Shown here one piece after another: positions 1-64,000 of a stretch of DNA of 64,000 nucleotides. The stretch covers positions 62,001 to 126,000 of the forward strand of contig NZ_JAQIIO010000004.1 of assembly GCF_027891095.1 (NCBI RefSeq), in the 5' to 3' direction. Under the pieces are notes generated by a model, which did not search any database, was not told where the DNA came from, and saw nothing but the letters and a program-made list of their open reading frames with translations. The position numbers and the translations under genes are program-made. Each line of letters starts with the position of its first letter. Position 1 is the first letter of the stretch. This DNA is from Aliiroseovarius salicola (GTDB lineage Bacteria; Pseudomonadota; Alphaproteobacteria; Rhodobacterales; Rhodobacteraceae).

Positions 1-283
1 GCATCACATCTTCGCCCTGCACGATGATCTCGCCCGCAGTGGGTTCGATCAACCGGTTCAGGTGGCGGATCAGCGTGGATTTACCCGAGCCTGACAGGCC
101 CATGACAACCGTGATTTCGCCCGCCTGCATATCGACGTTGATGTTGTTGAGACCCAACACGTGCCCGTGCTGTGCCAACAACTCTTCCTTGCCCATGCCT
201 CCTTTGACATGCTGCAACACGTCCTTGTCGCGGGCGCCAAAGATTTTATAGAGCCCGGACAGGCTGACCATTGGTTGTGTCAT
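1..283 (-). CDS. Quaternary-amine ABC importer, ATP-binding subunit (5' part only)
   Basis: This is the N-terminal 94 residues of an ATPase that continues past the left edge of the window. It begins MTQPMVSLSGL and contains the P-loop GLSGSGKST about residue 73. That sequence and the long stretch before Walker A are typical of the ProV/OpuAA/TmoV branch, which energises uptake of glycine betaine, proline betaine, choline or TMAO. The start at 283 is supported by an AAGGAG-type ribosome site about 7 bases upstream. It lies 12 bases downstream of the permease stop, so the two are co-transcribed, with the binding protein further upstream. The signature motif, Walker B and any C-terminal CBS domain are outside the window. 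The substrate cannot be fixed from this piece. Confidence 0.9.
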   Translation of the reverse strand, partial: MTQPMVSLSGLYKIFGARDKDVLQHVKGGMGKEELLAQHGHVLGLNNINVDMQAGEITVVMGLSGSGKSTLIRHLNRLIEPTAGEIIVQGEDVM

Positions 284-295
284 CGAACGGGCTCC

Positions 296-1324
296 TTAGT
301 GTTTGACTTGGGTCTTATCGACCCGTGTGAGAGCTGCCTTGGACACGCGGTCAAGGATCACGGCCAGCAAAACAATGCCGATGCCAGCGACGATGCCCAC
401 ACCCAGTTCAAGGTTTCGGATACCGCGCAACACGTTCACGCCAAGGCCAGGGGCCGAAACAAGAGAGGCGATCACGACCATGGCAAGGCTCATCATGATG
501 GTCTGGTTGATCCCGGCCATGATGTTCGGCAGCGCCAGCGGCAATTGTACTCGCATCAGTTTCTGGCGGTCCTTCATGCCAAAGGCATTGGCCGCCTCGA
601 TCACGTCCTGATCTACAAGGCGGATGCCAAGGTCGGTCAAACGGATCACCGGCACAATCGCGTAAAGGATGATCGCAATCCCGTACAGTTTGGATTCCGT
701 GACCGAGAATAAGAAAATCAGAGGGATCAGGTACACGAAGGTCGGCAGCGTCTGCAGCAGGTCCAGCAATGGAACGACGCTTTTTTGCAATCGGTCGGAT
801 TTTGACATTGCAATTCCAATGGGCACACCGAACAGCACCGAAATCGTCGTACATACAAAGATGATCGACAGGGTTTGCATCGCCACATCGTAGTGGTCTA
901 CGACAGCCAGCAGCATAATCGAGACGGCGACAAAGATCGTCACAGGGCGCGAACGCGAGGCGTACCAGGAAATCGCCACCAGAAGCGGGACCATGATGAA
1001 CCACGGCATCGCTTCAAACAGCCATAGTGCGCCATCCAACATCCAGCTCAGCGGCTGTGTGATCGGGTCCAGAACAGTTTTCAGAGCCGGTTTGGCTGCC
1101 AGAAACCCTTCTTCGATCCCGTTGGTTACATCGCGCGACTGCCAAACCCGGTTGCAGCTTTCATGCAGATTATCAAACGAGGGAATCGGAACTAACGGCC
1201 CAGAGGCCTCCTCTCCCCCTGCTCGCGCCGCAAGGTCCGCCAGCGAAAGAGGCGCTTCATCGCCGGAATCGCCGCACCAGTCGCTCAAACCTAAGGTGCT
1301 GAATAGCTTGTCATAGAAGGCCAT
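296..1324 (-). CDS. Quaternary-amine ABC importer, permease subunit
   Basis: A 342-residue inner-membrane permease of the ProW/OpuAB/TmoW type. About 100 polar N-terminal residues precede a core of hydrophobic helices starting near residue 100 (EAMPWFIMVPLLV). The cytoplasmic coupling loop (EAANAFGM, then LPLALPNIMAGI, around residues 245-270) is the EAA motif that docks on the ATPase. The family forms a homodimer that moves betaine-like osmolytes across the membrane. The gene sits between the binding-protein gene (1391-2362) and the ATPase gene (1-283) in a leftward operon. A strong hairpin separates it from the binding-protein gene. TMAO, glycine betaine, proline betaine and choline are all possible substrates. 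Confidence 0.9.
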   Translation of the reverse strand: MAFYDKLFSTLGLSDWCGDSGDEAPLSLADLAARAGGEEASGPLVPIPSFDNLHESCNRVWQSRDVTNGIEEGFLAAKPALKTVLDPITQPLSWMLDGALWLFEAMPWFIMVPLLVAISWYASRSRPVTIFVAVSIMLLAVVDHYDVAMQTLSIIFVCTTISVLFGVPIGIAMSKSDRLQKSVVPLLDLLQTLPTFVYLIPLIFLFSVTESKLYGIAIILYAIVPVIRLTDLGIRLVDQDVIEAANAFGMKDRQKLMRVQLPLALPNIMAGINQTIMMSLAMVVIASLVSAPGLGVNVLRGIRNLELGVGIVAGIGIVLLAVILDRVSKAALTRVDKTQVKH

Positions 1325-1355
1325 TTATCCCACTTTCCGTCTACTTCAGTGCGTT

Positions 1356-1379
1356 AGGGGCATCGCTGAGGATGCCCCT
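1356..1379 (-). other. Intercistronic hairpin after the binding-protein gene
   Basis: AGGGGCATC (1356-1364) pairs perfectly with GATGCCCCT (1371-1379) around a six-base loop. It lies between the binding-protein stop and the permease start. There is no T-run, so it is more likely an mRNA 3'-end stabiliser or partial attenuator that keeps binding protein in excess than a full terminator. Confidence 0.65.
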
Positions 1380-1390
1380 GTCCGTGCAAT

Positions 1391-2362
1391 TTACTGCAGC
1401 AGTGCAGAAAGATTGTCGCGCGCCGCATCGTTAAGCCATGCCCCCCAGACATCCTTGTTGGTCGTCAGGAAATGCACCGCGCCTTCATCGTAAGAGGCAT
1501 TGTTGTCTTCAACCCATGCCAGCGTTTCGCCCATCTGTGCGTTGGTGAAGGACAGATTTGTCATCAGGTCAGACACTGCTGCGTTTTCAGCCATGAATTC
1601 CTTGGAAAGGACTGTCACCACCTCGCTACGGGGGAAGGCGCTCATTGCTGGTGTCTCGCATTCCGCCGTGATGTTGCAGGCATGCTTTTCAGGGTCATGG
1701 GGGCCCATCTCGACCAGAGTCATCGGGTATTTGCCCAGTACTGATGTCGGCGCCCAATAAAAACCGAGCCATGGCTCCTTGTTGCCGTAAGCGGCGGCGA
1801 TTGAAGCTGCAAGGGTTTCGCCGGATCCATGCACAAAGTTATCAATGCCTGCATCAATCAACCCACCTGCCTTCAGCAGGTTGGTGCTGACATTCAGACA
1901 AGTCCATCCCTCGGGGCAGTTGTGAAAGCGATTTCCGACGAGTTCGGGGTTGGCTGCGATGCCTTCAATTGTTGCCAGTTCCGGATGCTCTTCCACAAGG
2001 TAGTTCGGAACAAAAAAGCCTTCGACACCGCCATCTGATAGAACTTCGGTCACAGGAATGATCGCACCTGAGTCAACCAGACCTTGGTAAGCCGGCGCGC
2101 CGTTTGTCCAGATTTCAGTCAGAATATCAGGCTCTCCGGTCTCGGATACGGATGCCAGCGCAGGGTTGCTCGAGAGCGGCATTGCGGTGACGTCGCACCC
2201 GTAACCTTGCTCCATCAGGAACTTCGCAACCGCTGTGACGATCTGTGCAGACCCCCAGTCGCCTTGCATGATAGATACTTCACCGCATTCGTTTGCCTGA
2301 GCCGCCGAGGCGGTGATTGCCGCAGCAAATACACACCCGAGTCCCGTTGAAATCTTGAACAT
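1391..2362 (-). CDS. Periplasmic quaternary-amine/TMAO-type substrate-binding protein
   Basis: A 323-residue OpuAC/ProX-like binding protein that captures a small quaternary amine or amine oxide in the periplasm. I chose the start at 2362 because AAGGAGG lies six bases upstream and the resulting N-terminus (MFKISTGLG...) is a clear Sec signal peptide, with cleavage likely after SAAQA. An in-frame start further upstream (2458) would bury the signal. The mature part is rich in tryptophan (QGDWGSA, TEIWTNG, GFYWAPTS), as expected for an aromatic cation-binding box. It also has cysteines (HNCPEGWTC, HACNITAEC) that could form disulfides. It is the first gene of the leftward operon with the permease and ATPase. 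In roseobacters the closest functional alternatives are TmoX (TMAO) and betaine-binding proteins. Confidence 0.88.
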   Translation of the reverse strand: MFKISTGLGCVFAAAITASAAQANECGEVSIMQGDWGSAQIVTAVAKFLMEQGYGCDVTAMPLSSNPALASVSETGEPDILTEIWTNGAPAYQGLVDSGAIIPVTEVLSDGGVEGFFVPNYLVEEHPELATIEGIAANPELVGNRFHNCPEGWTCLNVSTNLLKAGGLIDAGIDNFVHGSGETLAASIAAAYGNKEPWLGFYWAPTSVLGKYPMTLVEMGPHDPEKHACNITAECETPAMSAFPRSEVVTVLSKEFMAENAAVSDLMTNLSFTNAQMGETLAWVEDNNASYDEGAVHFLTTNKDVWGAWLNDAARDNLSALLQ

Positions 2363-2821
2363 TTCTTTCCTCCTTGTCATCGGCGAAACAGGGGCAGAGA
2401 AACGCTCCAAACCAAAATTCGCCTTATTTGTAGAGATGATTTGTACCGATAGGCCCAAGAGTAAAAAACTGAAAAGAATTTTGAATCATGTACAATTGCT
2501 TACAGGTAAAATGTCACAGCTAAGCTCGTGCACAGTGACCTTCGCTCCGACGAATACGTCTTAGATGCAAATCCTTGAGTGGCATATGCAGGTGAGTTTT
2601 CGGATCTTTTTTTAAGAGACAGAACGAGGTGTCATCACACCCAAGGGTGTCCATTCTGGACTTGTCACTTTCATTCGAGCGAACTGCAGCATTGAGTCAA
2701 TGTGGGCACCCTACGGTCATTCGCGTCTGTTGCGACGAATGTCCGATATGGACCGATAGCTTTTTAGAAACCATGCCAACGAATAATTGCAAGCCCGGAA
2801 TAACTGTTTTGCGATGGGCCT
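2363..2821. other. Intergenic region upstream of the ABC importer
   Basis: About 460 bases between the importer's first gene and the 3' end of the 787-residue transposase-like gene. It must contain the importer promoter. Short reading frames here have no ribosome site, no family resemblance and run into the neighbouring gene antisense, so I do not call any of them. I see no tRNA, terminator with a T-run or long repeat. Confidence 0.6.
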
Positions 2822-5185
2822 TTACGACAGCCGCGTCCAAAGAGGCGTGCCGTATAGAAGCCATGGCTTGTAAAGAACCCGAGAAAGGTTCGGAAGCGAA
2901 GGCTGCTCATCTTCCGACGACACTTTTTGAACTCCCAAGCGAATGGCTGGCGTGTTCTCAATAGGTGCCCGTTTTCGGTGTTTCTCTACGGGAATCCGTA
3001 TATTTTCACCGGGAACTGCGATAGAGCTCATGGTCATTTCTACTTCTTCGGTTTCGTCATGCTTGTTCCGAGATGTTACATATTGGCGAAACTCGAAAAA
3101 ATTATAGTGAACCCTGAAGATGTTCAGGATCGCGATCAGAACCCTGGGATTGTAGCTGGCACCGTTCTCAAACGAGGGACCTTTTCGAGCCCCGCCGCTG
3201 CTTGCGCGATCAGTCATACTGATGCGTTCGCGAACAGCCTCCATAAAGCTCGAAGCCAGCTGCAATGTCGCCCGGACAACGCGCCTTGTAATGGCCTTGC
3301 AAAGATCAGGATCCTTGATCTGAGAGTCTATGCCCAAAGCTTTGAATTGTTCCCTGTATCGGCGCGACAGGACTGGGAATCCGACAACCTTGTCTGTCTC
3401 GCCGCCAAACTGGACAGGACTTCGAATCCAGAGATCAGGGAAGGCACGTGTCGCAAAATTTGATATAGGAAACGGCCGAGCATCCCCGGATCGTCCAGGT
3501 TTGTAGGCAGGCTTCAGCCTGGCTTCAGTCCATGCATGCAGCGCTTCATATGGCGCAAGGTTCGGATTGGCATTCCGAAACCTTCTGAGCGATGCGTCGT
3601 ATCGGTTGAACTTCGAGGTGATCTGACCCTTGGTTGCCTTCTTGTTGAAGCTCACGACAAGCCATTCAAACAAATCCTCCTTAATGTCTTCCCGGAAGAT
3701 GTGCGGAACTACCCGCGCCATTGCCGCTTCTTGTTCACTGACGAGCGTTATCTTTCCGGAGGGCAACATTTCTCTCAGGCATTCGAGATGCGCCGCTTTT
3801 GTGTAGGTATCGCGCGTCATAATGCCCGAAAATGAGTTGCGCGTATCACGCTCTGACGCGGGGAAATTGAAATAGAACCTGCGAAGGAAGCTGAGCGAGA
3901 GCCGCCTTTCCTCAGCTCTGTCGAGCTCGAATTGAAGGCTCGCGTCGGGTGTCCTCTTCGCTCGCTTGAGCTTTTCATGAACCTTCTCACCGAAGAGGCG
4001 GAATTCTGACTCGGCAGCTGCGAAGAGTGCTCCTTCTTCATATCGCCCAGAGGGTCGTTGGAATTCCAAAAGGGGCGCGGTGAACGTTGTTCCATCTGCC
4101 TTGGTATAAGTCTTTCTGATCTTCACTGGCCCTTTGCGACCACCGTAGTGGTCGAGCAGATAATTGGCGGGATCACTGGTAGGATCGAAATCGACATCTA
4201 TTCGGTAAATGTAGCCAGAATCGATGTCTGCACTGATCGAACAATTCAACTGTGTCAGGCGGCGGTCAGTGCGCGTCTCCCAGTGCACCGAAAGAACAAT
4301 ATCGTCATGGGCAATTTTGTGATGGCGAAATTTCCCGAGGCGTTCGTAGTCCTTACGCCACTTGTCCAACTGGGCCTTTTCATAAGCAAGGAGGACTTCC
4401 TCAAGCCAAAATATGCGATCGTAGAACCGCGACATGCCAACCTGTCGTCTGCCATCAGGGCTTCTGAAAATTCGGCGCATATCACTCATTCCTGACTCAT
4501 TGACCAGGTGGTTCAGGATTTGGATGTTTTCAGTTCTTTCCTTCTGCCGGCGATGCGGTGCTGACACCGTAAACCGGGAGCCTCTTTGGCCTTTGCATGC
4601 TTTGCAAACGACACGCATTCCGAGGGGCTTTCCACCCTTCCGGCTACCTTTTCTGGGCGTGGTCTTGCCGTTGGCACCATCGAGGGCAAACGCAGTCGGA
4701 TCTTCAAGATACCGCTTTACGCAGCTACCGCATCTTGGTCCATCCAGAACGCCGTTCATCGACCTTAGGCGATTTGTTTCCGCCACGAAGTGAGCATTGG
4801 AAAGAACCTTCTGACCCAAGCCACATTTTCGATTCCCAGCCTTGTGCTGGCATACAATGGTTCTTGTATCCATCCATGCTCTTGGCTCGTTCCCGTATTC
4901 GAGGATGGAAGAAACCCGCGCATCTTCTTTCTTGCCCGAGGAAGACAGCTTGTATTGCCCGACACCTGCGGAAATCGCTGCGCTCGAAGCAGCCGCCAGT
5001 TTGAATTTCGAAGACCCCCCACGAGGATCAGGAATGTCAGGATTGAATGCGAAGCCAAAATTTCCACAATCCGGATTTCCGCATGTGTTCAAATTTACTC
5101 GGCCGACAACCTCTGGGTAAATCTGGTCGAGCGATAGGTTTTCAATGCTCTCGAACAAAGCCCCCCCCACCTTCAGTTTTGCCAT
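2822..5185 (-). CDS. Large zinc-ribbon, transposase-like protein
   Basis: A 787-residue protein that I do not recognise by name. The N-terminal third has several Cys pairs: CGNPDC (residues 35-40), VCQHKAGNRKC (about 113), RCGSC (about 152) and CKACKGQRG (about 195). The last is followed by a helix-turn-helix-like stretch. This resembles the InsA-type zinc ribbon plus HTH of IS1-like transposases. A strand with spaced acidic residues (ADIDSGYIYRIDVDFDP, about 315) could be the first catalytic Asp of a DDE/RNase H fold. The C-terminus (NPRVLIAILNIFRVHYNFF, then TPAIRLG) resembles the tail of rve-type transposases. It is far longer than normal IS1 transposases. No clear terminal inverted repeats or target duplication were seen by eye. 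Function as a transposase is inference. Confidence 0.55.
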   Translation of the reverse strand: MAKLKVGGALFESIENLSLDQIYPEVVGRVNLNTCGNPDCGNFGFAFNPDIPDPRGGSSKFKLAAASSAAISAGVGQYKLSSSGKKEDARVSSILEYGNEPRAWMDTRTIVCQHKAGNRKCGLGQKVLSNAHFVAETNRLRSMNGVLDGPRCGSCVKRYLEDPTAFALDGANGKTTPRKGSRKGGKPLGMRVVCKACKGQRGSRFTVSAPHRRQKERTENIQILNHLVNESGMSDMRRIFRSPDGRRQVGMSRFYDRIFWLEEVLLAYEKAQLDKWRKDYERLGKFRHHKIAHDDIVLSVHWETRTDRRLTQLNCSISADIDSGYIYRIDVDFDPTSDPANYLLDHYGGRKGPVKIRKTYTKADGTTFTAPLLEFQRPSGRYEEGALFAAAESEFRLFGEKVHEKLKRAKRTPDASLQFELDRAEERRLSLSFLRRFYFNFPASERDTRNSFSGIMTRDTYTKAAHLECLREMLPSGKITLVSEQEAAMARVVPHIFREDIKEDLFEWLVVSFNKKATKGQITSKFNRYDASLRRFRNANPNLAPYEALHAWTEARLKPAYKPGRSGDARPFPISNFATRAFPDLWIRSPVQFGGETDKVVGFPVLSRRYREQFKALGIDSQIKDPDLCKAITRRVVRATLQLASSFMEAVRERISMTDRASSGGARKGPSFENGASYNPRVLIAILNIFRVHYNFFEFRQYVTSRNKHDETEEVEMTMSSIAVPGENIRIPVEKHRKRAPIENTPAIRLGVQKVSSEDEQPSLPNLSRVLYKPWLLYGTPLWTRLS

Positions 5186-5232
5186 GGCGTTTCCCGCTGA
5201 TTGTTATATTGGCCAAAACTCGCAAAAACGAA

Positions 5233-5256
5233 GCCCGGGACTGCGAGGTCCCGGGC
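5233..5256. repeat. Perfect 9-bp hairpin upstream of the transposase-like gene
   Basis: GCCCGGGAC (5233-5241) pairs with GTCCCGGGC (5248-5256) around a six-base loop. It sits 48 bases before the start of the transposase-like gene. It could be a terminator-like structure, a regulator site or part of an element end. Confidence 0.55.
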
Positions 5257-5307
5257 ATCAGGCCGATCTGTCGTCGACTTTGAATTCGAAATTCGAATAG
5301 AAATCAA

Positions 5308-5336
5308 TGTCCTGCCGGAAATATTTCGGCAGGACA
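5308..5336. repeat. 29-base near-perfect palindrome
   Basis: TGTCCTGCC (5308-5316) pairs with GGCAGGACA (5328-5336). Inside it GAAAT pairs with ATTTC, leaving one unpaired G, so almost the whole 29 bases fold on themselves. The AT-rich near-palindrome ATTCGAAATTCGAAT (5284-5298) lies just beside it. The remaining stretch to clpP (5337-5584) has a T8 run at about 5389-5396 but no gene that I can support. Confidence 0.6.
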
Positions 5337-5584
5337 TGATGGGAAGCCTCCTATCGGACGGAATGCGTCAGTCCCAACCGGGGCGCCGTTTTTTTTGTTG
5401 TAGGGATGATGAAATCCAAGAGAGCGTAGCGTTGCGGAAGTGAATTGTTAACTCTTTTAGGTCAAGCCTCATCCTATGGCCCAACTCTTACCAGACCCCC
5501 CTTGCAGCCCCCGGTGACCGACACTAGTCTTCTGTAAGGCTGGTCCAGAACGGATCATTACGCGTGAACATGAAAGCAGGCAGA

Positions 5585-6211
5585 ATGCACGACCCTATCG
5601 ATCTCTATAATAATACCCTCGTCCCCATGGTAGTTGAGCAAACTTCGCGCGGCGAGCGGGCCTATGATATTTTCTCGCGCCTTCTGAAAGAACGCATCGT
5701 GTTCGTGAATGGCCCGGTTCATGACGGGATGTCGACGCTGATCGTGGCGCAGCTTCTGCACCTCGAAGCGGAAAACCCGAAAAAAGAAATCTCGATGTAC
5801 ATCAACTCGCCGGGTGGCGTGGTGACATCCGGCCTGTCGATCTATGACACGATGCAATACATCAAGCCGAAAGTGTCGACCCTCGTGATCGGACAAGCGG
5901 CGTCGATGGGGTCGGTTCTGTCAGTGGCCGGTGAAAAGGGTATGCGGTTCTCGCTGCCACACTCGCGCATCATGGTGCACCAGCCCTCTGGTGGCTATCA
6001 GGGTCAGGCAACCGATATCATGATCCATGCGGCTGAGACCCAAAAGGTCAAAGATACGCTGCACCAGATCTATGTGAAGCACACTGGCAATACGCTCAAA
6101 TCGGTTGAAAAGGCGTTGGAGCGTGACAATTTCATGTCTCCGCAAGAGGCCAAGGACTGGGGCCATATCGACGAGATCGTCGAAAACCGCGCCAAGACGG
6201 ATGAAGAGTAA
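5585..6211 (+). CDS. clpP: ATP-dependent Clp protease proteolytic subunit
   Basis: ClpP forms the double-heptamer serine-protease chamber that degrades proteins unfolded by ClpX or ClpA. With the start at 5585 ([10 protein letters not shown]) it has 208 residues, the family's normal length. In-frame ATGs at 5564 and 5570 would add only a few residues and cannot be excluded. The catalytic triad is present: Ser107 in GQAASMGS, His132 in MVHQPSGG and Asp181 in [13 protein letters not shown] (residues 72-78) is the substrate-strand motif. It is followed by clpX after 161 bases containing a long hairpin, the usual clpP-clpX pairing. Nothing suggests an inactive paralogue. Confidence 0.97.
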
Positions 6212-6284
6212 GTAAGTTCAGTGGGGCTTTTCAGTTCCCCAGAGTAAGAAGGCGGGCCAGCTGAAAATCGCATTGTGCCCAACC

Positions 6285-6316
6285 GGCCCCTGTCCTAAGT
6301 TAGGAATGCAGGGGCC
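6285..6316 (+). other. Intercistronic hairpin between clpP and clpX
   Basis: GGCCCCTG (6285-6292) pairs with CAGGGGCC (6309-6316). The interior TCCTAA/TTAGGA also pairs, leaving an ATG bulge, so the stem is about 14 bp. No T-run follows. It may stabilise clpP mRNA or attenuate read-through into clpX. Confidence 0.6.
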
Positions 6317-6372
6317 ATTTCCGGCCCTCAAGGGCATTTTAGGTTTCGGGCAGACGCCCTAGGGAAAACAAT

Positions 6373-7641
6373 ATGGCGAACAACTCCTCCGGTGACAGCA
6401 AAAACACCCTCTACTGCTCGTTCTGCGGAAAGAGCCAGCATGAGGTTCGCAAGCTGATCGCAGGCCCCACAGTGTTCATCTGCGATGAATGTGTTGAGCT
6501 GTGCATGGACATTATCCGCGAGGAAACCAAATCGGCGGGCCTCAAGGCCGCAGATGGTGTGCCGACCCCGCAGGAAATCTGTGGTGTGCTGGATGATTAC
6601 GTAATTGGTCAGGGCCATGCCAAACGGGTGCTTTCAGTTGCGGTTCATAACCACTACAAGCGTCTGAATCACGCGGCAAAATCTGGTGAAGACATTGAAC
6701 TCGCCAAATCGAACATCTTGCTGATTGGCCCAACCGGTTGCGGTAAAACGCTTTTGGCACAGACACTTGCCCGTATTCTGGATGTGCCGTTTACCATGGC
6801 CGATGCGACCACTTTGACCGAAGCTGGTTACGTTGGTGAAGATGTCGAGAACATCATCCTGAAACTGCTTCAAGCCTCAGAATACAATGTCGAACGCGCG
6901 CAGCGCGGCATCGTCTATATCGATGAGGTCGATAAGATTACCCGCAAGTCTGACAACCCTTCAATCACCCGCGACGTATCGGGTGAAGGGGTGCAGCAGG
7001 CGCTTTTGAAGATCATGGAGGGCACCGTCGCATCCGTGCCTCCACAAGGTGGCCGCAAGCATCCGCAGCAGGAATTCCTGCAAGTGGATACCACCAATAT
7101 CCTCTTCATTTGCGGCGGCGCATTTGCTGGGTTGGACCGGGTCATTGCCCAACGCGGCAAGGGGTCAGCTATCGGATTCGGTGCCGAGGTGAGAGATGAC
7201 GACGATCGCGGTGTGGGTGAACTCTTTAAAGAGCTCGAACCCGAAGATCTGCTGAAATTCGGCCTGATTCCCGAATTTGTGGGACGTCTGCCGGTGATCG
7301 CGACCTTGGAAGATCTGGATGCCGACGCATTGGTCACGATCTTGACCGCTCCTAAGAACGCTCTAGTGAAGCAATACCAACGCCTGCTCGAGCTGGAAAA
7401 CGCTCAACTGACCTTTACCGAAGACGCGCTGAAAGCTATCGCGAAACGCGCCATTCAACGGAAGACCGGTGCGCGCGGATTGCGGTCGATCATGGAAGAC
7501 ATTCTGCTTGATACGATGTTCGACCTGCCTGCGTTGGATAACGTGGACGAAGTTGTGGTCAACGAAGAGGCCGTAAACTCGGACGCCAAGCCGCTGATCA
7601 TCTACGCTGAAGGTGAAAAAGAAGGGGCGTCTGCTGGCTGA
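6373..7641 (+). CDS. clpX: ATP-dependent Clp protease ATP-binding subunit ClpX
   Basis: ClpX is the hexameric AAA+ unfoldase that recognises tagged substrates and threads them into ClpP. The 422-residue protein has the N-terminal C4 zinc-binding domain (CSFCGKSQ, then [10 protein letters not shown]), Walker A GPTGCGKT (about residue 119), Walker [10 protein letters not shown] (about 180) and the AAA+ sensor region EFVGRLPV (about 300). The IGF loop that docks on ClpP is visible as SAIGFGAE (about 267). The start at 6373 gives the expected [16 protein letters not shown]-terminus. A rho-independent terminator follows the stop at 7670-7695. Confidence 0.98.
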
Positions 7642-7669
7642 TCTGACCAGCTCACACCTTGATTCGATC

Positions 7670-7695
7670 AAAGCCACCCATGCGGTGGCTTTTTT
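7670..7695 (+). terminator. Rho-independent terminator after clpX
   Basis: AAAGCCACC (7670-7678) pairs with GGTGGCTTT (7684-7692) around the loop CATGC, followed by T's to 7695. It lies 29 bases after the clpX stop. Confidence 0.88.
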
Positions 7696-7806
7696 CATGG
7701 CAACATATCGTGGGGAAATTTGCTCGCAGTCCGTCAAATCGGCCTAAAGCACTGGACCTTCTTGTTCAGTTGCGCCATATGAGATTGAGACAAAGCGGAG
7801 AATGTT

Positions 7807-8178
7807 ATGCGGCTACTGTCCCTTCTGACCTGGTATCATGGCGAAACCATTGGCACTTGGCTTTTCACCCGGCGCAAAGGCGTCAAAGTGGGAGAAGACG
7901 AGCAGGGTAACATTTTTTACCGCAACAAGGACGACAGCCGCCGTTGGGTGATTTTTAACGGTGAGCCCGAAGCTAGCCGTGTAAGCCCAGAGTGGCATGG
8001 CTGGTTGCATCGCACATTTGATAATTGTCCGACCGAAACCCCGCTTGAGCATAAATCTTGGGAAAAGCCACACCAGGACAACCTGACCGGCACTGCGTTG
8101 GCCTATGCGCCAACCGGTTCGCTACGTCAGGCTCAACCTGCCGAGCGTCGTGATTATGAGGCCTGGCAGCCGGAGTAA
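7807..8178 (+). CDS. NDUFA12-family complex I accessory subunit
   Basis: A 123-residue homologue of the mitochondrial complex I subunit NDUFA12 (B17.2), one of the supernumerary subunits found in alphaproteobacterial NADH:ubiquinone oxidoreductase. The family core is visible as [22 protein letters not shown] and [13 protein letters not shown] (residues 36-75). It is expected to sit on the peripheral arm at the cytoplasmic face of the inner membrane and help assembly or stability; it is not catalytic. A GGAG ribosome site precedes the ATG. The gene is followed by mlaD and a DUF2155 gene, a common order in Rhodobacterales. The nuo operon itself is not in the window. Confidence 0.9.
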
Positions 8179-8228
8179 TCCGCAGGTCACGATCCTGTCA
8201 AAGTGGCACAGCCGAAAACGGAGGCGTC

Positions 8229-8684
8229 ATGAGCCAATCTCACACCACTGAAGTGATTACGGGCGGCGTCGTTCTGGCAGCCGCCGCTGCATTTTTGATC
8301 TATGCGGGACAAATTGTAGGGATCTCCGGGTCCGCTGGCCTGGACAGTTATTCGGCATCCTTTCGCACCGCTGATGGAATTTCCGTCGGAACCGAAGTGC
8401 GCCTGGCTGGGGTCAAAGTTGGGCAGGTGACTGGCATCACACTGAACCCTGAAACCTTCCGCGCGGATGCAGCCTTTTCGGTGAAATCTGATGTGGCCTT
8501 GCCGGATGATACCGCGATTATCATTTCCTCCGAAGGGCTTTTGGGTGGATCTTATGTAGAGCTTCTGCCCGGCGGGTCGCCGTTCAATCTGGAACCCGGT
8601 GCTGAGATCGAAGATACTCAGGGATCGGTGAGCCTCGTACAGCTTCTTATGAAATTCGTTTCTGATGGTGGAGACGACAAGTGA
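8229..8684 (+). CDS. mlaD: MlaD-like phospholipid-transport protein (MCE domain)
   Basis: A 151-residue inner-membrane-anchored protein with one N-terminal transmembrane helix (residues about 10-30). It is followed by a single MCE/MlaD domain: ASFRTADGISVGTEVRLAGVKVG about 38-60, then SSEGLLGGSYVEL about 98-110. MlaD forms the hexameric ring of the MlaFEDB complex that moves phospholipids between inner and outer membranes to maintain outer-membrane asymmetry. GGAGG lies five bases before the ATG. The ATPase and permease partners are not in the window, so this is a stand-alone mlaD. It overlaps the next gene by four bases (GTGA), implying translational coupling. Confidence 0.88.
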   Translation: MSQSHTTEVITGGVVLAAAAAFLIYAGQIVGISGSAGLDSYSASFRTADGISVGTEVRLAGVKVGQVTGITLNPETFRADAAFSVKSDVALPDDTAIIISSEGLLGGSYVELLPGGSPFNLEPGAEIEDTQGSVSLVQLLMKFVSDGGDDK

Positions 8685-9040
8685 TCCTGCGCGCGGCCAC
8701 ACTGGCGTTTGCATTGCTTGTGCCAAGTTTCGGGCTGTCGCAAACGGCCAAAGCCCCAGGGGCGTTGCTGCGCGGGTTGGACAAGGTTTCAGGCGCGCAT
8801 GAAGATTTGAATTTGCGGGCTGGCGAAACTGCTTTGTTGGGTAAGTTGCAGATCACCTTGGGTGAATGCCGCTATCCGACAGACAACCCATCTGGGGATG
8901 CATTTGCTTGGCTGGTGATCCGGGACGGAAACTCTGAAGTCACCAGCTTTGAAGGGTGGATGGTTGCCTCAAGCCCGGCGCTGAATGGGTTTGATCATCA
9001 GCGCTATGACGTCTGGGTTCTTCGCTGCATCACCGAATAG
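8681..9040 (+). CDS. DUF2155 family exported protein
   Basis: A 119-residue protein with a likely Sec signal peptide (residues 1-22, ending near LSQTAKA), so probably periplasmic. The rest matches the alphaproteobacterial DUF2155 family (LRGLDKVSG, LGECRYP, AWLVIRD, FEGWMVASSPALN, YDVWVLRC). The family has no assigned biochemical role that I can state. The start is GTG at 8681, overlapping the mlaD stop. Its last 37 bases overlap the convergent 3' end of aat, so the two mRNAs are complementary at their ends. Confidence 0.85.
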   Translation: MILRAATLAFALLVPSFGLSQTAKAPGALLRGLDKVSGAHEDLNLRAGETALLGKLQITLGECRYPTDNPSGDAFAWLVIRDGNSEVTSFEGWMVASSPALNGFDHQRYDVWVLRCITE

Positions 9041-9651
9041 ACGTCTGGCAGCGGTCGAGACGTGATTTTGGCGGGTAACTGAATGGCATGGCTCAGGCGC
9101 TGGTGATACTCACTACGCGATATTTCCTCAGCTCCAAGGCTGGTAAGATGGGGTGTTATGAACTGGGTATCGAAAAGTTTGAAACCGCAATTGTCGAGGT
9201 GTTTGGTCAAGTAGGCCAATGCAATTTTTGACGCATCCCGGCGCAGAGAGAACATGCTTTCTCCAAAAAACGCTGCACCAAGTGTGACCCCATAGACGCC
9301 ACCAATCAGCTCTTCCCTGTCCCACAGCTCGATTGAATGGCCATGTCCCATCTGGTGCAATTCGCAATACAGGGCGTAGATCTCGTCATTGATCCAGGTC
9401 TCGTCGCGGTCTGCACAGCCTTTTACGACGCCTGAGAAATCATGGTTTAGCGTGACGGAGTATGGTGATTTGCGAATGGTGCGGGCGAGGGACCGCGAAA
9501 TATGAAAGCCGTCCAGCGGAAAGACACCGCGTTCTTTCGGATCGACCCAGAATATTTCCGGATCATTCCGGCCTTCCGCCATTGGAAACATGCCCATCGC
9601 ATAGGCACGCAGAAGCAACTCGGCGGTGAGGGGAGGGGGAATAAGGGCCAA
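9004..9651 (-). CDS. aat: Leucyl/phenylalanyl-tRNA--protein transferase
   Basis: A 215-residue cytoplasmic enzyme that transfers Leu or Phe from tRNA onto N-terminal Arg or Lys of proteins, making them N-degron substrates for ClpAP. Family hallmarks are LTAELLLRAYAMGMFPMAEG near the N-terminus, FWVDPKERGVFPL (about residue 35) and SIELWD...GGVYGVTLGAAFFGESMFS (about 108-135). The start is probably TTG at 9651. The first ATG (9597) would remove the conserved LLLRAYA helix. It begins only six bases after the accC stop, so it is likely translated from the accB-accC mRNA. This is the fourth Clp-pathway-linked gene in the first 10 kb together with clpP and clpX nearby, though ClpA/ClpS are not seen here. 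Confidence 0.94.
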   Translation of the reverse strand: MALIPPPLTAELLLRAYAMGMFPMAEGRNDPEIFWVDPKERGVFPLDGFHISRSLARTIRKSPYSVTLNHDFSGVVKGCADRDETWINDEIYALYCELHQMGHGHSIELWDREELIGGVYGVTLGAAFFGESMFSLRRDASKIALAYLTKHLDNCGFKLFDTQFITPHLTSLGAEEISRSEYHQRLSHAIQLPAKITSRPLPDVYSVMQRRTQTS

Positions 9652-9656
9652 AGCCC

Positions 9657-11009
9657 TTATCCCATGTTTTCCTCGAGCCAGCGCTCGAGCCAGTGGATGT
9701 TGTAGTCACCGGAATGGATGTCCGCCTCTTCCAACAGCGCGTGAAACAGTGGAACGGTGGTGTCGATCCCGTCGATGATCAGCTCACCTAAAGCACGGCT
9801 CAGACGTGCAAGTGCCTCAGGCCGGTCACGCCCGTGTACAATCAGCTTGCCAATCAGGCTGTCATAATAGGGCGGGATTGAATAGCCGTCATAGAGCGCA
9901 CTGTCCATGCGAACGCCCAGTCCACCGGGCGCGTGATACTGAGTGATCTTGCCTGGGCTGGGAGTGAAGTTCGGCAAGCGCTCGGCGTTTAGACGCACTT
10001 CGATTGCGTGACCGTTCACCACCAGATCGCTTTGGGCAAATGACAGTTTGTTGCCTTCAGCCACAAGGATCTGCTCGCGCACCAGATCAACATCGAAAAT
10101 ACCCTCTGTTACGGGGTGCTCCACCTGAAGTCGGGTGTTCATTTCAATGAAATAGAACTCACCGTCCTCATAGAGGAATTCAACTGTTCCCGCGCCGGAA
10201 TACCCCATTTCAGCCACAGCATTGGCGCAGATGGTTCCGATTTTCTCACGCTCTTCCGGGGTGATGGAGGGGCCGGGGGCCTCTTCAAACACTTTCTGGT
10301 GACGACGTTGTAGCGAACAGTCGCGTTCGGCCAGATGGACACCACCGCCTTGGCCATCACCAAAGACCTGAACCTCGATGTGACGCGGTTTCTGGAGGTA
10401 TTTCTCCATGTAAACTTCGTCGTTACCAAAGGCTGCCTTGGCTTCTGAACGCGCGGTTGAGAAGGCCATATCGATATCGGCTTCAGATGCCGCCACTTTC
10501 ATGCCGCGGCCACCACCACCTGCGGTGGCCTTGATGATCACCGGATAGCCCATCTCGGCCGCCGCCTTGCGAGCGGTTTCAAGATCGGGAACGCCGCCTT
10601 CAGAGCCCGGAACAACTGGGATGCCCAGTTTGATCGCGGTTTCTTTGGCGGTGATCTTGTCACCCATCATTCGGATATGTGCAGCTGAAGGACCGATGAA
10701 AGTGATCTCGTGGTCTTCCAGGCATTGCACGAAATTCGCGTTTTCCGAAAGGAAGCCATAGCCCGGATGCACAGCTTGTGCGCCGGTGATTTCGCAGGCC
10801 GCAATGATTGCCGGGATGGAAAGATAGCTGTCGGTGCCCGATGGCGGGCCGATACAGACGCTTTCATCAGCCATGCGCACATGCATGGCATCGACATCCG
10901 CTGTGGAATGCACCGCAACCGTCTTGATGCCCATTTCGCGGGCAGCACGGATCACGCGAAGCGCAATCTCGCCACGGTTGGCGATGAGGATTTTGTCGAA
11001 CTGGGCCAT
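9657..11009 (-). CDS. accC: Acetyl-CoA carboxylase, biotin carboxylase subunit
   Basis: AccC carboxylates the biotin carried by AccB, using ATP and bicarbonate, in the first half-reaction of malonyl-CoA synthesis. The 450-residue protein has the normal length. The ATP-grasp glycine-rich loop [12 protein letters not shown] is at about 160-171. [10 protein letters not shown] (about 208) and the catalytic [14 protein letters not shown] (about 287-300) are intact. It lies ten bases downstream of accB, and aat follows directly, so accB-accC-aat form a leftward operon. Confidence 0.98.
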
Positions 11010-11019
11010 GATCCGCCCC

Positions 11020-11517
11020 TTATTCGATGATCATGAGGGGGGCGCCGAACTCGACCGGAGCACCATCTTCGACCAGGATCCGCTTAACCTTACCTGCACG
11101 CGGGGCAGGGATCTGGTTCATGGTCTTCATCGCTTCGATGATCAACAAAGTCTGCCCTTCGGAAACGGTGTCACCAACGCTGACGAAAGACGGCGCGCTC
11201 GGTTCGGGTTGCAGGTAAGCTGTGCCGACCATCGGCGAAGGAACGGCCCCCGGATGGCTGGCTGGATCTTCATTAGAGGCCGCAGCTTCGGTCGCCGGTG
11301 CGGCAGTCGGGGCCGCCACAGCGGCAACAGGAGCGGGAGCTGCAATGGGGGCGGCCATTTGTGCCACCACTTCCTTGGTCCGACTGACCCGAACATTCAG
11401 GCTGTCATTTTCGCCGTAATCACGCATGACCTCAAGCTCGGTCAGGTCGTTTTCCTCGAGCAGCTTGGCCAGAGCTTCGATAAAGGCCACATCATTGTCG
11501 TGGGTTTTCTTGGACAT
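11020..11517 (-). CDS. accB: Acetyl-CoA carboxylase, biotin carboxyl carrier protein
   Basis: A 165-residue carrier protein. The C-terminal biotinyl domain has the acceptor lysine in AMKTMNQ. A long Ala/Pro-rich linker (residues about 50-85) joins it to the N-terminal part, as in E. coli AccB. The start at 11517 (MSKKTHDND) is preferred over an upstream in-frame ATG at 11547 because family members begin this way and GGGTCC/AGG-rich sequence precedes it. It is the first gene of accB-accC-aat. Confidence 0.97.
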
Positions 11518-11688
11518 GGGTCCTCGCCTTAATTTCCGTGCCCGCATTCACAGCGGATCATCACTATCTGGTAACATATAGAACGTGACGTAAGGGGAGA
11601 AAAGCGCGAACCCTACCAAAATCGAAATTTGACAGGGTAGAAGGCCAAATCCGACAAAATTTGTCCCATTTGAGCGAAATTCAGAAGG

Positions 11689-12240
11689 TCATTGTGGATC
11701 GTCATCCGGTTTTTCAACATTGATGGGGGGCGGCGGCGTTATGTTTTGCCGATTGCCACCTGAGTTTGGAATGGCCCCACTGAATGCCGAGACATCCGTG
11801 GGGGTGATCCCCACCTGCTTCACCATAGATAATTCTGTTTCATCAGAGAGAGCCTGTGATGATCTGTCATCTTCGTCGGTTAAGGCGTCAAGAGCTTTGG
11901 GGGCACGTACAGCTTCGGCGTTTCGAATTTGAGCGTGATTGGCTTCTAGGCGTGCCAGAATATTTTGGAGATCCTGTTCCACCTCCAGCAACGTGACCTG
12001 AAATGTGGGGGGTGGACCGGCTGGGGTTTGCGGATCACGCAGCATCTCTCGCCGCTCTTGCATTTGTCGGGTATCGCTTGAGGCGGAGTGTCGCTCGCCA
12101 CTCGCGGTATGGGTATCAGAGCGGGTTTGGTCCAATTTTGGAGGGGGATCTATTTTGGCCACTTCAGATGCATCGCGTGTGGTCGCATGAGCCGCAAGCG
12201 TGGCTTGGGCACTGATCGGAGACGGTGCCGAGATATCCAT
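11689..12240 (-). CDS. Hypothetical Pro/Asp-rich protein
   Basis: A 183-residue protein that I do not recognise. It is highly polar with many Ser, Thr, Ala, Asp and Pro residues, has no signal peptide and no transmembrane segment. A short helical stretch, FQVTLLEVEQDLQNILARLEANHAQI (about 80-105), could be a coiled coil. The ends look disordered. It stands alone between accB and a TetR-type regulator, on the same strand as both, with 170 bases upstream of accB's start. The amino-acid pattern gives no clue to function. Confidence 0.6.
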   Translation of the reverse strand: MDISAPSPISAQATLAAHATTRDASEVAKIDPPPKLDQTRSDTHTASGERHSASSDTRQMQERREMLRDPQTPAGPPPTFQVTLLEVEQDLQNILARLEANHAQIRNAEAVRAPKALDALTDEDDRSSQALSDETELSMVKQVGITPTDVSAFSGAIPNSGGNRQNITPPPPINVEKPDDDPQ

Positions 12241-12369
12241 TTCATTGCTCCGTGTTCACGAAGCCCCCACTGAGGTGCAGGTTAGTCTTGAAAAGGTTGG
12301 TGAAAGATTAATTTCCCAAGAAGATGTTCATCTTGGTTAATCGAAGCAAGAAATTATCGGTCTATAAAA

Positions 12370-12999
12370 TCAGCGCAAATTGGACTTAGGGGTCAATGCG
12401 GACCGATACAGATGTTCAAGAAACTTTGCGGCGTCATGGAAATGGCTGTCATCTTCCGGCATCAGAATTCCACGTACCTGAACGTCAAAATCGGCATAGT
12501 GCTGCGTGGTTGCCCAGATTGAAAAGATCAGATGATGTGGGTCGAGCGGAGCCAAACGCCCTTCATTGGACCAGTTTCTGATAACTTCCGCTTTTTCGTT
12601 AACAAGTATGCGCAGGGGACCGTTGATCTGGTCAATGATACGCGGCGCCCCCTGCACGATTTCATTAGCGAAAAGGCGGCTTTCGCGGGGCAGCATCCGC
12701 GCCATTTCCAGTTTGCGCAGAACATAGTCTACGATTTCCTCTATCGGGTCGCCGCTTGCCTGCAATGCTTCCAGCGGTTCTAGCCAACTTTCCATCAGTT
12801 GAGAAAGAAGGGCACCATGTACCGCTTCTTTGGAAGGGAAATAGTAAAGAAGGTTGGGTTTCGACAAACCCGCCGCACTTGCAATCTGATCAAGTGTCGC
12901 CCCACGGAAACCATGCAAGGAAAAGACATCCAAGGCCGCGTCCAGAATGGCCGCTCGATTGCGCTTTTGAATTCGGGTCTGGGGGCGTTGGGTCGCCAT
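12370..12999 (-). CDS. TetR-family regulator, RutR-like
   Basis: A 209-residue transcriptional regulator. The N-terminal TetR helix-turn-helix is clear: AILDAALDVFSLHGFRGATL, then IASAAGLSKPNLLYYFPSKEA (residues about 17-60). The C-terminal ligand domain has the RutR/YcdC signature ESRLFANEIVQGAPRI. RutR proteins respond to uracil/thymine and control pyrimidine and glutamine-linked genes, but no rut genes are present here, so the ligand is uncertain. The start at 12999 is set by AGGAG six bases upstream. It lies 59 bases downstream of a LuxR-type gene on the same strand. Confidence 0.85.
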   Translation of the reverse strand: MATQRPQTRIQKRNRAAILDAALDVFSLHGFRGATLDQIASAAGLSKPNLLYYFPSKEAVHGALLSQLMESWLEPLEALQASGDPIEEIVDYVLRKLEMARMLPRESRLFANEIVQGAPRIIDQINGPLRILVNEKAEVIRNWSNEGRLAPLDPHHLIFSIWATTQHYADFDVQVRGILMPEDDSHFHDAAKFLEHLYRSALTPKSNLR

Positions 13000-13058
13000 A
13001 AACTTCTCCTGTTCGGGACAGATTGCCATATCCCGGCGGGCACGCAAATACTTTGTTC

Positions 13059-13601
13059 CTATAACGGCATGCCGGAGAATTTTGCAACCAATTCCGGCAG
13101 TTTGCGTGCGCCGAACTTTTGCAAAAGCCGCGCTCGATGTGCCTCAACAGTGCGATAACTCAGTCCAAGTGTCAGGCCAATTTCCTTTGATGTTTGTCCC
13201 TGACATGTAAGGATTGCCACGTCCCGCTCGCGGGCAGTGAGTTCGACCACTGGCCGTTCGGAAGACAAGTCTGCGAAACTCCAGACCCCCTGTTTGAACG
13301 GATCATCCGGGGTCAGGGAAGTGCCACGCACCCGGCACCAGAAGTGTTCGCCGTTTAATCTGCGCATGACGCGTTCATCTTCGTAACGTCCTGTTTCTCT
13401 TAGAATATCCCCGCCTATACGCGCGACTTTTTCATAGTCGCTTAAAGACGGGTATAGTTGCTCAAGCGGCATGTCAGCAAAGGCATCGACCCCGGCACCG
13501 AACATCTCTGCAAAACGCAGGTTGCAGCGGCGCACGATGCGGTTTTCGGTCAGCGCCAAACCTGTGGGCGCATGCATAAAGGCGATGTCCATTTGCGTCA
13601 T
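13059..13601 (-). CDS. PAS/LuxR-type transcriptional regulator
   Basis: A 180-residue regulator. The N-terminal half looks like a PAS domain (MHAPTGLALTENRIVRRCN, then RRLNGEHFWCRVRGTSL). The C-terminal half is a LuxR/FixJ helix-turn-helix (LTARERDVAILTCQGQTSKEIG, then YRTVEAHRARLLQKFGA; residues about 122-168). No receiver domain is present, so control is by PAS ligand rather than phosphorylation. It is transcribed divergently from the thiolase/acyl-CoA-ligase pair across a 93-base gap and is the obvious candidate regulator of that pair. Confidence 0.83.
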   Translation of the reverse strand: MTQMDIAFMHAPTGLALTENRIVRRCNLRFAEMFGAGVDAFADMPLEQLYPSLSDYEKVARIGGDILRETGRYEDERVMRRLNGEHFWCRVRGTSLTPDDPFKQGVWSFADLSSERPVVELTARERDVAILTCQGQTSKEIGLTLGLSYRTVEAHRARLLQKFGARKLPELVAKFSGMPL

Positions 13602-13694
13602 TTAGGCATCCTGCCAGAGGTTCACCGGTATTTCTACCCGATTGCTTGGGATCCGCGCTCGCGGGATAGTTCGCGAACACAAGAGGAGATGACT

Positions 13695-14852
13695 ATGGTG
13701 CATATCGTCGGTTGGGGCCATACCAGATTTGGCAAGCTTTCGGACATGGATCTGGAAGCGCTGGTCGTGTCTGCGGGGCACGAAGCCCTTGAACATGCGG
13801 GTGTGGCGGCGGCCGATGTGGACGGAATCTGGCTTGGTCATTTCAACGGCGGCATGGTTGGGGATGGATTCCCATCATCAATGGCGCTGTCGATCCATGA
13901 TGATCTGCGTTTCACACCGGCCACCCGTTTGGAAAATGCTTGTGCCTCGGGGGCTGCGGCAATTTTTGCGGCTCGGGATGCAATCGAGAGCGGTAGGGCG
14001 AAGATAGCTCTGGTCGTTGGCGCTGAAAAGATGACGCATCTTACAACCCCTGATGTGGCCAGGGCGCTGGGGCATGCCTCTTATCAAGCCGAAGAAGCGG
14101 GGATGAGTTTTCCCCAGGTCTTTGCTGTTTTTGCGCAATCCTACTTCAAAAAATGGGGAGACCAGACGCAAACGCTTGCTGAAATTGCTGCTAAAAATCA
14201 TACCAATGCAATGAACAATCCCCTGGCACAATTGCATAAAGAATTGCCGGTGGAGTTCTGTGCCATGGAAAGCGAAAAGAACCCGATGGTGGCCACTCCC
14301 TTAAAAGTAACCGATTGTTCGCTTGTTTCAGATGGGGCCGCCGCGCTCGTAATGGTTTCTGATGAAATCGCGAAATCCATGCCTCGTGCGGTACGTTTTG
14401 CCGCCGGTCATCAGGTCAACGATTACCTGCCCATGTCGCGCCGGGATCTGACTGCATTTGAAGGGCCTCGGCGGGCCATTCTCGGTGCCATGACCGAGGC
14501 AGGTATGGGGCTGGCGGATTTGCATGTGGCAGAGGTGCATGACTGTTTCACGATTGCCGAGCTGATGATCTATGAGGCTATGGGGCTGACAGAACCGGGA
14601 CAGGGAGCGCGGGCTCTGGAAGAAGGAATTGTGCGTCCCGGAGGGGTGCTTCCGGTCAATATGTCCGGCGGTCTCAAGGCCAAGGGACACCCGGTAGGTG
14701 CGACCGGAGTCTCAATGCATGTGCTTGTTGCGCGACAGGTCACGGGCACGGCTGAGGGAATGCAGGTGCCCGGCGCGGAACGTGGTTTGGTGTTCAACAT
14801 GGGCGGGTCCGCCGTGGCCTCATATGCCAGCATATTGGAGAGTGTGAAATGA
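13695..14852 (+). CDS. Thiolase (acetyl-CoA acetyltransferase, SCP-x type)
   Basis: A 385-residue thiolase that would cleave a 3-ketoacyl-CoA or condense acyl-CoAs. The nucleophilic Cys lies in ENACASGAAA (about residue 84). The second active-site regions are HDCFTIAELM (about 281) and GGLKAKGHPVGATG (about 318-331). This pattern fits the non-decarboxylating SCP-x/thiolase-like branch rather than classical FadA. The start at 13695 has AGGAG six bases upstream; an ATG at 13689 is less well spaced. It overlaps the downstream ligase by four bases (ATGA), so the two proteins are probably made in equal amounts and act on the same acyl-CoA. The substrate is unknown. Confidence 0.88.
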   Translation: MVHIVGWGHTRFGKLSDMDLEALVVSAGHEALEHAGVAAADVDGIWLGHFNGGMVGDGFPSSMALSIHDDLRFTPATRLENACASGAAAIFAARDAIESGRAKIALVVGAEKMTHLTTPDVARALGHASYQAEEAGMSFPQVFAVFAQSYFKKWGDQTQTLAEIAAKNHTNAMNNPLAQLHKELPVEFCAMESEKNPMVATPLKVTDCSLVSDGAAALVMVSDEIAKSMPRAVRFAAGHQVNDYLPMSRRDLTAFEGPRRAILGAMTEAGMGLADLHVAEVHDCFTIAELMIYEAMGLTEPGQGARALEEGIVRPGGVLPVNMSGGLKAKGHPVGATGVSMHVLVARQVTGTAEGMQVPGAERGLVFNMGGSAVASYASILESVK

Positions 14853-16366
14853 ACCTTGCGCATTGGTTGGAGCGTGTTTCCAAGGTTCATGGAGAGAACC
14901 CCGCGATATTCAAGGGCGAAGATCAGATCTTTGATTATGCGGAATTTTATCGGTTTTCCGCAGGGCTGGCGACCGCGTTTCGGGACCGCAATATTGCGCC
15001 CGGAGATCGCGTTGCCCTCTTCATGAAAAACTGCCCGGAATATCTTTTGGGCTTCTACAGCACATGGATGACCGGTGCAGGAGTTGTGCCAATCAATGCC
15101 AAGCTGCACCCCAAAGAAGTGGCATATATCCTAGAGAATTCCGGGGCAAAGCTCGTTCTGGTCACGCCAGATTTGGGGGCGGATCTGGCGGGTGAAACCG
15201 ATCTGCCGTTGATTGATGTAACTGGGGAGGCGTTTGCCGGGATGTGCGCCGAAGACCCCTCAGAAGTTACTCCGCGCGCAGATAGTGATCTGGCTTGGCT
15301 GTTTTACACTTCGGGCACCACAGGGCGCCCCAAAGGGGTGGTTATCACTCATGGCATGATCCGTGCGACTTCTTTGTCGTACCTTTTGGATTGCGATGAC
15401 GTTCAGCCAGCGGACGCTGCGTTTTACATGGCTCCGATGAGCCATGGAGCCGGGATCTATGCGCCGATCCACGTGGCCAAAGGGGCGCGACATATCACGC
15501 CAGCCTCTGGTGGTTTCGATGAAATTGAGCTTCTGGACGCGGCGGAAAAGCAGGGGCCCCTGTCGATGTTCATGGCCCCCACCATGGTGCGGCGTCTAAC
15601 CGATATTGCCAAGTCTGCAGGTAAGAAAGGCAAGGGGATCAAAACCATCGTCTATGGCGGGGGTCCGATGTATCTGGCCGACATTGTCGATGCGGTGGAT
15701 TGGTTTGGTCCCGTCTTTGCACAGATCTATGGTCAGGGCGAATGCCCGATGGCGATCACGGCACTTCGCAAAGAAGAAGTGGCAGATCGCACTCATCCTC
15801 GTTGGCAAGAGCGATTGGCTTCGGTTGGTCGTGCGCAAAGTGTCGTGGAAGTCACGATTGGAGATGAGGACGGAACCCCGTTGCCTACGGGTGAAGTGGG
15901 GGAGATCATGGTGCGCGGAACACCGGTCATGCCTGGCTATTGGAATAACTCTGAAGCGACCGAAAAGACGCTTGAAAATGGCTGGTTAATGACCGGGGAT
16001 ATGGGGTTTCTCGACGAAGACGGATACCTGACCATGCGAGACCGGTCGAAAGATGTGATCATCTCGGGCGGCACCAATATCTATCCGCGTGAGGTGGAAG
16101 AGGCGCTATTGACCCATCCAAGTGTGCATGAGGTGTCGGTGGTCGGACGGCCCAACGAAGAGTGGGGCGAGGATGTCGTGGCGTTTGTGGTTCCGGCGGT
16201 GGGTTATACGTTGGACGAGGCTGAACTGGATGCTCATTGCCTTGCACATATCGCACGGTTCAAGCGTCCCAAGACCTATTACGCGACCGACGAATTGCCG
16301 AAAAACAACTATGGGAAGGTTTTGAAGATCGAATTGCGTCAGCGCCTGGAGCAAGACGATGAGTGA
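14849..16366 (+). CDS. AMP-dependent acyl-CoA synthetase/ligase
   Basis: A 505-residue ANL-superfamily adenylating enzyme that activates a carboxylic acid with ATP and CoA. Motif A3 is YTSGTTGRPKGVV (about 152-164), A5 is YGQGECPM (about 296), A7/A8 is TGDMGFLDEDGYLTMRDRSKD (about 377-397), and the C-terminal catalytic Lys is in PKNNYGKVLK (about 486-495). The family includes long-chain, medium-chain and aryl-CoA ligases, and the substrate pocket cannot be read by eye. It is translationally coupled to the thiolase before it, suggesting a two-step activation and cleavage route feeding acetyl-CoA. Confidence 0.9.
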   Translation: MNLAHWLERVSKVHGENPAIFKGEDQIFDYAEFYRFSAGLATAFRDRNIAPGDRVALFMKNCPEYLLGFYSTWMTGAGVVPINAKLHPKEVAYILENSGAKLVLVTPDLGADLAGETDLPLIDVTGEAFAGMCAEDPSEVTPRADSDLAWLFYTSGTTGRPKGVVITHGMIRATSLSYLLDCDDVQPADAAFYMAPMSHGAGIYAPIHVAKGARHITPASGGFDEIELLDAAEKQGPLSMFMAPTMVRRLTDIAKSAGKKGKGIKTIVYGGGPMYLADIVDAVDWFGPVFAQIYGQGECPMAITALRKEEVADRTHPRWQERLASVGRAQSVVEVTIGDEDGTPLPTGEVGEIMVRGTPVMPGYWNNSEATEKTLENGWLMTGDMGFLDEDGYLTMRDRSKDVIISGGTNIYPREVEEALLTHPSVHEVSVVGRPNEEWGEDVVAFVVPAVGYTLDEAELDAHCLAHIARFKRPKTYYATDELPKNNYGKVLKIELRQRLEQDDE

Positions 16367-16435
16367 TGGCCTGACGTGCTGACCGGTTCGGGGCAGATGA
16401 ATTGGGAGCCCTGAGTGCAAGGCCCCCGACAATAT

Positions 16436-16708
16436 TCAGCAGGCGCCGGTATAATAGCCGCCCTTACCATCTGAATAGGCGCATTGGTTTTTCTCGGCGT
16501 TTCTGGCAATCAAGTTGCCCGCAGCCGCCCCGGCCAGGGTGCCGACCACTTTCCAGTTCTTGTTCGCCCCCAACAAATCGGCAAGCGCCAAGCCCGCGAC
16601 AGCCCCCGATGCGGTGGCTATGACGCGTTGTTGGTCATCGGGAAGACGCTGGCACCCGGTCAGGCCCAGACCAGCGGCCAAGGTCAGGATTATGATCGGT
16701 TTATACAT
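16436..16708 (-). CDS. Small glycine-zipper lipoprotein
   Basis: A 90-residue outer-envelope protein. The signal peptide ends in a lipobox, LTGC (about residues 16-19). The middle (GAVAGLALADLLG, then VVGTLAGAAAGNLIARN) is a glycine-zipper membrane segment like those of the 17-kDa/OsmB-type antigens. The C-terminus has two Cys residues (CAYSDGKGGYYTGAC). The start at 16708 has GAGG about seven bases upstream. It stands alone, convergent with the acyl-CoA ligase. Structural or stress role is inference. Confidence 0.78.
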   Translation of the reverse strand: MYKPIIILTLAAGLGLTGCQRLPDDQQRVIATASGAVAGLALADLLGANKNWKVVGTLAGAAAGNLIARNAEKNQCAYSDGKGGYYTGAC

Positions 16709-16809
16709 TTTTTTCCTCACAAATGATTGATACCCCAGCATTTCCCGGCTTGTCTCAAGACGCAATTCCTCATTTTTTCAGGGGGAAAACTGGCAGAATA
16801 ATGCGCATG

Positions 16810-16842
16810 AAAAAAAGCGCCGATGCAAGATGCACCGGCGCT
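16810..16842 (-). terminator. Rho-independent terminator after acs
   Basis: Read on the minus strand, AGCGCCGGTGCA pairs with TGCATCGGCGCT (one mismatch) around a short loop and is followed by a run of seven T's. It lies 46 bases past the acs stop. Confidence 0.88.
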
Positions 16843-16888
16843 GAGAGGTGAGGGTCTATTTTCAAGCGAGACCCTCTAGGGGAGTACT

Positions 16889-18832
16889 TTACGCTTTCAT
16901 CCGGTTGTCGATCAGATCATCTACCACCGAAGGATCAGCAAGGGTTGAGGTATCGCCCAACGCGCCATAGTCGTTTTCGGCGATTTTGCGCAGGATGCGG
17001 CGCATGATTTTGCCGGAACGTGTTTTCGGCAAGCCGGGTGCCCATTGGATATGGTCGGGGCTGGCGATGGGACCGATTTCCTGACGTACCCAGTTTCTGA
17101 GTTCGAGGCGCAAGTCGTCGGTATACTCTTCCCCATCCATCAAGGTCACATAACAATAGATGCCTTGTCCTTTGATATCATGTGGGAAACCAACCACCGC
17201 AGCCTCGGACACTTTGGGGTGGGCAACCAATGCGCTTTCCACCTCGGCGGTGCCCATGCGGTGACCTGATACGTTGATCACGTCATCGACGCGGCCTGTG
17301 ATCCAGTAATAGCCATCCGCATCGCGGCGGCAGCCATCACCTGAAAAGTAGTAGCCCTTGTAGTCCGCGAAATAGGTCGACACGAAGCGATCATGGTCGC
17401 CATAGACCGAGCGCATCTGCCCCGGCCAGCTGTCCTTGAAGCACAAAACTCCCTCAGCCTTGGTGGTGGTGATCTCTTCTCCGGTTTGCGCATCAAGAAT
17501 GACGGGTTGCGCGCCGAAAAAGGGAACCGTGGCCGATCCGGGCTTGGTCGCTATTGCACCGGGCAGTGGGGTTAGGATATGCCCACCGGTTTCTGTCTGC
17601 CACCAGGTGTCGACAATCGGGCAGGTGCCTTTGCCGACCACCTCGTTATACCAGTTCCAGGCCTCGGGATTGATGGGTTCGCCGACGGTGCCCAGCACTT
17701 TCAGGTTCGACAAATCACATTTCTCGACCCATTCATTGCCATGGGCCATCAGAGCGCGGATGGCCGTGGGGGCGGTGTAGAACTGGTTGACCTTGTGCTT
17801 TTCGCAGACCTGCCAAAAGCGCGAGAAATCCGGATAGGTCGGCACACCTTCGAACATCAGCGTAGTGGCGCCATTGGCGAGCGGTCCGTAGACGATATAG
17901 CTGTGGCCGGTGACCCAGCCCACATCGGCCGTACACCAGTAGACATCGCCGTCATGGTAGTCGAACACATATTCATGGGTCATTGATGCCCAGAGCAGAT
18001 AGCCACCAGACGTATGCAGCACACCTTTGGGCGCTCCGGTGGACCCGGATGTGTAGAGGATGAACAGAGGATCCTCGGCGTTCATCGGTTCAGCGGGGCA
18101 GTCGATAGAGGCATGGGCCATCAGCGTGTGATAGGCAAAGTCACGCCCTTCGACCATGTTCACATCCGCGCCGGTGCGTTCAACAACAAGAACCTTGGTG
18201 TCCCCGCTGATGGCCAGCGCCTTGTCCACGTTGACTTTGAGCGGAGTGTTCCGGCCCCCGCGCGGGGCTTCGTCAGCGGTGACGATCAGCGAGGCTTTGC
18301 ATCCAGCGACGCGGGCTGCCAGCGCGTCCGGTGAGAACCCGGCAAAGACGATCGAGTGAACCGCCCCGATCCGTGCGCAGGCCAGCATCGCATAGGCTGC
18401 TTCCGGGATCATTGGCATGTAGAGCACAACCCGGTCGCCTTTTTTGATGCCCAGTTCCTTATAGACATTGGCCAGCTTGTTCACCTGTTCGGACAGTTCG
18501 AGATAGGTGATATGTTTGGAAATGCCGGGATCATCGCTTTCCCAGATGATCGCAGTCTGATCAGCGCGAGTATCCAGGTGCCGGTCGATGCAATTGGCCG
18601 AGACATTGAGTTCGCCATCTTCGAACCATTTGATTGACACGTCCGGATGGGCGAATGTCACGTTTTTCATGACGGTTGGGGCTTTGGTCCAGTCCAGCCG
18701 GGTCACATGCTCGTGCCAGAACGCATCGCTGTCGTTCACACTGGCGTCGTACATTTCCCGGTATTTTGCCGCATCGATATGCGCATTTGCGGCAAATTCG
18801 GCTGAGGGCGGATAGGTGGTGTTGTCACTCAT
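16889..18832 (-). CDS. acs: Acetyl-CoA synthetase
   Basis: Acs converts acetate, ATP and CoA to acetyl-CoA via acetyl-AMP. The 647-residue protein has the normal length. The P-loop [13 protein letters not shown] is at about 262-274, WWQTETGGH at about 407 and the regulatory/catalytic lysine in [17 protein letters not shown] near 600. The lysine is the site where Pat-type acetylation silences the family. The start at 18832 follows GAAGAGG, and an upstream frame to 19009 lacks family sequence. It sits 103 bases downstream of the livF-like gene on the same strand, so uptake and activation of a short-chain acid may be linked. Confidence 0.97.
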
Positions 18833-18935
18833 GGCAAGCCTCTTCCTGTCGTCAAAACGTTTGGTCAGGTCAGGGGACACCAGTTGGTATCCTCTGTCCA
18901 GTGCGAAATCTCTTTCGCGACCTACATTTACGACA

Positions 18936-19736
18936 TCAGATCGCGAGATATTCGTTGCGCAAAGCTTCGTTCTCAAGCACTTCGTCAGCGGTCCCGTCAT
19001 AGACGACACGGCCTGTGTCCAGGATCACCGCACGATCCGCCAGTTGCAACGCACGCACGGCGTTCTGTTCCACGATCACCGTGGTGATGCCCTGTTCCTT
19101 GATGATGTTGAGCGTCTTTTCGATCTCATCCACGATCACCGGGGCAAGCCCCTCGTAGGGTTCGTCCAGTAGCAGCACCTTGATGTCACGCACCAAGGCC
19201 CGGGCAATGGCAAGCATCTGCTGTTCACCACCAGAAAGCGTGGTGCCCTCTTGTTTACGACGTTCCTTGAGACGGGGAAAGAGCTCGTACACTCGGTTCA
19301 GGGACCAGCCCTTGGGTTCGACGATCTGCGCCAGTTGCAGGTTTTCCTCGACCGTGAGGCCTTGGATGATGCGACGATCCTCCGGCACCAGCCCAATGCC
19401 CAACTGGGCGGCCTCATAGCTTTTGCGATCATGCAGATGATGGTGATCCAGCCAGATCTCGCCATGGGTCAGCATCGGGTCATCCATCCGGGCAATTGCC
19501 CGCAGGGTCGAGGTTTTACCCGCCCCGTTGCGGCCCAGAAGGGCGAGGATCTCACCTTCATGCACATTGAAGCTCACCCCCTGCACAATATAGCTTTCGC
19601 CATAATAGGCGTGCAGATCCCAGACCGAGAAATATGCGGGTGCCGTGGCCGCGTGGTTGCGGTTTTTCGAGAAATCCTTGCGTTTGGGTTTGGGCTGTTC
19701 GCTCAGCAACGTCTCATTCATAGAACTGTCTGCCAT
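18936..19736 (-). CDS. LivF-type ABC importer ATPase
   Basis: A 266-residue ATP-binding subunit of the branched-chain-amino-acid-type (HAAT) importer family. Walker [13 protein letters not shown] is at about 71-82, the signature [14 protein letters not shown] at about 170 and Walker [14 protein letters not shown] at about 192. It carries an unusual 30-40-residue polar N-terminal extension ([17 protein letters not shown]) before the domain. The start at 19736 has AAGGAG seven bases upstream. It is the last transporter gene of the leftward livK-H-M-G-F run, followed by acs. The substrate is not necessarily an amino acid; related systems carry urea, amides or carboxylates. Confidence 0.88.
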
Positions 19737-19746
19737 GTCATGCTCC

Positions 19747-20505
19747 TTATTGCTGCGTTTCGCCCAGATAGGCTTCGCGGACCTTCGGGTTGTCTTTGAT
19801 GTTTTGTGGGGTGTCTTCGACCAGGGGGGTTCCCTGTGCCAAAACGGTGATGCGATCAGCGAGCGAGAACACCACATGCATGTCATGTTCGATGATTGCC
19901 ATTGTGATGTCACGCTTCTCTTTGATCTCCTTCAGCAGGTCGATCGTGTTGTTGGTGTCAGCGCGTGCCATGCCAGCGGTGGGTTCATCCAGAAGCAGGA
20001 GTTTCGGGTCCTGCACCAGACACATCGCCATTTCGAGGCGCCGCTTATCACCGCGTGACATCGAGGCGGCGTTCATGTTGCGCTTGTCGACCATGTTCAC
20101 GTCGATGAGCATTTGCTCTGCTTTCTCGATCAATTCACTTTCGTTGTCGACGCTTTCAAATGCGTGCATTCGAAACGCGCCGTCACGTTTGGCAAAACAG
20201 GGGATCATCATGTTCTCCATGACGCTTAGGTCACCGAAGATTTCCGGTGTCTGGAACACGCGGCTGACTCCCATCTGGGTGATTTCATGCGGTGTGCGAC
20301 CCAAAAGGGATTGCCCATTGAACAGGACCGACCCTTCATCCGGGATCAGCTTGCCGACGAAACAGTTCAAGAGTGTCGACTTGCCTGCCCCGTTGGGGCC
20401 AATGATTGCGTGGACAGTTTGCTCTTGCACGCTCAGGTTCACATCGCCCAGAGCCTGAAGGCCACCGAACCGTTTGCCCACGCCTTTGACTTCAAGAATT
20501 CCCAT
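19747..20505 (-). CDS. LivG-type ABC importer ATPase
   Basis: A 252-residue ATPase partner of the LivF-like protein. Walker A is GPNGAGKSTLLN (about 36-47) and Walker B LLLLDEPTAGMARAD (about 163). The signature is MSRGDKRRLEMA rather than the usual LSGGQ, an evident deviation in a motif that completes the partner's ATP site. The C-terminal switch IIEHDMHVVFSLADRI is intact. It is 10 bases upstream of the livF-like gene and 14 bases downstream of the livM-like gene. Confidence 0.88.
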   Translation of the reverse strand: MGILEVKGVGKRFGGLQALGDVNLSVQEQTVHAIIGPNGAGKSTLLNCFVGKLIPDEGSVLFNGQSLLGRTPHEITQMGVSRVFQTPEIFGDLSVMENMMIPCFAKRDGAFRMHAFESVDNESELIEKAEQMLIDVNMVDKRNMNAASMSRGDKRRLEMAMCLVQDPKLLLLDEPTAGMARADTNNTIDLLKEIKEKRDITMAIIEHDMHVVFSLADRITVLAQGTPLVEDTPQNIKDNPKVREAYLGETQQ

Positions 20506-20519
20506 CTTTCCGTCTCCTC

Positions 20520-21725
20520 TTATTCAGCCACATGGGGCGCATGTTTCGGATGATGCTCTGGATCGTCGGCGTCATCGCCGCCGCGATTATTGAACATGGC
20601 CTTGATGCGTTGGCCACCTTCGACCAGGCCACCTGGCAGGAAGATCACAACCAGCATGAACAGAACACCTGAAGTCATATGCCAGCCCGAACCCACGAAG
20701 TGCTCGGCGATGAAGATGACAAAGCCTTCAAGACTATCCGGCAACCAGCCGAACCAGCTGTGCAGAACCTGTTCGTTGATTTTGGAAAAGATGTTCTCCA
20801 TGTATTTGATCACGCCAGCGCCCAGAACCGGACCCATCATGGTGCCGACACCGCCGAGGATGGTCATCAAGACCACTTCACCCGAAGCCGTCCACTGCAT
20901 CCGCTCGGCGCCAGCCAGCGGGTCCATCGAGGCCATCAGGCCACCGGCCAGACCGGCATACATGCCTGAGATCACAAAGGCCGCAAGCGTGTAAGGACGC
21001 GCATTCAGACCGGTGTAGTTCAGACGCTGTTGGTTCGATTTGATCGCACGCAGCATCAGACCGAAGGGCGAGCGGAAGATCCGCAGCGAGATGTAGAAGG
21101 CGATGATCGCAATAATGGCACAGAAGTAGTAACCGTTGTTGAAGGTGAACACCCAGTCGCCCAGATTGATTTTGGCCGATTGGTTCATCACGATGCCAAA
21201 CAAGTGCGGGCTGGTCGGTTCAGTTGCGCCCATCAGGATCTGCGGGTCATCCGTGTAGACCTGCAGACCGGTCTCGCCATTGGTGATCGGCGTCAGCACC
21301 GAATAAGCCAGGTTGAACGACATCTGTGCAAAGGCCAGCGTCAGGATCGAGAAGTAAATTCCCGAACGACGCAAGGACACATAACCGATCACGAGGGCAA
21401 ACAGGCCCGACAGGATCACCGCCAGCGGCAGTCCCCAGATCACGTTGTAGTCCAGAAGTTTGTACATCCAGACAACCGAATATGATCCGATCCCCAGAAA
21501 GGCCGCGTGACCGAAGGAGAGATAGCCGGTCAGGCCGAAGAGAATGTTGAAGCCGATGGCAAAGATGCCAAAGATGGCAAAGCGCTGCATCAGGTCCGGG
21601 TAGCCCGCGTTGAACTGCGCCAAGGTTGAGCTTTCGGGGAAAGGTTGCAGCAGGATCGGGGTTGCCAGCGTCAGGAAGATGACGATCAGCAGGAATTTGG
21701 TATCGCGTTTATCAAGTCCAAGCAT
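20520..21725 (-). CDS. LivM-type ABC importer permease
   Basis: A 401-residue inner-membrane permease with about ten hydrophobic segments. [20 protein letters not shown] (about 63-82) is the family's conserved segment. [14 protein letters not shown] (about 290) is the EAA-like coupling region. The C-terminal tail ([19 protein letters not shown]) is polar and His/Asp-rich. It pairs with the LivH-like protein to form the translocation pore. The genes are separated by only three bases. Confidence 0.88.
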
Positions 21726-21728
21726 GGA

Positions 21729-22760
21729 TCAGTCCTCCATCACGCCTTTGCGGCCCATAAGACCCCGCGGACGGGTGAGCAGAATTAGAATTGCAACCAG
21801 GTAGATGATGATCTGGTCGATGCCAGGGATCACATCCTTGATCCAGTTCATCGAAGCAAAGCTTTCAAGTACGCCCAGCAAGAAGCCGGCTGCGACTGCT
21901 CCGCGAAGCGAACCCATACCGCCCACAACCACAACAACGAAGGACAGCACGAGGAAGTCCATGCCCATGTGGTAGTTGGGCGAGTTGATCGGTGCATACA
22001 TCACGCCAGCGAGGCCGGCGACGGCGGCTGCGATGCCGAACATGATGGTAAAGCGACGGTCAATATTGATGCCCAGCAGACCAACGGTCTCGCGGTCGGC
22101 CATCCCGGCCCGCACCACCATTCCGAATGTGGTGAAGTTGAGGAACGAAAAGACAGCGGTGATGACGGCGGCCGAGAAAGCGAAATAAACCAGGCGCCAA
22201 TAGGGGTAGATGATCACATTCGGATCAAATCCCAGCATCACGCCGAAATCCAGTGATCCCTTGAAGGCGGACGGGGCCGAGGTGGGGATCGGGTTTGCAC
22301 CATAGTAATGCTTGATGATTTCCTGCATCACAATCGCCAGACCGAAAGTCACCAGAATCTGGTCAGCATGCGGACGCTTGTAGAAATGTTTGATCAGGCC
22401 GCGCTCCATCGCCCAACCGACAAACAGCATGATCGGGATCGAAAACAGGATCGCCAACGGGACCGACCAATCAATTATAGATGCCCCCATTTCAGGGCCG
22501 AACCAGCTCTCGATATAAGGTGTCTTGACCTTGAGCGGATTGCCAAGGAAGTCCTTTTTTGTCGGGTCCAGCGTCTCAAAGCTCAGGCCCAGAAGCCGTT
22601 GCAGCGAAACCGCACAAAAAGCACCGATCATGAACAGCGCACCATGCGCAAAGTTCACGACCCCCAATGTGCCGAAGATGAGTGTAAGCCCAAGCGCGAT
22701 CATCGCGTAGGCTGAGCCCTTGTCGAGCCCGTTCAGGATCTGAAGTAGGATGCCGTCCAT
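21729..22760 (-). CDS. LivH-type ABC importer permease
   Basis: A 343-residue permease partner. LTLIFGTLGVVNFAHGALFMIGAF (about 26-48, family hallmark VNFAHG) and VVVGGMGSLRGAVAAG (about 278) are conserved. I take ATG at 22760 as the start because GGTGGT precedes it; a GTG three codons upstream also fits. A strong hairpin lies between this gene and the binding-protein gene before it. Compared with E. coli LivH it has an insert around residues 60-85 (LDPTKKDFLGNPLKVKTPYIE). Confidence 0.88.
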   Translation of the reverse strand: MDGILLQILNGLDKGSAYAMIALGLTLIFGTLGVVNFAHGALFMIGAFCAVSLQRLLGLSFETLDPTKKDFLGNPLKVKTPYIESWFGPEMGASIIDWSVPLAILFSIPIMLFVGWAMERGLIKHFYKRPHADQILVTFGLAIVMQEIIKHYYGANPIPTSAPSAFKGSLDFGVMLGFDPNVIIYPYWRLVYFAFSAAVITAVFSFLNFTTFGMVVRAGMADRETVGLLGINIDRRFTIMFGIAAAVAGLAGVMYAPINSPNYHMGMDFLVLSFVVVVVGGMGSLRGAVAAGFLLGVLESFASMNWIKDVIPGIDQIIIYLVAILILLTRPRGLMGRKGVMED

Positions 22761-22816
22761 TTTCACCACCGATTGGTATGGTTTGAGAACTCAGCCCTGA
22801 TCGGGCGGGTTCCGAT

Positions 22817-22842
22817 GGTCCGCGCGAAGAAACGCGCGGACC
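22817..22842 (-). other. Intercistronic hairpin between the binding-protein and livH-like genes
   Basis: GGTCCGCGCG (22817-22826) pairs perfectly with CGCGCGGACC (22833-22842) around a six-base loop, with no T-run. As in the importer at 1-2362, it lies directly after the binding-protein gene, so it probably protects that mRNA end or limits read-through. Confidence 0.7.
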
Positions 22843-22865
22843 GGTTCGTGAGTGGTGTCAGCAGG

Positions 22866-24209
22866 TTAACCTGCGTTACAGGTGCCCAAGTTGCCACCTG
22901 CAAACATCGGGTGCTCGGGGTCATAGGTGACCTGAGCCGCTGGGGTGACTTCCACAACTTCCAGAAGGTCGAATTCCGAAGTCGGGTTGTCTTTCCCTTT
23001 CACAACCAACACGTCCTTGAAGCACTGGTGGTCGTCGGCGCGATAAACGGTTTTACCGTTGCCCAGACCGTCGAACTCAAAGCCTTCCAGAGCTTCGCCA
23101 ACGCCGCACGGGTTAAATGTGCCAGCGCGTTCACAAGCATCTGCATAGAGCAGGGTCTGACAGTAAACGGTGTGCGCTGCCTGCGACGGCGGGAAGCCGT
23201 ATTTGGTGCCGAACGACTTCACGAAAGCCTGTGTGCCTTCATCCGTCAGCGACCAGTGCCAGTTAGTGGAACCAAGAATACCTTTGATGTTCTCACCTGC
23301 ACCACGAGCCATCAGGCGCGAGAAGAGCGGAACAACAATTTCGAAGTCGCGACCGTTCACCTGCTTTTCACGCAACCCAAACTGCACAGCGTTGGTGAGC
23401 GAGTTCACCATGTTGCCGCCATAGTGGTTCAGCACCAGGACGTCTGCATCAGTTTGCAGAACCGGCGTGATGTAGGACGAGAAGTCGGTGGCTGCCAGCG
23501 GGGTCTTCACCGTGTTTACGGTGTTCCAACCCAAGCTTTCCGTGGCCGCTTTGATCGACGCTTCCTGGGTCCAGCCCCAAGTATAGTCGGCAGTCAGGTG
23601 ATAGGCGTTCCGGTCGGTACCATAACGTGCTGCCAGAACCGGCGCCAGAGCCGCACCAGACATGTAGGCGTTAAAGAAGTGGCGGAAACCGTTTGCCTTC
23701 TTGTCCTTACCTGTTGTGTCGTTCGAGTGGGTCAGACCCGCCATGAAGATCACGCCAGCTTCCTGACACAGACCTTGAACAGCAATCGCCACACCAGAGG
23801 ACGAGCCGCCGGTGATCATCACGGCGCCGTCTTTTTCGATCATCGACTTGGCTGATGCACGTGCTGCATCTGACTTGGTCTGGGTGTCGCCTGTTACGAA
23901 CTCGACTTTTTTGCCAAGAATGCCGTTCCCTTTCAGCGCCTTTGAGCTGAAAGTGTTCAGCATGCCGCCGTCGCCTTCTCCGTTCAGGTGTTCCACCGCC
24001 AACTGATAGGCGCGCAGTTCGTCTGCACCCTCATCGGCATAGGGGCCGGTTTGCGGTACGTTGAAGCCCAGGGTGACCGAACCGCCTGTCGGTTCGTTGG
24101 TATAGGCCGCCGCCGAAGAGGCGGTGAAGATCGTCGGAAGCGCTACGCCAGCACCGGCAACAGCGCCGGTTTTAAGCAAGCCACGACGAGTCAAATTCGA
24201 ATTGGACAT
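22866..24209 (-). CDS. LivK-type substrate-binding protein with Tat signal
   Basis: A 447-residue periplasmic type-I binding protein for the LivHMGF-like importer. The N-terminus is a twin-arginine signal (NLTRRGLLKTGAVAGAGVA), so it is exported folded, unusual for this family. The mature domain starts near TGGSVTLGFNVPQTGPYADEG. Several Cys residues (GLCQEAG, YADACERAG, FNPCGVGE, DHQCFKD) suggest disulfides. It is the first gene of the leftward operon. It is transcribed divergently from the ScfR-like regulator across about 220 bases, which should contain both promoters. The ligand is unknown; the link to acs suggests a short-chain acid or amide, by inference. Confidence 0.88.
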   Translation of the reverse strand: MSNSNLTRRGLLKTGAVAGAGVALPTIFTASSAAAYTNEPTGGSVTLGFNVPQTGPYADEGADELRAYQLAVEHLNGEGDGGMLNTFSSKALKGNGILGKKVEFVTGDTQTKSDAARASAKSMIEKDGAVMITGGSSSGVAIAVQGLCQEAGVIFMAGLTHSNDTTGKDKKANGFRHFFNAYMSGAALAPVLAARYGTDRNAYHLTADYTWGWTQEASIKAATESLGWNTVNTVKTPLAATDFSSYITPVLQTDADVLVLNHYGGNMVNSLTNAVQFGLREKQVNGRDFEIVVPLFSRLMARGAGENIKGILGSTNWHWSLTDEGTQAFVKSFGTKYGFPPSQAAHTVYCQTLLYADACERAGTFNPCGVGEALEGFEFDGLGNGKTVYRADDHQCFKDVLVVKGKDNPTSEFDLLEVVEVTPAAQVTYDPEHPMFAGGNLGTCNAG

Positions 24210-24430
24210 TTAATCCTCCCGTTTGGTCATTTTGGGCCGGTGCCTCCTCCGCACATGCCCGCGTTCTTTGTTTACAGAACATGTTCAGTTTAAGACCGGA
24301 AGAGAAAACGTCGCAACAAATGCTTTTAAAATAAGGATTTTTTTGTTAATCAATGAACAAATAAAATCAACGCTGTGTAAACATATTTTCTCGCACTCGC
24401 AGAAAGTGCTTCAAAACTCTAGGAAATCAC

Positions 24431-25765
24431 ATGCCGCAGTCCCGCCTGACAGGAAGCCGTATCCGCGAAAGACGCCTTTATTTGGGGCAAAAGCAGGCGG
24501 CCTTGGCGCGAGGGGTGGGAATCTCGGCTGCCTATCTCAACTTAATCGAGCATAACCGGCGTAGAATCGGCGGTAAGCTGTTGAATGACCTTGCGCGCGC
24601 GCTATCGGTGGATCCTGTGCAGCTTACCGAAGGGGCTGAAGACGCGCTTGTGGGTAGCCTTCGCGATGCTGCTGTCCGCCTTCCCGACGCGTCCGCGGAG
24701 CTGGACAAGGTTGAAGATCTCGCAGGTCGCTTTCCGGGGTGGACCGGTTTGATTGCGGCCCAGCACCGACGCATTCAAGAGTTGGAACTCTCGGTCGAAA
24801 CCTTGAGCGATCGTTTGGCCCATGACCCTCATCTTGCCGCCAGTTTGCACGAGGTGATATCTACGGTGACTGCCATCAGGTCCACCGCATCGATCCTGTC
24901 CGATGGGGCCGATATTGATCCGGAATGGCAGAAACGGTTCTTGCGCAATATGCGTGAGGAAAGTCGCCGGCTATCTTCCTCGGCGCAAGGGTTGGTGGAT
25001 TATCTTGATGCAGGTGACGAATTGGAGGCCACTCCTCTCGTGCCGCAGGAAGAATTGGTCGCTTTTCTTGATGAACATGACTTTCACTTTTCAACTCTCG
25101 AAGGTGGAGAGTTGGAGCTAGGCGAACGAGTCAGCGCATTGATTGCAGGGACCGACAAGCTGCAAAGTAATGAAGCGCGTCAGATTGCTCATGCTTGGCT
25201 TGAACGATATGTTGCGGACGCGATGGACCTGCCGATCGATGAATTCGTTGCGGCTTGGGATCAGCATCCCGGGGATATTGCGCGTCTTGTGCGTCAATTC
25301 GGCAGTTCCATTCCTCAGGTTCTTCGACGTGTCACAACATTGCCTGAGAGTGATGGCCAGAGCAGGAACGTGGGTCTGCTGCAGTGCGACGGGGCCGGGG
25401 CGATCACGTTTCGCAAGCCCGTTGCAGGATTTCCGCTGCCCCGCTTCGGAGCAGGCTGCCCGCTATGGCCGCTTTACACAGCCCTGGCACGCCCTGGTTT
25501 GCCGGTTTCCGCCTTGGTCGAGATGGGGGCTCGTACGCCGAAAAAATTCCGCTGTATGGCCTATGCAGGACCTGTTGGCGAAATGTCGTTTGATGCCCCG
25601 CCAATTCTGGAAGTAACAATGTTGATCCTGCCGGAAGATGAAACAAACCCGTTCGAGGGAGAAGCCATCAGGGCGGGATCATCGTGCAGAGTGTGCGCCC
25701 GAGAGCATTGCCCGGCACGCCGTGAGCCTTCAATCTTGACAGGCCGTACCGGTGAAGGGACGTGA
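24431..25765 (+). CDS. XRE-family ScfR/RamB-like short-chain acyl regulator
   Basis: A 444-residue DNA-binding regulator. The N-terminal XRE helix-turn-helix is clear (GSRIRERRLYLGQKQAALA, then ISAAYLNLIEHNRR, residues about 7-45). The C-terminal DUF2083-type domain has the Cys motif GCPLWPLYTAL (about 339) and CRVCAREHCPAR (about 418-430). This family includes RamB (acetate) and PccR (propionyl-CoA), which sense short-chain acyl-CoAs and control acetate, glyoxylate or propionate genes. Its divergent position next to the importer-acs operon makes that operon the likely target. The middle section contains a helical region resembling a degenerate dimerisation region (residues about 110-170), which other family members have. 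Confidence 0.85.
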   Translation: MPQSRLTGSRIRERRLYLGQKQAALARGVGISAAYLNLIEHNRRRIGGKLLNDLARALSVDPVQLTEGAEDALVGSLRDAAVRLPDASAELDKVEDLAGRFPGWTGLIAAQHRRIQELELSVETLSDRLAHDPHLAASLHEVISTVTAIRSTASILSDGADIDPEWQKRFLRNMREESRRLSSSAQGLVDYLDAGDELEATPLVPQEELVAFLDEHDFHFSTLEGGELELGERVSALIAGTDKLQSNEARQIAHAWLERYVADAMDLPIDEFVAAWDQHPGDIARLVRQFGSSIPQVLRRVTTLPESDGQSRNVGLLQCDGAGAITFRKPVAGFPLPRFGAGCPLWPLYTALARPGLPVSALVEMGARTPKKFRCMAYAGPVGEMSFDAPPILEVTMLILPEDETNPFEGEAIRAGSSCRVCAREHCPARREPSILTGRTGEGT

Positions 25766-25860
25766 TTTTTTCACAAGCCACGCATTCTTTTGACATGTGG
25801 GCCGGATTTTCACATAGTCAGGTGCGGCAGATGACCCGGATCGTCTGTTGGGGAGGATGA

Positions 25861-26301
25861 ATGATACAAATGACTGATCGGAATTCAGATCAGCTGGCAG
25901 AGAAAGGCTCTGACAGTGAAGAGACGCGCAGGACTGCGCGGCAGGTTCTGGTGATTGAGGATGAGCCCAATATCATTGAAGCCATTAGCTTTATTCTTAG
26001 CCGAGACGGCTGGACAGTCAGCACGCATTCCAACGGTGAAACCGCCGTTGAAGCGGTGCGCCGTGTGGCGCCGGATGCTTTGATCCTTGATGTCATGCTG
26101 CCAGGTCGCTCTGGATATGACATCCTGCAGGATTTGCGAGCAGATGTTGCAACAAGAGATATACCGGTTTTGATGCTGACGGCCCGCGGCCAAAAAAATG
26201 ACCGCGAACTGGCCGAGCGGCTCGGAGTCAACTTGTTTATGACCAAACCGTTTTCTAATGCCGAAGTGCTGGAAAACCTGCGTCAGATTGTTGGATCGTA
26301 A
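25861..26301 (+). CDS. Stand-alone response-regulator receiver protein
   Basis: A 146-residue CheY-like protein with no output domain. The acidic pocket is EDE (residues 33-35), the phospho-acceptor Asp77 lies in LILDVMLPG, the switch Thr107 in LMLTARG and Lys129 in MTKPFS. A polar 28-residue tail precedes the domain. GGGAGG four bases before the ATG supports the start. It begins the run receiver, 96-residue membrane protein, symporter-kinase, so it is the likely phosphate acceptor of that kinase. Confidence 0.9.
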   Translation: MIQMTDRNSDQLAEKGSDSEETRRTARQVLVIEDEPNIIEAISFILSRDGWTVSTHSNGETAVEAVRRVAPDALILDVMLPGRSGYDILQDLRADVATRDIPVLMLTARGQKNDRELAERLGVNLFMTKPFSNAEVLENLRQIVGS

Positions 26302-26307
26302 GCCGCA

Positions 26308-26598
26308 ATGAGCCTTCCGCGCGAGCCTCTGTTTCTGGCACGACAGAACTATCGGCTGCGGCGCATCGCTGATGCGGCTCGGGGATTGCCATGGATTGGC
26401 ATGGTCCTTTTCATGTTGCCATTGCTGGCCGCAGGGCAGGGGCGGAACGACACCGTCGGATGGCTCATATTTATTTTTGTCACATGGATGGTGCTGATCG
26501 TTATTGCGGCAATCTTGTCCCGCGGGATGGGAAGAAATCGCATTGATCAGGGTGGTAATGAAAAGCAGCAGGAAACCGGGCGCGAGGGTAATCCCTGA
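26308..26598 (+). CDS. Small two-helix membrane protein
   Basis: A 96-residue protein with two hydrophobic segments (GLPWIGMVLFMLPLLAA about 28-45 and VGWLIFIFVTWMVLIVIAAIL about 50-70). Charged ends flank them; the C-terminal tail is Gly/Glu/Gln-rich. Its stop codon overlaps the kinase start (TGATG), so translation is coupled. It probably sits with the symporter-kinase in the membrane. It belongs to no family I can name. The equivalent position in related gene sets is often occupied by a small DUF485-like protein, which is an analogy only. Confidence 0.75.
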   Translation: MSLPREPLFLARQNYRLRRIADAARGLPWIGMVLFMLPLLAAGQGRNDTVGWLIFIFVTWMVLIVIAAILSRGMGRNRIDQGGNEKQQETGREGNP

Positions 26599-29303
26599 TG
26601 CCATTGCCGTTTAATATCCTGGTTCTGGTTTGTCTGCTTTACGTGATTTTTCTTTTTGCGGTGGCCTTTGGTGCAGACAAGCGCGCGCGCCATGGTGGAG
26701 CAACCTGGCTCGGCAATCCTCTGGTCTATACGCTGTCTCTGTCTGTGTATTGTACAGCTTGGACTTTCTACGGAGCTGTCGGATACGCGGCGCGATCCGG
26801 GCTTGAATATGTGACCATCTATCTGGGGCCGACACTGGTCATGATCGGTTGGTGGGGGCTGTTGCGTAAACTGGTGCGGATTGGGCGCGCCCAGCGGGTG
26901 ACCTCCATCGCGGATTTGATCTCTTCGCGTTATGGTAAGTCAAACGGGTTGGGCGTATTGGTTACACTTCTGGCAGTGGTTGGAACTACACCTTATATTG
27001 CCCTTCAACTTCAGTCAGTTACCCTATCATTTGCTGTATTTGCAGAGCAGGGTGTGAGCGATTGGGCAGGAGGGGAATGGGCCGGTGGCCAGACCCCGGT
27101 GGACCTGTCAGCAACCGCCTTGTGGGTTGCGATTGGTCTGGCACTTTTCACAATCCTTTTCGGCACGCGCAACCTTGATGCAAATGAGCGGCACAATGGT
27201 GTGGTGACCGCTATCGCGGTGGAAGCGATCGTAAAGCTTGTGGCTCTTCTGGCTGTGGGAAGCTTTGTGGTTTGGGGGGTGGCTGGCGGGTTGTCTGGAA
27301 TCTCGCAGATGATTGCAGAAAGCCCGATCGAAAGCTGGACCATCCATCCAGGCCGTTGGGCCGGTTTGACCTTTGTCTCTGCCGCCGCCTTCCTGACCTT
27401 GCCCCGGATGTTTCAGGTGCTGGTGGTCGAAAATGTAGATGAAGAACAGCTTTCTACGGCGTCCTGGGCCTTCCCGGCGTATCTTTTGCTGATCAGCCTC
27501 TTTGTCATCCCAATTGCCGTTGCGGGATTGGCCGTCCTTCCAAAAGATGCCAACCCGGATCTTTATGTCCTTACCCTGCCGCTTTACTATAATCAGCAAG
27601 GTCTGGCGATGTTGTCATTCCTTGGTGGCTTCAGTTCGGCCACCTCTATGGTGATTGTTGCATCGATTGCGCTTTCCACCATGGTGTCAAACCACATCGT
27701 GATGCCGATCTGGTTGTCGGTTCGCCCCCGGAAAGAAGCAACAGTGTCCGGGGATGTTCGCCACCTGGTGCTGTCTGCCCGCCGTCTCTCAATCGGAGCT
27801 GTGCTGCTTTTAGGCTATCTTTACTATCAGTTTTCTGGGGGTGGAGCGGCGTTGGCGGCTATCGGGCTGATTTCGTTTACGGGCGTGGCACAGGCTCTTC
27901 CGGCCTTGTTGGGCGGGATCTTGTGGCGCGGCGCATCACGCCGCGGGGCGGCGGTAGGTCTGATCGCGGGATTTGTTGTCTGGGCCTATACGCTTTTTCT
28001 ACCCAGTTTCGGCGACACCGGAATCATGAGTGCCAAAATGCTGGCTGAGGGGCCTTGGGGGATCGAGTGGTTGCGCCCGCGAGCGCTTTTTGGGTTGGGG
28101 GGGCTGGATCCGGTTGTTCATGCTGTTCTTTGGTCAATGCTGATCAACACGACCGCCTTTGTCACCGTATCCCTGATGTCCTTCCCCTCACCGCTTGAAC
28201 GCCTTCAGGGGGCACAATTTGTAAATGTTTTCGAACATTCTGCGCGGGCTCGCAGTTGGGCCCATAGCGGTGCCGAGGCCGAAGACCTTCTGATCATGGC
28301 ACAGCGGACCATGGGGGCGGATGAAGCACAATCTCTGTTCCAACGGCAAGCTGTTGAGCAAGGGAAAGATGGCTACCTTCCTGATATCACACCAGATTTC
28401 ATTTCTCGTCTTGAGCGGGAGCTATCCGGTTCGGTCGGGGCGGCAACAGCCCATGCCATGGTCGGTCAGATTGTAGGTGGCGCATCGGTCTCGGTGGAAG
28501 ACTTGATGGCCGTTGCGGATGAAACGCAGCAAATGCTGGAATATTCGTCCCAGCTGGAAGCACAGCAAAGCGAGCTTACGACCACAGCCCACCGCCTGTC
28601 GGAAGTGAACGAAAAACTGACCCAACTGTCGATCCAGAAAGATGCGTTTCTTAGCCAGATCAGCCATGAACTGCGCACGCCAATGACCTCAATCCGGGCG
28701 TTTTCCGAAATCCTTCGAGAAGGAGGACTGGATGAAGAGGCTCAGGGGAAATATGCTAGGATCATCCATGGCGAAGCAGTGCGCCTGACGCGGTTACTTG
28801 ATGACCTCCTTGACCTGAGCGTTCTGGAAAATGGTCAGGTTCAGCTCAATCCCCAGCATGAAAAGCTTTCGCTTCTTCTGGATCGTGCGGTGGCGGCAAC
28901 CAGTTCAGTAACCGAAGGTGAGATCACCATACGACGTGTGCGAGAAGCGGAGCAGACCCAACTTTACACTGACACTGATCGACTGGCACAGGTGTTTATC
29001 AATCTCATCGCCAACGCTGCAAAATATTGTGACGCCGCACGTCCGAAGCTTGAGATCCGTGTGAGCGAGCGCCCCGGTGAATTGCGTGTCGATTTTATTG
29101 ACAATGGTTCTGGCATCCCTGTGGAAAGCCAGGGAATGATCTTTGAAAAATTCTTCCGCCTGTCCGATCAGAAAGCGGCTGGTGGGGCAGGGCTCGGACT
29201 GGCGATTTGTCGCGAGGTGATGGACAAATTGGGCGGGTCGCTTTCATACCTGCCCGGTCAGGGTGGGGCGGCATTTCGCATTACGCTGCCACAGGCTTCG
29301 TAA
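26598..29303 (+). CDS. Solute-symporter/histidine-kinase fusion (CrbS-like)
   Basis: A 901-residue sensor. Residues about 1-540 form an SSS-family (SLC5/PutP-like) symporter with about 13 membrane helices (SVYCTAWTFYGAVGYAA, about 50; SNHIVMPIWLSVR). A coiled segment (about 640-680) leads to a histidine kinase: H-box SQISHELRTPMTS (His about 689), N-box FINLIANAAKY (about 800), G1 DNGSGIP (about 835) and G2 GGAGLGLAIC. No receiver domain is fused at the end, unlike many CrbS proteins. CrbS-type kinases sense acetate and turn on acs in other bacteria. Here acs lies 8 kb away in the same neighbourhood and a receiver protein is two genes upstream. Function in acetate or another short-chain acid is inference. 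Confidence 0.9.
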   Translation: MPLPFNILVLVCLLYVIFLFAVAFGADKRARHGGATWLGNPLVYTLSLSVYCTAWTFYGAVGYAARSGLEYVTIYLGPTLVMIGWWGLLRKLVRIGRAQRVTSIADLISSRYGKSNGLGVLVTLLAVVGTTPYIALQLQSVTLSFAVFAEQGVSDWAGGEWAGGQTPVDLSATALWVAIGLALFTILFGTRNLDANERHNGVVTAIAVEAIVKLVALLAVGSFVVWGVAGGLSGISQMIAESPIESWTIHPGRWAGLTFVSAAAFLTLPRMFQVLVVENVDEEQLSTASWAFPAYLLLISLFVIPIAVAGLAVLPKDANPDLYVLTLPLYYNQQGLAMLSFLGGFSSATSMVIVASIALSTMVSNHIVMPIWLSVRPRKEATVSGDVRHLVLSARRLSIGAVLLLGYLYYQFSGGGAALAAIGLISFTGVAQALPALLGGILWRGASRRGAAVGLIAGFVVWAYTLFLPSFGDTGIMSAKMLAEGPWGIEWLRPRALFGLGGLDPVVHAVLWSMLINTTAFVTVSLMSFPSPLERLQGAQFVNVFEHSARARSWAHSGAEAEDLLIMAQRTMGADEAQSLFQRQAVEQGKDGYLPDITPDFISRLERELSGSVGAATAHAMVGQIVGGASVSVEDLMAVADETQQMLEYSSQLEAQQSELTTTAHRLSEVNEKLTQLSIQKDAFLSQISHELRTPMTSIRAFSEILREGGLDEEAQGKYARIIHGEAVRLTRLLDDLLDLSVLENGQVQLNPQHEKLSLLLDRAVAATSSVTEGEITIRRVREAEQTQLYTDTDRLAQVFINLIANAAKYCDAARPKLEIRVSERPGELRVDFIDNGSGIPVESQGMIFEKFFRLSDQKAAGGAGLGLAICREVMDKLGGSLSYLPGQGGAAFRITLPQAS

Positions 29304-29383
29304 ACGCTCATTTTTCTTCTGAAAATCAATAATTTGTAAACCTTGTTTTGGCAGTTCTGAATGCAGGAGTGTCAGGCGAAAGT

Positions 29384-30538
29384 ATGTACAATCAGGTTCG
29401 GAATAATGTAAAAAAGCGGCTTGCGGGGCAGGGGCGACCCCCGCCTGAAATTGGGCGTATGACGCCTGAACTTGCGTTGAAACTTGCATTTGCAAGGGCA
29501 TGCGATGATCTGATGAAGCTCGAAGTTGTCGCCAAATCCGTGAGCATGCAGCGCATGGTGCTGTCCGACGTAAATGATCGATGGCCCGAAAATGCACTTT
29601 TGGCTCTGATCTCAGGACCCGGCGACCGTTTGGGGCTTGCGGTGCTTGATTGTCAGCTGACGGCAGGGATTGTCGAAAAACAAGCAATTGGACGTGTGCT
29701 ATCGGCCCCTGCTGTGGAACGCACCCCAACGCGGACTGACGCGGTTATCTGTGCTGACCTTATCTCAGCTGTATTGTCAGCGTTTCAAAATGAAACAGAG
29801 GACGCGGATCTTGCGCTTGTCTCGGCATGGTCCGGATATGATTATGCCTACCCGCTGGAGGATGCGCGTGCCGCGCAGATGGTGTTGGACGACATCCCTT
29901 ATCGTCTGTTTGACGCAGTGTTGGAGCTGGAAAATAACGCCAAGCAGGGACGCTTGATGTTGTTGTTTCCTTTCGATCCACCGGATGCCTGCCGGACCTC
30001 CAAAGAGGATGGCGGGGATGGTGCGGGAATGCTTGAAGATGTGATTCAGGAGGCAGGAACGCAATTGGAAGCCGTATTGCATCGTTGTGAACTGACATTG
30101 GCTGAAATCACTGCGCTGAAGGTCGGGGCGCTGCTTCCAATTCCTCGCGAGGCAATAGATCTGGTGAGCGTCGAAGATATTCTGGGAGATAGAGTCAGTT
30201 TTGGCTCGCTTGGAGCCAAATCAGGGCATCGTGCCGTTCGGCTGAAACTGTCGCTTTCTGCCCAAGAGCACTCTTCGGTTCATACCGTGGCGGGGGGACT
30301 AACAGGGGCAGGCAATGAACGTGCCGCGCATGTGGATGAATTGCCGGATTTGCCGGTCCCAAGCGGGCAAAGCACTTTGCCACACAGTTCTCGGGTAGAT
30401 TTTTCAACGGGAACGTTTGCATCCGATCAGCTTCAGAACGCGCATTTGGAACGCGAAACGGACCCGACGACAATGATCAATGGGCTGCCAGAAATGCAGG
30501 GTGGGACTGAATTCGAGAGTGCGAAAGGAGAATTTTGA
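29384..30538 (+). CDS. Orphan FliM/FliN-family (SpoA-domain) protein
   Basis: A 384-residue protein whose C-terminal part (residues about 235-300) matches the FliM/FliN SpoA domain: VLHRCELTLAEITALKVGALLPIP, then ILGDRVSFGSLGAKSGHRAVRL. The N-terminal half is divergent; the FliM middle domain is not clear. The last 85 residues are polar. I use the ATG at 29384; a TTG at 29348 is possible. There are no other flagellar genes in the window, so this is an orphan paralogue rather than part of a fla cluster. It may bind the flagellar C-ring or a secretion platform. Confidence 0.7.
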   Translation: MYNQVRNNVKKRLAGQGRPPPEIGRMTPELALKLAFARACDDLMKLEVVAKSVSMQRMVLSDVNDRWPENALLALISGPGDRLGLAVLDCQLTAGIVEKQAIGRVLSAPAVERTPTRTDAVICADLISAVLSAFQNETEDADLALVSAWSGYDYAYPLEDARAAQMVLDDIPYRLFDAVLELENNAKQGRLMLLFPFDPPDACRTSKEDGGDGAGMLEDVIQEAGTQLEAVLHRCELTLAEITALKVGALLPIPREAIDLVSVEDILGDRVSFGSLGAKSGHRAVRLKLSLSAQEHSSVHTVAGGLTGAGNERAAHVDELPDLPVPSGQSTLPHSSRVDFSTGTFASDQLQNAHLERETDPTTMINGLPEMQGGTEFESAKGEF

Positions 30539-30568
30539 TCACTTAGCAATGAGCGGTATCGCAATCTC

Positions 30569-30582
30569 TTGACTTGCATCAA
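30569..30582 (+). promoter_or_regulatory. FNR/FnrL-type box upstream of the DksA-like gene
   Basis: TTGACTTGCATCAA fits the FNR-type consensus TTGAY-N4-RTCAA. It ends 48 bases before the DksA-like start, a suitable place for activation. A second, weaker half site, GGTCAA, overlaps its right side. The regulator could be FnrL or another Crp/Fnr member. Confidence 0.55.
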
Positions 30583-30630
30583 GGTCAATTTTCTGTCGGA
30601 ATGTCAGCATCCTAATGAAAGGAGACGCCC

Positions 30631-30945
30631 ATGACCGATACGGCCAAATTCCGCAAGATACTCGAGGACCGCCTCAAAGAACTTGATGTGCGTTTACATG
30701 AGATTGAGGATGAGTTGGACAGCCACCAATCAAAAGATTGGGAAGAACTTGCTGTCGAGCGTGAAGAAGACGAGGTTCTTGAGGGTCTGGGAACGTCCGG
30801 TAAGGTGGAGATTTCCAAAATTCAAGCTGCGTTGAAACGGATGGAAGATGGAGAATTCGGCTTCTGTGTGAAATGTGGCAGTGAGATCTCGGAAGAGCGG
30901 TTGGATGTTGTGCCGCACACGCCATTTTGTCGGAAATGCGCCTGA
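30631..30945 (+). CDS. DksA/TraR C4 zinc-finger protein
   Basis: A 104-residue protein of the DksA/TraR family. The N-terminal part is a coiled-coil hairpin (residues about 5-60, with DSHQSKDWEELAVEREEDEV at the tip). The C-terminus is a zinc finger: CVKCGSE (about 80-86) and FCRKCA at the end. The family enters the RNA polymerase secondary channel and tunes initiation, with or without ppGpp. It is shorter than DksA proper (about 150 residues) and lacks its N-terminal helices, closer to the short RSP2654-like DksAs of Rhodobacterales. GAAAGGAG precedes the ATG. The FNR-type box upstream suggests oxygen control. Confidence 0.87.
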   Translation: MTDTAKFRKILEDRLKELDVRLHEIEDELDSHQSKDWEELAVEREEDEVLEGLGTSGKVEISKIQAALKRMEDGEFGFCVKCGSEISEERLDVVPHTPFCRKCA

Positions 30946-31014
30946 TACTTCGGGTCGAGCCGGGCGGATGCTCAGTGGCAGCTTAGGTCGTCTCCAGTTA
31001 ATATGTTGTAAATT

Positions 31015-31028
31015 CGACCGATCGGTCG
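31015..31028. promoter_or_regulatory. 14-bp perfect palindrome, TetR-type operator candidate
   Basis: CGACCGATCGGTCG reads the same on both strands. The ACCGATCGGT core is typical of TetR/AcrR-family operators. It lies 141 bases before the fadJ-like start and 69 bases after the DksA-like gene, so it most likely controls fadJ. No TetR gene is adjacent; the nearest is the RutR-like gene at 12370-12999. Confidence 0.55.
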
Positions 31029-31169
31029 GAAAAAGGTTCGTTTGCGGCGTCAGCGCATTGACAGTTGTACCACCTCCCTCTCATTTGGAGTGATCTTAGT
31101 GATGTTTCGACGCTTTGCAGCGTGCAGCCCATGTTTGGTAATCGGAACAATGCGCGACGGGAGGGGATG

Positions 31170-33263
31170 ATGAGCCTAGCGGTGAGCCTTGAATTCGAAA
31201 ATAGTGTTGCGGTTGTGACCATTAACAACCCACCCGTAAACGCTCTGAGCCATTCAGTGCGGCAAGGGCTTTGGGATTACCTCGAACAGATCGAGCGGAA
31301 TTCGGACATAAAAGCAGTCATTCTGCGTGCTGAGGGTCGAACTTTCCCTGCCGGCGCAGATGTGCGTGAGTTCGGCCGCCCACGAACCCCGCCAATCTTG
31401 TCGAAAATCTGTGACAGAATAGAGGCTTTGCCAACTCCGGTCATCGCAGAGATCCACGGGACCGCACTTGGTGGCGGGTTTGAACTGGCTTTGGCTTGCC
31501 ACTATCGCATAGCCGACCAAACTGCTCGCATGGGGTTGCCCGAAGTCGGGCTGGGCGTTTTGCCCGGAGGGGGGGGAACACAGCGATTGCCCCGCCTGGT
31601 CGGGGCTGCACAGGCGCTTGACATGATCATCGGTGGTAAACCCGTTTCAGCCCCTGCGGCCGAGGCCCTGGGACTGATTGATCGTGCGGTTAAGAAAAAC
31701 TTGCATCAGGCGGCATTGGCATCGGCGCTAAACCTGATCGATCACGGCGCGGGACCGCGTCCGACCCGTGACAGAGTTGATGGGCTCTCGAATGTGGCGA
31801 AATATAATTCGGAAGTCGCTGCAATGCGCACGCGACATGCAAAAAGCCCACTTGCAAATATTCCAAGGATTATCAATTGCGTAGAAGCGGCCGTATTGCT
31901 GCCTTTCGAGGCCGGGATTGCGATGGAACGTCAGGCGTTTGATGAATGTGAGACCGGGCCGCAGGCCGAGGCTTTGCGCCATGCGTTTTTTGCCGAACGA
32001 CGTGCCGCGAAAGTGCCGGAGTTGAAAGGTGCAGAGCTGCGCGAAATTCACCGCATCGGTGTGGTCGGGGCTGGGACCATGGGATCCGGGATCGCCATTG
32101 CCTGTCTGGATGCCGGTTTCCCCGTGACCCTCGTTGAACGAAATGTCGAAGGCCTTCAGGCGGGCATTTCCAAGATTGAAAAGAACTACGAGCGTTCTGT
32201 TAAAAAAGGACGGATTGATGAAACCACCCGCCAGAACCGCATGGAGCAGCTGAACGGTACAACTGAAATGCAGGATCTGGGTCAGGTTGATCTGGTGATA
32301 GAAGCTGTGTTCGAGGACGAAGAGGTCAAGCGCGGGGTGTTTGCCCAGCTTGATCAGGTGATGCGACCGGGTGCCATTCTGGCGACCAATACCTCATATC
32401 TCGACATCAATGCGTTGGCTGACACGATTTCACGCCCCGAGGATGTGGTTGGTTATCACTTCTTTTCGCCTGCCCACATCATGAAGCTGCTTGAGATCGT
32501 TGTCGGGGCAAAAACCCATAAGGATGTGGTGGCAACTGGCTTTGCATTGGCCAAGAAGCTGCGCAAGGTGCCGGTACGGGCCGGGGTGGCTGATGGTTTC
32601 ATCGGCAATCGTGTCTTGGCGTCCTACAGGTTGGCCGCAGACTTCATGCTGGAAGAGGGCGCATCACCTGCTGAGATCGACGCTGCCATGCGTGATTTTG
32701 GCTTCCCTGTCGGGCCTTATCAGGTCTTGGACATGGCTGGGCTTGATATTTCCTGGGCGCGACGCAAACGTCTGGCCGAAACGCGTGACCCAAAAGAACG
32801 CTATGTCGCGATTGGCGACAGGATCTGTGAGCAAGGGTGGTTTGGTCAGAAAACCGGCCGGGGATACTACATTTATGGTGGTGAGAGTGGCCCGGTGGAA
32901 AACCCGGATGTGTTGACCATCATCGCACAGGAACGTGCCGCAAAGGACATCACCCCACGCGCGTTTTCTGTTGAGGAAATTCAGATGCGTTGCTTGTCGG
33001 CCATGGCCAACGAAGGTGCGCGACTGGTTGAGGAAGGGGTGGCTTTGCGCCCTTCAGATGTCGATGTGGCAAAACTGTATGGTTATGGCTTCCCCCGCCA
33101 TCGTGGGGGTCCAATGATGTGGGCCGACCAAAACGGGCTTTTGGCGGTGGAAAATGCCTTGAAATCCTACCAGCCCGAAGAACCTGAGTTTTGGAAGCCA
33201 AGTCCGATCTTTGCGGAGCTGATCAAAAACGGGCGCCACTTCTCGGATCTAAACGGCGCATAA
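31170..33263 (+). CDS. fadJ: Multifunctional beta-oxidation protein (enoyl-CoA hydratase/3-hydroxyacyl-CoA dehydrogenase)
   Basis: A 697-residue two-domain enzyme catalysing hydration of enoyl-CoA and NAD-dependent oxidation of 3-hydroxyacyl-CoA in fatty-acid breakdown. The N-terminal crotonase has the oxyanion hole FPAGADVREFG (about 60-70) and catalytic Glu region GTALGGGFELALACHYRIAD (about 98-117). The dehydrogenase NAD fold starts at GVVGAGTMGSGIAIA (about 295), with catalytic His in VGYHFFSPAH (about 430) and the C-terminal domain following. GGAGG five bases upstream of 31170 sets the start. No thiolase is adjacent; the one at 13695 could serve. fadJ versus fadB naming is by similarity of length and order only. 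Confidence 0.92.
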   Translation: MSLAVSLEFENSVAVVTINNPPVNALSHSVRQGLWDYLEQIERNSDIKAVILRAEGRTFPAGADVREFGRPRTPPILSKICDRIEALPTPVIAEIHGTALGGGFELALACHYRIADQTARMGLPEVGLGVLPGGGGTQRLPRLVGAAQALDMIIGGKPVSAPAAEALGLIDRAVKKNLHQAALASALNLIDHGAGPRPTRDRVDGLSNVAKYNSEVAAMRTRHAKSPLANIPRIINCVEAAVLLPFEAGIAMERQAFDECETGPQAEALRHAFFAERRAAKVPELKGAELREIHRIGVVGAGTMGSGIAIACLDAGFPVTLVERNVEGLQAGISKIEKNYERSVKKGRIDETTRQNRMEQLNGTTEMQDLGQVDLVIEAVFEDEEVKRGVFAQLDQVMRPGAILATNTSYLDINALADTISRPEDVVGYHFFSPAHIMKLLEIVVGAKTHKDVVATGFALAKKLRKVPVRAGVADGFIGNRVLASYRLAADFMLEEGASPAEIDAAMRDFGFPVGPYQVLDMAGLDISWARRKRLAETRDPKERYVAIGDRICEQGWFGQKTGRGYYIYGGESGPVENPDVLTIIAQERAAKDITPRAFSVEEIQMRCLSAMANEGARLVEEGVALRPSDVDVAKLYGYGFPRHRGGPMMWADQNGLLAVENALKSYQPEEPEFWKPSPIFAELIKNGRHFSDLNGA

Positions 33264-33292
33264 GTCCGATGGGAGCGCGCCACCCGCGCGAT

Positions 33293-33508
33293 TTACGACA
33301 GCGAAATTCCCAGGATCACGCACATCAAGCCCAGCACAGAAAGGGCAAGGCCCCCCATGTTCAGAACCATCGCTTTCTGGATGCGGGCGCGAAGTTCGGC
33401 ATCGTCAAGACCGGCGCGTTTGGCTTTCATGACCTTCAACGCGCTTGTTACCAGCCCAACCAGACCGACAAGGGACACCACCGCCCCGATTATAATCAGC
33501 CAATCCAT
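33293..33508 (-). CDS. Small hypothetical membrane protein
   Basis: A 71-residue protein with two hydrophobic segments (WLIIIGAVVSLVGLVGLVTSALKVM and MVLNMGGLALSVLGLMCVILGISL) joined by a charged loop (KAKRAGLDDAELRARIQKA). This is a common small inner-membrane protein in Rhodobacterales, of unknown role. It is convergent with fadJ and divergent from gapR. Confidence 0.7.
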   Translation of the reverse strand: MDWLIIIGAVVSLVGLVGLVTSALKVMKAKRAGLDDAELRARIQKAMVLNMGGLALSVLGLMCVILGISLS

Positions 33509-33650
33509 CTTCTATCCTCGTCTTTCTCGGTGGCAATGCGCCTAACCCGCATGGGCGTCGCGCGCAACCCCTTGAAGGGGCGCGCGCTTGTCGGTACTCA
33601 TGACCACTGACATAGACAAGAGATACAATTCAGACGCCCGAGAGGACAGG

Positions 33651-33911
33651 ATGGACGACTATAATCCCGACACGAGCTACCGTGTGACCGCAGACGAGCT
33701 TCGCCAGTTTGTCGAGCGTTTCGAACGGCTTGAGCTTGAGAAAAAAGACATCGCCGAACAGCAGAAAGAGGTTATGGCCGAAGCGAAATCACGCGGCTAT
33801 GACACCAAAGTCATGCGCAAGGTGATCGCGTTGCGTAAACGCGACAAAGACGATATCGCCGAAGAAGAAGCGGTATTAGAAATGTACAAAGAGGCCCTCG
33901 GCATGACCTGA
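33651..33911 (+). CDS. gapR: GapR-family nucleoid-associated protein (DUF2312)
   Basis: An 86-residue DNA-binding protein that is almost wholly conserved in alphaproteobacteria. GapR forms clamp-like tetramers that encircle overtwisted, AT-rich DNA ahead of RNA and DNA polymerases and help topoisomerases. The sequence shows the family's long helices: ADELRQFVERFERLELEKKDIAEQQKEVMAEA (about 12-43), then RGYDTKVMRKVIALRKRDKDD. The start at 33651 follows AGAGGAC and gives the usual length; an upstream in-frame ATG at 33588 adds 21 residues lacking in the family. A strong terminator follows. Confidence 0.9.
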   Translation: MDDYNPDTSYRVTADELRQFVERFERLELEKKDIAEQQKEVMAEAKSRGYDTKVMRKVIALRKRDKDDIAEEEAVLEMYKEALGMT

Positions 33912-33945
33912 GCGGTCATTGTTGGACAAATTTGAAGTATTTTTT

Positions 33946-33977
33946 GCGACGCTACGGGATTCTGTAGCGTCGCTTTT
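33946..33977 (+). terminator. Rho-independent terminator after gapR
   Basis: GCGACGCTAC (33946-33955) pairs perfectly with GTAGCGTCGC (33964-33973) around an eight-base loop, followed by TTTT. It lies 34 bases after the gapR stop and separates gapR from nadA. Confidence 0.9.
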
Positions 33978-34146
33978 CATGTTTGCGCAGATTTCACTTC
34001 CAAATTCAGGTTGAACACAATCAGGAGGAGAAAATTTACACTACTTGTTTCCCAAGCACGACTTCCTGTTTGCGCTCGCAGAGCGAAATCTTGAATTCTC
34101 CGGGAAAAAGTCCATATTTTTGCTGTGGCCGCGTGGGAAATTGTAT

Positions 34147-35232
34147 ATGCAGCGGCAACGCTCAATCACGGAGAATATCCCGTTGCTCGATCTTTCGCTC
34201 GTTCGTTCCACGCTCACCAGCCACTATGACCTTGCGCCCTCGCCAGAGCTCGCCGCCTCAATGCCCGACATCTATGAACGGATGAACCGGGTGATCACGC
34301 CAGCAGATTGGGCGATCTACGCGCCCTATGTGAAGGCGATCAACGAGCTCAAGAAAGAGCGCGATGCCGTAATCCTGGGCCACAACTATATGACGCCAGA
34401 AATTTTCCATGGTGTATCGGATTTTGTTGGTGACAGCTTGCAGTTGGCAATCAAGGCAACTGAAGTCGAGGCGGATGTGATCGTCCAGTGTGGCGTACAT
34501 TTCATGGCTGAAACTTCCAAGATTCTGAGCCCCGAGAAAACAGTATTGATGCCGGACATGCAGGCAGGGTGTTCCCTGGCAGAAAGCATCACCGCCGAGG
34601 GTGTCGAGGAAATGCGGGCGAAATATCCCGGGGCGCCGGTTGTGTCCTATGTGAACACGACAGCTGAAGTGAAAGCAGCCTCTGATATCTGTTGCACGTC
34701 ATCCAATGCCGTTCAGATCGTGAATGCGATGGAAAGCGACACCGTGATCATGACGCCGGATCAGTACCTTGCCCAGAACGTGGCCAATGAAAGCCACAAG
34801 AATGTAGTGTACTGGCCCGGTTCCTGCATCGTGCATGAACAATACACCGCGCAGGATCTGCGTGATTTCCGCGAATGGAACCCGGGAACACATCTGATTG
34901 CCCACCCGGAATGCACGCCGGATGTTGTGGCTGAGGCCGATTATTCCGGGTCCACCAGCGGGATCATCAAATACGTGACCGACAACAAACCGGAAATGGC
35001 GATGTTGATCACCGAATGTTCGATGGCCTCGAATATTGCGGATGAACTGCCTGAGGTGGAGTTCGTCGGTCCCTGTAACATGTGCCCATACATGAAGAAA
35101 ATCACGCTCGAAAAAGTGCTTTATGTGCTCCATACCATGGACAATCAGGTAGAAGTCGATCCTGAAATGGCCAAAAAAGCGCGTCGTTCTGTTGAGCGCA
35201 TGATCGATCTGTCGCGCAAATTGGGCATCTGA
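34147..35232 (+). CDS. nadA: Quinolinate synthase A
   Basis: NadA condenses iminoaspartate with dihydroxyacetone phosphate to quinolinate in de novo NAD synthesis, using a [4Fe-4S] cluster. Conserved cluster-ligand regions are DMQAGCSLAES, PGSCIVHEQY and GPCNMCPYMK. The early GHNYMTPEIFH and the VNTTAEVKAASDICCTSSNA loops are family signatures. With the start at 34147 it has 361 residues. A TTG at 34045 behind AGGAGG would add 34 non-conserved residues, so the exact start is uncertain. It is followed by nadB after seven bases, and nadC overlaps nadB, so nadA-nadB-nadC is one operon. Confidence 0.95.
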   Translation: MQRQRSITENIPLLDLSLVRSTLTSHYDLAPSPELAASMPDIYERMNRVITPADWAIYAPYVKAINELKKERDAVILGHNYMTPEIFHGVSDFVGDSLQLAIKATEVEADVIVQCGVHFMAETSKILSPEKTVLMPDMQAGCSLAESITAEGVEEMRAKYPGAPVVSYVNTTAEVKAASDICCTSSNAVQIVNAMESDTVIMTPDQYLAQNVANESHKNVVYWPGSCIVHEQYTAQDLRDFREWNPGTHLIAHPECTPDVVAEADYSGSTSGIIKYVTDNKPEMAMLITECSMASNIADELPEVEFVGPCNMCPYMKKITLEKVLYVLHTMDNQVEVDPEMAKKARRSVERMIDLSRKLGI

Positions 35233-35239
35233 CAAACCA

Positions 35240-36808
35240 ATGCAAGAGATCTCCACCAATCGTATCGTCATTATCGGCGCTGGGATGGGGGCGCTTTATG
35301 CGGCGCTGAAACTGGCGCCATGCCCGGTTGTGGTGATCTCGCCTGAACCTTTGGGGGAAGGAGCAAGCTCTGCATGGGCGCAAGGTGGTGTGGCCGCGGC
35401 GATGGATGTCGAAGACAGCCCGGAGAGCCATGCGGGCGATACCGAGCGCGCTGGGGCTGGCACCGTTGATGCGGACGTGGCGCGCATGGTCACGCGTGAG
35501 GCTCGTCAGCATATCATTGACCTGACCACGCTCGGCACGCCTTTTGATCGCACTGAAGATGGAGAATATGTGCTGTCGCGCGAGGCTGCGCACAGTTTTG
35601 CCCGGGTGGTGCGAGTGAAAGGTGATCAGGCCGGGGCAGAGATCATGGCGGCGCTTATCGAACAAGTGCGTGAAACTCCCTCGGTTCAGGTGTTGCAGGG
35701 CACGATGGCCGTGGATCTCGACGTGTCAGACGGATGCATAACCGGAGTGGCGGTCACGCAAAGTGATGACAATCGTTCGGCCCCTGTCATGTTGCGTGGC
35801 GTGGCCTATCTTCTGGCGGGCGGGGGCTCCGGCGGGCTTTATGCGCTCACCACCAATCCGCCGCGTATACGCGGTCAGGTGATCGGTATGGCGGCCCGCG
35901 CGGGCGCTGAAATTGCTGATGCAGAATTTGTCCAATTCCACCCGACCGCAATGGATGTGGGTGAGGACCCAGCGCCCCTGGCCACGGAAGCGTTGCGCGG
36001 AGAAGGGGCCATTCTGATCAACAAGCATGGCCATCGTTTCATGCCGGCCATTCACCCGGACGCCGAACTTGCTCCGCGGGACGTGGTGGCCCGTGCGATT
36101 TTTGCCGAAGTGCAGGCGGGCAATCGGCCAATGCTCGACACCCGTGCGGCTCTGGGTGAAGAAATCAAGACCCAGTTTCCTTCGGTTGCGGAATATTGTG
36201 CCCGAAATGACATTGACCCGGCGGTTGACCCTATTCCAGTTGCTCCCGCCGCGCACTACCATATGGGTGGGATTGCCACCGATGAAAATGGACGGGCGTC
36301 GCTGGAAAGGTTGTGGGTCTGTGGTGAGGCATCTTCAACCGGATTGCACGGGGCTAACCGATTGGCCTCAAACGGGTTGCTGGAAGCTCTTGTCTATGCG
36401 CGCCTCTGTGCTGACAACATTATGCAATCGATTGATATCAAATCCGATGCAGCCCCTGTGGATATTCGTTTTGAACCCGGGGGCACTGCGCCCGAAGAGG
36501 CGGCCGTCATGGCGCTGCGCCGTACCATGACCGATCTGGTTGGCGTGGTACGGGATGAAACGGGTTTGACACGCGCCCTGCGAAATATCGCAACGCTGGA
36601 AGCTGACCAGTCACATTCCTTGGCGTTTCGCAATATGTGTGCCACCGCCACACTGATTGCAGCGGGCGCGCGTGAGCGGCGTGAGAGCCGCGGTGCACAT
36701 GAGCGTTCAGACTATCCTGACCCGGTGCCCGGACCGGGCAAACGTTCATTCATGACATTGACCCAGGCGCTCGAAATACGCGCGCAGGCCTGTGAGGAAA
36801 CCCAATGA
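35240..36808 (+). CDS. nadB: L-aspartate oxidase
   Basis: NadB oxidises L-aspartate to iminoaspartate with FAD, supplying NadA. The 522-residue protein has the N-terminal FAD-binding motif IIGAGMGALYAALKL (about 11-25), the family SSAWAQGGVAAAM (about 48), an FQFHPTAM-like segment (about 233) and CGEASSTGLHGANRLASNGLLE (about 357-378). The C-terminal helical domain carries RxRR-rich charge (ARERRESRG). The stop overlaps the nadC start by four bases. Confidence 0.97.
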   Translation: MQEISTNRIVIIGAGMGALYAALKLAPCPVVVISPEPLGEGASSAWAQGGVAAAMDVEDSPESHAGDTERAGAGTVDADVARMVTREARQHIIDLTTLGTPFDRTEDGEYVLSREAAHSFARVVRVKGDQAGAEIMAALIEQVRETPSVQVLQGTMAVDLDVSDGCITGVAVTQSDDNRSAPVMLRGVAYLLAGGGSGGLYALTTNPPRIRGQVIGMAARAGAEIADAEFVQFHPTAMDVGEDPAPLATEALRGEGAILINKHGHRFMPAIHPDAELAPRDVVARAIFAEVQAGNRPMLDTRAALGEEIKTQFPSVAEYCARNDIDPAVDPIPVAPAAHYHMGGIATDENGRASLERLWVCGEASSTGLHGANRLASNGLLEALVYARLCADNIMQSIDIKSDAAPVDIRFEPGGTAPEEAAVMALRRTMTDLVGVVRDETGLTRALRNIATLEADQSHSLAFRNMCATATLIAAGARERRESRGAHERSDYPDPVPGPGKRSFMTLTQALEIRAQACEETQ

Positions 36809-37653
36809 CTTTTGCTTCCGTTCCCGATCTCGTCCTCGAACCGATGGTGCGTGGTGCCTTGATGGAGGATCTGGGCAGCTATGGTGACGTGACGACCCGC
36901 GCTGTGATCCCGGCAGACACCAATTATGACGCGCGACTGAATGCCCGCGAAGATGCAGTCGTGTCGGGTATGCAAATCGCCGCTCTGGCATTTCGATTGG
37001 TAGACCCATCGCTTGAGATCGTGACCCATATCGCCGATGGCCAGCCGTGCAAAAAGGGCGACACGCTGATGGAAATCAAGGGATCGGCCGCTTCGATCCT
37101 GTCGGGTGAGCGCGTTGCTCTTAATTTCGCCGGACGACTGACCGGAATTGCCACCAAAACCTCAGGATTTGTGGCCGAGACCAAGGGCACCGCCGCTCGC
37201 GTTACCTGCACGCGCAAAACCACACCCGGTCTTCGGCTGGTCGAGAAACTGGCCGTGTTGCATGGCGGAGGCTTCAATCATCGCTATTCGCTGTCTGACG
37301 CGATCCTGATCAAGGACAATCACATCGCTGCAGCTGGCGGTGTGCGTCAGGTGCTAGAGGCCACGAAAGCTCATGCGAGCCATATGATGGCGGTGGAGAT
37401 CGAAGTAGACAGGCTGGACCAGTTGGCTGAAGCGCTTGACGTGGGCGGGGCATCTGTCGTGCTCCTCGACAATATGGACAATGATATGTTGCGTGAGGCC
37501 GTTAAAATGGTTGATGGGCGGATCAAGACCGAGGCCAGTGGCAACGTGACCTTGGACCGGATTGCCTCAATTGCAGCGACCGGCGTAGACTACATTTCAT
37601 CTGGCGCCTTGACCCATTCAGCGCGCACCGTGGATTTGGGTCTGGATTTCTGA
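36805..37653 (+). CDS. nadC: Nicotinate-nucleotide pyrophosphorylase (carboxylating)
   Basis: NadC converts quinolinate and phosphoribosyl pyrophosphate to nicotinate mononucleotide and CO2. The 282-residue protein has the QPRTase signatures CTRKTTPGLRLVEKLAVLHGG (about 135-155), NHRYSLSDAILIKDNHI (about 158-174) and EASGNVTLDRI (about 245-255). Length and order are normal, and it is the last gene of the nadABC operon. Confidence 0.97.
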   Translation: MTFASVPDLVLEPMVRGALMEDLGSYGDVTTRAVIPADTNYDARLNAREDAVVSGMQIAALAFRLVDPSLEIVTHIADGQPCKKGDTLMEIKGSAASILSGERVALNFAGRLTGIATKTSGFVAETKGTAARVTCTRKTTPGLRLVEKLAVLHGGGFNHRYSLSDAILIKDNHIAAAGGVRQVLEATKAHASHMMAVEIEVDRLDQLAEALDVGGASVVLLDNMDNDMLREAVKMVDGRIKTEASGNVTLDRIASIAATGVDYISSGALTHSARTVDLGLDF

Positions 37654-37668
37654 GAACGCGCCAGCCCC

Positions 37669-38544
37669 TTACCCAGTCAGAAGTGTCACTCCCGGGATCG
37701 ACTTGATTTCATGCATGTCATCATCATAAGCGCGTGATAATTCATCCATAAGCTCTTCAGTCCAGCCGGGGAGGGTGATTTCCTCTTCGATTTCCTCTTC
37801 CAGTGCGAATTTGTCCAGAAAGGCCGACAGGACACGACGGCGTTGGATCTCACTATGGATCGGGTGGGTGTGCATGTAGGCCCGAAGCCGCTTCATCCCT
37901 TCTCTGGCCATGATTTTCATGAGAATGTCCAATCCGCCTTTGAGGCGGATCTGGGGGTCAAGCCCGGCAATCTCATGCATGACTTCGGGCCAAATCAGGG
38001 GGGTGTCCTCGTTGCACCAAACTGTGATGGGAGTATCCGGATTTGCCTCGCGAATAGAGTAGATGGTATCGGACCAAAAAAGGGTGCGGGGATTCACATC
38101 TTCAAGAAGCTTGGAAAGCTGATCTTCCGGAACTTTTGAGGCAAGTGCCGGTATCAGGGTCGCAATATCCCGCATCCCCATGAAAAACTCGACCTGATGC
38201 TTGTTAAAAAGATTGCGAATGCGACGTGTATTACGCTGTGCCAATGGGTAAAGCGCCCCGCCTTCCAACGCCCGGAACGGGGCCCCAAGAAAATTGTCGT
38301 GACCAAATACAATACGTTCCGCGTCATCCAGATCTACAAAATGCTCGATCAGCATCTCTTGAGTGTCGAGATCTGCCTTTTCGCCGTCCAACTTGTTCAA
38401 GACATCAGCCAGCATTCTTCGATAGCGGTTGGGACCGGGAACGCAGACTCCTTCCTGAGCAAGAACACCTGCGTTCTTCAAGAGAGAGCGCAGCAGTTGG
38501 TCGTCATCGGTGCAATGTGATCCGATTTGGAAAGAGATCTTCAT
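37669..38544 (-). CDS. Sulfotransferase-like hypothetical protein
   Basis: A 291-residue cytoplasmic protein that I cannot name. The N-terminus (KISFQIGSHCTDDDQLLRSLL, then EGVCVPGP) lines up by eye with the start of P-loop sulfotransferases (hhhHIGxxKTGTTxLQxxL...GVxYPG). However, the Gly/Thr-rich loop is replaced by CTDDDQ, so PAPS binding may be lost. The C-terminus is very acidic (LEEEIEEEITLPGWTEEL). It is convergent with nadC and divergent from the ABC permease, 85 bases away. A catalytically dead or altered sulfotransferase fold is inference. Confidence 0.5.
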   Translation of the reverse strand: MKISFQIGSHCTDDDQLLRSLLKNAGVLAQEGVCVPGPNRYRRMLADVLNKLDGEKADLDTQEMLIEHFVDLDDAERIVFGHDNFLGAPFRALEGGALYPLAQRNTRRIRNLFNKHQVEFFMGMRDIATLIPALASKVPEDQLSKLLEDVNPRTLFWSDTIYSIREANPDTPITVWCNEDTPLIWPEVMHEIAGLDPQIRLKGGLDILMKIMAREGMKRLRAYMHTHPIHSEIQRRRVLSAFLDKFALEEEIEEEITLPGWTEELMDELSRAYDDDMHEIKSIPGVTLLTG

Positions 38545-38629
38545 TCCCTGCTGCGTCCTTTTGACTGGTTTTCACAAACATATGGCGCTTTTCTGGACAG
38601 TTAAACCCGAATTGGTTTATGGGCTGTTT

Positions 38630-40303
38630 ATGACCGAGCAAAATACTCAGCCTTCCAGATCAGGCATTGTGAAATCTTCGCTGCACAGATGGCGAATTTC
38701 TCCATGGTCGATAGGTGCTGCCTTTATTGCTGCGCTGGTCATGATGCCTATTCTGTCGATTATCTGGATGGCTCTAACTCCCGAGGAAAACGCCTGGCCG
38801 CACCTGATGGCCACCACATTGCCTCGCTATACCATCAATACTTTGGTCATTTGCATATCGGTAGGCGTGCTGTCCGCAGCGATCGGGATGGGATCAGCCT
38901 GGATGCTGACCATGTACCGTTTCTGGGGGTCGCGCTGGATGCAGTGGCTCTTGCTGACACCGCTCGCGATACCGGCCTATGTGGGCGCCTATGCGATGGT
39001 GGATTTCCTCGAATATGCCGGACCAGTGCAGACCGGATTGCGCAACCTGTTCGGCTGGGAGAGCTCGCGTGACTACTGGTTTCCCGAGATTCGATCACGT
39101 TGGGCGGCCATAGTGGTTCTGACCGCCGCACTGAACCCTTATGTGTTCTTGCTGGCGCGCACTGCTTTGCGAGAGCAATCCGGGGATGCCTATGAAGTTG
39201 CCCGCGCGTTGGGGGCAGGGCCCTTTGCTCGGTTCTGGCGCGTTGGTCTTCCTCTTGCCCGCCCGGCAATTGCAGCAGGTGTTGCGATTGTGATGATGGA
39301 AACCTTGTCCGACTTTGGCGTGGTGGATTTCTTTGCGGTTCAGACCCTGACCACCGGGATTTTCTCGATCTGGCTTGAAAGCCATAACGCGGGTGGGGCA
39401 GCACAGATTGCGCTGGTCATTCTTGGGTTCGTGTTTCTTCTCGCAGCACTTGAAAAAGTCGGCCGTTCACGCTCGCGCTTCTATCGGACCTCTCGACAGA
39501 GCCGCCCGGTTGCACCGCGTCGCCTGACCGGGTTTTCTGCATTCATGTGCCTTGCGCTATGCGCTGTACCATTTGTCGTTGGTTTTGTAATGCCTGTCGG
39601 TGTGCTCTTGTATCACGCGATAAACAAACCTGAATTCTGGTTCTCAAACGGACTCATGTCGGCTCTTCTCCATACGCTGACGGTCGGAGGGGCCGCAGCC
39701 CTGATCACGGTGATCGGAGCTTTGTTTCTGGTCTACGGTGTGCGTATGACCGGTCGTCAGTTGCCGCGTAAGCTCATGCCCCTGACAACCATTGGCTATG
39801 CGGCGCCAGGTGCTGTTTTAGGGGTTGGAATACTTATCCCGATGGCAGCGGCGGACAATTTCGCAGCAGATACCGTTCTGGCTGTCTCAGGCTGGGATCC
39901 GGGACTTGTCATGACGGGTACGGCATTTGCGGTGATCTACGCCTATTGTGTGCGATTCTTTGCAATCGCCCAGGGGGCTGCGGATGCTGCGTTCGGACGG
40001 GTCTCTCCAAGCCTTCCAATGGCGGCACGCTCTCTGGGGCGCAACGCGCGCGGCGCGCTGACGGAAGTTTATGTCCCTCTGATCCGCGGATCAGTTGGCA
40101 CTGCTTTGCTTCTGGTTTTCGTCGACAGTGTGAAGGAATTGCCAGCCACATTGCTTCTGCGCCCCTTTAATTACGGTACTTTGGCGACCCGTGTTTACGA
40201 ACAAGCCTCTCTTGAACAGCTCGAGCAGGCCGCACCTCCGGCGATTATGGTGATCACTGTCGGACTAATCGCGGTCGCAATGTTGGCGCGTGCGGGGAAA
40301 TAG
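38630..40303 (+). CDS. FbpB-like iron(III)-type ABC permease
   Basis: A 557-residue fused two-domain permease with about twelve membrane helices, as in FbpB/SfuB ferric iron importers. Each half has an EAA-type coupling loop: YEVARALGAGPFARFWRVGLP (about 193) and AARSLGRNARGALTEVYVPL (about 465), the latter followed by DSVKELPATLLLRPF. The start at 38630 gives the N-terminus MTEQNTQPS; an in-frame upstream start adds no membrane sequence. No binding protein or ATPase gene is next to it, so its partners must be elsewhere. It is the last gene before the tRNA-Thr integration site. Confidence 0.85.
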   Translation: MTEQNTQPSRSGIVKSSLHRWRISPWSIGAAFIAALVMMPILSIIWMALTPEENAWPHLMATTLPRYTINTLVICISVGVLSAAIGMGSAWMLTMYRFWGSRWMQWLLLTPLAIPAYVGAYAMVDFLEYAGPVQTGLRNLFGWESSRDYWFPEIRSRWAAIVVLTAALNPYVFLLARTALREQSGDAYEVARALGAGPFARFWRVGLPLARPAIAAGVAIVMMETLSDFGVVDFFAVQTLTTGIFSIWLESHNAGGAAQIALVILGFVFLLAALEKVGRSRSRFYRTSRQSRPVAPRRLTGFSAFMCLALCAVPFVVGFVMPVGVLLYHAINKPEFWFSNGLMSALLHTLTVGGAAALITVIGALFLVYGVRMTGRQLPRKLMPLTTIGYAAPGAVLGVGILIPMAAADNFAADTVLAVSGWDPGLVMTGTAFAVIYAYCVRFFAIAQGAADAAFGRVSPSLPMAARSLGRNARGALTEVYVPLIRGSVGTALLLVFVDSVKELPATLLLRPFNYGTLATRVYEQASLEQLEQAAPPAIMVITVGLIAVAMLARAGK

Positions 40304-40343
40304 GCTTGAACCCTCGGCCGAGTTCTCGTAAAGGAGTGCCCGT

Positions 40344-40419
40344 GCCCCTATAGCTCAGCTGGTAGAGCAACTGATTTGTAATCAGTAGGTCCGCGGTTCA
40401 AGTCCGTGTGGGGGCACCA
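40344..40419 (+). tRNA. tRNA-Thr (anticodon TGT)
   Basis: A complete 76-base cloverleaf with encoded CCA. The acceptor GCCCCTA pairs with TGGGGGC, the D-arm is AGCTCAGCTGGTAGAGC, the anticodon stem CTGAT/ATCAG encloses TTTGTAA with anticodon TGT, and the T-arm is CGCGGTTCAAGTCCGTG. It reads ACA (and ACG-wobble-limited) threonine codons. Its 3' 47 bases are the left attachment site of the island, so integration has kept the gene intact. Confidence 0.96.
40373..40419 (+). repeat. attL: 3' end of tRNA-Thr
   Basis: The 47 bases from the anticodon stem to CCA are repeated at 54425-54471 with a single A/G difference (40400 versus 54452). Homology stops sharply on both sides. This is the usual footprint of a tyrosine integrase using a tRNA 3' end. 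Confidence 0.93.
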
Positions 40420-40500
40420 GATAACCTCATATATAATCAAATGCTTATACGAGAAATGCGCGTATTATTGGCCATGAGATGGTCGTGGATTTTGGCTTTT

Positions 40501-40520
40501 GGGGGACAAATGGGGGACAA
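40501..40520 (+). repeat. Tandem GGGGGACAA repeats, left arm
   Basis: Two copies of GGGGGACAA at 40501-40509 and 40512-40520, 11 bases apart, lie about 80 bases inside attL. The same motif is paired at 54221-54240 and single at 54304-54312. One-turn spacing and presence near both ends suggest integrase arm-binding sites. Confidence 0.6.
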
Positions 40521-40857
40521 ATCACCCCGAATAAGCGCTGATTTGGCGTGCAATCATTGTCTTCTGTATATTCGTTACCACTTTCCTCACCACGTCGGCC
40601 TATGAACTTGGCCAAGATTGCCTTCAGGATCACATTCCCGCGAGTGGCTCCGATGCCAGTTTTGGAACTTTTGGTGCTGACCGCCGCGCGTAAATCGCAT
40701 GGCCCGACATATGGCAAACTTAATACCTTTTCCATCATCGGTGATTTTGTGGACGTTTCACCGCGAAATGAAATGTTACGGCCAGCCAAAGCACTCTCGA
40801 CACCCTTCAGAGCATGTGCACGGATCATGCGGAACGATCATAATGGAGGGAAAGATG
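40521..40857. other. Left-end gap of the island
   Basis: About 340 bases with no gene that I can support. A leftward 127-codon frame (40445-40828) overlaps it but has no ribosome site, no family resemblance and runs over the arm repeats. It ends at the small gene starting 40858. Confidence 0.55.
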
Positions 40858-41124
40858 ATGCTTGATGACACCCCGTCACCGGAGAAAGTCTACCTGCTCT
40901 GCGGCGAACTTCTGCGTGACGAGGGAATAGAGAACCCTAAGCGCGAACACGTCGCTCGCATGTTGGGTTACGCGCTCACCTTTGCTCACATCAATTTCTC
41001 GGAGGAGGAAGGAGGCGACGCGACTGACAGGGCCGCGATTATGAAGATGATTGTGACCGCCGCCGCCGCTGCGGAAGAGTGGCATGAGGAGTTCAGTCAG
41101 GTGGCAAGGCAAGTGTTTAAGTGA
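40858..41124 (+). CDS. Small hypothetical protein (island)
   Basis: An 88-residue, probably soluble helical protein (MLDDTPSPEKVYLLCGELLRDEG...). GGAGGG lies seven bases before this ATG (another ATG is three bases upstream), which is why the longer open frame from 40699 is rejected. The body is acidic and alanine-rich near the end (TAAAAAEEWHEEFSQVARQ). I do not recognise a family. It is 140 bases upstream of the next gene on the same strand. Confidence 0.6.
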   Translation: MLDDTPSPEKVYLLCGELLRDEGIENPKREHVARMLGYALTFAHINFSEEEGGDATDRAAIMKMIVTAAAAAEEWHEEFSQVARQVFK

Positions 41125-41140
41125 TACGCCGCTGACGCGC

Positions 41141-41186
41141 TGACTGGCGTATGACTATGACGCTGACTGAGGCAGAGGATACCACC
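41141..41186 (+). repeat. Imperfect repeat left of the 237-residue gene
   Basis: TGACTGGCGTATG (41141-41153) then CGCTGACTGAGGC (41161-41173) and GATACCACC (41178-41186). The same three blocks in the same order occur at 42082-42119 on the other side of the 41265-41978 gene. CGCTGAC also recurs at 41130-41140. Confidence 0.5.
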
Positions 41187-41264
41187 GATTGCCATCAATG
41201 ACCTATCTTTGATGACCAGATTTTGCCATGTCTTGTGCAAGCAACCTAACATGGTGAGGGCAAC

Positions 41265-41978
41265 ATGCAGGACCGATACGCGGGTGATGTCGGAGATTAT
41301 GTGAAGCTCGGACTGCTCAGGGCATTGGGAAAAGGTCGGCAAACTGGTGTGGTCTGGTATCGGTTCCCCGACGAAGACCACAATAATGATGGTCGCCACG
41401 TTAAATATCTCTCTCAGCCAGAGAGATACAGGTATCTCGATCCTGATCTGTATGATCACTTGCGAAAAGTGGTGGTCAGCGCCCGCACTGTTAGCTCGCT
41501 GCTGCCCACGCTGCCCGGTGCTGTATCCGTTGGAAACAGCGTTGATAGTGGTGTTGTTCCCGCGCGCCTGAGGCGCGATTGGAGGCGAACTTGGTTTGAT
41601 CGTGCTCTCCGCGAAGTCTCAGGTTGTGACATCGTCTTTGCGGATCCTGACAATGGTATCGTAGATGACGCGGACACAAGAAAGAGGTCAGCAAAGTACG
41701 GCAAGCAAATACCGTTGAACGAAGTGCAGACGTTGGCGGACGGGCGCTGCGCTGTGATCTACCACCACAACACTCGAAGGGCTGGAGGTCATGACGCAGA
41801 GGTCGACCATTGGCTTGGCAATTTTGGCGTACCGAGCATGGCAGTGCGAGCCACAGCTTATAGTCCGCGCACCTTCTTCGTGTTAAACCCGGATCACGAA
41901 ACGGTTTCTCGTGTGGTCAAGTTCTGTGAACGGTGGGGAAAAATGAAAGTCAGATTGCATACCGCGCATAGCAATTAA
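41265..41978 (+). CDS. Hypothetical protein, possible methyltransferase-like fold
   Basis: A 237-residue soluble protein beginning MQDRYAGDVGDYVKLGLLRAL. GAGGG precedes the ATG. The motif IVFADPDNGIV (about residue 125) has the position and flavour of the DPPY/DPPF catalytic loop of Rossmann methyltransferases such as RlmJ, and HHNTRRAGG follows, but the N-terminal SAM-binding glycine loop is not clear. Proteins with this start are widespread orphans in islands, as far as I recall. It is flanked by imperfect repeats (41141 and 42082), which hints at independent movement. No partner gene is obvious. Confidence 0.55.
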   Translation: MQDRYAGDVGDYVKLGLLRALGKGRQTGVVWYRFPDEDHNNDGRHVKYLSQPERYRYLDPDLYDHLRKVVVSARTVSSLLPTLPGAVSVGNSVDSGVVPARLRRDWRRTWFDRALREVSGCDIVFADPDNGIVDDADTRKRSAKYGKQIPLNEVQTLADGRCAVIYHHNTRRAGGHDAEVDHWLGNFGVPSMAVRATAYSPRTFFVLNPDHETVSRVVKFCERWGKMKVRLHTAHSN

Positions 41979-42081
41979 TGCAACTTATCTTCTACTGCAA
42001 TTCACGCCATTAGAAGTCGACCAAGTCAATGCGTACATGCGATTTGGTACATCTGTTGTTCTGACATGATATTGGCAAGAG

Positions 42082-42119
42082 TGACTGAGGTATGCGCTGA
42101 CTGAGACGGGGACACCACC
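42082..42119 (+). repeat. Imperfect repeat right of the 237-residue gene
   Basis: TGACTGAGGTATG (42082-42094), CGCTGACTGAGAC (42095-42107) and GACACCACC (42111-42119) repeat the blocks at 41141-41186 with the seven-base spacer removed. The palindrome CCCCTAGGGG (42123-42132) follows. The rest of the gap 41979-42335 has no supportable gene and should hold the promoter of the methylase cassette. Confidence 0.5.
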
Positions 42120-42335
42120 CCACCCCTAGGGGCACTCCGGCCATCTGCTTGGTATTTGTTATTGGACCCCGCGAGAAAATTTTCAGGGTAAAGCAACGGA
42201 CAGCATTATGCTCCGCGTCTTGAGCCAAACGAATTGCGGGCAACTCCTACACGCATAGACTGTTTTGAGGGTGCGCACCGGTCAAAGAGGTGCTAGCAAT
42301 TTACAAAAGTGAATTTCGAGTGGAGACAACCTGTC

Positions 42336-45083
42336 GTGAACGCCGTTGAGATTGAAGAAGCCATCACCGAATTGGCCGAGCAACCGTTTGACGCGATTGA
42401 ATTTCCTTACGACTTCTTGCTCGCCTTTGGAAACAAACAGACCACTCTCAAGCGCTTGCGGACTGGTGCATCAAACAAGTCCGATTTGAATGGCGTACTG
42501 CAGACCAATAACATCCACGTAAAGACCTGCCCCGCAGGCTCCGTGTCAGAGACATTGGCGGAACTCAAAGCAAGTCCAGCAACTACCAAAGCCAAAGCCA
42601 AGTTCATCCTTGCCACCGATGGCCAAACGCTTGAGGCAGAGGATCTGAATTCAGGTGAAACGATTGCCTGTGACTTCAAGGACTTCCCCGACCACTTCGG
42701 TTTCTTCCTGCCGCTCGCGGGCATCTCGACGGTCAAACAGATCCGCGAAAGCTCGTTTGACATCAAGGCAACAGGTCGCCTCAACCGCCTCTATGTCGAA
42801 CTTTTGAAAACCAACCCCGATTGGGGCACGGCAGAACGCCGCCATGACATGAACCACTTCATGGCGCGGCTGATCTTTCTGTTCTTTGCCGAGGACACCT
42901 CAATTCTGAACGGCGAAGACCTGTTCACCTCCACTGTCACACAGATGTCCGACAAGGACAGCTCGAACACGCACGAAGTTATCTCGGAACTGTTCCGCGC
43001 CATGAACACGGCCATTGAGGACCGGGCTACTGCAAACCTGCCCCGCTGGGCAGAGGTCTTCCCCTATGTGAACGGGGGGCTATTCTCGGGCAGCACCGAG
43101 GCACCCACGTTCTCTAAGATCGCGCGGTCGTACCTTGTGCATATCGGCTCGCTTGATTGGACCAAAATCAATCCCGACATCTTCGGCTCCATGATCCAAG
43201 CTGTGGCGGATGATGAGGAACGCGGCGCTTTGGGGATGCACTACACCTCTGTACCCAACATCCTGAAGGTGCTGAACCCGCTCTTCCTCGATGACCTGAA
43301 CGCGCAGCTTGAGGCGGCGGGCGATAACAAGCGGAAGCTCGACAATCTGCGCAAACGCATGTCGAAAATCCGCGTGTTTGATCCGGCTTGCGGTTCGGGC
43401 AACTTCCTTGTCATCGCCTATAAGGAAATGCGCGCAATTGAGGCGAAGGTGAATGCTTTTTGTGGCCAACCGGATCGTCGTTCTGAGATCCCCCTGACCA
43501 ATTTTCGTGGGATCGAGCTGCGCGATTTTCCGGCTGAGATCGCCCGCCTTGCCCTGATCATCGCAGAATACCAATGCGACGTGACTTATCGCGGGCACAA
43601 GGACGCGCTGGCGGCCTTCCTACCGCTTGATGCAGAGAACTGGATTACTCAGGGCAACGCCTTGCGGCTCGATTGGCTGAGCATTTGCCCCCCGACTTCG
43701 AGAGCCGTGAAGTTTCAAGCGGATGACCTATTCATGTCCCCGCTGGAACAGGCGCAGATGGATTTCAAGAACGAAGGGGGCGAGACCTATATCTGCGGCA
43801 ACCCGCCTTATCTTGGATCCACTTGGCAAAGCAAAGAACAGAAAGAAGACCTGAAAGCGATCTTTGACGGGCGGGTGAAAAGCTGGAAGTCGCTGGACTA
43901 TGTGGCAGGTTGGTTTATGAAAGCCGCCGATTTCGGCCAGCACACCGATTGCACCGCCGCCTTCGTGTCCACCAATTCCATCTGTCAGGGGCAGCAGGTG
44001 CCGATCCTCTGGCCCGCAATCTTTGCCACGGGCCATCATATCAGCTTTGCCCATACCTCGTTCAAATGGGCCAACCTCGCCAGCCACAATGCAGGTGTAA
44101 CTGTGGCCATCATTGCCGTGTCAAACATGACGAACCAAACGCGCAGGATTTACAGCCTGAATGCCGAAGGTGAAGCAGTGATGAAAGAGGTGGAGAACAT
44201 TAACGCCTACTTGATTTCTGCCCCTAACGTAATCGTGGGAAAAGCGATGAAACCTCTTACGGAGGTCAGTACGATGGACTTTGGCAATAAGGCCGACGAT
44301 GGAGGCCACCTGACACTTTCCTCAGCCGAGCTGGAGGCTTTGAAGCTACCATCAGGCGCGAAGAATAAGTTTATCAAGCGGTTTCTTGGATCGAAGGAAC
44401 TCATCAACGGCGAACCAAGGTATTGCGTATGGATTGATGATGATGATCTAGATCAAGCGAGAAGTATTGCAGCTTTGGATGCGCAGATCGAAAAAGTGAA
44501 AGCGGCGCGATTAAGTAGTAAAGACGCTTACGCTCGTAGTCTGGCAAGCAGGCCCCATCAATTCAAAACGCCCCGAAGTGCCGATCGGACAGTGATTGTA
44601 ACCCCACGTGTTAGTTCAGAACACCGCCCATTTTTGCCCGTGGAATACTTGACCACTGGTTCTATCATCGGCGACCGAAACTTCGCCCTCTACGATGCCC
44701 CGCTCTGGAACATGGCGCTGATAGCCTCGCGCTTACATTGGGTCTGGATCGGTACGGTCTGCGTGCGGTTGGAAATGCGCTTCAGCTATTCCAATACCCT
44801 GGGCTGGAACACCTTTCCAGTCCCCAAATTGACCGAGAAAAACAAGGCCGATCTAACCCGCTGCGCCGAAGACATCCTCTTGGCCCGCGAGGCGCATTTC
44901 CCCGCTACGATCGCCGACCTCTACAAACCAGACGCCATGCCCGAAAACCTCCGAGCCGCCCACGATCGCAACGACGAAGTGCTGGAACGCATCTACATAG
45001 GCCGCCGCTTCCGCAACGACACAGAACGGCTGGAAAAACTGTTCGAGCTTTATACCAAGATGACGACGAAGGTGGCGGAATGA
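42336..45083 (+). CDS. MmeI-type adenine-N6 DNA methyltransferase
   Basis: A 915-residue class I SAM-dependent DNA methylase. Motif I FDPACGSGNFLVIAY is at about 347-361, motif IV NPPYLGS at about 488, giving an N6-adenine methylase of the gamma class. The helical spacer (FPDHFGFFLPLAGI, NHFMARLIFLFFAEDTSI) before the methylase and the C-terminal specificity part (HWVWIGTVCVRLEMRFSYSNTLGWNTFPVP) follow the MmeI plan of N-domain, spacer, methylase, TRD and C-domain. MmeI's N-terminal nuclease motif is not evident: the nearest, CDFKDF, is not in the expected context. I use GTG at 42336, since family members start MNAVEIEEAI; another GTG lies at 42309. The stop overlaps the next gene (ATGA). Confidence 0.88.
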   Translation: MNAVEIEEAITELAEQPFDAIEFPYDFLLAFGNKQTTLKRLRTGASNKSDLNGVLQTNNIHVKTCPAGSVSETLAELKASPATTKAKAKFILATDGQTLEAEDLNSGETIACDFKDFPDHFGFFLPLAGISTVKQIRESSFDIKATGRLNRLYVELLKTNPDWGTAERRHDMNHFMARLIFLFFAEDTSILNGEDLFTSTVTQMSDKDSSNTHEVISELFRAMNTAIEDRATANLPRWAEVFPYVNGGLFSGSTEAPTFSKIARSYLVHIGSLDWTKINPDIFGSMIQAVADDEERGALGMHYTSVPNILKVLNPLFLDDLNAQLEAAGDNKRKLDNLRKRMSKIRVFDPACGSGNFLVIAYKEMRAIEAKVNAFCGQPDRRSEIPLTNFRGIELRDFPAEIARLALIIAEYQCDVTYRGHKDALAAFLPLDAENWITQGNALRLDWLSICPPTSRAVKFQADDLFMSPLEQAQMDFKNEGGETYICGNPPYLGSTWQSKEQKEDLKAIFDGRVKSWKSLDYVAGWFMKAADFGQHTDCTAAFVSTNSICQGQQVPILWPAIFATGHHISFAHTSFKWANLASHNAGVTVAIIAVSNMTNQTRRIYSLNAEGEAVMKEVENINAYLISAPNVIVGKAMKPLTEVSTMDFGNKADDGGHLTLSSAELEALKLPSGAKNKFIKRFLGSKELINGEPRYCVWIDDDDLDQARSIAALDAQIEKVKAARLSSKDAYARSLASRPHQFKTPRSADRTVIVTPRVSSEHRPFLPVEYLTTGSIIGDRNFALYDAPLWNMALIASRLHWVWIGTVCVRLEMRFSYSNTLGWNTFPVPKLTEKNKADLTRCAEDILLAREAHFPATIADLYKPDAMPENLRAAHDRNDEVLERIYIGRRFRNDTERLEKLFELYTKMTTKVAE

Positions 45084-45493
45084 AGAAGGTTCGCGTCGAT
45101 TACAAAGATCTCAATGATCGTCAAAAGGAAAACTACAACTTCCAAAAGGTAGCGGCGCGTTTGGCGGATTATGGCTATAATTCCATCAGGCTTTCCGACG
45201 ATTACAATGGAGCGGATTTCATTGCCTTGCATATTGATGGCGAAAGCATGTTGCGAATTCAGCTTAAGGGGCGAATGACATTCCACGAAAAATACTATGG
45301 GAAAGGGCTGTATATTGCATTCCGTCAAGATGAGGATGTCTACGTCTATCCTCATGATGCTTTGCGTGAGGAAATGTTGGTGAATGGGTATACGGAAGCC
45401 TCGAATTCCATTGTGTGGGTGGAGAAGGGTAGCCGCAGTTGGCGACGTGTCCCTCAGAAGCTTTTGCCATTGCTCGAGAAATACAAATTGTAA
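45080..45493 (+). CDS. Small PD-(D/E)XK-like protein
   Basis: A 137-residue protein starting MKKVRVDYKD, overlapping the methylase stop by four bases. The core YNGADFIALHIDG, then LRIQLKGRMTF (residues 42-68) has the spacing of a PD-(D/E)XK nuclease: Asp46, Gln61-x-Lys63, with Glu17 in an N-terminal helix. Gln replacing Glu at the second position is known in some active members. The C-terminal part (YVYPHDALREEML, then WRRVPQKLLPLLEKYKL) is consistent with a small alpha/beta fold. It may cut DNA or RNA, or recognise DNA ends. No family name can be given, and activity is inference. Confidence 0.6.
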   Translation: MKKVRVDYKDLNDRQKENYNFQKVAARLADYGYNSIRLSDDYNGADFIALHIDGESMLRIQLKGRMTFHEKYYGKGLYIAFRQDEDVYVYPHDALREEMLVNGYTEASNSIVWVEKGSRSWRRVPQKLLPLLEKYKL

Positions 45494-45502
45494 GGTAATT
45501 TC

Positions 45503-47551
45503 ATGACCAAATCAGTTCCCTCCGTCTCCGTCACCTATGAGCAAAACCGTTCATCGACCACGTCGAATGAATTGGGCATGCGTAAGATGCAGGAGCGCGC
45601 CTATGAGATGCGGGGCGAGCAATACTTGCTGATCAAATCGCCACCTGCATCAGGCAAATCGCGCGCATTGATGTTTATCGCGCTCGACAAGCTGCACAAT
45701 CAAGGTCTGAAACAGGCCATTGTGGTAGTGCCCGAAAAGTCGATCGGATCGAGCTTTAACAACGAGCCGCTGAGCAAGTTTGGTTTTTGGGCGGACTGGC
45801 AGGTAGAACCGCAATGGAACCTGTGCAACGCGCCCGGTGGGGATGACGGAAAGGTTGGCGCGGTCGGCAGGTTTCTAGACAGCGATGATCAAGTCTTAGT
45901 TTGCACTCACGCAACCTTTCGCTTCGCTGTCGATAAATTCGGCATCGAGGTCTTTGACGATCGGGTGATTGCAGTGGACGAATTCCACCACGTCTCCGCC
46001 AACCCTGACAACAAACTCGGCGCACATCTGGGCGCGTTCATTGCCCGCGACAAAGTGCATCTTGTCGCCATGACCGGATCTTATTTCCGGGGCGATGCCG
46101 AGGCCGTTCTGTCGCCCGAGGACGAGGCTAAGTTCGAAACCGTCACATACACCTATTATGAGCAACTCAATGGTTATGAGCATCTGAAAACGCTCGATAT
46201 CGGGTATTTCTTTTACTCCGGATCATATGCGGACAGCATTTTGGAGGTGCTTGATCCGCATGAGAAAACGATTTTGCATATCCCCAACGTAAACTCTCGT
46301 GAAAGCACCAAGGACAAGCATCGTGAGGTTGAGCACATTATTGATGCGCTTGGAGAGTGGAAGGGGCTGGATCCTGAAACCGGCTTTCAACTTGTGGAAA
46401 CGCCTGAAGGTCGGATCTTGAAGATTGCTGATCTTGTTGATGACGAAGCGGTGAAAAGAGACAGGGTTTCCGCCGCGCTGAAAGATCCTGCACAGAAAAA
46501 CAACCGCGAACACGTCGATATCATCATTGCCCTTGGCATGGCAAAAGAGGGGTTCGACTGGATCTGGTGTGAGCATGCACTAACAGTGGGTTACCGTGCT
46601 AGCCTAACCGAGATCGTGCAGATCATTGGTAGGGCCACCCGTGATGCCAAAGGGAAAACAAAGGCGCGCTTTACCAATCTGATCGCCGAACCCGATGCTG
46701 GTGAAGAAGCGGTCACCGAGGCTGTGAACGACACCCTAAAGGCCATTGCTGCCAGCCTTCTCATGGAACAGGTCTTGGCCCCAAGGTTCAATTTCACCCC
46801 CAAGACCACGACAAGCGGCCCGCTTGATGGGTTCGACTATGGCGAAGGGGGCTACAACCCTGACAGGGAAAACGTGGGGTTTGACGCCGCTACCGGTCAA
46901 ATCCAGATGGAAATTAAGGGGCTTGCCGAACCTAAGAGCGAATACGCCCAACGGATATGTAGCGAAGATCTGAACGAAGTAATTACGGCCTTTGTTCAGG
47001 ACAAGACCACGATCGAGCGCGGATTGTTCGATGACGAAATGGTCCCCGAGGAACTAACGCAGGTTCGCATGGGGAAAATTGTTGGAACAAAATTTCCTGA
47101 GCTTGATGCCGAAGACCAGGAAGCTGTGCGCCAGCACGCCATTGCGGCACTGAACCTGACACAGAAAGCCAAGGAAATTGCCACATCAGATGATGGTGAT
47201 GACGAGCCAAGTGCCAACACAGCACTGATTGATGGTGTGCGCAAATTTGCAATGGATGTGCGGGAACTCGATATCGACCTGATTGACCGGATCAACCCAT
47301 TTGGCGAGGCGTATTCTATCCTAGCCAAAACCATGAGCGAAGATAGTCTCAAGCAGGTCCAAGCTGTCATTTCTGCTAAAAAGGTGAAGCTATCACCCGA
47401 TGAGGCGCGGGATCTCGCAAGGCGCGCCGCGAAGTTCAAAGAAGAGCGTGGGCGGCTTCCATCAATCACCTCACCGGATGCGTGGGAGAAAAAGATGGCG
47501 GAGGGTGTTGCATTTCTCGTGCGGATGAAACAGGAGGCCGCAGATGCCTAA
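45503..47551 (+). CDS. SF2 DEAD/DEAH-type helicase
   Basis: A 682-residue ATP-dependent nucleic-acid translocase. Motif I is SPPASGKSRA (46-55), motif II VDEFHH (about 157), motif III MTGSYFRG (about 190), motif V AKEGFDWIWCEHAL (about 345) and motif VI QIIGRATRD (about 372). The C-terminal 250 residues, with coiled charge-rich helices (LTQKAKEIATSDDGDDEPS), are of unknown role. The architecture resembles ResIII/UvrB-type helicases seen in restriction and defence systems. It lies nine bases after the PD-(D/E)XK-like gene and overlaps the GIY-YIG gene by eight bases. Confidence 0.88.
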   Translation: MTKSVPSVSVTYEQNRSSTTSNELGMRKMQERAYEMRGEQYLLIKSPPASGKSRALMFIALDKLHNQGLKQAIVVVPEKSIGSSFNNEPLSKFGFWADWQVEPQWNLCNAPGGDDGKVGAVGRFLDSDDQVLVCTHATFRFAVDKFGIEVFDDRVIAVDEFHHVSANPDNKLGAHLGAFIARDKVHLVAMTGSYFRGDAEAVLSPEDEAKFETVTYTYYEQLNGYEHLKTLDIGYFFYSGSYADSILEVLDPHEKTILHIPNVNSRESTKDKHREVEHIIDALGEWKGLDPETGFQLVETPEGRILKIADLVDDEAVKRDRVSAALKDPAQKNNREHVDIIIALGMAKEGFDWIWCEHALTVGYRASLTEIVQIIGRATRDAKGKTKARFTNLIAEPDAGEEAVTEAVNDTLKAIAASLLMEQVLAPRFNFTPKTTTSGPLDGFDYGEGGYNPDRENVGFDAATGQIQMEIKGLAEPKSEYAQRICSEDLNEVITAFVQDKTTIERGLFDDEMVPEELTQVRMGKIVGTKFPELDAEDQEAVRQHAIAALNLTQKAKEIATSDDGDDEPSANTALIDGVRKFAMDVRELDIDLIDRINPFGEAYSILAKTMSEDSLKQVQAVISAKKVKLSPDEARDLARRAAKFKEERGRLPSITSPDAWEKKMAEGVAFLVRMKQEAADA

Positions 47552-48737
47552 AGGATTTACCGAGGAAGATGATGCGCTTTTGGCGGAATTGGGCGTTGAG
47601 GTAGAAGCCAAGAAAACTGCAGCGCGTACACCGCGCGAAGAACGTATTATCGCGGGTTTTGAGGAAATCCTGCGTTTTGTGGAAAAAAATGGCCGTGCCC
47701 CGCAACATGGGGAAGATCGAGACATCTTCGAGCGGCTCTACGCCGCCCGTCTTGACCAATTGCGCGAACTGAATGAAGGCGAGGATCTGATTGCTCCCTT
47801 GGATTTGCACGGATTGTTGACAGACATGGCATCACCCAAGCTCTCAGAAATCGATAATCTTGATGATGACGCCCTTCTTGCGGAATTGGGCATTGAAGTC
47901 GCAGCATCGGATATTACCAAACTCAAACATGTGCGTTCTTCTGCCGATAAAAAGGCAGCAGAAGAGATTGCTGGACGCAACAAATGCGAAGATTTCGACA
48001 AGTTCCGACCTTTCTTCGAGCAGGTTCAGAAAGAGCTAGACGCGGGTCTTCGAGAAACGCGCAAGTTTGAACTCAAGGCAGAAATCGAGGCTGGGCGGTT
48101 TTTCATCGTCGGTGGACAAAAGGCTTATGTAGCCGAGAAGGGAGAGGTCACAATAAACGATCAAGGGCGGACGGATGCCCGCCTGCGCGTCATTTTTGAC
48201 AATGGCACAGAAAGCAACATGCTCATGCGATCCCTGCAGCGCTCGCTGAATGCGGATGGAGAAGCTGGTCGAAGGATAACAGAGCCGACTGCTGGTCCAC
48301 TGTTTTCGGATCAATCCGCCGATGGTGATGAGGTAAGCGGAACTATTTATGTCCTTCGTAGTCAATCTGATCATCCGATGGTGGCCGAGAACAGAGAGCT
48401 TATTCACAAAATTGGTGTGACGAGTAATGACGTTGAAAAACGCGTGGCTGGCGCTCAACTTCAGACCACTTTTCTTATGGCCAAGGTCGATATCGTGGCC
48501 ACTTACGATCTGTACAACATCAATCGTACTAAACTGGAAAACCTCCTGCACCGCATATTTGCGCCCGCACAATTAGATATCGAAATCCCTGATCGATTGG
48601 GCCGACCTATGAAGCCTAAAGAGTGGTTCCTAGTGCCCTTGTTTGTGATTGAAGAAGCGGTCGAACGGATCAAAGACGGCACAATCGCGAGCTACATTTA
48701 TGATCGGAAAACAGCTTCGTTGGTTTTAAGAGGCTAG
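47544..48737 (+). CDS. GIY-YIG (T5orf172) nuclease-domain protein
   Basis: A 397-residue protein. The C-terminal domain (about 265-370) is a T5orf172-type GIY-YIG nuclease: GTIYVLRSQS (variant GIY strand), HKIGVTSNDVEKRVA with the catalytic Arg region, and KLENLLHRIF with the catalytic Glu. WFLVPLFVIEEAVERI follows. The N-terminus has a duplicated motif, DDALLAELGVEV at 9-20 and DDALLAELGIEV at 108-119, perhaps two docking helices. The middle (REERIIAGFEEI) is helical. It is the last gene of the cassette and overlaps the helicase stop (ATGCCTAA), so the two are coupled. It is the most convincing nuclease of the set. Confidence 0.85.
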   Translation: MPKGFTEEDDALLAELGVEVEAKKTAARTPREERIIAGFEEILRFVEKNGRAPQHGEDRDIFERLYAARLDQLRELNEGEDLIAPLDLHGLLTDMASPKLSEIDNLDDDALLAELGIEVAASDITKLKHVRSSADKKAAEEIAGRNKCEDFDKFRPFFEQVQKELDAGLRETRKFELKAEIEAGRFFIVGGQKAYVAEKGEVTINDQGRTDARLRVIFDNGTESNMLMRSLQRSLNADGEAGRRITEPTAGPLFSDQSADGDEVSGTIYVLRSQSDHPMVAENRELIHKIGVTSNDVEKRVAGAQLQTTFLMAKVDIVATYDLYNINRTKLENLLHRIFAPAQLDIEIPDRLGRPMKPKEWFLVPLFVIEEAVERIKDGTIASYIYDRKTASLVLRG

Positions 48738-48796
48738 CTTTTCTAGGACGCAATATCTTTAGAGTGAAACAATCGCGGCTAGGTGCTAAAACGCGC

Positions 48797-49405
48797 TTAG
48801 TTGTCCTTCGGTATCTGAGCATTGCGCTTGGCGCGGTTCCTTTGAACGCTGTCTATTGCCGTCAGCACCCGCTCGCCTTTCGCCCTCTTTGATGCTGGCA
48901 TATTCGGATCTTTCAACTCAGTCTCTATCCGGGCCCGACGTTCTTCTAAACTTTCCTCTCGCGATACCCGATCATCCTCGACTTCCGTTTCTTCTGAGAG
49001 GCTTTCACCCTTCTCTGGGAACAAAGCGTCATAGTTCGGTTTTTCTCTAAGGGAGCGATATAACGACACTGGGATGCTCAACACGAGCAACAGAAAAAAC
49101 CCACAAACAACCAGCGCGACCACGGACAGGAAAGCTCGGGCTACCGGAGAAGAAACAACAGCAGTCATAAGCGGGACTTCCGGATCTCTGAATATGTTCA
49201 CCAGCACGGGGGACGCCATGACGGCGGCCAAAAAAACTAACGAGGCGGCTTTTCGCCAACCATAAGGGTTCTGTATGTACTCACCCTGCGGAACCTCATA
49301 TCCCCGTATCGCAGTTATCACACCGCTGATTGCCAAGAGAAAACACAAGGTCAACCAGCCGGCTTGCCCAAGCGACAGGTTTGAAAAGAGTTCTATGTCC
49401 CACAT
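48797..49405 (-). CDS. Hypothetical membrane protein with charged tail
   Basis: A 202-residue protein with three membrane helices (about 14-33, 52-68 and 88-112) and a 90-residue strongly charged cytoplasmic tail (EETEVEDDRVSREESLEERRARIETELKD). No family recognised. It is convergent with the GIY-YIG gene (60 bases between stops) and in tandem with a second membrane-protein gene upstream. It could be a cargo gene or an unrecognised effector. Confidence 0.65.
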   Translation of the reverse strand: MWDIELFSNLSLGQAGWLTLCFLLAISGVITAIRGYEVPQGEYIQNPYGWRKAASLVFLAAVMASPVLVNIFRDPEVPLMTAVVSSPVARAFLSVVALVVCGFFLLLVLSIPVSLYRSLREKPNYDALFPEKGESLSEETEVEDDRVSREESLEERRARIETELKDPNMPASKRAKGERVLTAIDSVQRNRAKRNAQIPKDN

Positions 49406-49444
49406 TGCAGTTGCCTCGATATATCACGTTCGATTGCTTCTGGG

Positions 49445-49759
49445 TTAGATCCCACTGGTGTCATCCGCAGGAGGCTGTACGTTGCTGGTATTTCGCTCTC
49501 TGATACGCCGCCGAAACTCCGCTTTACGCGCCTCGATTGCAAGGCCGATCAAACTGCTATCGTCGTTCGCATTTCCTCTGAGTAAGGTGGCGTTGAGGAA
49601 AAGGAACAATCCCGTGCCCCACATGGCCGCCACCCCGGTATAGAAGTCAGCATCAACTGCGGGCACCTCATCAGCCAGATAAAGAATGACTGGCATCAGA
49701 AATAGTGCGCACGCACCAAAGAAATATAGAACAATCAGTATCTTTCGAAGTATTTTCAT
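49445..49759 (-). CDS. Small hypothetical membrane protein
   Basis: A 104-residue protein with two membrane helices (ILIVLYFFGACALFLMPVILYLA, about 7-30, and TGVAAMWGTGLFLFLNATLL, about 42-60) and a polar tail (EFRRRIRERNTSN). It lies 39 bases upstream of the 202-residue membrane protein on the same strand, so they probably form one transcript. No family recognised. Confidence 0.6.
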   Translation of the reverse strand: MKILRKILIVLYFFGACALFLMPVILYLADEVPAVDADFYTGVAAMWGTGLFLFLNATLLRGNANDDSSLIGLAIEARKAEFRRRIRERNTSNVQPPADDTSGI

Positions 49760-49844
49760 CCGCCACTCCTATTCAACTATCATCCACATGTTCGATGCAT
49801 TCAGGTATGATGCATATCAAGCGCCAAGCTTGGATCGATAACCA

Positions 49845-50372
49845 ATGCCTACCAACCGCCAGATCAAATTCACAGTACAGGTCGCTCAGGCGGCTCGTGA
49901 GGCGCGCACCGCCCGTCCTAGAGGAAAGCCCACCCCAGAGAACCTGACGGCTTCTGGACGCGCTCAGGGGCTTGCTGCGATGCGCGCGGCGCCTCGCTGT
50001 CAGGCAAAGCGCCGGGACGGCCAGTCATGCCGCGCGGCGGCTCTCAGAGGGGCGTCACGATGCGTCAAGCATGGAGGGCGGGTCGAAGTGCCGGATCACC
50101 CCCACAACATTAAGCGGTTCTTGTCAGGGGACATGCACCGAGCACTGCAGCGTCATGATGATTTTCAGGACGCGAAGGCCGCATGGGACAAGCTGACTTG
50201 GAGGGGGCAACGCGATCTGCTCGACAGCGTCCCGGATGATGTGGCGGACGACAAGCTCACCCGGTACTCGCTCGCATGGCTTGAGGAGATGCGTGAAGAC
50301 AATAGCATCAGCCTTATGACGTATCACAAGCGGCGGCGGGGAGTTCTTCAAGCTGACATCTGGTGGCGCTGA
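49845..50372 (+). CDS. HGGxSTG-like zinc-motif protein
   Basis: A 175-residue protein with an N-terminal Cys/His cluster, RCQAKRRDGQSCRAAALRGASRCVKHGG (about 50-77), matching the small zinc-binding HGG proteins that are common next to phage terminase or in islands. The rest is helical and charged (RYSLAWLEEMRED, RRRRGVLQADIWWR). The basic N-terminus (RQIKFTVQVAQAAREARTARPRGKP) suggests nucleic-acid contact. No terminase is present. Function unknown. Confidence 0.68.
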   Translation: MPTNRQIKFTVQVAQAAREARTARPRGKPTPENLTASGRAQGLAAMRAAPRCQAKRRDGQSCRAAALRGASRCVKHGGRVEVPDHPHNIKRFLSGDMHRALQRHDDFQDAKAAWDKLTWRGQRDLLDSVPDDVADDKLTRYSLAWLEEMREDNSISLMTYHKRRRGVLQADIWWR

Positions 50373-50477
50373 CCGCTGACTTGATGCGGCACGTCAGGTT
50401 GACTTGACGCGGCTCCCGAAAGAGAGCCTAAATAAACGACAGGTTAAGCAGAAACTTTATTCGCGATTGTATTTTCT

Positions 50478-51083
50478 ATGCCCAATATGGATAGCTCCTC
50501 AAAACTGGGTTTCGTCATCACTACATTGCTTGCTTGGCTGGGCCTCGCGGGGTTCATCGACGCAATTATTGAGTGGCAAAATTGGTTTGAGCAGGGAGTG
50601 ATGGAGCACTGGCGGTCCACAAAAGTGTGGATAGCAACAGTTTTATTTTGGTGGTTTCCAATTCCGATCCCGAGTTGGGCAATCGACTATTGCGTGATTG
50701 GCGGCATAGTTATCCGTGCGAAGCCTCCAATGAAATGGGCGGTTCCTGATGGCTTCAACATGAGTGAGTTAAAGCTTTCTGAAAGGGTCCATGTTTTCGC
50801 GAGCAGGTGCTTGAATAATTTCCCAAAAGACTTCGCCATATTTTTGCTTTGGCCGCTCTACCTGTTGTTCGTATTCGTTCTGCTGATTGCGCCTAAGCCG
50901 AATGGTCTTGCGGTTAAAGCAGATTTCAAATTGCCCAATGGAGACCAGCCACCAGACGTCTGGATTAGTCAGAACGAAATAATAATGGTGACTAGGCAAG
51001 TTCACTTTAGACTTCTTTGGTATTTCGCTAGCTTCATTCCTTTTCTTTTTGTGGTTTCAAAGTTGCTGTACGAATTTGGGTGA
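50478..51083 (+). CDS. Hypothetical membrane protein (AT-rich)
   Basis: A 201-residue protein with about four membrane helices (residues about 9-28, 48-68, 115-140 and 180-200). Its codons are more AT-rich than its neighbours', consistent with separate acquisition. It is alone on its strand between the zinc-motif gene and the replication-like operon. No family recognised. Confidence 0.6.
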   Translation: MPNMDSSSKLGFVITTLLAWLGLAGFIDAIIEWQNWFEQGVMEHWRSTKVWIATVLFWWFPIPIPSWAIDYCVIGGIVIRAKPPMKWAVPDGFNMSELKLSERVHVFASRCLNNFPKDFAIFLLWPLYLLFVFVLLIAPKPNGLAVKADFKLPNGDQPPDVWISQNEIIMVTRQVHFRLLWYFASFIPFLFVVSKLLYEFG

Positions 51084-51202
51084 AGTTTATCCTGATCACC
51101 TTGTGAAATAGGCTCAGGGTTGAAAGAGGCTGTGTCTGGCACCGTCCGTCGACTTTCCTGATTTTCTGCTGAATGAAACATTCATTCCTTTCTAAGCAAA
51201 AA

Positions 51203-51265
51203 GTCTACGTCTGCGTCTAAGTCTACGTCTTAGTCTATGTGTATCGATAGGGTATCGATACCGTA
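51203..51265. repeat. Hexamer repeats and palindromes, candidate replication origin
   Basis: Six in-phase hexamers of consensus GTCTAN (GTCTAC, GTCTGC, GTCTAA, GTCTAC, GTCTTA, GTCTAT) fill 51203-51238. Next come two TATCGATA palindromes, 11 bases apart (51242-51249 and 51253-51260), then TACCGT/ACGGTA (51259-51276) as a small stem running into the 3' end of the replication-like gene. Iteron-like repeats beside such a gene are typical of replicon origins. Function is inference. Confidence 0.55.
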
Positions 51266-51916
51266 TCAAAACGGTATATCTGAGATGTCGGAATAGTCCC
51301 CACCACAATCACGCATAATGGGGGCATGCAAGACAGGGAGTGTTGTTTTTAGATCCTCCACAACTACCGATCTGGCATCGCACAACTCGTCGTTAAGGGC
51401 TGCGAGAAATGGATCACCAAGTTCCTCCCAAGTCATGCGGATGAATGGCTTCATCTCAGCGTCCAATTCATCATGTGACTTGCTGTCAGGCTTCCAAAGC
51501 TGCTTTCTTTGGACGCAAGCAACAACAAACTCTGCAATGGCATTGCCCCACATGGGCGGGCACTTTCGCCGCCCAAACACTTCTTTTTTGAAATCTCTTA
51601 TTAGCGAGATCATGTGCTTTGCATTTTCTGCCGGGCGCTCTCTGTGGAAGCCGATGATACGGACAAACTCCTCATCACGGTCGTATTGAATTAGACCCAC
51701 TCTTTCGAGGCGCGAGATCTCATCTAAAAGCTCGTCATCACTCATTCCAGCGTCATGCGCCCACATGACGCACGGATACTTGAAGACCCCCATGAAGTTT
51801 CCCAGTTCGGAGAGATAGGCGCAAAAGTACACCCACTTAGTTGAGTAATCACAGCTTTTAAGCTCCTGAGACCCAACGATTGAACAGTTTATTTGTGCGA
51901 ACACTCTTCCACCCAT
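51266..51916 (-). CDS. Replication-initiation-like protein (putative)
   Basis: A 216-residue protein. MGVFKYPCVMWAHDAGMSDDELLDEISRLERVGLIQYDRDEEFVRIIGF (about 42-92) is a winged-helix-like segment as in phage or plasmid replication N-domains (the DnaD/Rep-like 'parse a resource, then decide' type). The remainder is unfamiliar. ATG at 51916 overlaps the previous stop (ATGA); longer TTG/GTG starts are rejected. The hexamer repeats lie directly at its 3' end. Replication role is inference from the winged-helix resemblance and position. Confidence 0.5.
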   Translation of the reverse strand: MGGRVFAQINCSIVGSQELKSCDYSTKWVYFCAYLSELGNFMGVFKYPCVMWAHDAGMSDDELLDEISRLERVGLIQYDRDEEFVRIIGFHRERPAENAKHMISLIRDFKKEVFGRRKCPPMWGNAIAEFVVACVQRKQLWKPDSKSHDELDAEMKPFIRMTWEELGDPFLAALNDELCDARSVVVEDLKTTLPVLHAPIMRDCGGDYSDISDIPF

Positions 51917-52179
51917 CACCAATCCCCCGTCATGTCGTGATCCGCAGCGAGCAACCGTGCGGCGGCATCTTCCGCGTAGGTCAGCTTGTCGAAGTGAAAG
52001 GTTTCACCGTCATGTTCAAAGGTGAATGCTCCATCGCGCCGGAAAATCCCGACTGTGGGACCATCAGGTTCCCCCACGAGGGAGACCAAGTCGGGGTGTT
52101 TTGGTTGGCATTCGCGGGCAAAATCTCGCCACGTTGAGCGCGTCAGTTCGCAATCATGGGGATCGAAGACCATCATCAT
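51916..52179 (-). CDS. Small hypothetical protein, coupled
   Basis: An 87-residue acidic protein (MMMVFDPHDCELT...) with no recognised domain. It overlaps the AlpA-like gene before it and the replication-like gene after it by four bases each, so all three are translated as one unit. A short beta-rich core (GPTVGIFRRDGAFTFEHDGETFHFD) is visible. Confidence 0.62.
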   Translation of the reverse strand: MMMVFDPHDCELTRSTWRDFARECQPKHPDLVSLVGEPDGPTVGIFRRDGAFTFEHDGETFHFDKLTYAEDAAARLLAADHDMTGDW

Positions 52180-52514
52180 GGAGCCTCCTCCTTGGGGCGC
52201 CTTGAGCGAGTAGATTGGACGTGGTTCTCAAACTGCTTCCCGGACCGCGTTAGCGGTGTCCGGAGATCTTGTTGGTCAGCACCGTCTTGGTTGACATCGT
52301 CGCGCCGTGCTTTGGCGGCTTCGATCACAGCAGCGTAATCAGACGGTAGCCACCGTGACATGCCACCAATCTTAATTGGCTTGGGGATTGTGCCATCCGC
52401 AACGCGGCGCCAGAAGGTTGATAAGCTGCAATTACACTTGTCAGCCATACCTTTCGCGTTCAAAAGTGAGGTTAAAGGTGGGGCAGGTTTTTGCGAAGTC
52501 ATAATGTTCACCAT
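52176..52514 (-). CDS. AlpA-like excisionase/regulator
   Basis: A 112-residue DNA-binding protein with the AlpA/MerR-like helix-turn-helix MADKCNCSLSTFWRRVADGTIPKPIKIGGMSRWLPSDY (about 23-60). AlpA-type proteins control integrase expression and excision in P4-like islands. It is the first gene of the leftward coupled run with the 87- and 216-residue genes. The integrase lies upstream on the same strand. An in-frame ATG four codons in (52502) is an alternative start. Confidence 0.78.
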   Translation of the reverse strand: MVNIMTSQKPAPPLTSLLNAKGMADKCNCSLSTFWRRVADGTIPKPIKIGGMSRWLPSDYAAVIEAAKARRDDVNQDGADQQDLRTPLTRSGKQFENHVQSTRSRRPKEEAP

Positions 52515-52610
52515 GCGTGTTGTTGACGAGTGGTGATATTAAATGAGCGCGCGCAAAGTCGGTCACTTGCGATAAAATGGAGCGGATTTTATCGCAAGAA
52601 ATGTAATGCT

Positions 52611-53000
52611 CTATGATTGTTCCCGAAGATCCCGAAGCTTGCGAAATCCTCTCGATACCGACTGTTCAATAGTGGTCAGTGCTGGCCCAAAAAGTGCCTT
52701 CATTAGAGAAATCTTCTCATCGAACTTTCCCTCGTCGTAGGTGCCAAGTTTGGTGTGCTCGTGTCTGGTGCGTTCTATCCAGTCCCTGTCGTAGTAGGCG
52801 GTCTTGAGTTGTTCAATTGTTTGGATGCGTGTTTTGAACAGGTCCGGTCGATCCCCCATAAGGCGTTCAACCCACTCCGCTCGTTGCACATCTACACTAT
52901 CTTTTGGCGCTATTCGGCGACGACCACGGTTGGGCTTTGGTGGGGCACTAGATAACGCTTCAGCAAATAGCTGCGCGATTGCGCTTGGTTCTTCCGTCAT
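52611..53000 (-). CDS. Hypothetical protein coupled to the integrase
   Basis: A 129-residue charged helical protein (MTEEPSAIAQLFAEALSS, then RAEWVERLMGDRPDLFKTRIQTIEQLK). Its ATG overlaps the integrase stop (53000/52997) by four bases, so it is co-translated with it. No helix-turn-helix is clear. A role as accessory to integration is suggested only by position. Confidence 0.62.
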   Translation of the reverse strand: MTEEPSAIAQLFAEALSSAPPKPNRGRRRIAPKDSVDVQRAEWVERLMGDRPDLFKTRIQTIEQLKTAYYDRDWIERTRHEHTKLGTYDEGKFDEKISLMKALFGPALTTIEQSVSRGFRKLRDLREQS

Positions 53001-54202
53001 TGCGCGATCCGTACAACGGTGCCTTGCGCGCCCGTCACCATATCGGCCCAGCGTTCCAGCGCTCGCGCCCGCTGCGGTAGTTGTTCCGCTTGGTTGTAAA
53101 CGCGCGCAACTGCCGATGGTGCAGATCCGGTGGCGGCGTGATTGAGGATCCGGTCAACAACGCTTTCGGGTTCGCCTGCTTCTGCGAGCGCCGTTGCCAT
53201 CGCCGTGCGAAAATCGTGAAGTCGCCAAGGTTCAAATCCTTCGCCTAGCAATTCGTCAAAGCGCCTTTTCATTCGCGAAATGCCCGACACAGGTGTGATC
53301 CCGGTTGTTGTGAAGACTAGGCCGTTTCTGTTGCCTCTCAAGGCTTCAAGTTCAGCCAGTGCAGGTGCTGATAAATGCGTGATATGTGGACGGGCATTCT
53401 TGGTTGTGCTGCCAGCTTTAGTGATGCGCGTAGCATCAAGATCAATCTCATCCCAGCGCAGGCCGACAATCTCTCCACGGCGTTGACCTGTGAGAAGTAG
53501 AAGTCGCATCAGTGGCCCCCACAGCGGCCCTAGTTCATAGCTGGTCCTGTAGATGGCCTGCACCTCTTCGAGGTTGAGAACTCGCTCCCGTGCGCTTTCC
53601 TTTGTTGGCTTGGCTAGACGAAGCCCGATGTGATCATCAAGGTAGCCTCGCATCCATGCCCAACTGGTAAACGCGACTAGCGCCGCACGGATACGGTTGG
53701 CGAATACCTTGCGCCCCGCCAATAGCTTCTCGTCGATTGCTGCCTGCAAATCGGAATGCGTCAGTTCTGATATGGGGAGATTGAGCTTTGATTGCAGTGC
53801 AGCCTCCAACTGGCGCTTTCGCTCGTTACCCGTACGAAGCTGGGAAAGGTGTAGTTCATTGTAGGTGTCGATGACTTGCTGCAAAGTGGATCGGTTCGCC
53901 TTTGCCGCTTCTTCTTTCAGGACACGCGCCTTCTCTAAGGCAACCCGGTCGATACCACGGGATGCCTCAGCCTCAATCTCAAGCGCAATGGCGCGGGCTT
54001 GCGCGAGCGATACTGCTGGCCAAGATCCGAGAGTGTGTTTGCGCTTCGGGCCACCCTTCACACGCTTCTCATACATCCAGACGGATTTCCCCGTCGCTGA
54101 TAGGCGTAGTCGAAGCCCCTTGCGCTTGGTATCTGAAACCTCAAGCCGCCCGGTTTCGGGAGGCGTCAGGCTCCTTAAAAATCTGTCGGTCAGGTCGTGC
54201 AT
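52997..54202 (-). CDS. P4-type tyrosine integrase
   Basis: A 401-residue site-specific recombinase that inserts and excises the element at tRNA-Thr. The N-terminal arm-binding domain is DUF4102-like (SDTKRKGLRLRLSATGKSVWMYEKRV, then RKHTLGSWPAVSLAQAR). The catalytic domain has Arg in LLTGQRRGEIVGLRW, HxxR in LHDFRTAMA, and the LNHAATG...ARVYN region with Tyr. The start at 54202 is set by AAGGAG nine bases upstream; the longer frame to 54292 is not needed. It reads away from attR. GGGGGACAA repeats lie in its promoter area (54221-54240, 54304). Confidence 0.93.
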   Translation of the reverse strand: MHDLTDRFLRSLTPPETGRLEVSDTKRKGLRLRLSATGKSVWMYEKRVKGGPKRKHTLGSWPAVSLAQARAIALEIEAEASRGIDRVALEKARVLKEEAAKANRSTLQQVIDTYNELHLSQLRTGNERKRQLEAALQSKLNLPISELTHSDLQAAIDEKLLAGRKVFANRIRAALVAFTSWAWMRGYLDDHIGLRLAKPTKESARERVLNLEEVQAIYRTSYELGPLWGPLMRLLLLTGQRRGEIVGLRWDEIDLDATRITKAGSTTKNARPHITHLSAPALAELEALRGNRNGLVFTTTGITPVSGISRMKRRFDELLGEGFEPWRLHDFRTAMATALAEAGEPESVVDRILNHAATGSAPSAVARVYNQAEQLPQRARALERWADMVTGAQGTVVRIAQ

Positions 54203-54220
54203 CACAGTCAAACTCCTTTT

Positions 54221-54240
54221 GGGGGACAACTGGGGGACAA
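54221..54240 (+). repeat. Tandem GGGGGACAA repeats, right arm
   Basis: Two copies (54221-54229 and 54232-54240) with the same 11-base spacing as on the left. A further single copy is at 54304-54312. They lie between the integrase start and attR, where the integrase N-domain could bind and also repress its own promoter. Confidence 0.6.
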
Positions 54241-54303
54241 TTTTGACGCGCTTGTGTGACGCGACTTGATGCTTGATGACACAGTTATACACACATGATG
54301 ACT

Positions 54304-54312
54304 GGGGGACAA
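54304..54312 (+). repeat. Third right-arm GGGGGACAA copy
   Basis: A single copy 113 bases from attR, same orientation as the others. Confidence 0.5.
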
Positions 54313-54424
54313 ACTCAATAAAGGTAATAAAGACAAAGGCTCTTTATAAATTTGCAATTATCTGGGGCGGTTTGAGAGGAAATGCGAGGTCATGGGTAAG
54401 AGGTGCAAATTTCCCGTGACTTCG

Positions 54425-54471
54425 GATTTGTAATCAGTAGGTCCGCGGTTCGAGTCCGTGTGGGGGCACCA
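54425..54471 (+). repeat. attR: tRNA-Thr 3' fragment
   Basis: A copy of the last 47 bases of tRNA-Thr with one change (G at 54452). The 5' half of the gene is absent, so this is not a functional tRNA. It marks the right end of the element. Confidence 0.93.
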
Positions 54472-54922
54472 TCAATCATTTGATTTTTAAGGGAAACACC
54501 GTTTTCCAGGGTGTTAACCGTCCGAATGTCTGAGCGCGTCCGAGTCGGATAGTGTGTGTCAGGATCATATTTTCAGCATCGCTATCACGTTAGGGGCCAT
54601 CCGTTGGGAACCCAAGCTGCGTGAATTGATCATTTATATCTGGGGCTCCCTACAGAAAATCGAGATCTATTGGGGCGCCACAGCTGGTTTTGGCAAAACG
54701 ATCCCAGCTGAGAAGAAGGAAAAACACATATCTTTGATATTCTGTTTTGCTCAACTGTTCAGGGCTGTATCGTCGGCATTTGCTGTCATTTCATCACGGA
54801 TCATCTTGCAAGTCAGATGATGTGGGTATACAATCGCATACTGAATGCTTGACCTAGAACATCAGAGAATTCTGTTACACTGGCGTCAATGTAGAATCTA
54901 ATGCTTAACCGTAGGGATCGTC
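54472..54922. other. Intergenic region upstream of acnB
   Basis: 450 bases that should hold the acnB promoter. TTGACC (54849-54854) with TGTTAC about 18 bases on is a candidate -35/-10 pair. An 88-codon frame (54554-54820) has no ribosome site or known family; I do not call it. No tRNA or long repeat seen. Confidence 0.5.
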
Positions 54923-57712
54923 ATGAGCTTGTACACCGACTACCTTAATGAGATTGATGCTCGCAAAGAGCAGGGCCTGAACCCAAAGCCCATCGACGAT
55001 GGCGCGCTGGTTGCCGAGCTTATCGAGCATATCAAGGACACTTCGAGTGAGCACCGGAACGACTGTGTGAACTTCTTTATTTACAACACGTTGCCAGGTA
55101 CCACGAACGCCGCTGGTGTGAAGGCGAAGTTCCTGAAAGAGATCATTCTGGGTGAAGCCGCTGTCGAAGAGATTTCACCAGAGTTTGCCTTCGAACTGCT
55201 ATCGCACATGAAGGGTGGCCCTTCGGTCGAGGTGCTTCTGGATCTGGCGCTCGGCGATGACGAATCTACCTCTCGGCAAGCCGCAGATGTGCTCAAGACT
55301 CAGGTCTTCCTCTATGAGGCTGATACGGATCGTCTGACCACGGCCTTGGCACAAGGCAACGCCATCGCCAAGGAAATTCTTGAAAGCTACGCAAACGCTG
55401 AATTCTTCACCAAACTTCCAGAAGTTGAAGAAGAAATCAAAGTTGTCACTTATGTGGCCGCTGAAGGTGACATTTCGACTGACCTCCTGTCGCCGGGCGG
55501 TGAGGCCCACTCGCGCTCAGACCGCGAGTTGCATGGTAAATGTTTCATTTCCGAAAAAGCGCAGCAGGAAATTGAAGCGCTGAAACTGCAGCACCCCGAC
55601 AAGCGCGTGATGCTGATCGCGGAAAAGGGCACCATGGGCGTAGGCTCTTCGCGCATGTCGGGCATCAACAACGTGGCGCTGTGGATGGGCAAACAAGGCA
55701 GCCCCTATGTGCCCTTCGTGAACATCGCCCCGGTTGTCGCCGGCACCAATGGCATTTCGCCGATCTTCCAGACCACTGTTGGCGTAACCGGCGGGGTTGG
55801 CATTGACCTGAAGAACTGGGTCAAGAAGGTTGATGAGGATGGCAAGGCCATTCTGAACAATGATGGCAACCCGGTTCTGGAGCAGAAATACTCTGTCGCG
55901 ACCGGCACTGTTCTGAAGATCAACTCCAAGGATCAAAAACTTCTGAGTGAAGATGGTGAAGAGCTGGTGGACGTGTCCTCGGCATTCACACCGCAAAAGG
56001 TGGAATTCATGAAGGCGGGCGGTTCCTATGCCATCGTCTTTGGTAAAAAGCTGCAAAGCTTTGCCGCAGAAGCACTGGGCGTTGAGCCGAAGGCGGTATT
56101 TGCCCCCTCGAAAGAGATCACTGACGAAGGTCGTGGCCTGACCGCGGTTGAAAAGATCTTCAACCGCAATGCTCGTGGCGTTTCCGCCAAGGGAGCTCTG
56201 CATGCCGGTTCGGATGTGCGCGTTGCAGTCAACATCGTAGGCTCGCAGGACACGACCGGCCTGATGACCATGCAGGAACTGGAAGCCATGGCTGCAACAG
56301 TCGTATCGCCAAGCGTGGATGGCGCCTATCAGTCGGGCTGTCACACCGCGTCGGTATGGGATACCAAGGCTCAGGCCAACACCCCGCGTCTGATGAAATT
56401 CATGAACGAATTCGGTCTCGTTACCGGGCGCGACCCGAAAGGCGAATACCACGCGATGACCGACGTGATCCACAAGGTGCTGAATGACATCACCGTGGAT
56501 GACTGGGCGATCATCATCGGCGGCGACAGCCACACCCGTATGTCGAAAGGCGTGGCGTTTGGCGCTGACTCAGGCACTGTGGCGCTGGCGCTGGCGACTG
56601 GCGAAGCTTCGATGCCGATCCCCGAGTCAGTCAAGGTGACGTTCAAAGGCACCATGGCCGACCATATGGATTTCCGTGACGTGGTCCATGCCACACAGAA
56701 ACAGATGCTGGACCAACACGGCGACAACGTCTTCCAGGGCCGCGTGATCGAAGTACACATCGGCACGCTTCTGGCGGACCAGGCCTTTACCTTCACCGAC
56801 TGGACCGCCGAGATGAAGGCGAAAGCTTCGGTCTGTATCTCAAACGACGAGACCCTGATCGGTTCGCTGGAACTGGCCAAGTCGCGCATCCAGATCATGA
56901 TCGACAAAGGTATGGAGCATGAAAACGGTATGCTCGCCAAACTGATCGGTATCGCTGATGCGCGCATTGCCGAGATCAAGTCGGGCGAAAAGCCGGCGCT
57001 GACACCGGACGACAATGCGAAATACTTCGCCGAAGTTGTGGTTGATCTTGACCAGATCGACGAGCCGATGATCGCCGACCCTGACGTAAACAATGCTGAT
57101 GTGTCCAAGCGATACACCCACGACACGATCCGCCCGATCTCGTTCTATAAGGCCGAGAAAAAGGTCGATCTGGGCTTTGTCGGTTCGTGCATGGTGCACA
57201 AGGGCGACATCAAGATCGTGGCCCAGATGCTGAAGAACCTCGAGAAAGCTCAGGGCAAGGTTGAATTCAAGGCCCCACTGGTCGTGGCCGCCCCAACTTA
57301 CAACATCGTCGACGAGCTGAAAGAAGAAGGGGATTGGGAAATCCTGCAGAAATATTCGGGCTTTGAGTTCGATGATCTGTTCCCGAAAACCACGGCCCGG
57401 ACCGAGTATGAGAATATTCTCTATCTCGAACGTCCCGGTTGTAACCTCTGCATGGGCAACCAGGAAAAGGCCGAGAAGGGCGATACGGTTCTGGCAACCT
57501 CAACCCGCCTGTTCCAAGGGCGCGTCGTCGCAGATGCACCGGACAAGAAGGGTGAATCGCTTCTGGCTTCGACCCCGGTTGTCGTTCTGTCTGCCATCCT
57601 TGGCCGCACTCCAACCATGGAGGAGTACAAGGCCGCGGTTGAGGGGATCGACCTGACAAAATTTACACCGCCGCTTGAAAAGCCGGCAGGTGCAAAGTCG
57701 GCGCACTTCTAA
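54923..57712 (+). CDS. acnB: Bifunctional aconitate hydratase 2/2-methylisocitrate dehydratase
   Basis: AcnB isomerises citrate to isocitrate in the TCA cycle and can act on 2-methylisocitrate. The 929-residue protein has the family's N-terminal HEAT-like domain (residues about 1-160), then the swivel domain with ISEKAQQEIEALK, and the aconitase core. The [4Fe-4S] ligands are Cys in FVGSCMVHKGD (about 754) and PGCNLCMGNQ (about 838-841). AGGGA lies before the ATG. It has the full length. It is the first core gene right of the island, so the insertion did not break it. A terminator follows 107 bases on. Confidence 0.97.
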   Translation: MSLYTDYLNEIDARKEQGLNPKPIDDGALVAELIEHIKDTSSEHRNDCVNFFIYNTLPGTTNAAGVKAKFLKEIILGEAAVEEISPEFAFELLSHMKGGPSVEVLLDLALGDDESTSRQAADVLKTQVFLYEADTDRLTTALAQGNAIAKEILESYANAEFFTKLPEVEEEIKVVTYVAAEGDISTDLLSPGGEAHSRSDRELHGKCFISEKAQQEIEALKLQHPDKRVMLIAEKGTMGVGSSRMSGINNVALWMGKQGSPYVPFVNIAPVVAGTNGISPIFQTTVGVTGGVGIDLKNWVKKVDEDGKAILNNDGNPVLEQKYSVATGTVLKINSKDQKLLSEDGEELVDVSSAFTPQKVEFMKAGGSYAIVFGKKLQSFAAEALGVEPKAVFAPSKEITDEGRGLTAVEKIFNRNARGVSAKGALHAGSDVRVAVNIVGSQDTTGLMTMQELEAMAATVVSPSVDGAYQSGCHTASVWDTKAQANTPRLMKFMNEFGLVTGRDPKGEYHAMTDVIHKVLNDITVDDWAIIIGGDSHTRMSKGVAFGADSGTVALALATGEASMPIPESVKVTFKGTMADHMDFRDVVHATQKQMLDQHGDNVFQGRVIEVHIGTLLADQAFTFTDWTAEMKAKASVCISNDETLIGSLELAKSRIQIMIDKGMEHENGMLAKLIGIADARIAEIKSGEKPALTPDDNAKYFAEVVVDLDQIDEPMIADPDVNNADVSKRYTHDTIRPISFYKAEKKVDLGFVGSCMVHKGDIKIVAQMLKNLEKAQGKVEFKAPLVVAAPTYNIVDELKEEGDWEILQKYSGFEFDDLFPKTTARTEYENILYLERPGCNLCMGNQEKAEKGDTVLATSTRLFQGRVVADAPDKKGESLLASTPVVVLSAILGRTPTMEEYKAAVEGIDLTKFTPPLEKPAGAKSAHF

Positions 57713-57819
57713 GGTTAGGGGGGCGGAAAGTTTCATCCGGTGCAAGGTCTTCACAATGACATACGCCGGACGGCTGACCCCCACTCTCTGATCTTTGGAA
57801 GAAAACGATAGAAAAATGC

Positions 57820-57851
57820 AAAAGGCGTCACTGATCCCGGTGGCGCCTTTT
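57820..57851 (+). terminator. Rho-independent terminator after acnB
   Basis: AAAAGGCGTCAC (57820-57831) pairs with GTGGCGCCTTTT (57840-57851), one G:T pair, loop of eight. It lies 107 bases after the acnB stop. Confidence 0.88.
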
Positions 57852-58078
57852 GTGTCTATGTCGCGACTTGGGATGGAGGGCAGGATCTGAGAGCTGCCCG
57901 GAAATGATTGCTCCTTCAGCCGCGACCACTTATTTACGACTTTAGTGCGGAGAGGTGCCTGCACCGGAGCGTTGTCGCGATCCCTCTGGCAACGTGCATG
58001 TGAGGAACTTGCGACATAATTGCGATGAAGATCTCCTGCGCAGATCAAGAATAGAAAAGCTGAGTAGAAGGGATGTGG

Positions 58079-58951
58079 ATGAATACGCTTGAAAAAGCGA
58101 AGGAGCGAGCCAGTTCACGACCCTTGCGGGTTGTGTTCCCGGAAAGCGAGGATCCTCGTGTGGCGCAGGCGATGGAACAGCTCGCCGCCTCTGGGATGGC
58201 AGACCCCTTACAGGTTGGCCCCGCGACGCAAGCTCAGTTTGATGCTCTCATTTCTCACCGTCCCATGCGATCCAGTATTGCCGAAAGAATGCTGGAACGC
58301 CCCTTGATCCGGGCTGCAGCAATGCTTGCAAACAATGAGGCGGATGTGATGGTCGCGGGGGCTGCTTCACCGACACGGCGGGTGATCGAAGCTGCGGCGC
58401 TGACGCTTGGATATTCCCCCGGTGTTCAGACGGCTTCATCTTTTTTTCTGATGGAGTTTCCGGATGGGCGGGAAATGATTTTGGCGGATTGTGCTGTGAT
58501 CCAGGATCCAACTGGCGAAGAATTGGCGGATATTGCCCGTTCCTCCGCAAACTCCGCCCGCAAGTTGTTGGGGCGTGCTGATGTGGCGTTGCTATCTTAT
58601 GCCACAGGCCATTCAGGCATCGGTGCATCTGTGGAAAAGGTTCGATTTGCGGCGACTGCCACTGGTTATCTGGGGCCGATTCAGGCGGATTCGGCGCTCA
58701 ATTCGGCGATTGCCGCACAGAAGGGCGCAAGTGGGGCAGGGGTTGCCAATACACTGATCTTTCCAGATCTGAATTCAGGCAACATTGCCTACAAACTTTT
58801 GAAGGAATTGGCTGGTGCGAAAGCTTACGGGCCGATCCTTCAGGGTTTTCGTAAGCCGGTCTGCGATCTCAGCAGAGGTGCGACAGTCGATGAAATTGTT
58901 GCCTCAAGCATCCTGTCGGTTGCACTTGCTCAGCCCGCTATTGAGGGCTGA
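58079..58951 (+). CDS. Short phosphate acyltransferase (Pta paralogue)
   Basis: A 290-residue member of the phosphate acetyl/butyryltransferase family, which exchanges acyl phosphate and acyl-CoA. LRVVFPESEDPRVAQAM (about 16), ASSFFLMEFPDG (about 121), ILADCAVIQDPTGEELADIA (about 134) and NTLIFPDLNSGNIAYKLLKEL, then LQGFRKPVCDLSRG (about 225-265) are family motifs. It is about 45 residues shorter than the neighbouring Pta, mostly in the first third. AGAAGG six bases upstream sets the start at 58079. It runs convergently into pta with their stop codons abutting. The acyl group is uncertain. Confidence 0.83.
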   Translation: MNTLEKAKERASSRPLRVVFPESEDPRVAQAMEQLAASGMADPLQVGPATQAQFDALISHRPMRSSIAERMLERPLIRAAAMLANNEADVMVAGAASPTRRVIEAAALTLGYSPGVQTASSFFLMEFPDGREMILADCAVIQDPTGEELADIARSSANSARKLLGRADVALLSYATGHSGIGASVEKVRFAATATGYLGPIQADSALNSAIAAQKGASGAGVANTLIFPDLNSGNIAYKLLKELAGAKAYGPILQGFRKPVCDLSRGATVDEIVASSILSVALAQPAIEG

Positions 58952-58958
58952 TCAGCCC
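58945..58958. repeat. Palindrome spanning both pta stop codons
   Basis: GGGCTGATCAGCCC is a perfect 14-bp palindrome. It contains the TGA of the rightward gene and the TGA of the leftward gene back to back. It may end both mRNAs, though no T-run is present. Confidence 0.6.
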
Positions 58959-59965
58959 GCCGCTTCAGCTGCTGTGGCCTGAGCTGCGGTCACGGCAATC
59001 ATGTGCAGAATGTCTTCAGCTGAACAGCCGCGCGATAGATCGTTGGCGGGTTTCGCCAACCCCTGCAGTACGGGTCCGATTGCCGTCGCCCCGCCGATGC
59101 GCTGCGCGATTTTATAGGCAATGTTCCCGCTTTCGAGATTCGGGAAGATAAAGACATTTGCTTCCCCCTTGAGCGGCGAATGCTCTGCTTTTTTCTCGGC
59201 CACATCCGGGACAAACGCAGCATCGAATTGCAGTTCGCCATCAATCAATAAATTCGGATCGGCGTCGCGGGCGATTTCTGTTGCGGTGACAACTTTGGAC
59301 ACCGCCTCATGCTGGGCGCTGCCATGGGTCGAGAAAGACAGCATCGCAACGCGGGCGGTTTCACCAGTCAGGGCTTCGAAGGAGGCCGCGGAAGATTGGG
59401 CGATCTGTGCCATTTCTTCTGCGTTCGGATCCACAACCAACCCACTGTCGGCGAAGATATATGCACCTTTCTTGGGGTGATGTTTGGCGCAGAACAGCAT
59501 GAGAAAGAAGGAGGATACGAGCTTATTGCCGGCCGCCGTTCCAATCACCTGAATGGCGGTGCGCACGATATCTGCGGTTGTCGCCACTGCGCCGCCAACC
59601 GTTCCGTCAGCGTGGCCTGACTTGACCAGAAGCGCGGCGAAAATATGCGGGTTTTGTGCTGCTTTCTGTGCGTCTTCAGCGCTGACACCTTTGTGCGCGC
59701 GGAGCTTGTGGTAAAGCCCCCCCAGCTCATTCAGCAAATGAGAGGAGCTTGGATCATGGATTTCGATACCGTGGTTTTCAGGCGCTTGCTGTTTCGAAAG
59801 CTCGTCCCGGATGGCGGCCTCGCCCCCGACAAGGATCATTCGCGCAATTCCATCCCCTTGGGCAGCCAGTGCAGCTTCGACTGCACGTGGATCTTCGCCC
59901 TCTGACAGTACGATACGGAACCGCGAACGCGCGGCGTTTTTCAAAAGCGTCTCAAGCGGTTTCAT
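58952..59965 (-). CDS. pta: Phosphate acetyltransferase
   Basis: Pta converts acetyl phosphate and CoA to acetyl-CoA. The 337-residue protein has FRIVLSEGEDPRAVEAAL (about 16), SSFFLMLFCAKHH (about 164), IFADSGLVVDPNAEEMAQIA (about 180) and NVFIFPNLESGNIAYKIAQR, then LQGLAKPANDLSRG. The start at 59965 follows AAGGTG; a longer frame to 60034 is rejected. It lies 101 bases downstream of xsc with hairpins between. It removes the acetyl phosphate that Xsc makes, completing taurine carbon recovery. Confidence 0.93.
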   Translation of the reverse strand: MKPLETLLKNAARSRFRIVLSEGEDPRAVEAALAAQGDGIARMILVGGEAAIRDELSKQQAPENHGIEIHDPSSSHLLNELGGLYHKLRAHKGVSAEDAQKAAQNPHIFAALLVKSGHADGTVGGAVATTADIVRTAIQVIGTAAGNKLVSSFFLMLFCAKHHPKKGAYIFADSGLVVDPNAEEMAQIAQSSAASFEALTGETARVAMLSFSTHGSAQHEAVSKVVTATEIARDADPNLLIDGELQFDAAFVPDVAEKKAEHSPLKGEANVFIFPNLESGNIAYKIAQRIGGATAIGPVLQGLAKPANDLSRGCSAEDILHMIAVTAAQATAAEAAG

Positions 59966-59986
59966 ACGGCACCTTGTAAAACGGGG

Positions 59987-60058
59987 AAACGACGCCGTTG
60001 GAAACGGCATCGTCGTTTTGTTGTTTGGGGCCACGCCAGAATAATCCGGGATGGCCCC
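59987..60058 (-). other. Intercistronic hairpins between xsc and pta
   Basis: Two stems: AAACGACG/CGTCGTTT (59987-60018) with an inner CCGT/ACGG, and GGGGCCA/TGGCCCC (60027-60058). No clear T-run on the minus strand. They probably adjust pta read-through or stabilise the xsc mRNA. Confidence 0.55.
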
Positions 60059-60066
60059 AAGGGGAG

Positions 60067-61842
60067 TTAGCCACCAGCTTGCGGTTTCATGTCGTCCTTG
60101 CTGATCCCGGCGACGCGGACCGGGTTTTTCATGGCGTCGCGGCGGAAGGGCTCACCAAGCTCCTGGTTGATCATCGCTTCGATCAGGGTGGTGATACCGT
60201 TCTTCTGATCCGTGATGGCCTGGTTCAGTGCATCGGTCAGCTCGTCCTGGGTGCGGGCGACCACACCTTTCAGGCCACAGGCATTGGCGATGCCAGCGTA
60301 AGAGACCTGGGTGTCCAGCTCGGTGCCAACGAAGTTGTCGTCAAACCACAGGGTCGAGTTGCGCTTTTCCGCGCCCCATTGGTAGTTGCGGAAGACGATC
60401 TGCGTGACGGCGGGCCATTCTTCACGGCCGATGGCGGTCAGTTCGGTCACCGCGATGCCGAAAGCACCGTCACCGGAGAAGCCCACAACTGGTACATCTG
60501 GGCAACCGATCTTGGCACCGACAACCGACGGCAGACCATAGCCACAGGGGCCAAACAGGCCCGGCGCCAGGTATTTGCGCCCTTCCTCAAAGGACGGATA
60601 GGCGTTGCCGATGGCGCAGTTGTTGCCGATGTCGGACGAGATGATCGCCTCGGCCGGCAGAGCTTGCTGGATCGCGCGCCACGCTTTGCGCGGGCTCAGC
60701 CAATCAGGTTTGGCAGCACGGGCACGCTCATTCCAGGTTGTGCCGGGATCATCCTCTTCGTGGTCCATCGAGCTCAGTTCCTGGGCCCAAGCCGATTTGG
60801 TGGTGGCAATCAGGTTCAGGCGGTCTTCGCGGCCTGCGTCACCGGCCGTATCCGACAGTTTACCCAGAAGAGTGGTTGCAACCTGTTTGGCGTCACCAAC
60901 AATCCCCACACTCACAGTCTTGGTCAGGCCAATACGGTCTGGGTTGATGTCAACCTGGATGATTTTGGCATTGGCGGGCCAATAGTCGATACCGTAGCCG
61001 GGCAGGGTCGAAAACGGGTTCAGACGCGTGCCGAGGGCAAGGACAACATCAGCCTTCGAAATCAGCTCCATCCCAGCCTTGGACCCATTGTAGCCAAGTG
61101 GACCGGCATGCAGAGGGTGCGAACCCGGGAAAGCATCATTGTGCTGATAGCCGCAGCAAACCGGGGCTGAGAGGCGCTCAGCCAGTGCCTTCGATTCTTC
61201 GATGGCGCCACCAAGCACCACGCCAGCGCCGTTCAGGATGACCGGGAACTTTGCACCCGACAGCAGCTCAGCCGCCTGATCCAACGCATCAGCGCCGCCT
61301 GCCGGGGTTTCAAAATCGACAATGGCAGGCAGGTCGATATCGACAATCTGAGTAAAATAGTCGCGCGGAACGTTGATTTGCGCAGGGGCGGAATTGCGTT
61401 TCGCCTGCATGATCACGCGGTTCAGTACCTCAGCCATGCGCGACGGGTCGCGGACTTCTTCCTGATAGCAAACGCAGTCGGCAAAAGCGCGCATCTGTTC
61501 CATTTCCTGGAAACCACCCTGACCCATGGTCTTGTTGGCAGCCTGCGGCGTGACCAGCAAGAGCGGGCTGTGGTTCCAATAGGCAGTTTTAACGGCGGTT
61601 ACAAAGTTTGTGATCCCCGGGCCGTTCTGCGCAATCATCATCGACATTTTGCCGGTTGCGCGGGTGTAGCCGTCGGCCATGAAACCACCGGACCCTTCAT
61701 GCGCACAATCCCAGAAGTTGATGCCCGCATCTTCAAAAATATCCGAAATCGGCATCATCGCCGACCCAATGATCCCAAATGCATGCTCAATCCCATGCAT
61801 CTGCAATACCTTCACAAAAGCTTCTTCCGTTGTCATCTTCAT
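60067..61842 (-). CDS. xsc: Sulfoacetaldehyde acetyltransferase
   Basis: Xsc is a thiamine-diphosphate enzyme that turns sulfoacetaldehyde and phosphate into acetyl phosphate and sulfite, the central desulfonation step for taurine and other C2 sulfonates. The 591-residue protein has the family length. The N-terminal GIIGSAMMPISDIFEDAG (about 18) and catalytic Glu region are as expected, and the cofactor motif SGDGAFGIAVTEL...VFRN is at about 450-480. The start at 61842 (MKMTTEEAF) follows AGAGGA; a start two codons in is also possible. It lies between tauR and pta in a leftward operon, the order known from other roseobacters. Confidence 0.97.
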   Translation of the reverse strand: MKMTTEEAFVKVLQMHGIEHAFGIIGSAMMPISDIFEDAGINFWDCAHEGSGGFMADGYTRATGKMSMMIAQNGPGITNFVTAVKTAYWNHSPLLLVTPQAANKTMGQGGFQEMEQMRAFADCVCYQEEVRDPSRMAEVLNRVIMQAKRNSAPAQINVPRDYFTQIVDIDLPAIVDFETPAGGADALDQAAELLSGAKFPVILNGAGVVLGGAIEESKALAERLSAPVCCGYQHNDAFPGSHPLHAGPLGYNGSKAGMELISKADVVLALGTRLNPFSTLPGYGIDYWPANAKIIQVDINPDRIGLTKTVSVGIVGDAKQVATTLLGKLSDTAGDAGREDRLNLIATTKSAWAQELSSMDHEEDDPGTTWNERARAAKPDWLSPRKAWRAIQQALPAEAIISSDIGNNCAIGNAYPSFEEGRKYLAPGLFGPCGYGLPSVVGAKIGCPDVPVVGFSGDGAFGIAVTELTAIGREEWPAVTQIVFRNYQWGAEKRNSTLWFDDNFVGTELDTQVSYAGIANACGLKGVVARTQDELTDALNQAITDQKNGITTLIEAMINQELGEPFRRDAMKNPVRVAGISKDDMKPQAGG

Positions 61843-61957
61843 GGGTGGTTGTCCTCTATCACAAGCGTGGCACATGGCCCTTTATTCGTTGCAAGGACAA
61901 TACGGCAGTGAAAGGGGGGACCTATAGGGCCAGATTGAAAGGCCGGATGAGGCCAAG

Positions 61958-63421
61958 TCAGGTGAGATTGGAGATCTCTTGAGAGATCAGAGAAATCCCT
62001 GTGGGAATCCGGTCAGCCGGTATTGAGCTATAGGCAAGGCGATAGAAGTGTTGTGGACGGTTCTCACCTGCGAAAAATGGCTTTCCTGGCTCTATCAGAA
62101 CGGATTTCTCTTTCAGCCTGGCGGCCAGCTCAAGCGTGTTCACATTTTCAGGGGCTTCCATCCAGAAGGCAGATCCGCCAAAAACACCGCTTCCTGAAAC
62201 AGTTAGGCCATGTTTTTCAATTGCCTCTTCCATCACATTGCGGCGATCTTCGTATGCTGCACCAATCCGCCGGATCAGCGCATCATAATGCCCCAGTGAC
62301 AAAAAATAGGCGACGCTGCGCTGAATCAAGCCGGGTGGGTGGCGTAGAACGGTCGAGCGTAACGCCCGGGCTTCGCGTATGAATGGTTCTGACCCAACCA
62401 GATAACCAAGACGAAGCCCTGGAAAAAGGGATTTGGAAAAGCTGCCCACATAGATCACCCGACCCTCTTTATCCAGCGATTTCAGTGCCGGAGACGGGGG
62501 GTGTAGAAACGACATTTCAAAGTCGTAGTCATCTTCCACAACCAGCGCATCGAGTTCGCGGGCCCGTTCCAACAGCCGTTTGCGCCGCTCCAGCGGCATC
62601 GTGGCGGTGGTCGGGCTCTGGTGACTTGGCGTGGAAAAGATCACATCCGTCTCATCCGGAAGCGCTTCGGGTGGCATTCCGTCTGCATCGACGGGTACGG
62701 GTTCCAGATGGCAGCGGCTCTGCATCAGAATATCGCGAAGGGAGTAATAGCAAGGGTCTTCGATGGCTGCTGTACGCCGTTGGGTCAGCAGGATCTGTGC
62801 TGACAGCCAGAGCGCGTTTTGCGCGCCTAACGTGATCAGGATTTCTTCAGGCCGTGCCAAAATTCCGCGGCGAGGGAGAATATGACGGGCAATGAATTCA
62901 ACCAGCTCTGGATCATCCTGGTCATAATAATCCCGGACCATGGAATCATGGTCTTTCTGTCCAAGTGCTTTCAGCGCACACAGCCGCCAGGAGTTATGGT
63001 CAAACAGGGTTTCATCCGATTGGCCGTATGTGAAGGGGTAACGATGTTGCCGCCAATCCTGCGGTTTTTGAGGTGTACTGACTTCTCGGAACGAATTGCC
63101 GATCGCCCGGCTCCAATCAATTCTGTCTTCGGTCTGATTGCGGGGTTGGAATGTTGGTGGTTCCGGTGCGTTATCAGAGACATAGAAGCCACTTCTGCCT
63201 TTTGAGGTCAGGTAATCACTCGCCTGTAGTTCTGTATAAGACAGCGTAACAGTGATACGGCTGACGCCGAGATGTTTCGCCAAGGCGCGTGTGGACGGTA
63301 GTTTTTCACCGCGCGGCAAGCGCCCCGACAGGATCGCCTCGGCGATCATCTGTTGGATCTGGGCTTGCAGCGTGCCTTGGGCATCTGGGTCCAGAAAGAA
63401 GGTTTCGACAGGAACTGACAT
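61958..63421 (-). CDS. tauR: TauR (MocR/GntR-type) taurine regulator
   Basis: A 487-residue regulator with an N-terminal GntR winged helix (ILSGRLPRGEKLPSTRALAKHLGVSRITV, about 31-58) fused to an aminotransferase-like domain with the PLP-lysine region in VIYVGSFSKSLFPGLRLGY (about 314-332). In Rhodobacter relatives TauR activates tpa-tauR-xsc in response to taurine. It is 115 bases upstream of xsc and likely drives it. Two direct CTGG-type repeats lie just upstream (63436 and 63458). The neighbour on its 5' side is an unrelated GNAT gene. Confidence 0.92.
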   Translation of the reverse strand: MSVPVETFFLDPDAQGTLQAQIQQMIAEAILSGRLPRGEKLPSTRALAKHLGVSRITVTLSYTELQASDYLTSKGRSGFYVSDNAPEPPTFQPRNQTEDRIDWSRAIGNSFREVSTPQKPQDWRQHRYPFTYGQSDETLFDHNSWRLCALKALGQKDHDSMVRDYYDQDDPELVEFIARHILPRRGILARPEEILITLGAQNALWLSAQILLTQRRTAAIEDPCYYSLRDILMQSRCHLEPVPVDADGMPPEALPDETDVIFSTPSHQSPTTATMPLERRKRLLERARELDALVVEDDYDFEMSFLHPPSPALKSLDKEGRVIYVGSFSKSLFPGLRLGYLVGSEPFIREARALRSTVLRHPPGLIQRSVAYFLSLGHYDALIRRIGAAYEDRRNVMEEAIEKHGLTVSGSGVFGGSAFWMEAPENVNTLELAARLKEKSVLIEPGKPFFAGENRPQHFYRLAYSSIPADRIPTGISLISQEISNLT

Positions 63422-63435
63422 GATTTCAGTTTAAT

Positions 63436-63467
63436 CTGGACTTAGGTCAGAATCAATCTGGTGTAAT
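63436..63467. promoter_or_regulatory. Direct repeats upstream of tauR, candidate TauR site
   Basis: CTGGACTTAG (63436-63445) and CTGGTGTAAT (63458-63467) are 22 bases apart, two helical turns, 15-46 bases before the tauR start. MocR-type regulators bind direct repeats; the first copy resembles the CTGGAC-type half site I recall for R. capsulatus TauR. Autoregulation is inference. Confidence 0.5.
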
Positions 63468-63475
63468 GCCATGCG

Positions 63476-64000
63476 TCAGTCGCGCGGCCGTTTCAGCGCC
63501 CAGGTCAGGTTCTGATTTACCGCAGGCCACTCTGACTTGATGATCGAATAAACAGCCGTGTCGCGAAGCGACCCTTCTGGTCCAAGCATGTGGCTGCGCA
63601 ATACCCCGTCCAGTTTTGCTCCGAGACGTTCTATGGCAGCGCGGCTTTGCCGGTTCATGAAATGGGTGCGAAACTCCACCGCAATACAGTTCAGCTCTTC
63701 AAACGCATGTGACAGCAGCAGTTGCTTCGCTTCGGTGTTAAGTGGTCCGCGTTGAACGGATTTTCGATACCAGGTTGAGCCAATTTCAACGCGTTTGTTG
63801 GTCGCATCAATGTTCATGTAGGTTGTCATTCCTACCGGTTTTCCGTTGGACGTCATGACAGTGAAAGGGAGCATCGACCCCGCCGTCTGAAGCGCTAAAC
63901 GACGTGAAATATCTGCCTCCATGTCCTCGGGCGCAGGCACCGAAGTGTACCAGAGGCGATGCAACTCGCCGTCTGCGCTGGCTTCCTGCAGGTCGGTCAG
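63476..64000 (-). CDS. GNAT-family acetyltransferase (5' end outside window)
   Basis: At least 174 residues of a RimJ/RimL-like N-acetyltransferase. The frame is open to the window edge (LTDLQEASADGELHRLWYTSVP...), so the true start is outside. Core features are TSNGKPVGMTTYMNIDATNKRVEIGSTWY (strands 2-4) and RTHFMNRQSRAAIERLGAKLDGVLR (helix and Arg/Gln-x-x-Gly/Ala acetyl-CoA site). It ends 54 bases before tauR on the same strand. The substrate is unknown; the context suggests no link to taurine. Confidence 0.85.
   Translation of the reverse strand: MTDLQEASADGELHRLWYTSVPAPEDMEADISRRLALQTAGSMLPFTVMTSNGKPVGMTTYMNIDATNKRVEIGSTWYRKSVQRGPLNTEAKQLLLSHAFEELNCIAVEFRTHFMNRQSRAAIERLGAKLDGVLRSHMLGPEGSLRDTAVYSIIKSEWPAVNQNLTWALKRPRD

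Follow-up and report, generated by a model that had tools for sequence, protein, structure and literature searches.

The window analysed in this study is a 64,000-nucleotide stretch of DNA, in which four genes lie on the same strand between positions 42336 and 48737. They encode, in this order, a methylase, a small protein, a helicase, and a GIY-YIG protein. The first two genes overlap by 4 bp and the last two by 8 bp, and a gap of 9 bp separates the two pairs. This layout agrees in its coordinates with that given in a first-pass annotation of the same DNA. The integrative element that the annotation had placed around the genes was also borne out by a tRNA-Thr gene, a 47-nt direct repeat (98% identity), and a tyrosine integrase gene (Table 1). 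The genome contains one copy of the cassette. Promoter and terminator scans of the locus gave values at or below the shuffled mean.

Table 1 Positions of the features at the locus, numbered from the first letter of the window.
Feature	Position	Strand	Evidence
tRNA-Thr gene	40344-40419	+	tRNA search, Rfam
att-like repeat copy 1, 47 nt, the end of the tRNA-Thr gene	40373..40419	+	repeat search
MmeI-family adenine methylase, DnmA/YeeA type	42336..45083	+	Pfam, PADLOC, motif conservation
Target recognition domain, methylase residues 629-832	44220..44831	+	Pfam PF20466
137-residue PD-(D/E)XK-like accessory protein (predicted)	45080..45493	+	AlphaFold2, Foldseek, conserved residues
Variable slot, methylase stop to helicase start	45084..45502	+	locus comparison, DNA homology
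SF2 helicase, YeeB type	45503..47551	+	Pfam, motifs in 85 rows, plasmid relatives
T5orf172/GIY-YIG protein, YeeC type	47544..48737	+	Pfam, residue conservation
Tyrosine integrase of the element	52997..54292	-	Pfam PF00589, PF13356
att-like repeat copy 2, 47 nt	54425..54471	+	98% identity to copy 1

The start of the methylase gene was assigned to the GTG at 42336, because a GGAG sequence (42322-42325) precedes it by 10 nt. A second in-frame GTG is present upstream at 42309. The protein had been described as an MmeI-type adenine methylase, and five MmeI domains exceeded the Pfam cut-off (PF20464-PF20467 and PF20473) in agreement with this; PADLOC matched it to the IIG model with 955 bits. In a 77-row alignment of relatives, the catalytic motifs of the methylase were kept. 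No nuclease motif of the D...(D/E)xK form was kept in the N-terminal part of the same alignment, and only F23, T94, D95, and A101 were conserved at 97% or more in the first 110 residues. The DNA encoding the recognition domain could not be aligned between near relatives and constitutes part of a first exchange zone.

In the helicase, the Pfam family ResIII was barely over the cut-off and DEAD barely under it, and the SF2 motifs, which had been reported as intact, were kept across 85 rows. Relatives of the helicase were found in 264 plasmid records, one of which carries a YeeB annotation, and two short partial matches were found in phage records. As for the GIY-YIG gene product, MUG113 and T5orf172 were over the Pfam cut-off, as expected from the earlier assignment, and Y269, K289, G291, R300, and E332 were present in all 82 relatives. 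PADLOC gave only weak matches for these two proteins (PbeA, 2.1e-5, and PDC-S57, 5.1e-4, respectively), and PDB sequence searches with them returned nothing usable. The predicted structural model of the helicase was poor (mean pLDDT 64.2) and was left out of the fold search.

The methylase, the helicase, and the T5orf172 protein match the published dnmA-yeeB-yeeC cluster (PMC7261158, PMC9973331) by family and gene order, and the core therefore does not represent a novel system. Thus, of the "new defence system" proposed by the first-pass annotation, a defence-type RM-like operon carried by an integrative element is supported; a new four-gene system is not, as the trio matches a system that already has a name. 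The annotation had also pointed out the absence of BREX, DISARM, and a classical Type I set, which PADLOC confirmed. BREX and DISARM were rejected as candidates: PADLOC with the four proteins gave PglX and DrmMI matches to the methylase only, weaker than that to IIG, and for the remaining genes of the element the scan covered Pfam families only. Hachiman was likewise rejected, as PADLOC found no HamA or HamB match for the small protein or the helicase.

The small protein belongs to no family in PADLOC, Pfam, or NCBIfam at the limits used. The residues D46, Q61, and K63, to which attention had been drawn previously, are all invariant in an alignment of 58 sequences, as is E17. The AlphaFold2 model had a pLDDT of 91.2, and the top Foldseek matches of this model were PD-(D/E)XK nucleases, one of them with E < 0.001, although the matches were modest (best E 3.7e-4, TM-scores < 0.5). 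D46 and K63 would correspond to the catalytic D and K of these nucleases, but Q61 replaces the usual D/E. DUF4365, which we take to be PD-(D/E)XK-like, matched 7 of the 58 family members with a best E of 0.013 and provides a hint only. PDB sequence searches with the protein and its alignment gave nothing usable. The predicted fold of the small protein is PD-(D/E)XK-like.

The region between methylase and helicase was compared across related loci. Rates were taken from 75 whole-genome loci, because the 15 plasmid loci were hand-picked from match lists, some for carrying the small gene; a few places with a weak or partial match to the helicase lie outside the locus set. In whole-genome searches, the slot was filled in 42 of 55 close relatives, with 36 gene families, and empty in 13. 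When the plasmids and the window were added, it was filled in 52 of 70 loci, with 40 families; in these totals one locus with a frame-broken methylase (L148) was counted as empty, and three families of methylase remnants (F27, F31, and F44) were kept outside the family counts. The methylase was upstream of the helicase in all 88 loci having a methylase on the contig (three, L124, L125, and L147, have none), and no gene intervened between the helicase and the GIY-YIG gene in 67 of the 68 near-clade loci measured. DNA homology ends near the methylase stop codon and returns at the helicase start, with breaks at these borders in all 12 of the pairs whose first cargo genes differ. On a 67-row helicase tree, from which three loci with a short or broken helicase (L012, L134, and L135) were omitted, the slot content changed at least 39 times. 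These results place the small gene outside the operon core, in a slot of interchangeable genes. No description of such a slot in this operon class was found in the literature searched.

A true four-part system, in which the small protein would be the obligate partner of the helicase in a Hachiman-like nuclease-helicase pair inside the RM operon, was judged to be unlikely. Among 80 loci with the small gene, 40 have it between methylase and helicase and one more at a contig end. In 36 of the 40 operons no more than 50 bp separate it from the helicase, even when another gene follows the methylase, and it adjoins the methylase in only 25 of 41. Furthermore, operons with the small gene are found in phyla as distant as Nitrospinota and Lentisphaerota, and its slot copies cluster on a small-gene tree (8 changes versus 26.6 in shuffles), a tree with few columns and many unresolved forks from which two broken genes (L180 and L191) were omitted. 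The placement at the helicase side and the clustering would be compatible with a link to the helicase. However, the conserved co-occurrence of all four genes that the first-pass annotation had envisaged does not hold, the small gene being present in the slot of 11 of the 55 close relatives and missing from 44, while the slot, as noted, can also be empty. The helicase tree requires at least 10 gains or losses of the gene, and 39 of the 80 loci have no core gene within 6 kb. The GIY-YIG active site is kept both with the small gene (13 rows) and without it (69 rows), and on the same ground we rejected the small protein as a replacement for a dead GIY-YIG nuclease. A second operon marked by the free-standing copies was also rejected, as their neighbours are scarcely shared: 116 neighbours from 32 of the 39 loci gave only three shared pairs, two of which represent the same two Chromobacterium loci. 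In a Pfam and PADLOC scan of 60 of these neighbours, no Pfam family among those listed (the first 25 of 126 and of 78) occurred in more than two. The neighbours include two C5 methylases and one Eco47II-type nuclease. In IMG/VR, the small gene was present at two loci.

The slot could instead be only a tolerant landing place, transcribed and harmless, that holds selfish genes without a defence role; we regard this as highly improbable. Some cargo does consist of toxin-antitoxin genes (BrnT, YafQ, CcdA/CcdB, and zeta), and Pfam gave no match for 10 of 30 cargo representatives. The cargo also includes PADLOC phage-defence candidates, HEPN/Abi, a reverse transcriptase, PDDEXK_4, AlbA_2/HATPase, and PLD genes, and a gene for an uncharacterised 260-residue protein. 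A PADLOC match below 1e-10 to a defence or candidate model was obtained for 7 of 20 representatives, one of them from a distant-clade locus, a support that is partly circular because the PDC models are themselves defined by embedding. In addition, the cargo lies on the operon strand, and in 37 of the 52 filled slots there is a 4-bp overlap between the methylase stop and the first cargo gene. Another reading, which we consider rather unlikely, is that the core no longer restricts, in line with a proposal made for B. subtilis: the methylase would be an orphan enzyme with regulatory effects, and the helicase and the nuclease would be relics retained for some other purpose. According to one report (PMC9973331), deletions in B. 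subtilis left the growth of three phages unchanged, as it had left transformation earlier, and the authors called the trio a relic; this lack of protection counts against our main reading. However, the same report states that Vibrio crassostreae became more sensitive to some phages when its dnmA and yeeB homologues were deleted, and that stretches present in the Vibrio proteins are missing from YeeB and YeeC of B. subtilis (PMC9973331). A relic should also decay, whereas the helicase motifs and the GIY-YIG catalytic residues are conserved.

Taken together, these findings suggest that the locus is probably an ATP-dependent RM-like operon of the dnmA-yeeB-yeeC type with an embedded, exchangeable, nuclease-like accessory gene. 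Since the motifs are intact and the methylase has no nuclease motif, ATP-dependent restriction is the best mechanism. From the computed families, gene order, motifs, predicted fold, and slot with its turnover, we infer the biochemical activities, the restriction role, the co-expression, and the role of the small protein as follows. The methylase would read the target through its recognition domain and mark host DNA, presumably as N6-methyladenine by analogy with DnmA. On DNA with unmarked sites, the helicase is expected to be the motor and the GIY-YIG protein the cutter. The small protein may be a separate metal-dependent PD-(D/E)XK nuclease, co-expressed with the operon, which would provide an additional nuclease or a back-up response rather than a core function. 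The non-random placement of the small gene, its modest fold matches, and the poor helicase model count against this main reading.

It is also possible, though we hold it doubtful, that the methylase-helicase boundary is an exchangeable effector bay in which recombination swaps second-line defence cargo guarded by the RM core. Recombination in the conserved 3' tail of the methylase gene and the 5' end of the helicase gene would drive the cargo swaps, independently of specificity swaps in the recognition domain. The cargo would act once a phage blocks or evades the core, as PrrC does with EcoprrI, and the small PD-(D/E)XK family, perhaps linked to the helicase, would be among these effectors. 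Although widespread, the dnmA-yeeB-yeeC cluster was dismissed as a relic following the negative B. subtilis tests; the conservation of its catalytic sites, together with the at least 40 cargo families of the slot in this sample, suggests that the platform is functional. The slot yields candidate defence genes, some without a database model, that could be compared on one common backbone. The one operon has two distinct exchange zones, for specificity and for cargo, and these make it directly testable whether the RM host guards embedded genes or merely carries them.

Several known systems resemble the locus in part. The nearest solved structures to the small-protein model are archaeal Hjc resolvases and the homing endonuclease I-Ssp6803I of the PD-(D/E)XK class, with 13-22% identity in the aligned parts, Q61 for D/E, and TM-scores < 0.5; Hjc presumably shares the E..D..xxK layout. 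MmeI (Type IIL/IIG, PDB 5hr4) has methylase, recognition, and C-terminal domains in common with the window's protein but carries its nuclease in the same chain, whereas here the nuclease would be a separate protein. The MmeI recognition-domain family also matched in the B. subtilis control genome. The dnmA(yeeA)-yeeB-yeeC clusters of B. subtilis and V. crassostreae, compared by family and gene order, share the MmeI-family methylase without a nuclease motif, the SF2 helicase, and the T5orf172/GIY-YIG protein in the same order; the present locus differs in an extra gene between methylase and helicase, so that the helicase is not at +1. The published account names uncharacterised neighbours and mentions no slot (PMC9973331). 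Embedded defence genes are an already published idea, 'guilt-by-embedding', with the PADLOC families PDC and HEC and with DarTG2 in a Type I RM operon and PrrC in EcoprrI as examples (PMC12988326, PMC12255303, PMC12707154). As in those cases, a single gene or pair lies within a multi-gene defence operon. In contrast to the PDC and HEC families, the small protein family has no PADLOC model, and the locus departs from the precedents in its host operon, its one fixed junction, and the at least 40 cargo families found there in this sample.

The first-pass annotation had described four closely spaced genes within an integrative element, and both the genes and their spacing were confirmed in the window. 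The element was also borne out as a repeat-bounded 14-kb stretch at tRNA-Thr encoding a tyrosine integrase. Genome searches found one copy of the operon in the host.

Features of the operon and of the element that carries it (window positions)
Feature	Position	Strand	Remark
Element-end repeats, 47 nt	40373-40419; 54425-54471		Repeat of tRNA-Thr end; copies 98% identical
Inner repeat pair, 25 nt	40496-40520; 54216-54240		96%; just within either element end; possibly integrase arm sites
Upstream protein gene	41265-41978		237 residues; same element; no Pfam match
Methylase	42336-45083	+	MmeI-type
Slot	45084-45502		Methylase stop to helicase start
Small gene	45080-45493	+	137 residues; PD-(D/E)XK-like
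Helicase	45503-47551	+	SF2; short Pfam PMBR match, 28.8 bits
GIY-YIG gene	47544-48737	+	T5orf172

The methylase showed five MmeI domains (Pfam) and 955 bits against the PADLOC Type IIG model, and MmeI (5hr4) was its sole match among PDB sequences at E 0.001. The DPACGSG and NPP motifs were kept in 77 rows. Within residues 1-110, conservation of at least 97% was reached only at F23, T94, D95, and A101; accordingly, that stretch retains no D...(D/E)xK motif. In the helicase, the P-loop K52, DEFHH, TGS, GMAKEGFDW, and QIIGRxTRD were kept (85 rows), and in the GIY-YIG protein Y269, K289, G291, R300, and E332 were found in 82/82 relatives. Plasmid relatives of the helicase (such as L008) are labelled "pseudomurein-binding repeat-containing protein" because of the short PMBR match, and this name is misleading.

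We then measured junctions at 91 helicase loci (75 from whole genomes, 15 from plasmids chosen from match lists, and the window). The methylase was present on the contig in 88 and lay upstream of the helicase in all 88. The space between the two genes is here called the slot. In the 55 whole-genome loci counted as close relatives (helicase identity of 65% or more), it was longer than 150 bp in 42 and held 36 gene families, with the small family in 11. When plasmids and the window were added, 52 of 70 slots were filled, with 40 families and the small family in 15; gene calls were mechanical and the families depend on BLAST clustering. In 37 of these 52 filled slots, the first cargo gene had a 4-bp overlap with the methylase stop, and the helicase and GIY-YIG genes overlapped in 67 of 68 measured loci, the exception being L066, whose GIY-YIG alignment begins at residue 21. 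Slots were filled in 4/18 loci of a distant clade with helicase identities of about 40-51%. The slot was empty in all four E. coli loci read with an intact methylase; in two further E. coli loci the methylase was absent or interrupted by an insertion sequence, respectively.

Pfam was run on 30 representatives of different cargo families, covering part of the 40, and PADLOC on 20. Seven of the 20 matched PADLOC models below 1e-10: PDC-S26 (PDDEXK_4), PDC-S05 (RhuM), PDC-S02 (YhcG nuclease), PDC-S11 (NucS-like), PDC-S67, PD-T4-5 (Abi_2; distant-clade locus), and retron-type reverse transcriptase models. Since PDC models are described in PMC12988326 and PMC10855318 as defined by embedding in other systems, the PDC matches are not independent proof of defence. 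Pfam indicated AlbA_2 with HATPase, HEPN, BrnT, YafQ, CcdA and CcdB, zeta toxin, IrrE-type peptidase, pentapeptide repeats, and, below the cut-off, PLD, while 10/30 representatives had no Pfam match. Two slots of about 7 kb (L080 and L082) share seven families (F11-F17) around different cargo, one of them with a reverse transcriptase; it seems that this position also takes up larger units.

On the 67-row helicase tree, slot content fell into 30 states and required 39 changes or more (minimum possible 29). Shuffled content gave a mean of 46.9 and was as low as observed in 0/200; the observed number falls below this mean because near-copies have the same content. At least 10 changes were required for the presence or absence of the small family and at least 14 for filled versus empty slots. 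L105, sister to the window with a helicase 92% identical, carries a PDDEXK_4 gene in the slot, the sisters L114 and L116 have the small gene and nothing, respectively, and L121 and L122 have the first cargo gene in common but differ in the second.

DNA was compared in 14 locus pairs. The 5' part of the methylase aligned in eight; the other six include a contig starting inside the methylase. In the eight pairs, a stretch of about 560-990 nt that spans most of the recognition domain was unalignable, except that one pair shared a 138-nt piece at 70%. All 12 pairs whose first cargo genes differ had an alignable 3' block (262-403 nt, 77-96%), which ended from 48 nt before to 9 nt after the methylase stop. 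Homology then picked up 0-21 nt past the start of the helicase, except in two pairs, where it did so at the next piece shared within the slot. We infer that slots may be exchanged by homologous recombination in the flanking blocks. Furthermore, fragments of the methylase tail or helicase head were detected in the slots of L072, L080, L110, and L135 (E <1e-9) and, more weakly (E 1e-3 to 1e-5), of L071, L109, L144, and L145, and these look like scars of stacked insertions.

At the other end of the methylase gene, an ORF of at least 60 codons ended -40 to +25 of the start in 29/59 close relatives, some surely by chance; a second accessory position may therefore exist upstream. Toxin-antitoxin genes lay upstream of the methylase, VapC-like in L008, L009, L107, L109, L110, L135, and L144-L146 and HigA-like in L010, L061, L065, L123, and L126, and often overlapped its start by 4 bp. 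None of these was found at the window's methylase start.

For the small protein, E17, D46, Q61, and K63 were invariant in 58 sequences; an initial set of 17 included one L071 copy that deviates at E17 and Q61. This locus has two diverged copies in one slot (L071 9413-10572). The AlphaFold2 model (pLDDT 91.2, pTM 0.85) retrieved PD-(D/E)XK nucleases in Foldseek, namely I-Ssp6803I (E 3.7e-4), archaeal Hjc (from 1.6e-3), SPARDA nuclease, RecU, and PvuII, with TM-scores below 0.5. We examined the best 80 of 108 relatives from a pattern-based genome scan, which favours close relatives; 48 were from Alphaproteobacteria and the remainder across many phyla. The methylase lay upstream and the helicase downstream in 40, the core genes were absent within 6 kb or the available stretch in 39, and one was at a contig end. 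Of the copies in the operon, 36/40 lay no more than 50 bp from the helicase and 25/41 that close to the methylase; a link between the small protein and the helicase may exist. On the small-gene tree, slot and free copies were set apart beyond chance expectation, with 8 changes (shuffled, 26.6), only 3 of them forced by starred branches; the window's copy was nearest free copies by path on this poorly resolved tree. The small protein is thus an independent family that favours the slot.

Helicase relatives (E 0.001) were found in 18/385 genomes of the class, 24/398 of the phylum, and 47/390 of the order, these draws overlapping and a few of the matches being partial or weak. Among 72,556 plasmid records, 264 had a helicase relative. 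With L150, a Klebsiella plasmid relative, as the query, 99/5,426 E. coli genomes matched, 90 of them along 80% or more of its length. The small gene was rarer than the helicase (5/385 class genomes, including the window's own; 5 plasmid records). In the E. coli loci L238 and L240, the three-gene cluster or its remnants adjoin IS26 and resistance genes.

The best reading of the sequences is that the locus would be an ATP-dependent restriction system plus an additional nuclease: the methylase would mark DNA, the helicase would translocate with ATP, the GIY-YIG protein would cut, and the small protein is predicted to be an extra nuclease carried by the system. Judged by protein family, gene order, and the YeeB annotation of one plasmid relative, the trio matches the published cluster dnmA(yeeA)-yeeB-yeeC. 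This cluster was reportedly proposed as a Type I-like RM system by Morgan in 2009, and Makarova is said to have proposed a defence role for it in 2011. PMC7261158 and PMC9973331 describe a conserved gene order in which an MmeI homologue that lacks the endonuclease motif is accompanied by a helicase and a T5orf172/GIY-YIG protein. In PMC9973331, B. subtilis deletions left three phages unaffected, dnmA deletion left transformation unchanged, and V. crassostreae became more sensitive to some phages when its dnmA and yeeB homologues were deleted. The text also remarks, in a forerunner of the slot described here, that some bacteria might have uncharacterised proteins near dnmA homologues as part of the locus; in the portion of the open PMC literature covered, we found no account of a slot in a YeeABC-type operon. 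That defence operons can carry other defence genes is itself already known, as described for PrrC inside EcoprrI (PMC12707154) and, in PMC12255303, for DarTG2 within a Type I system and for "guilt-by-embedding".
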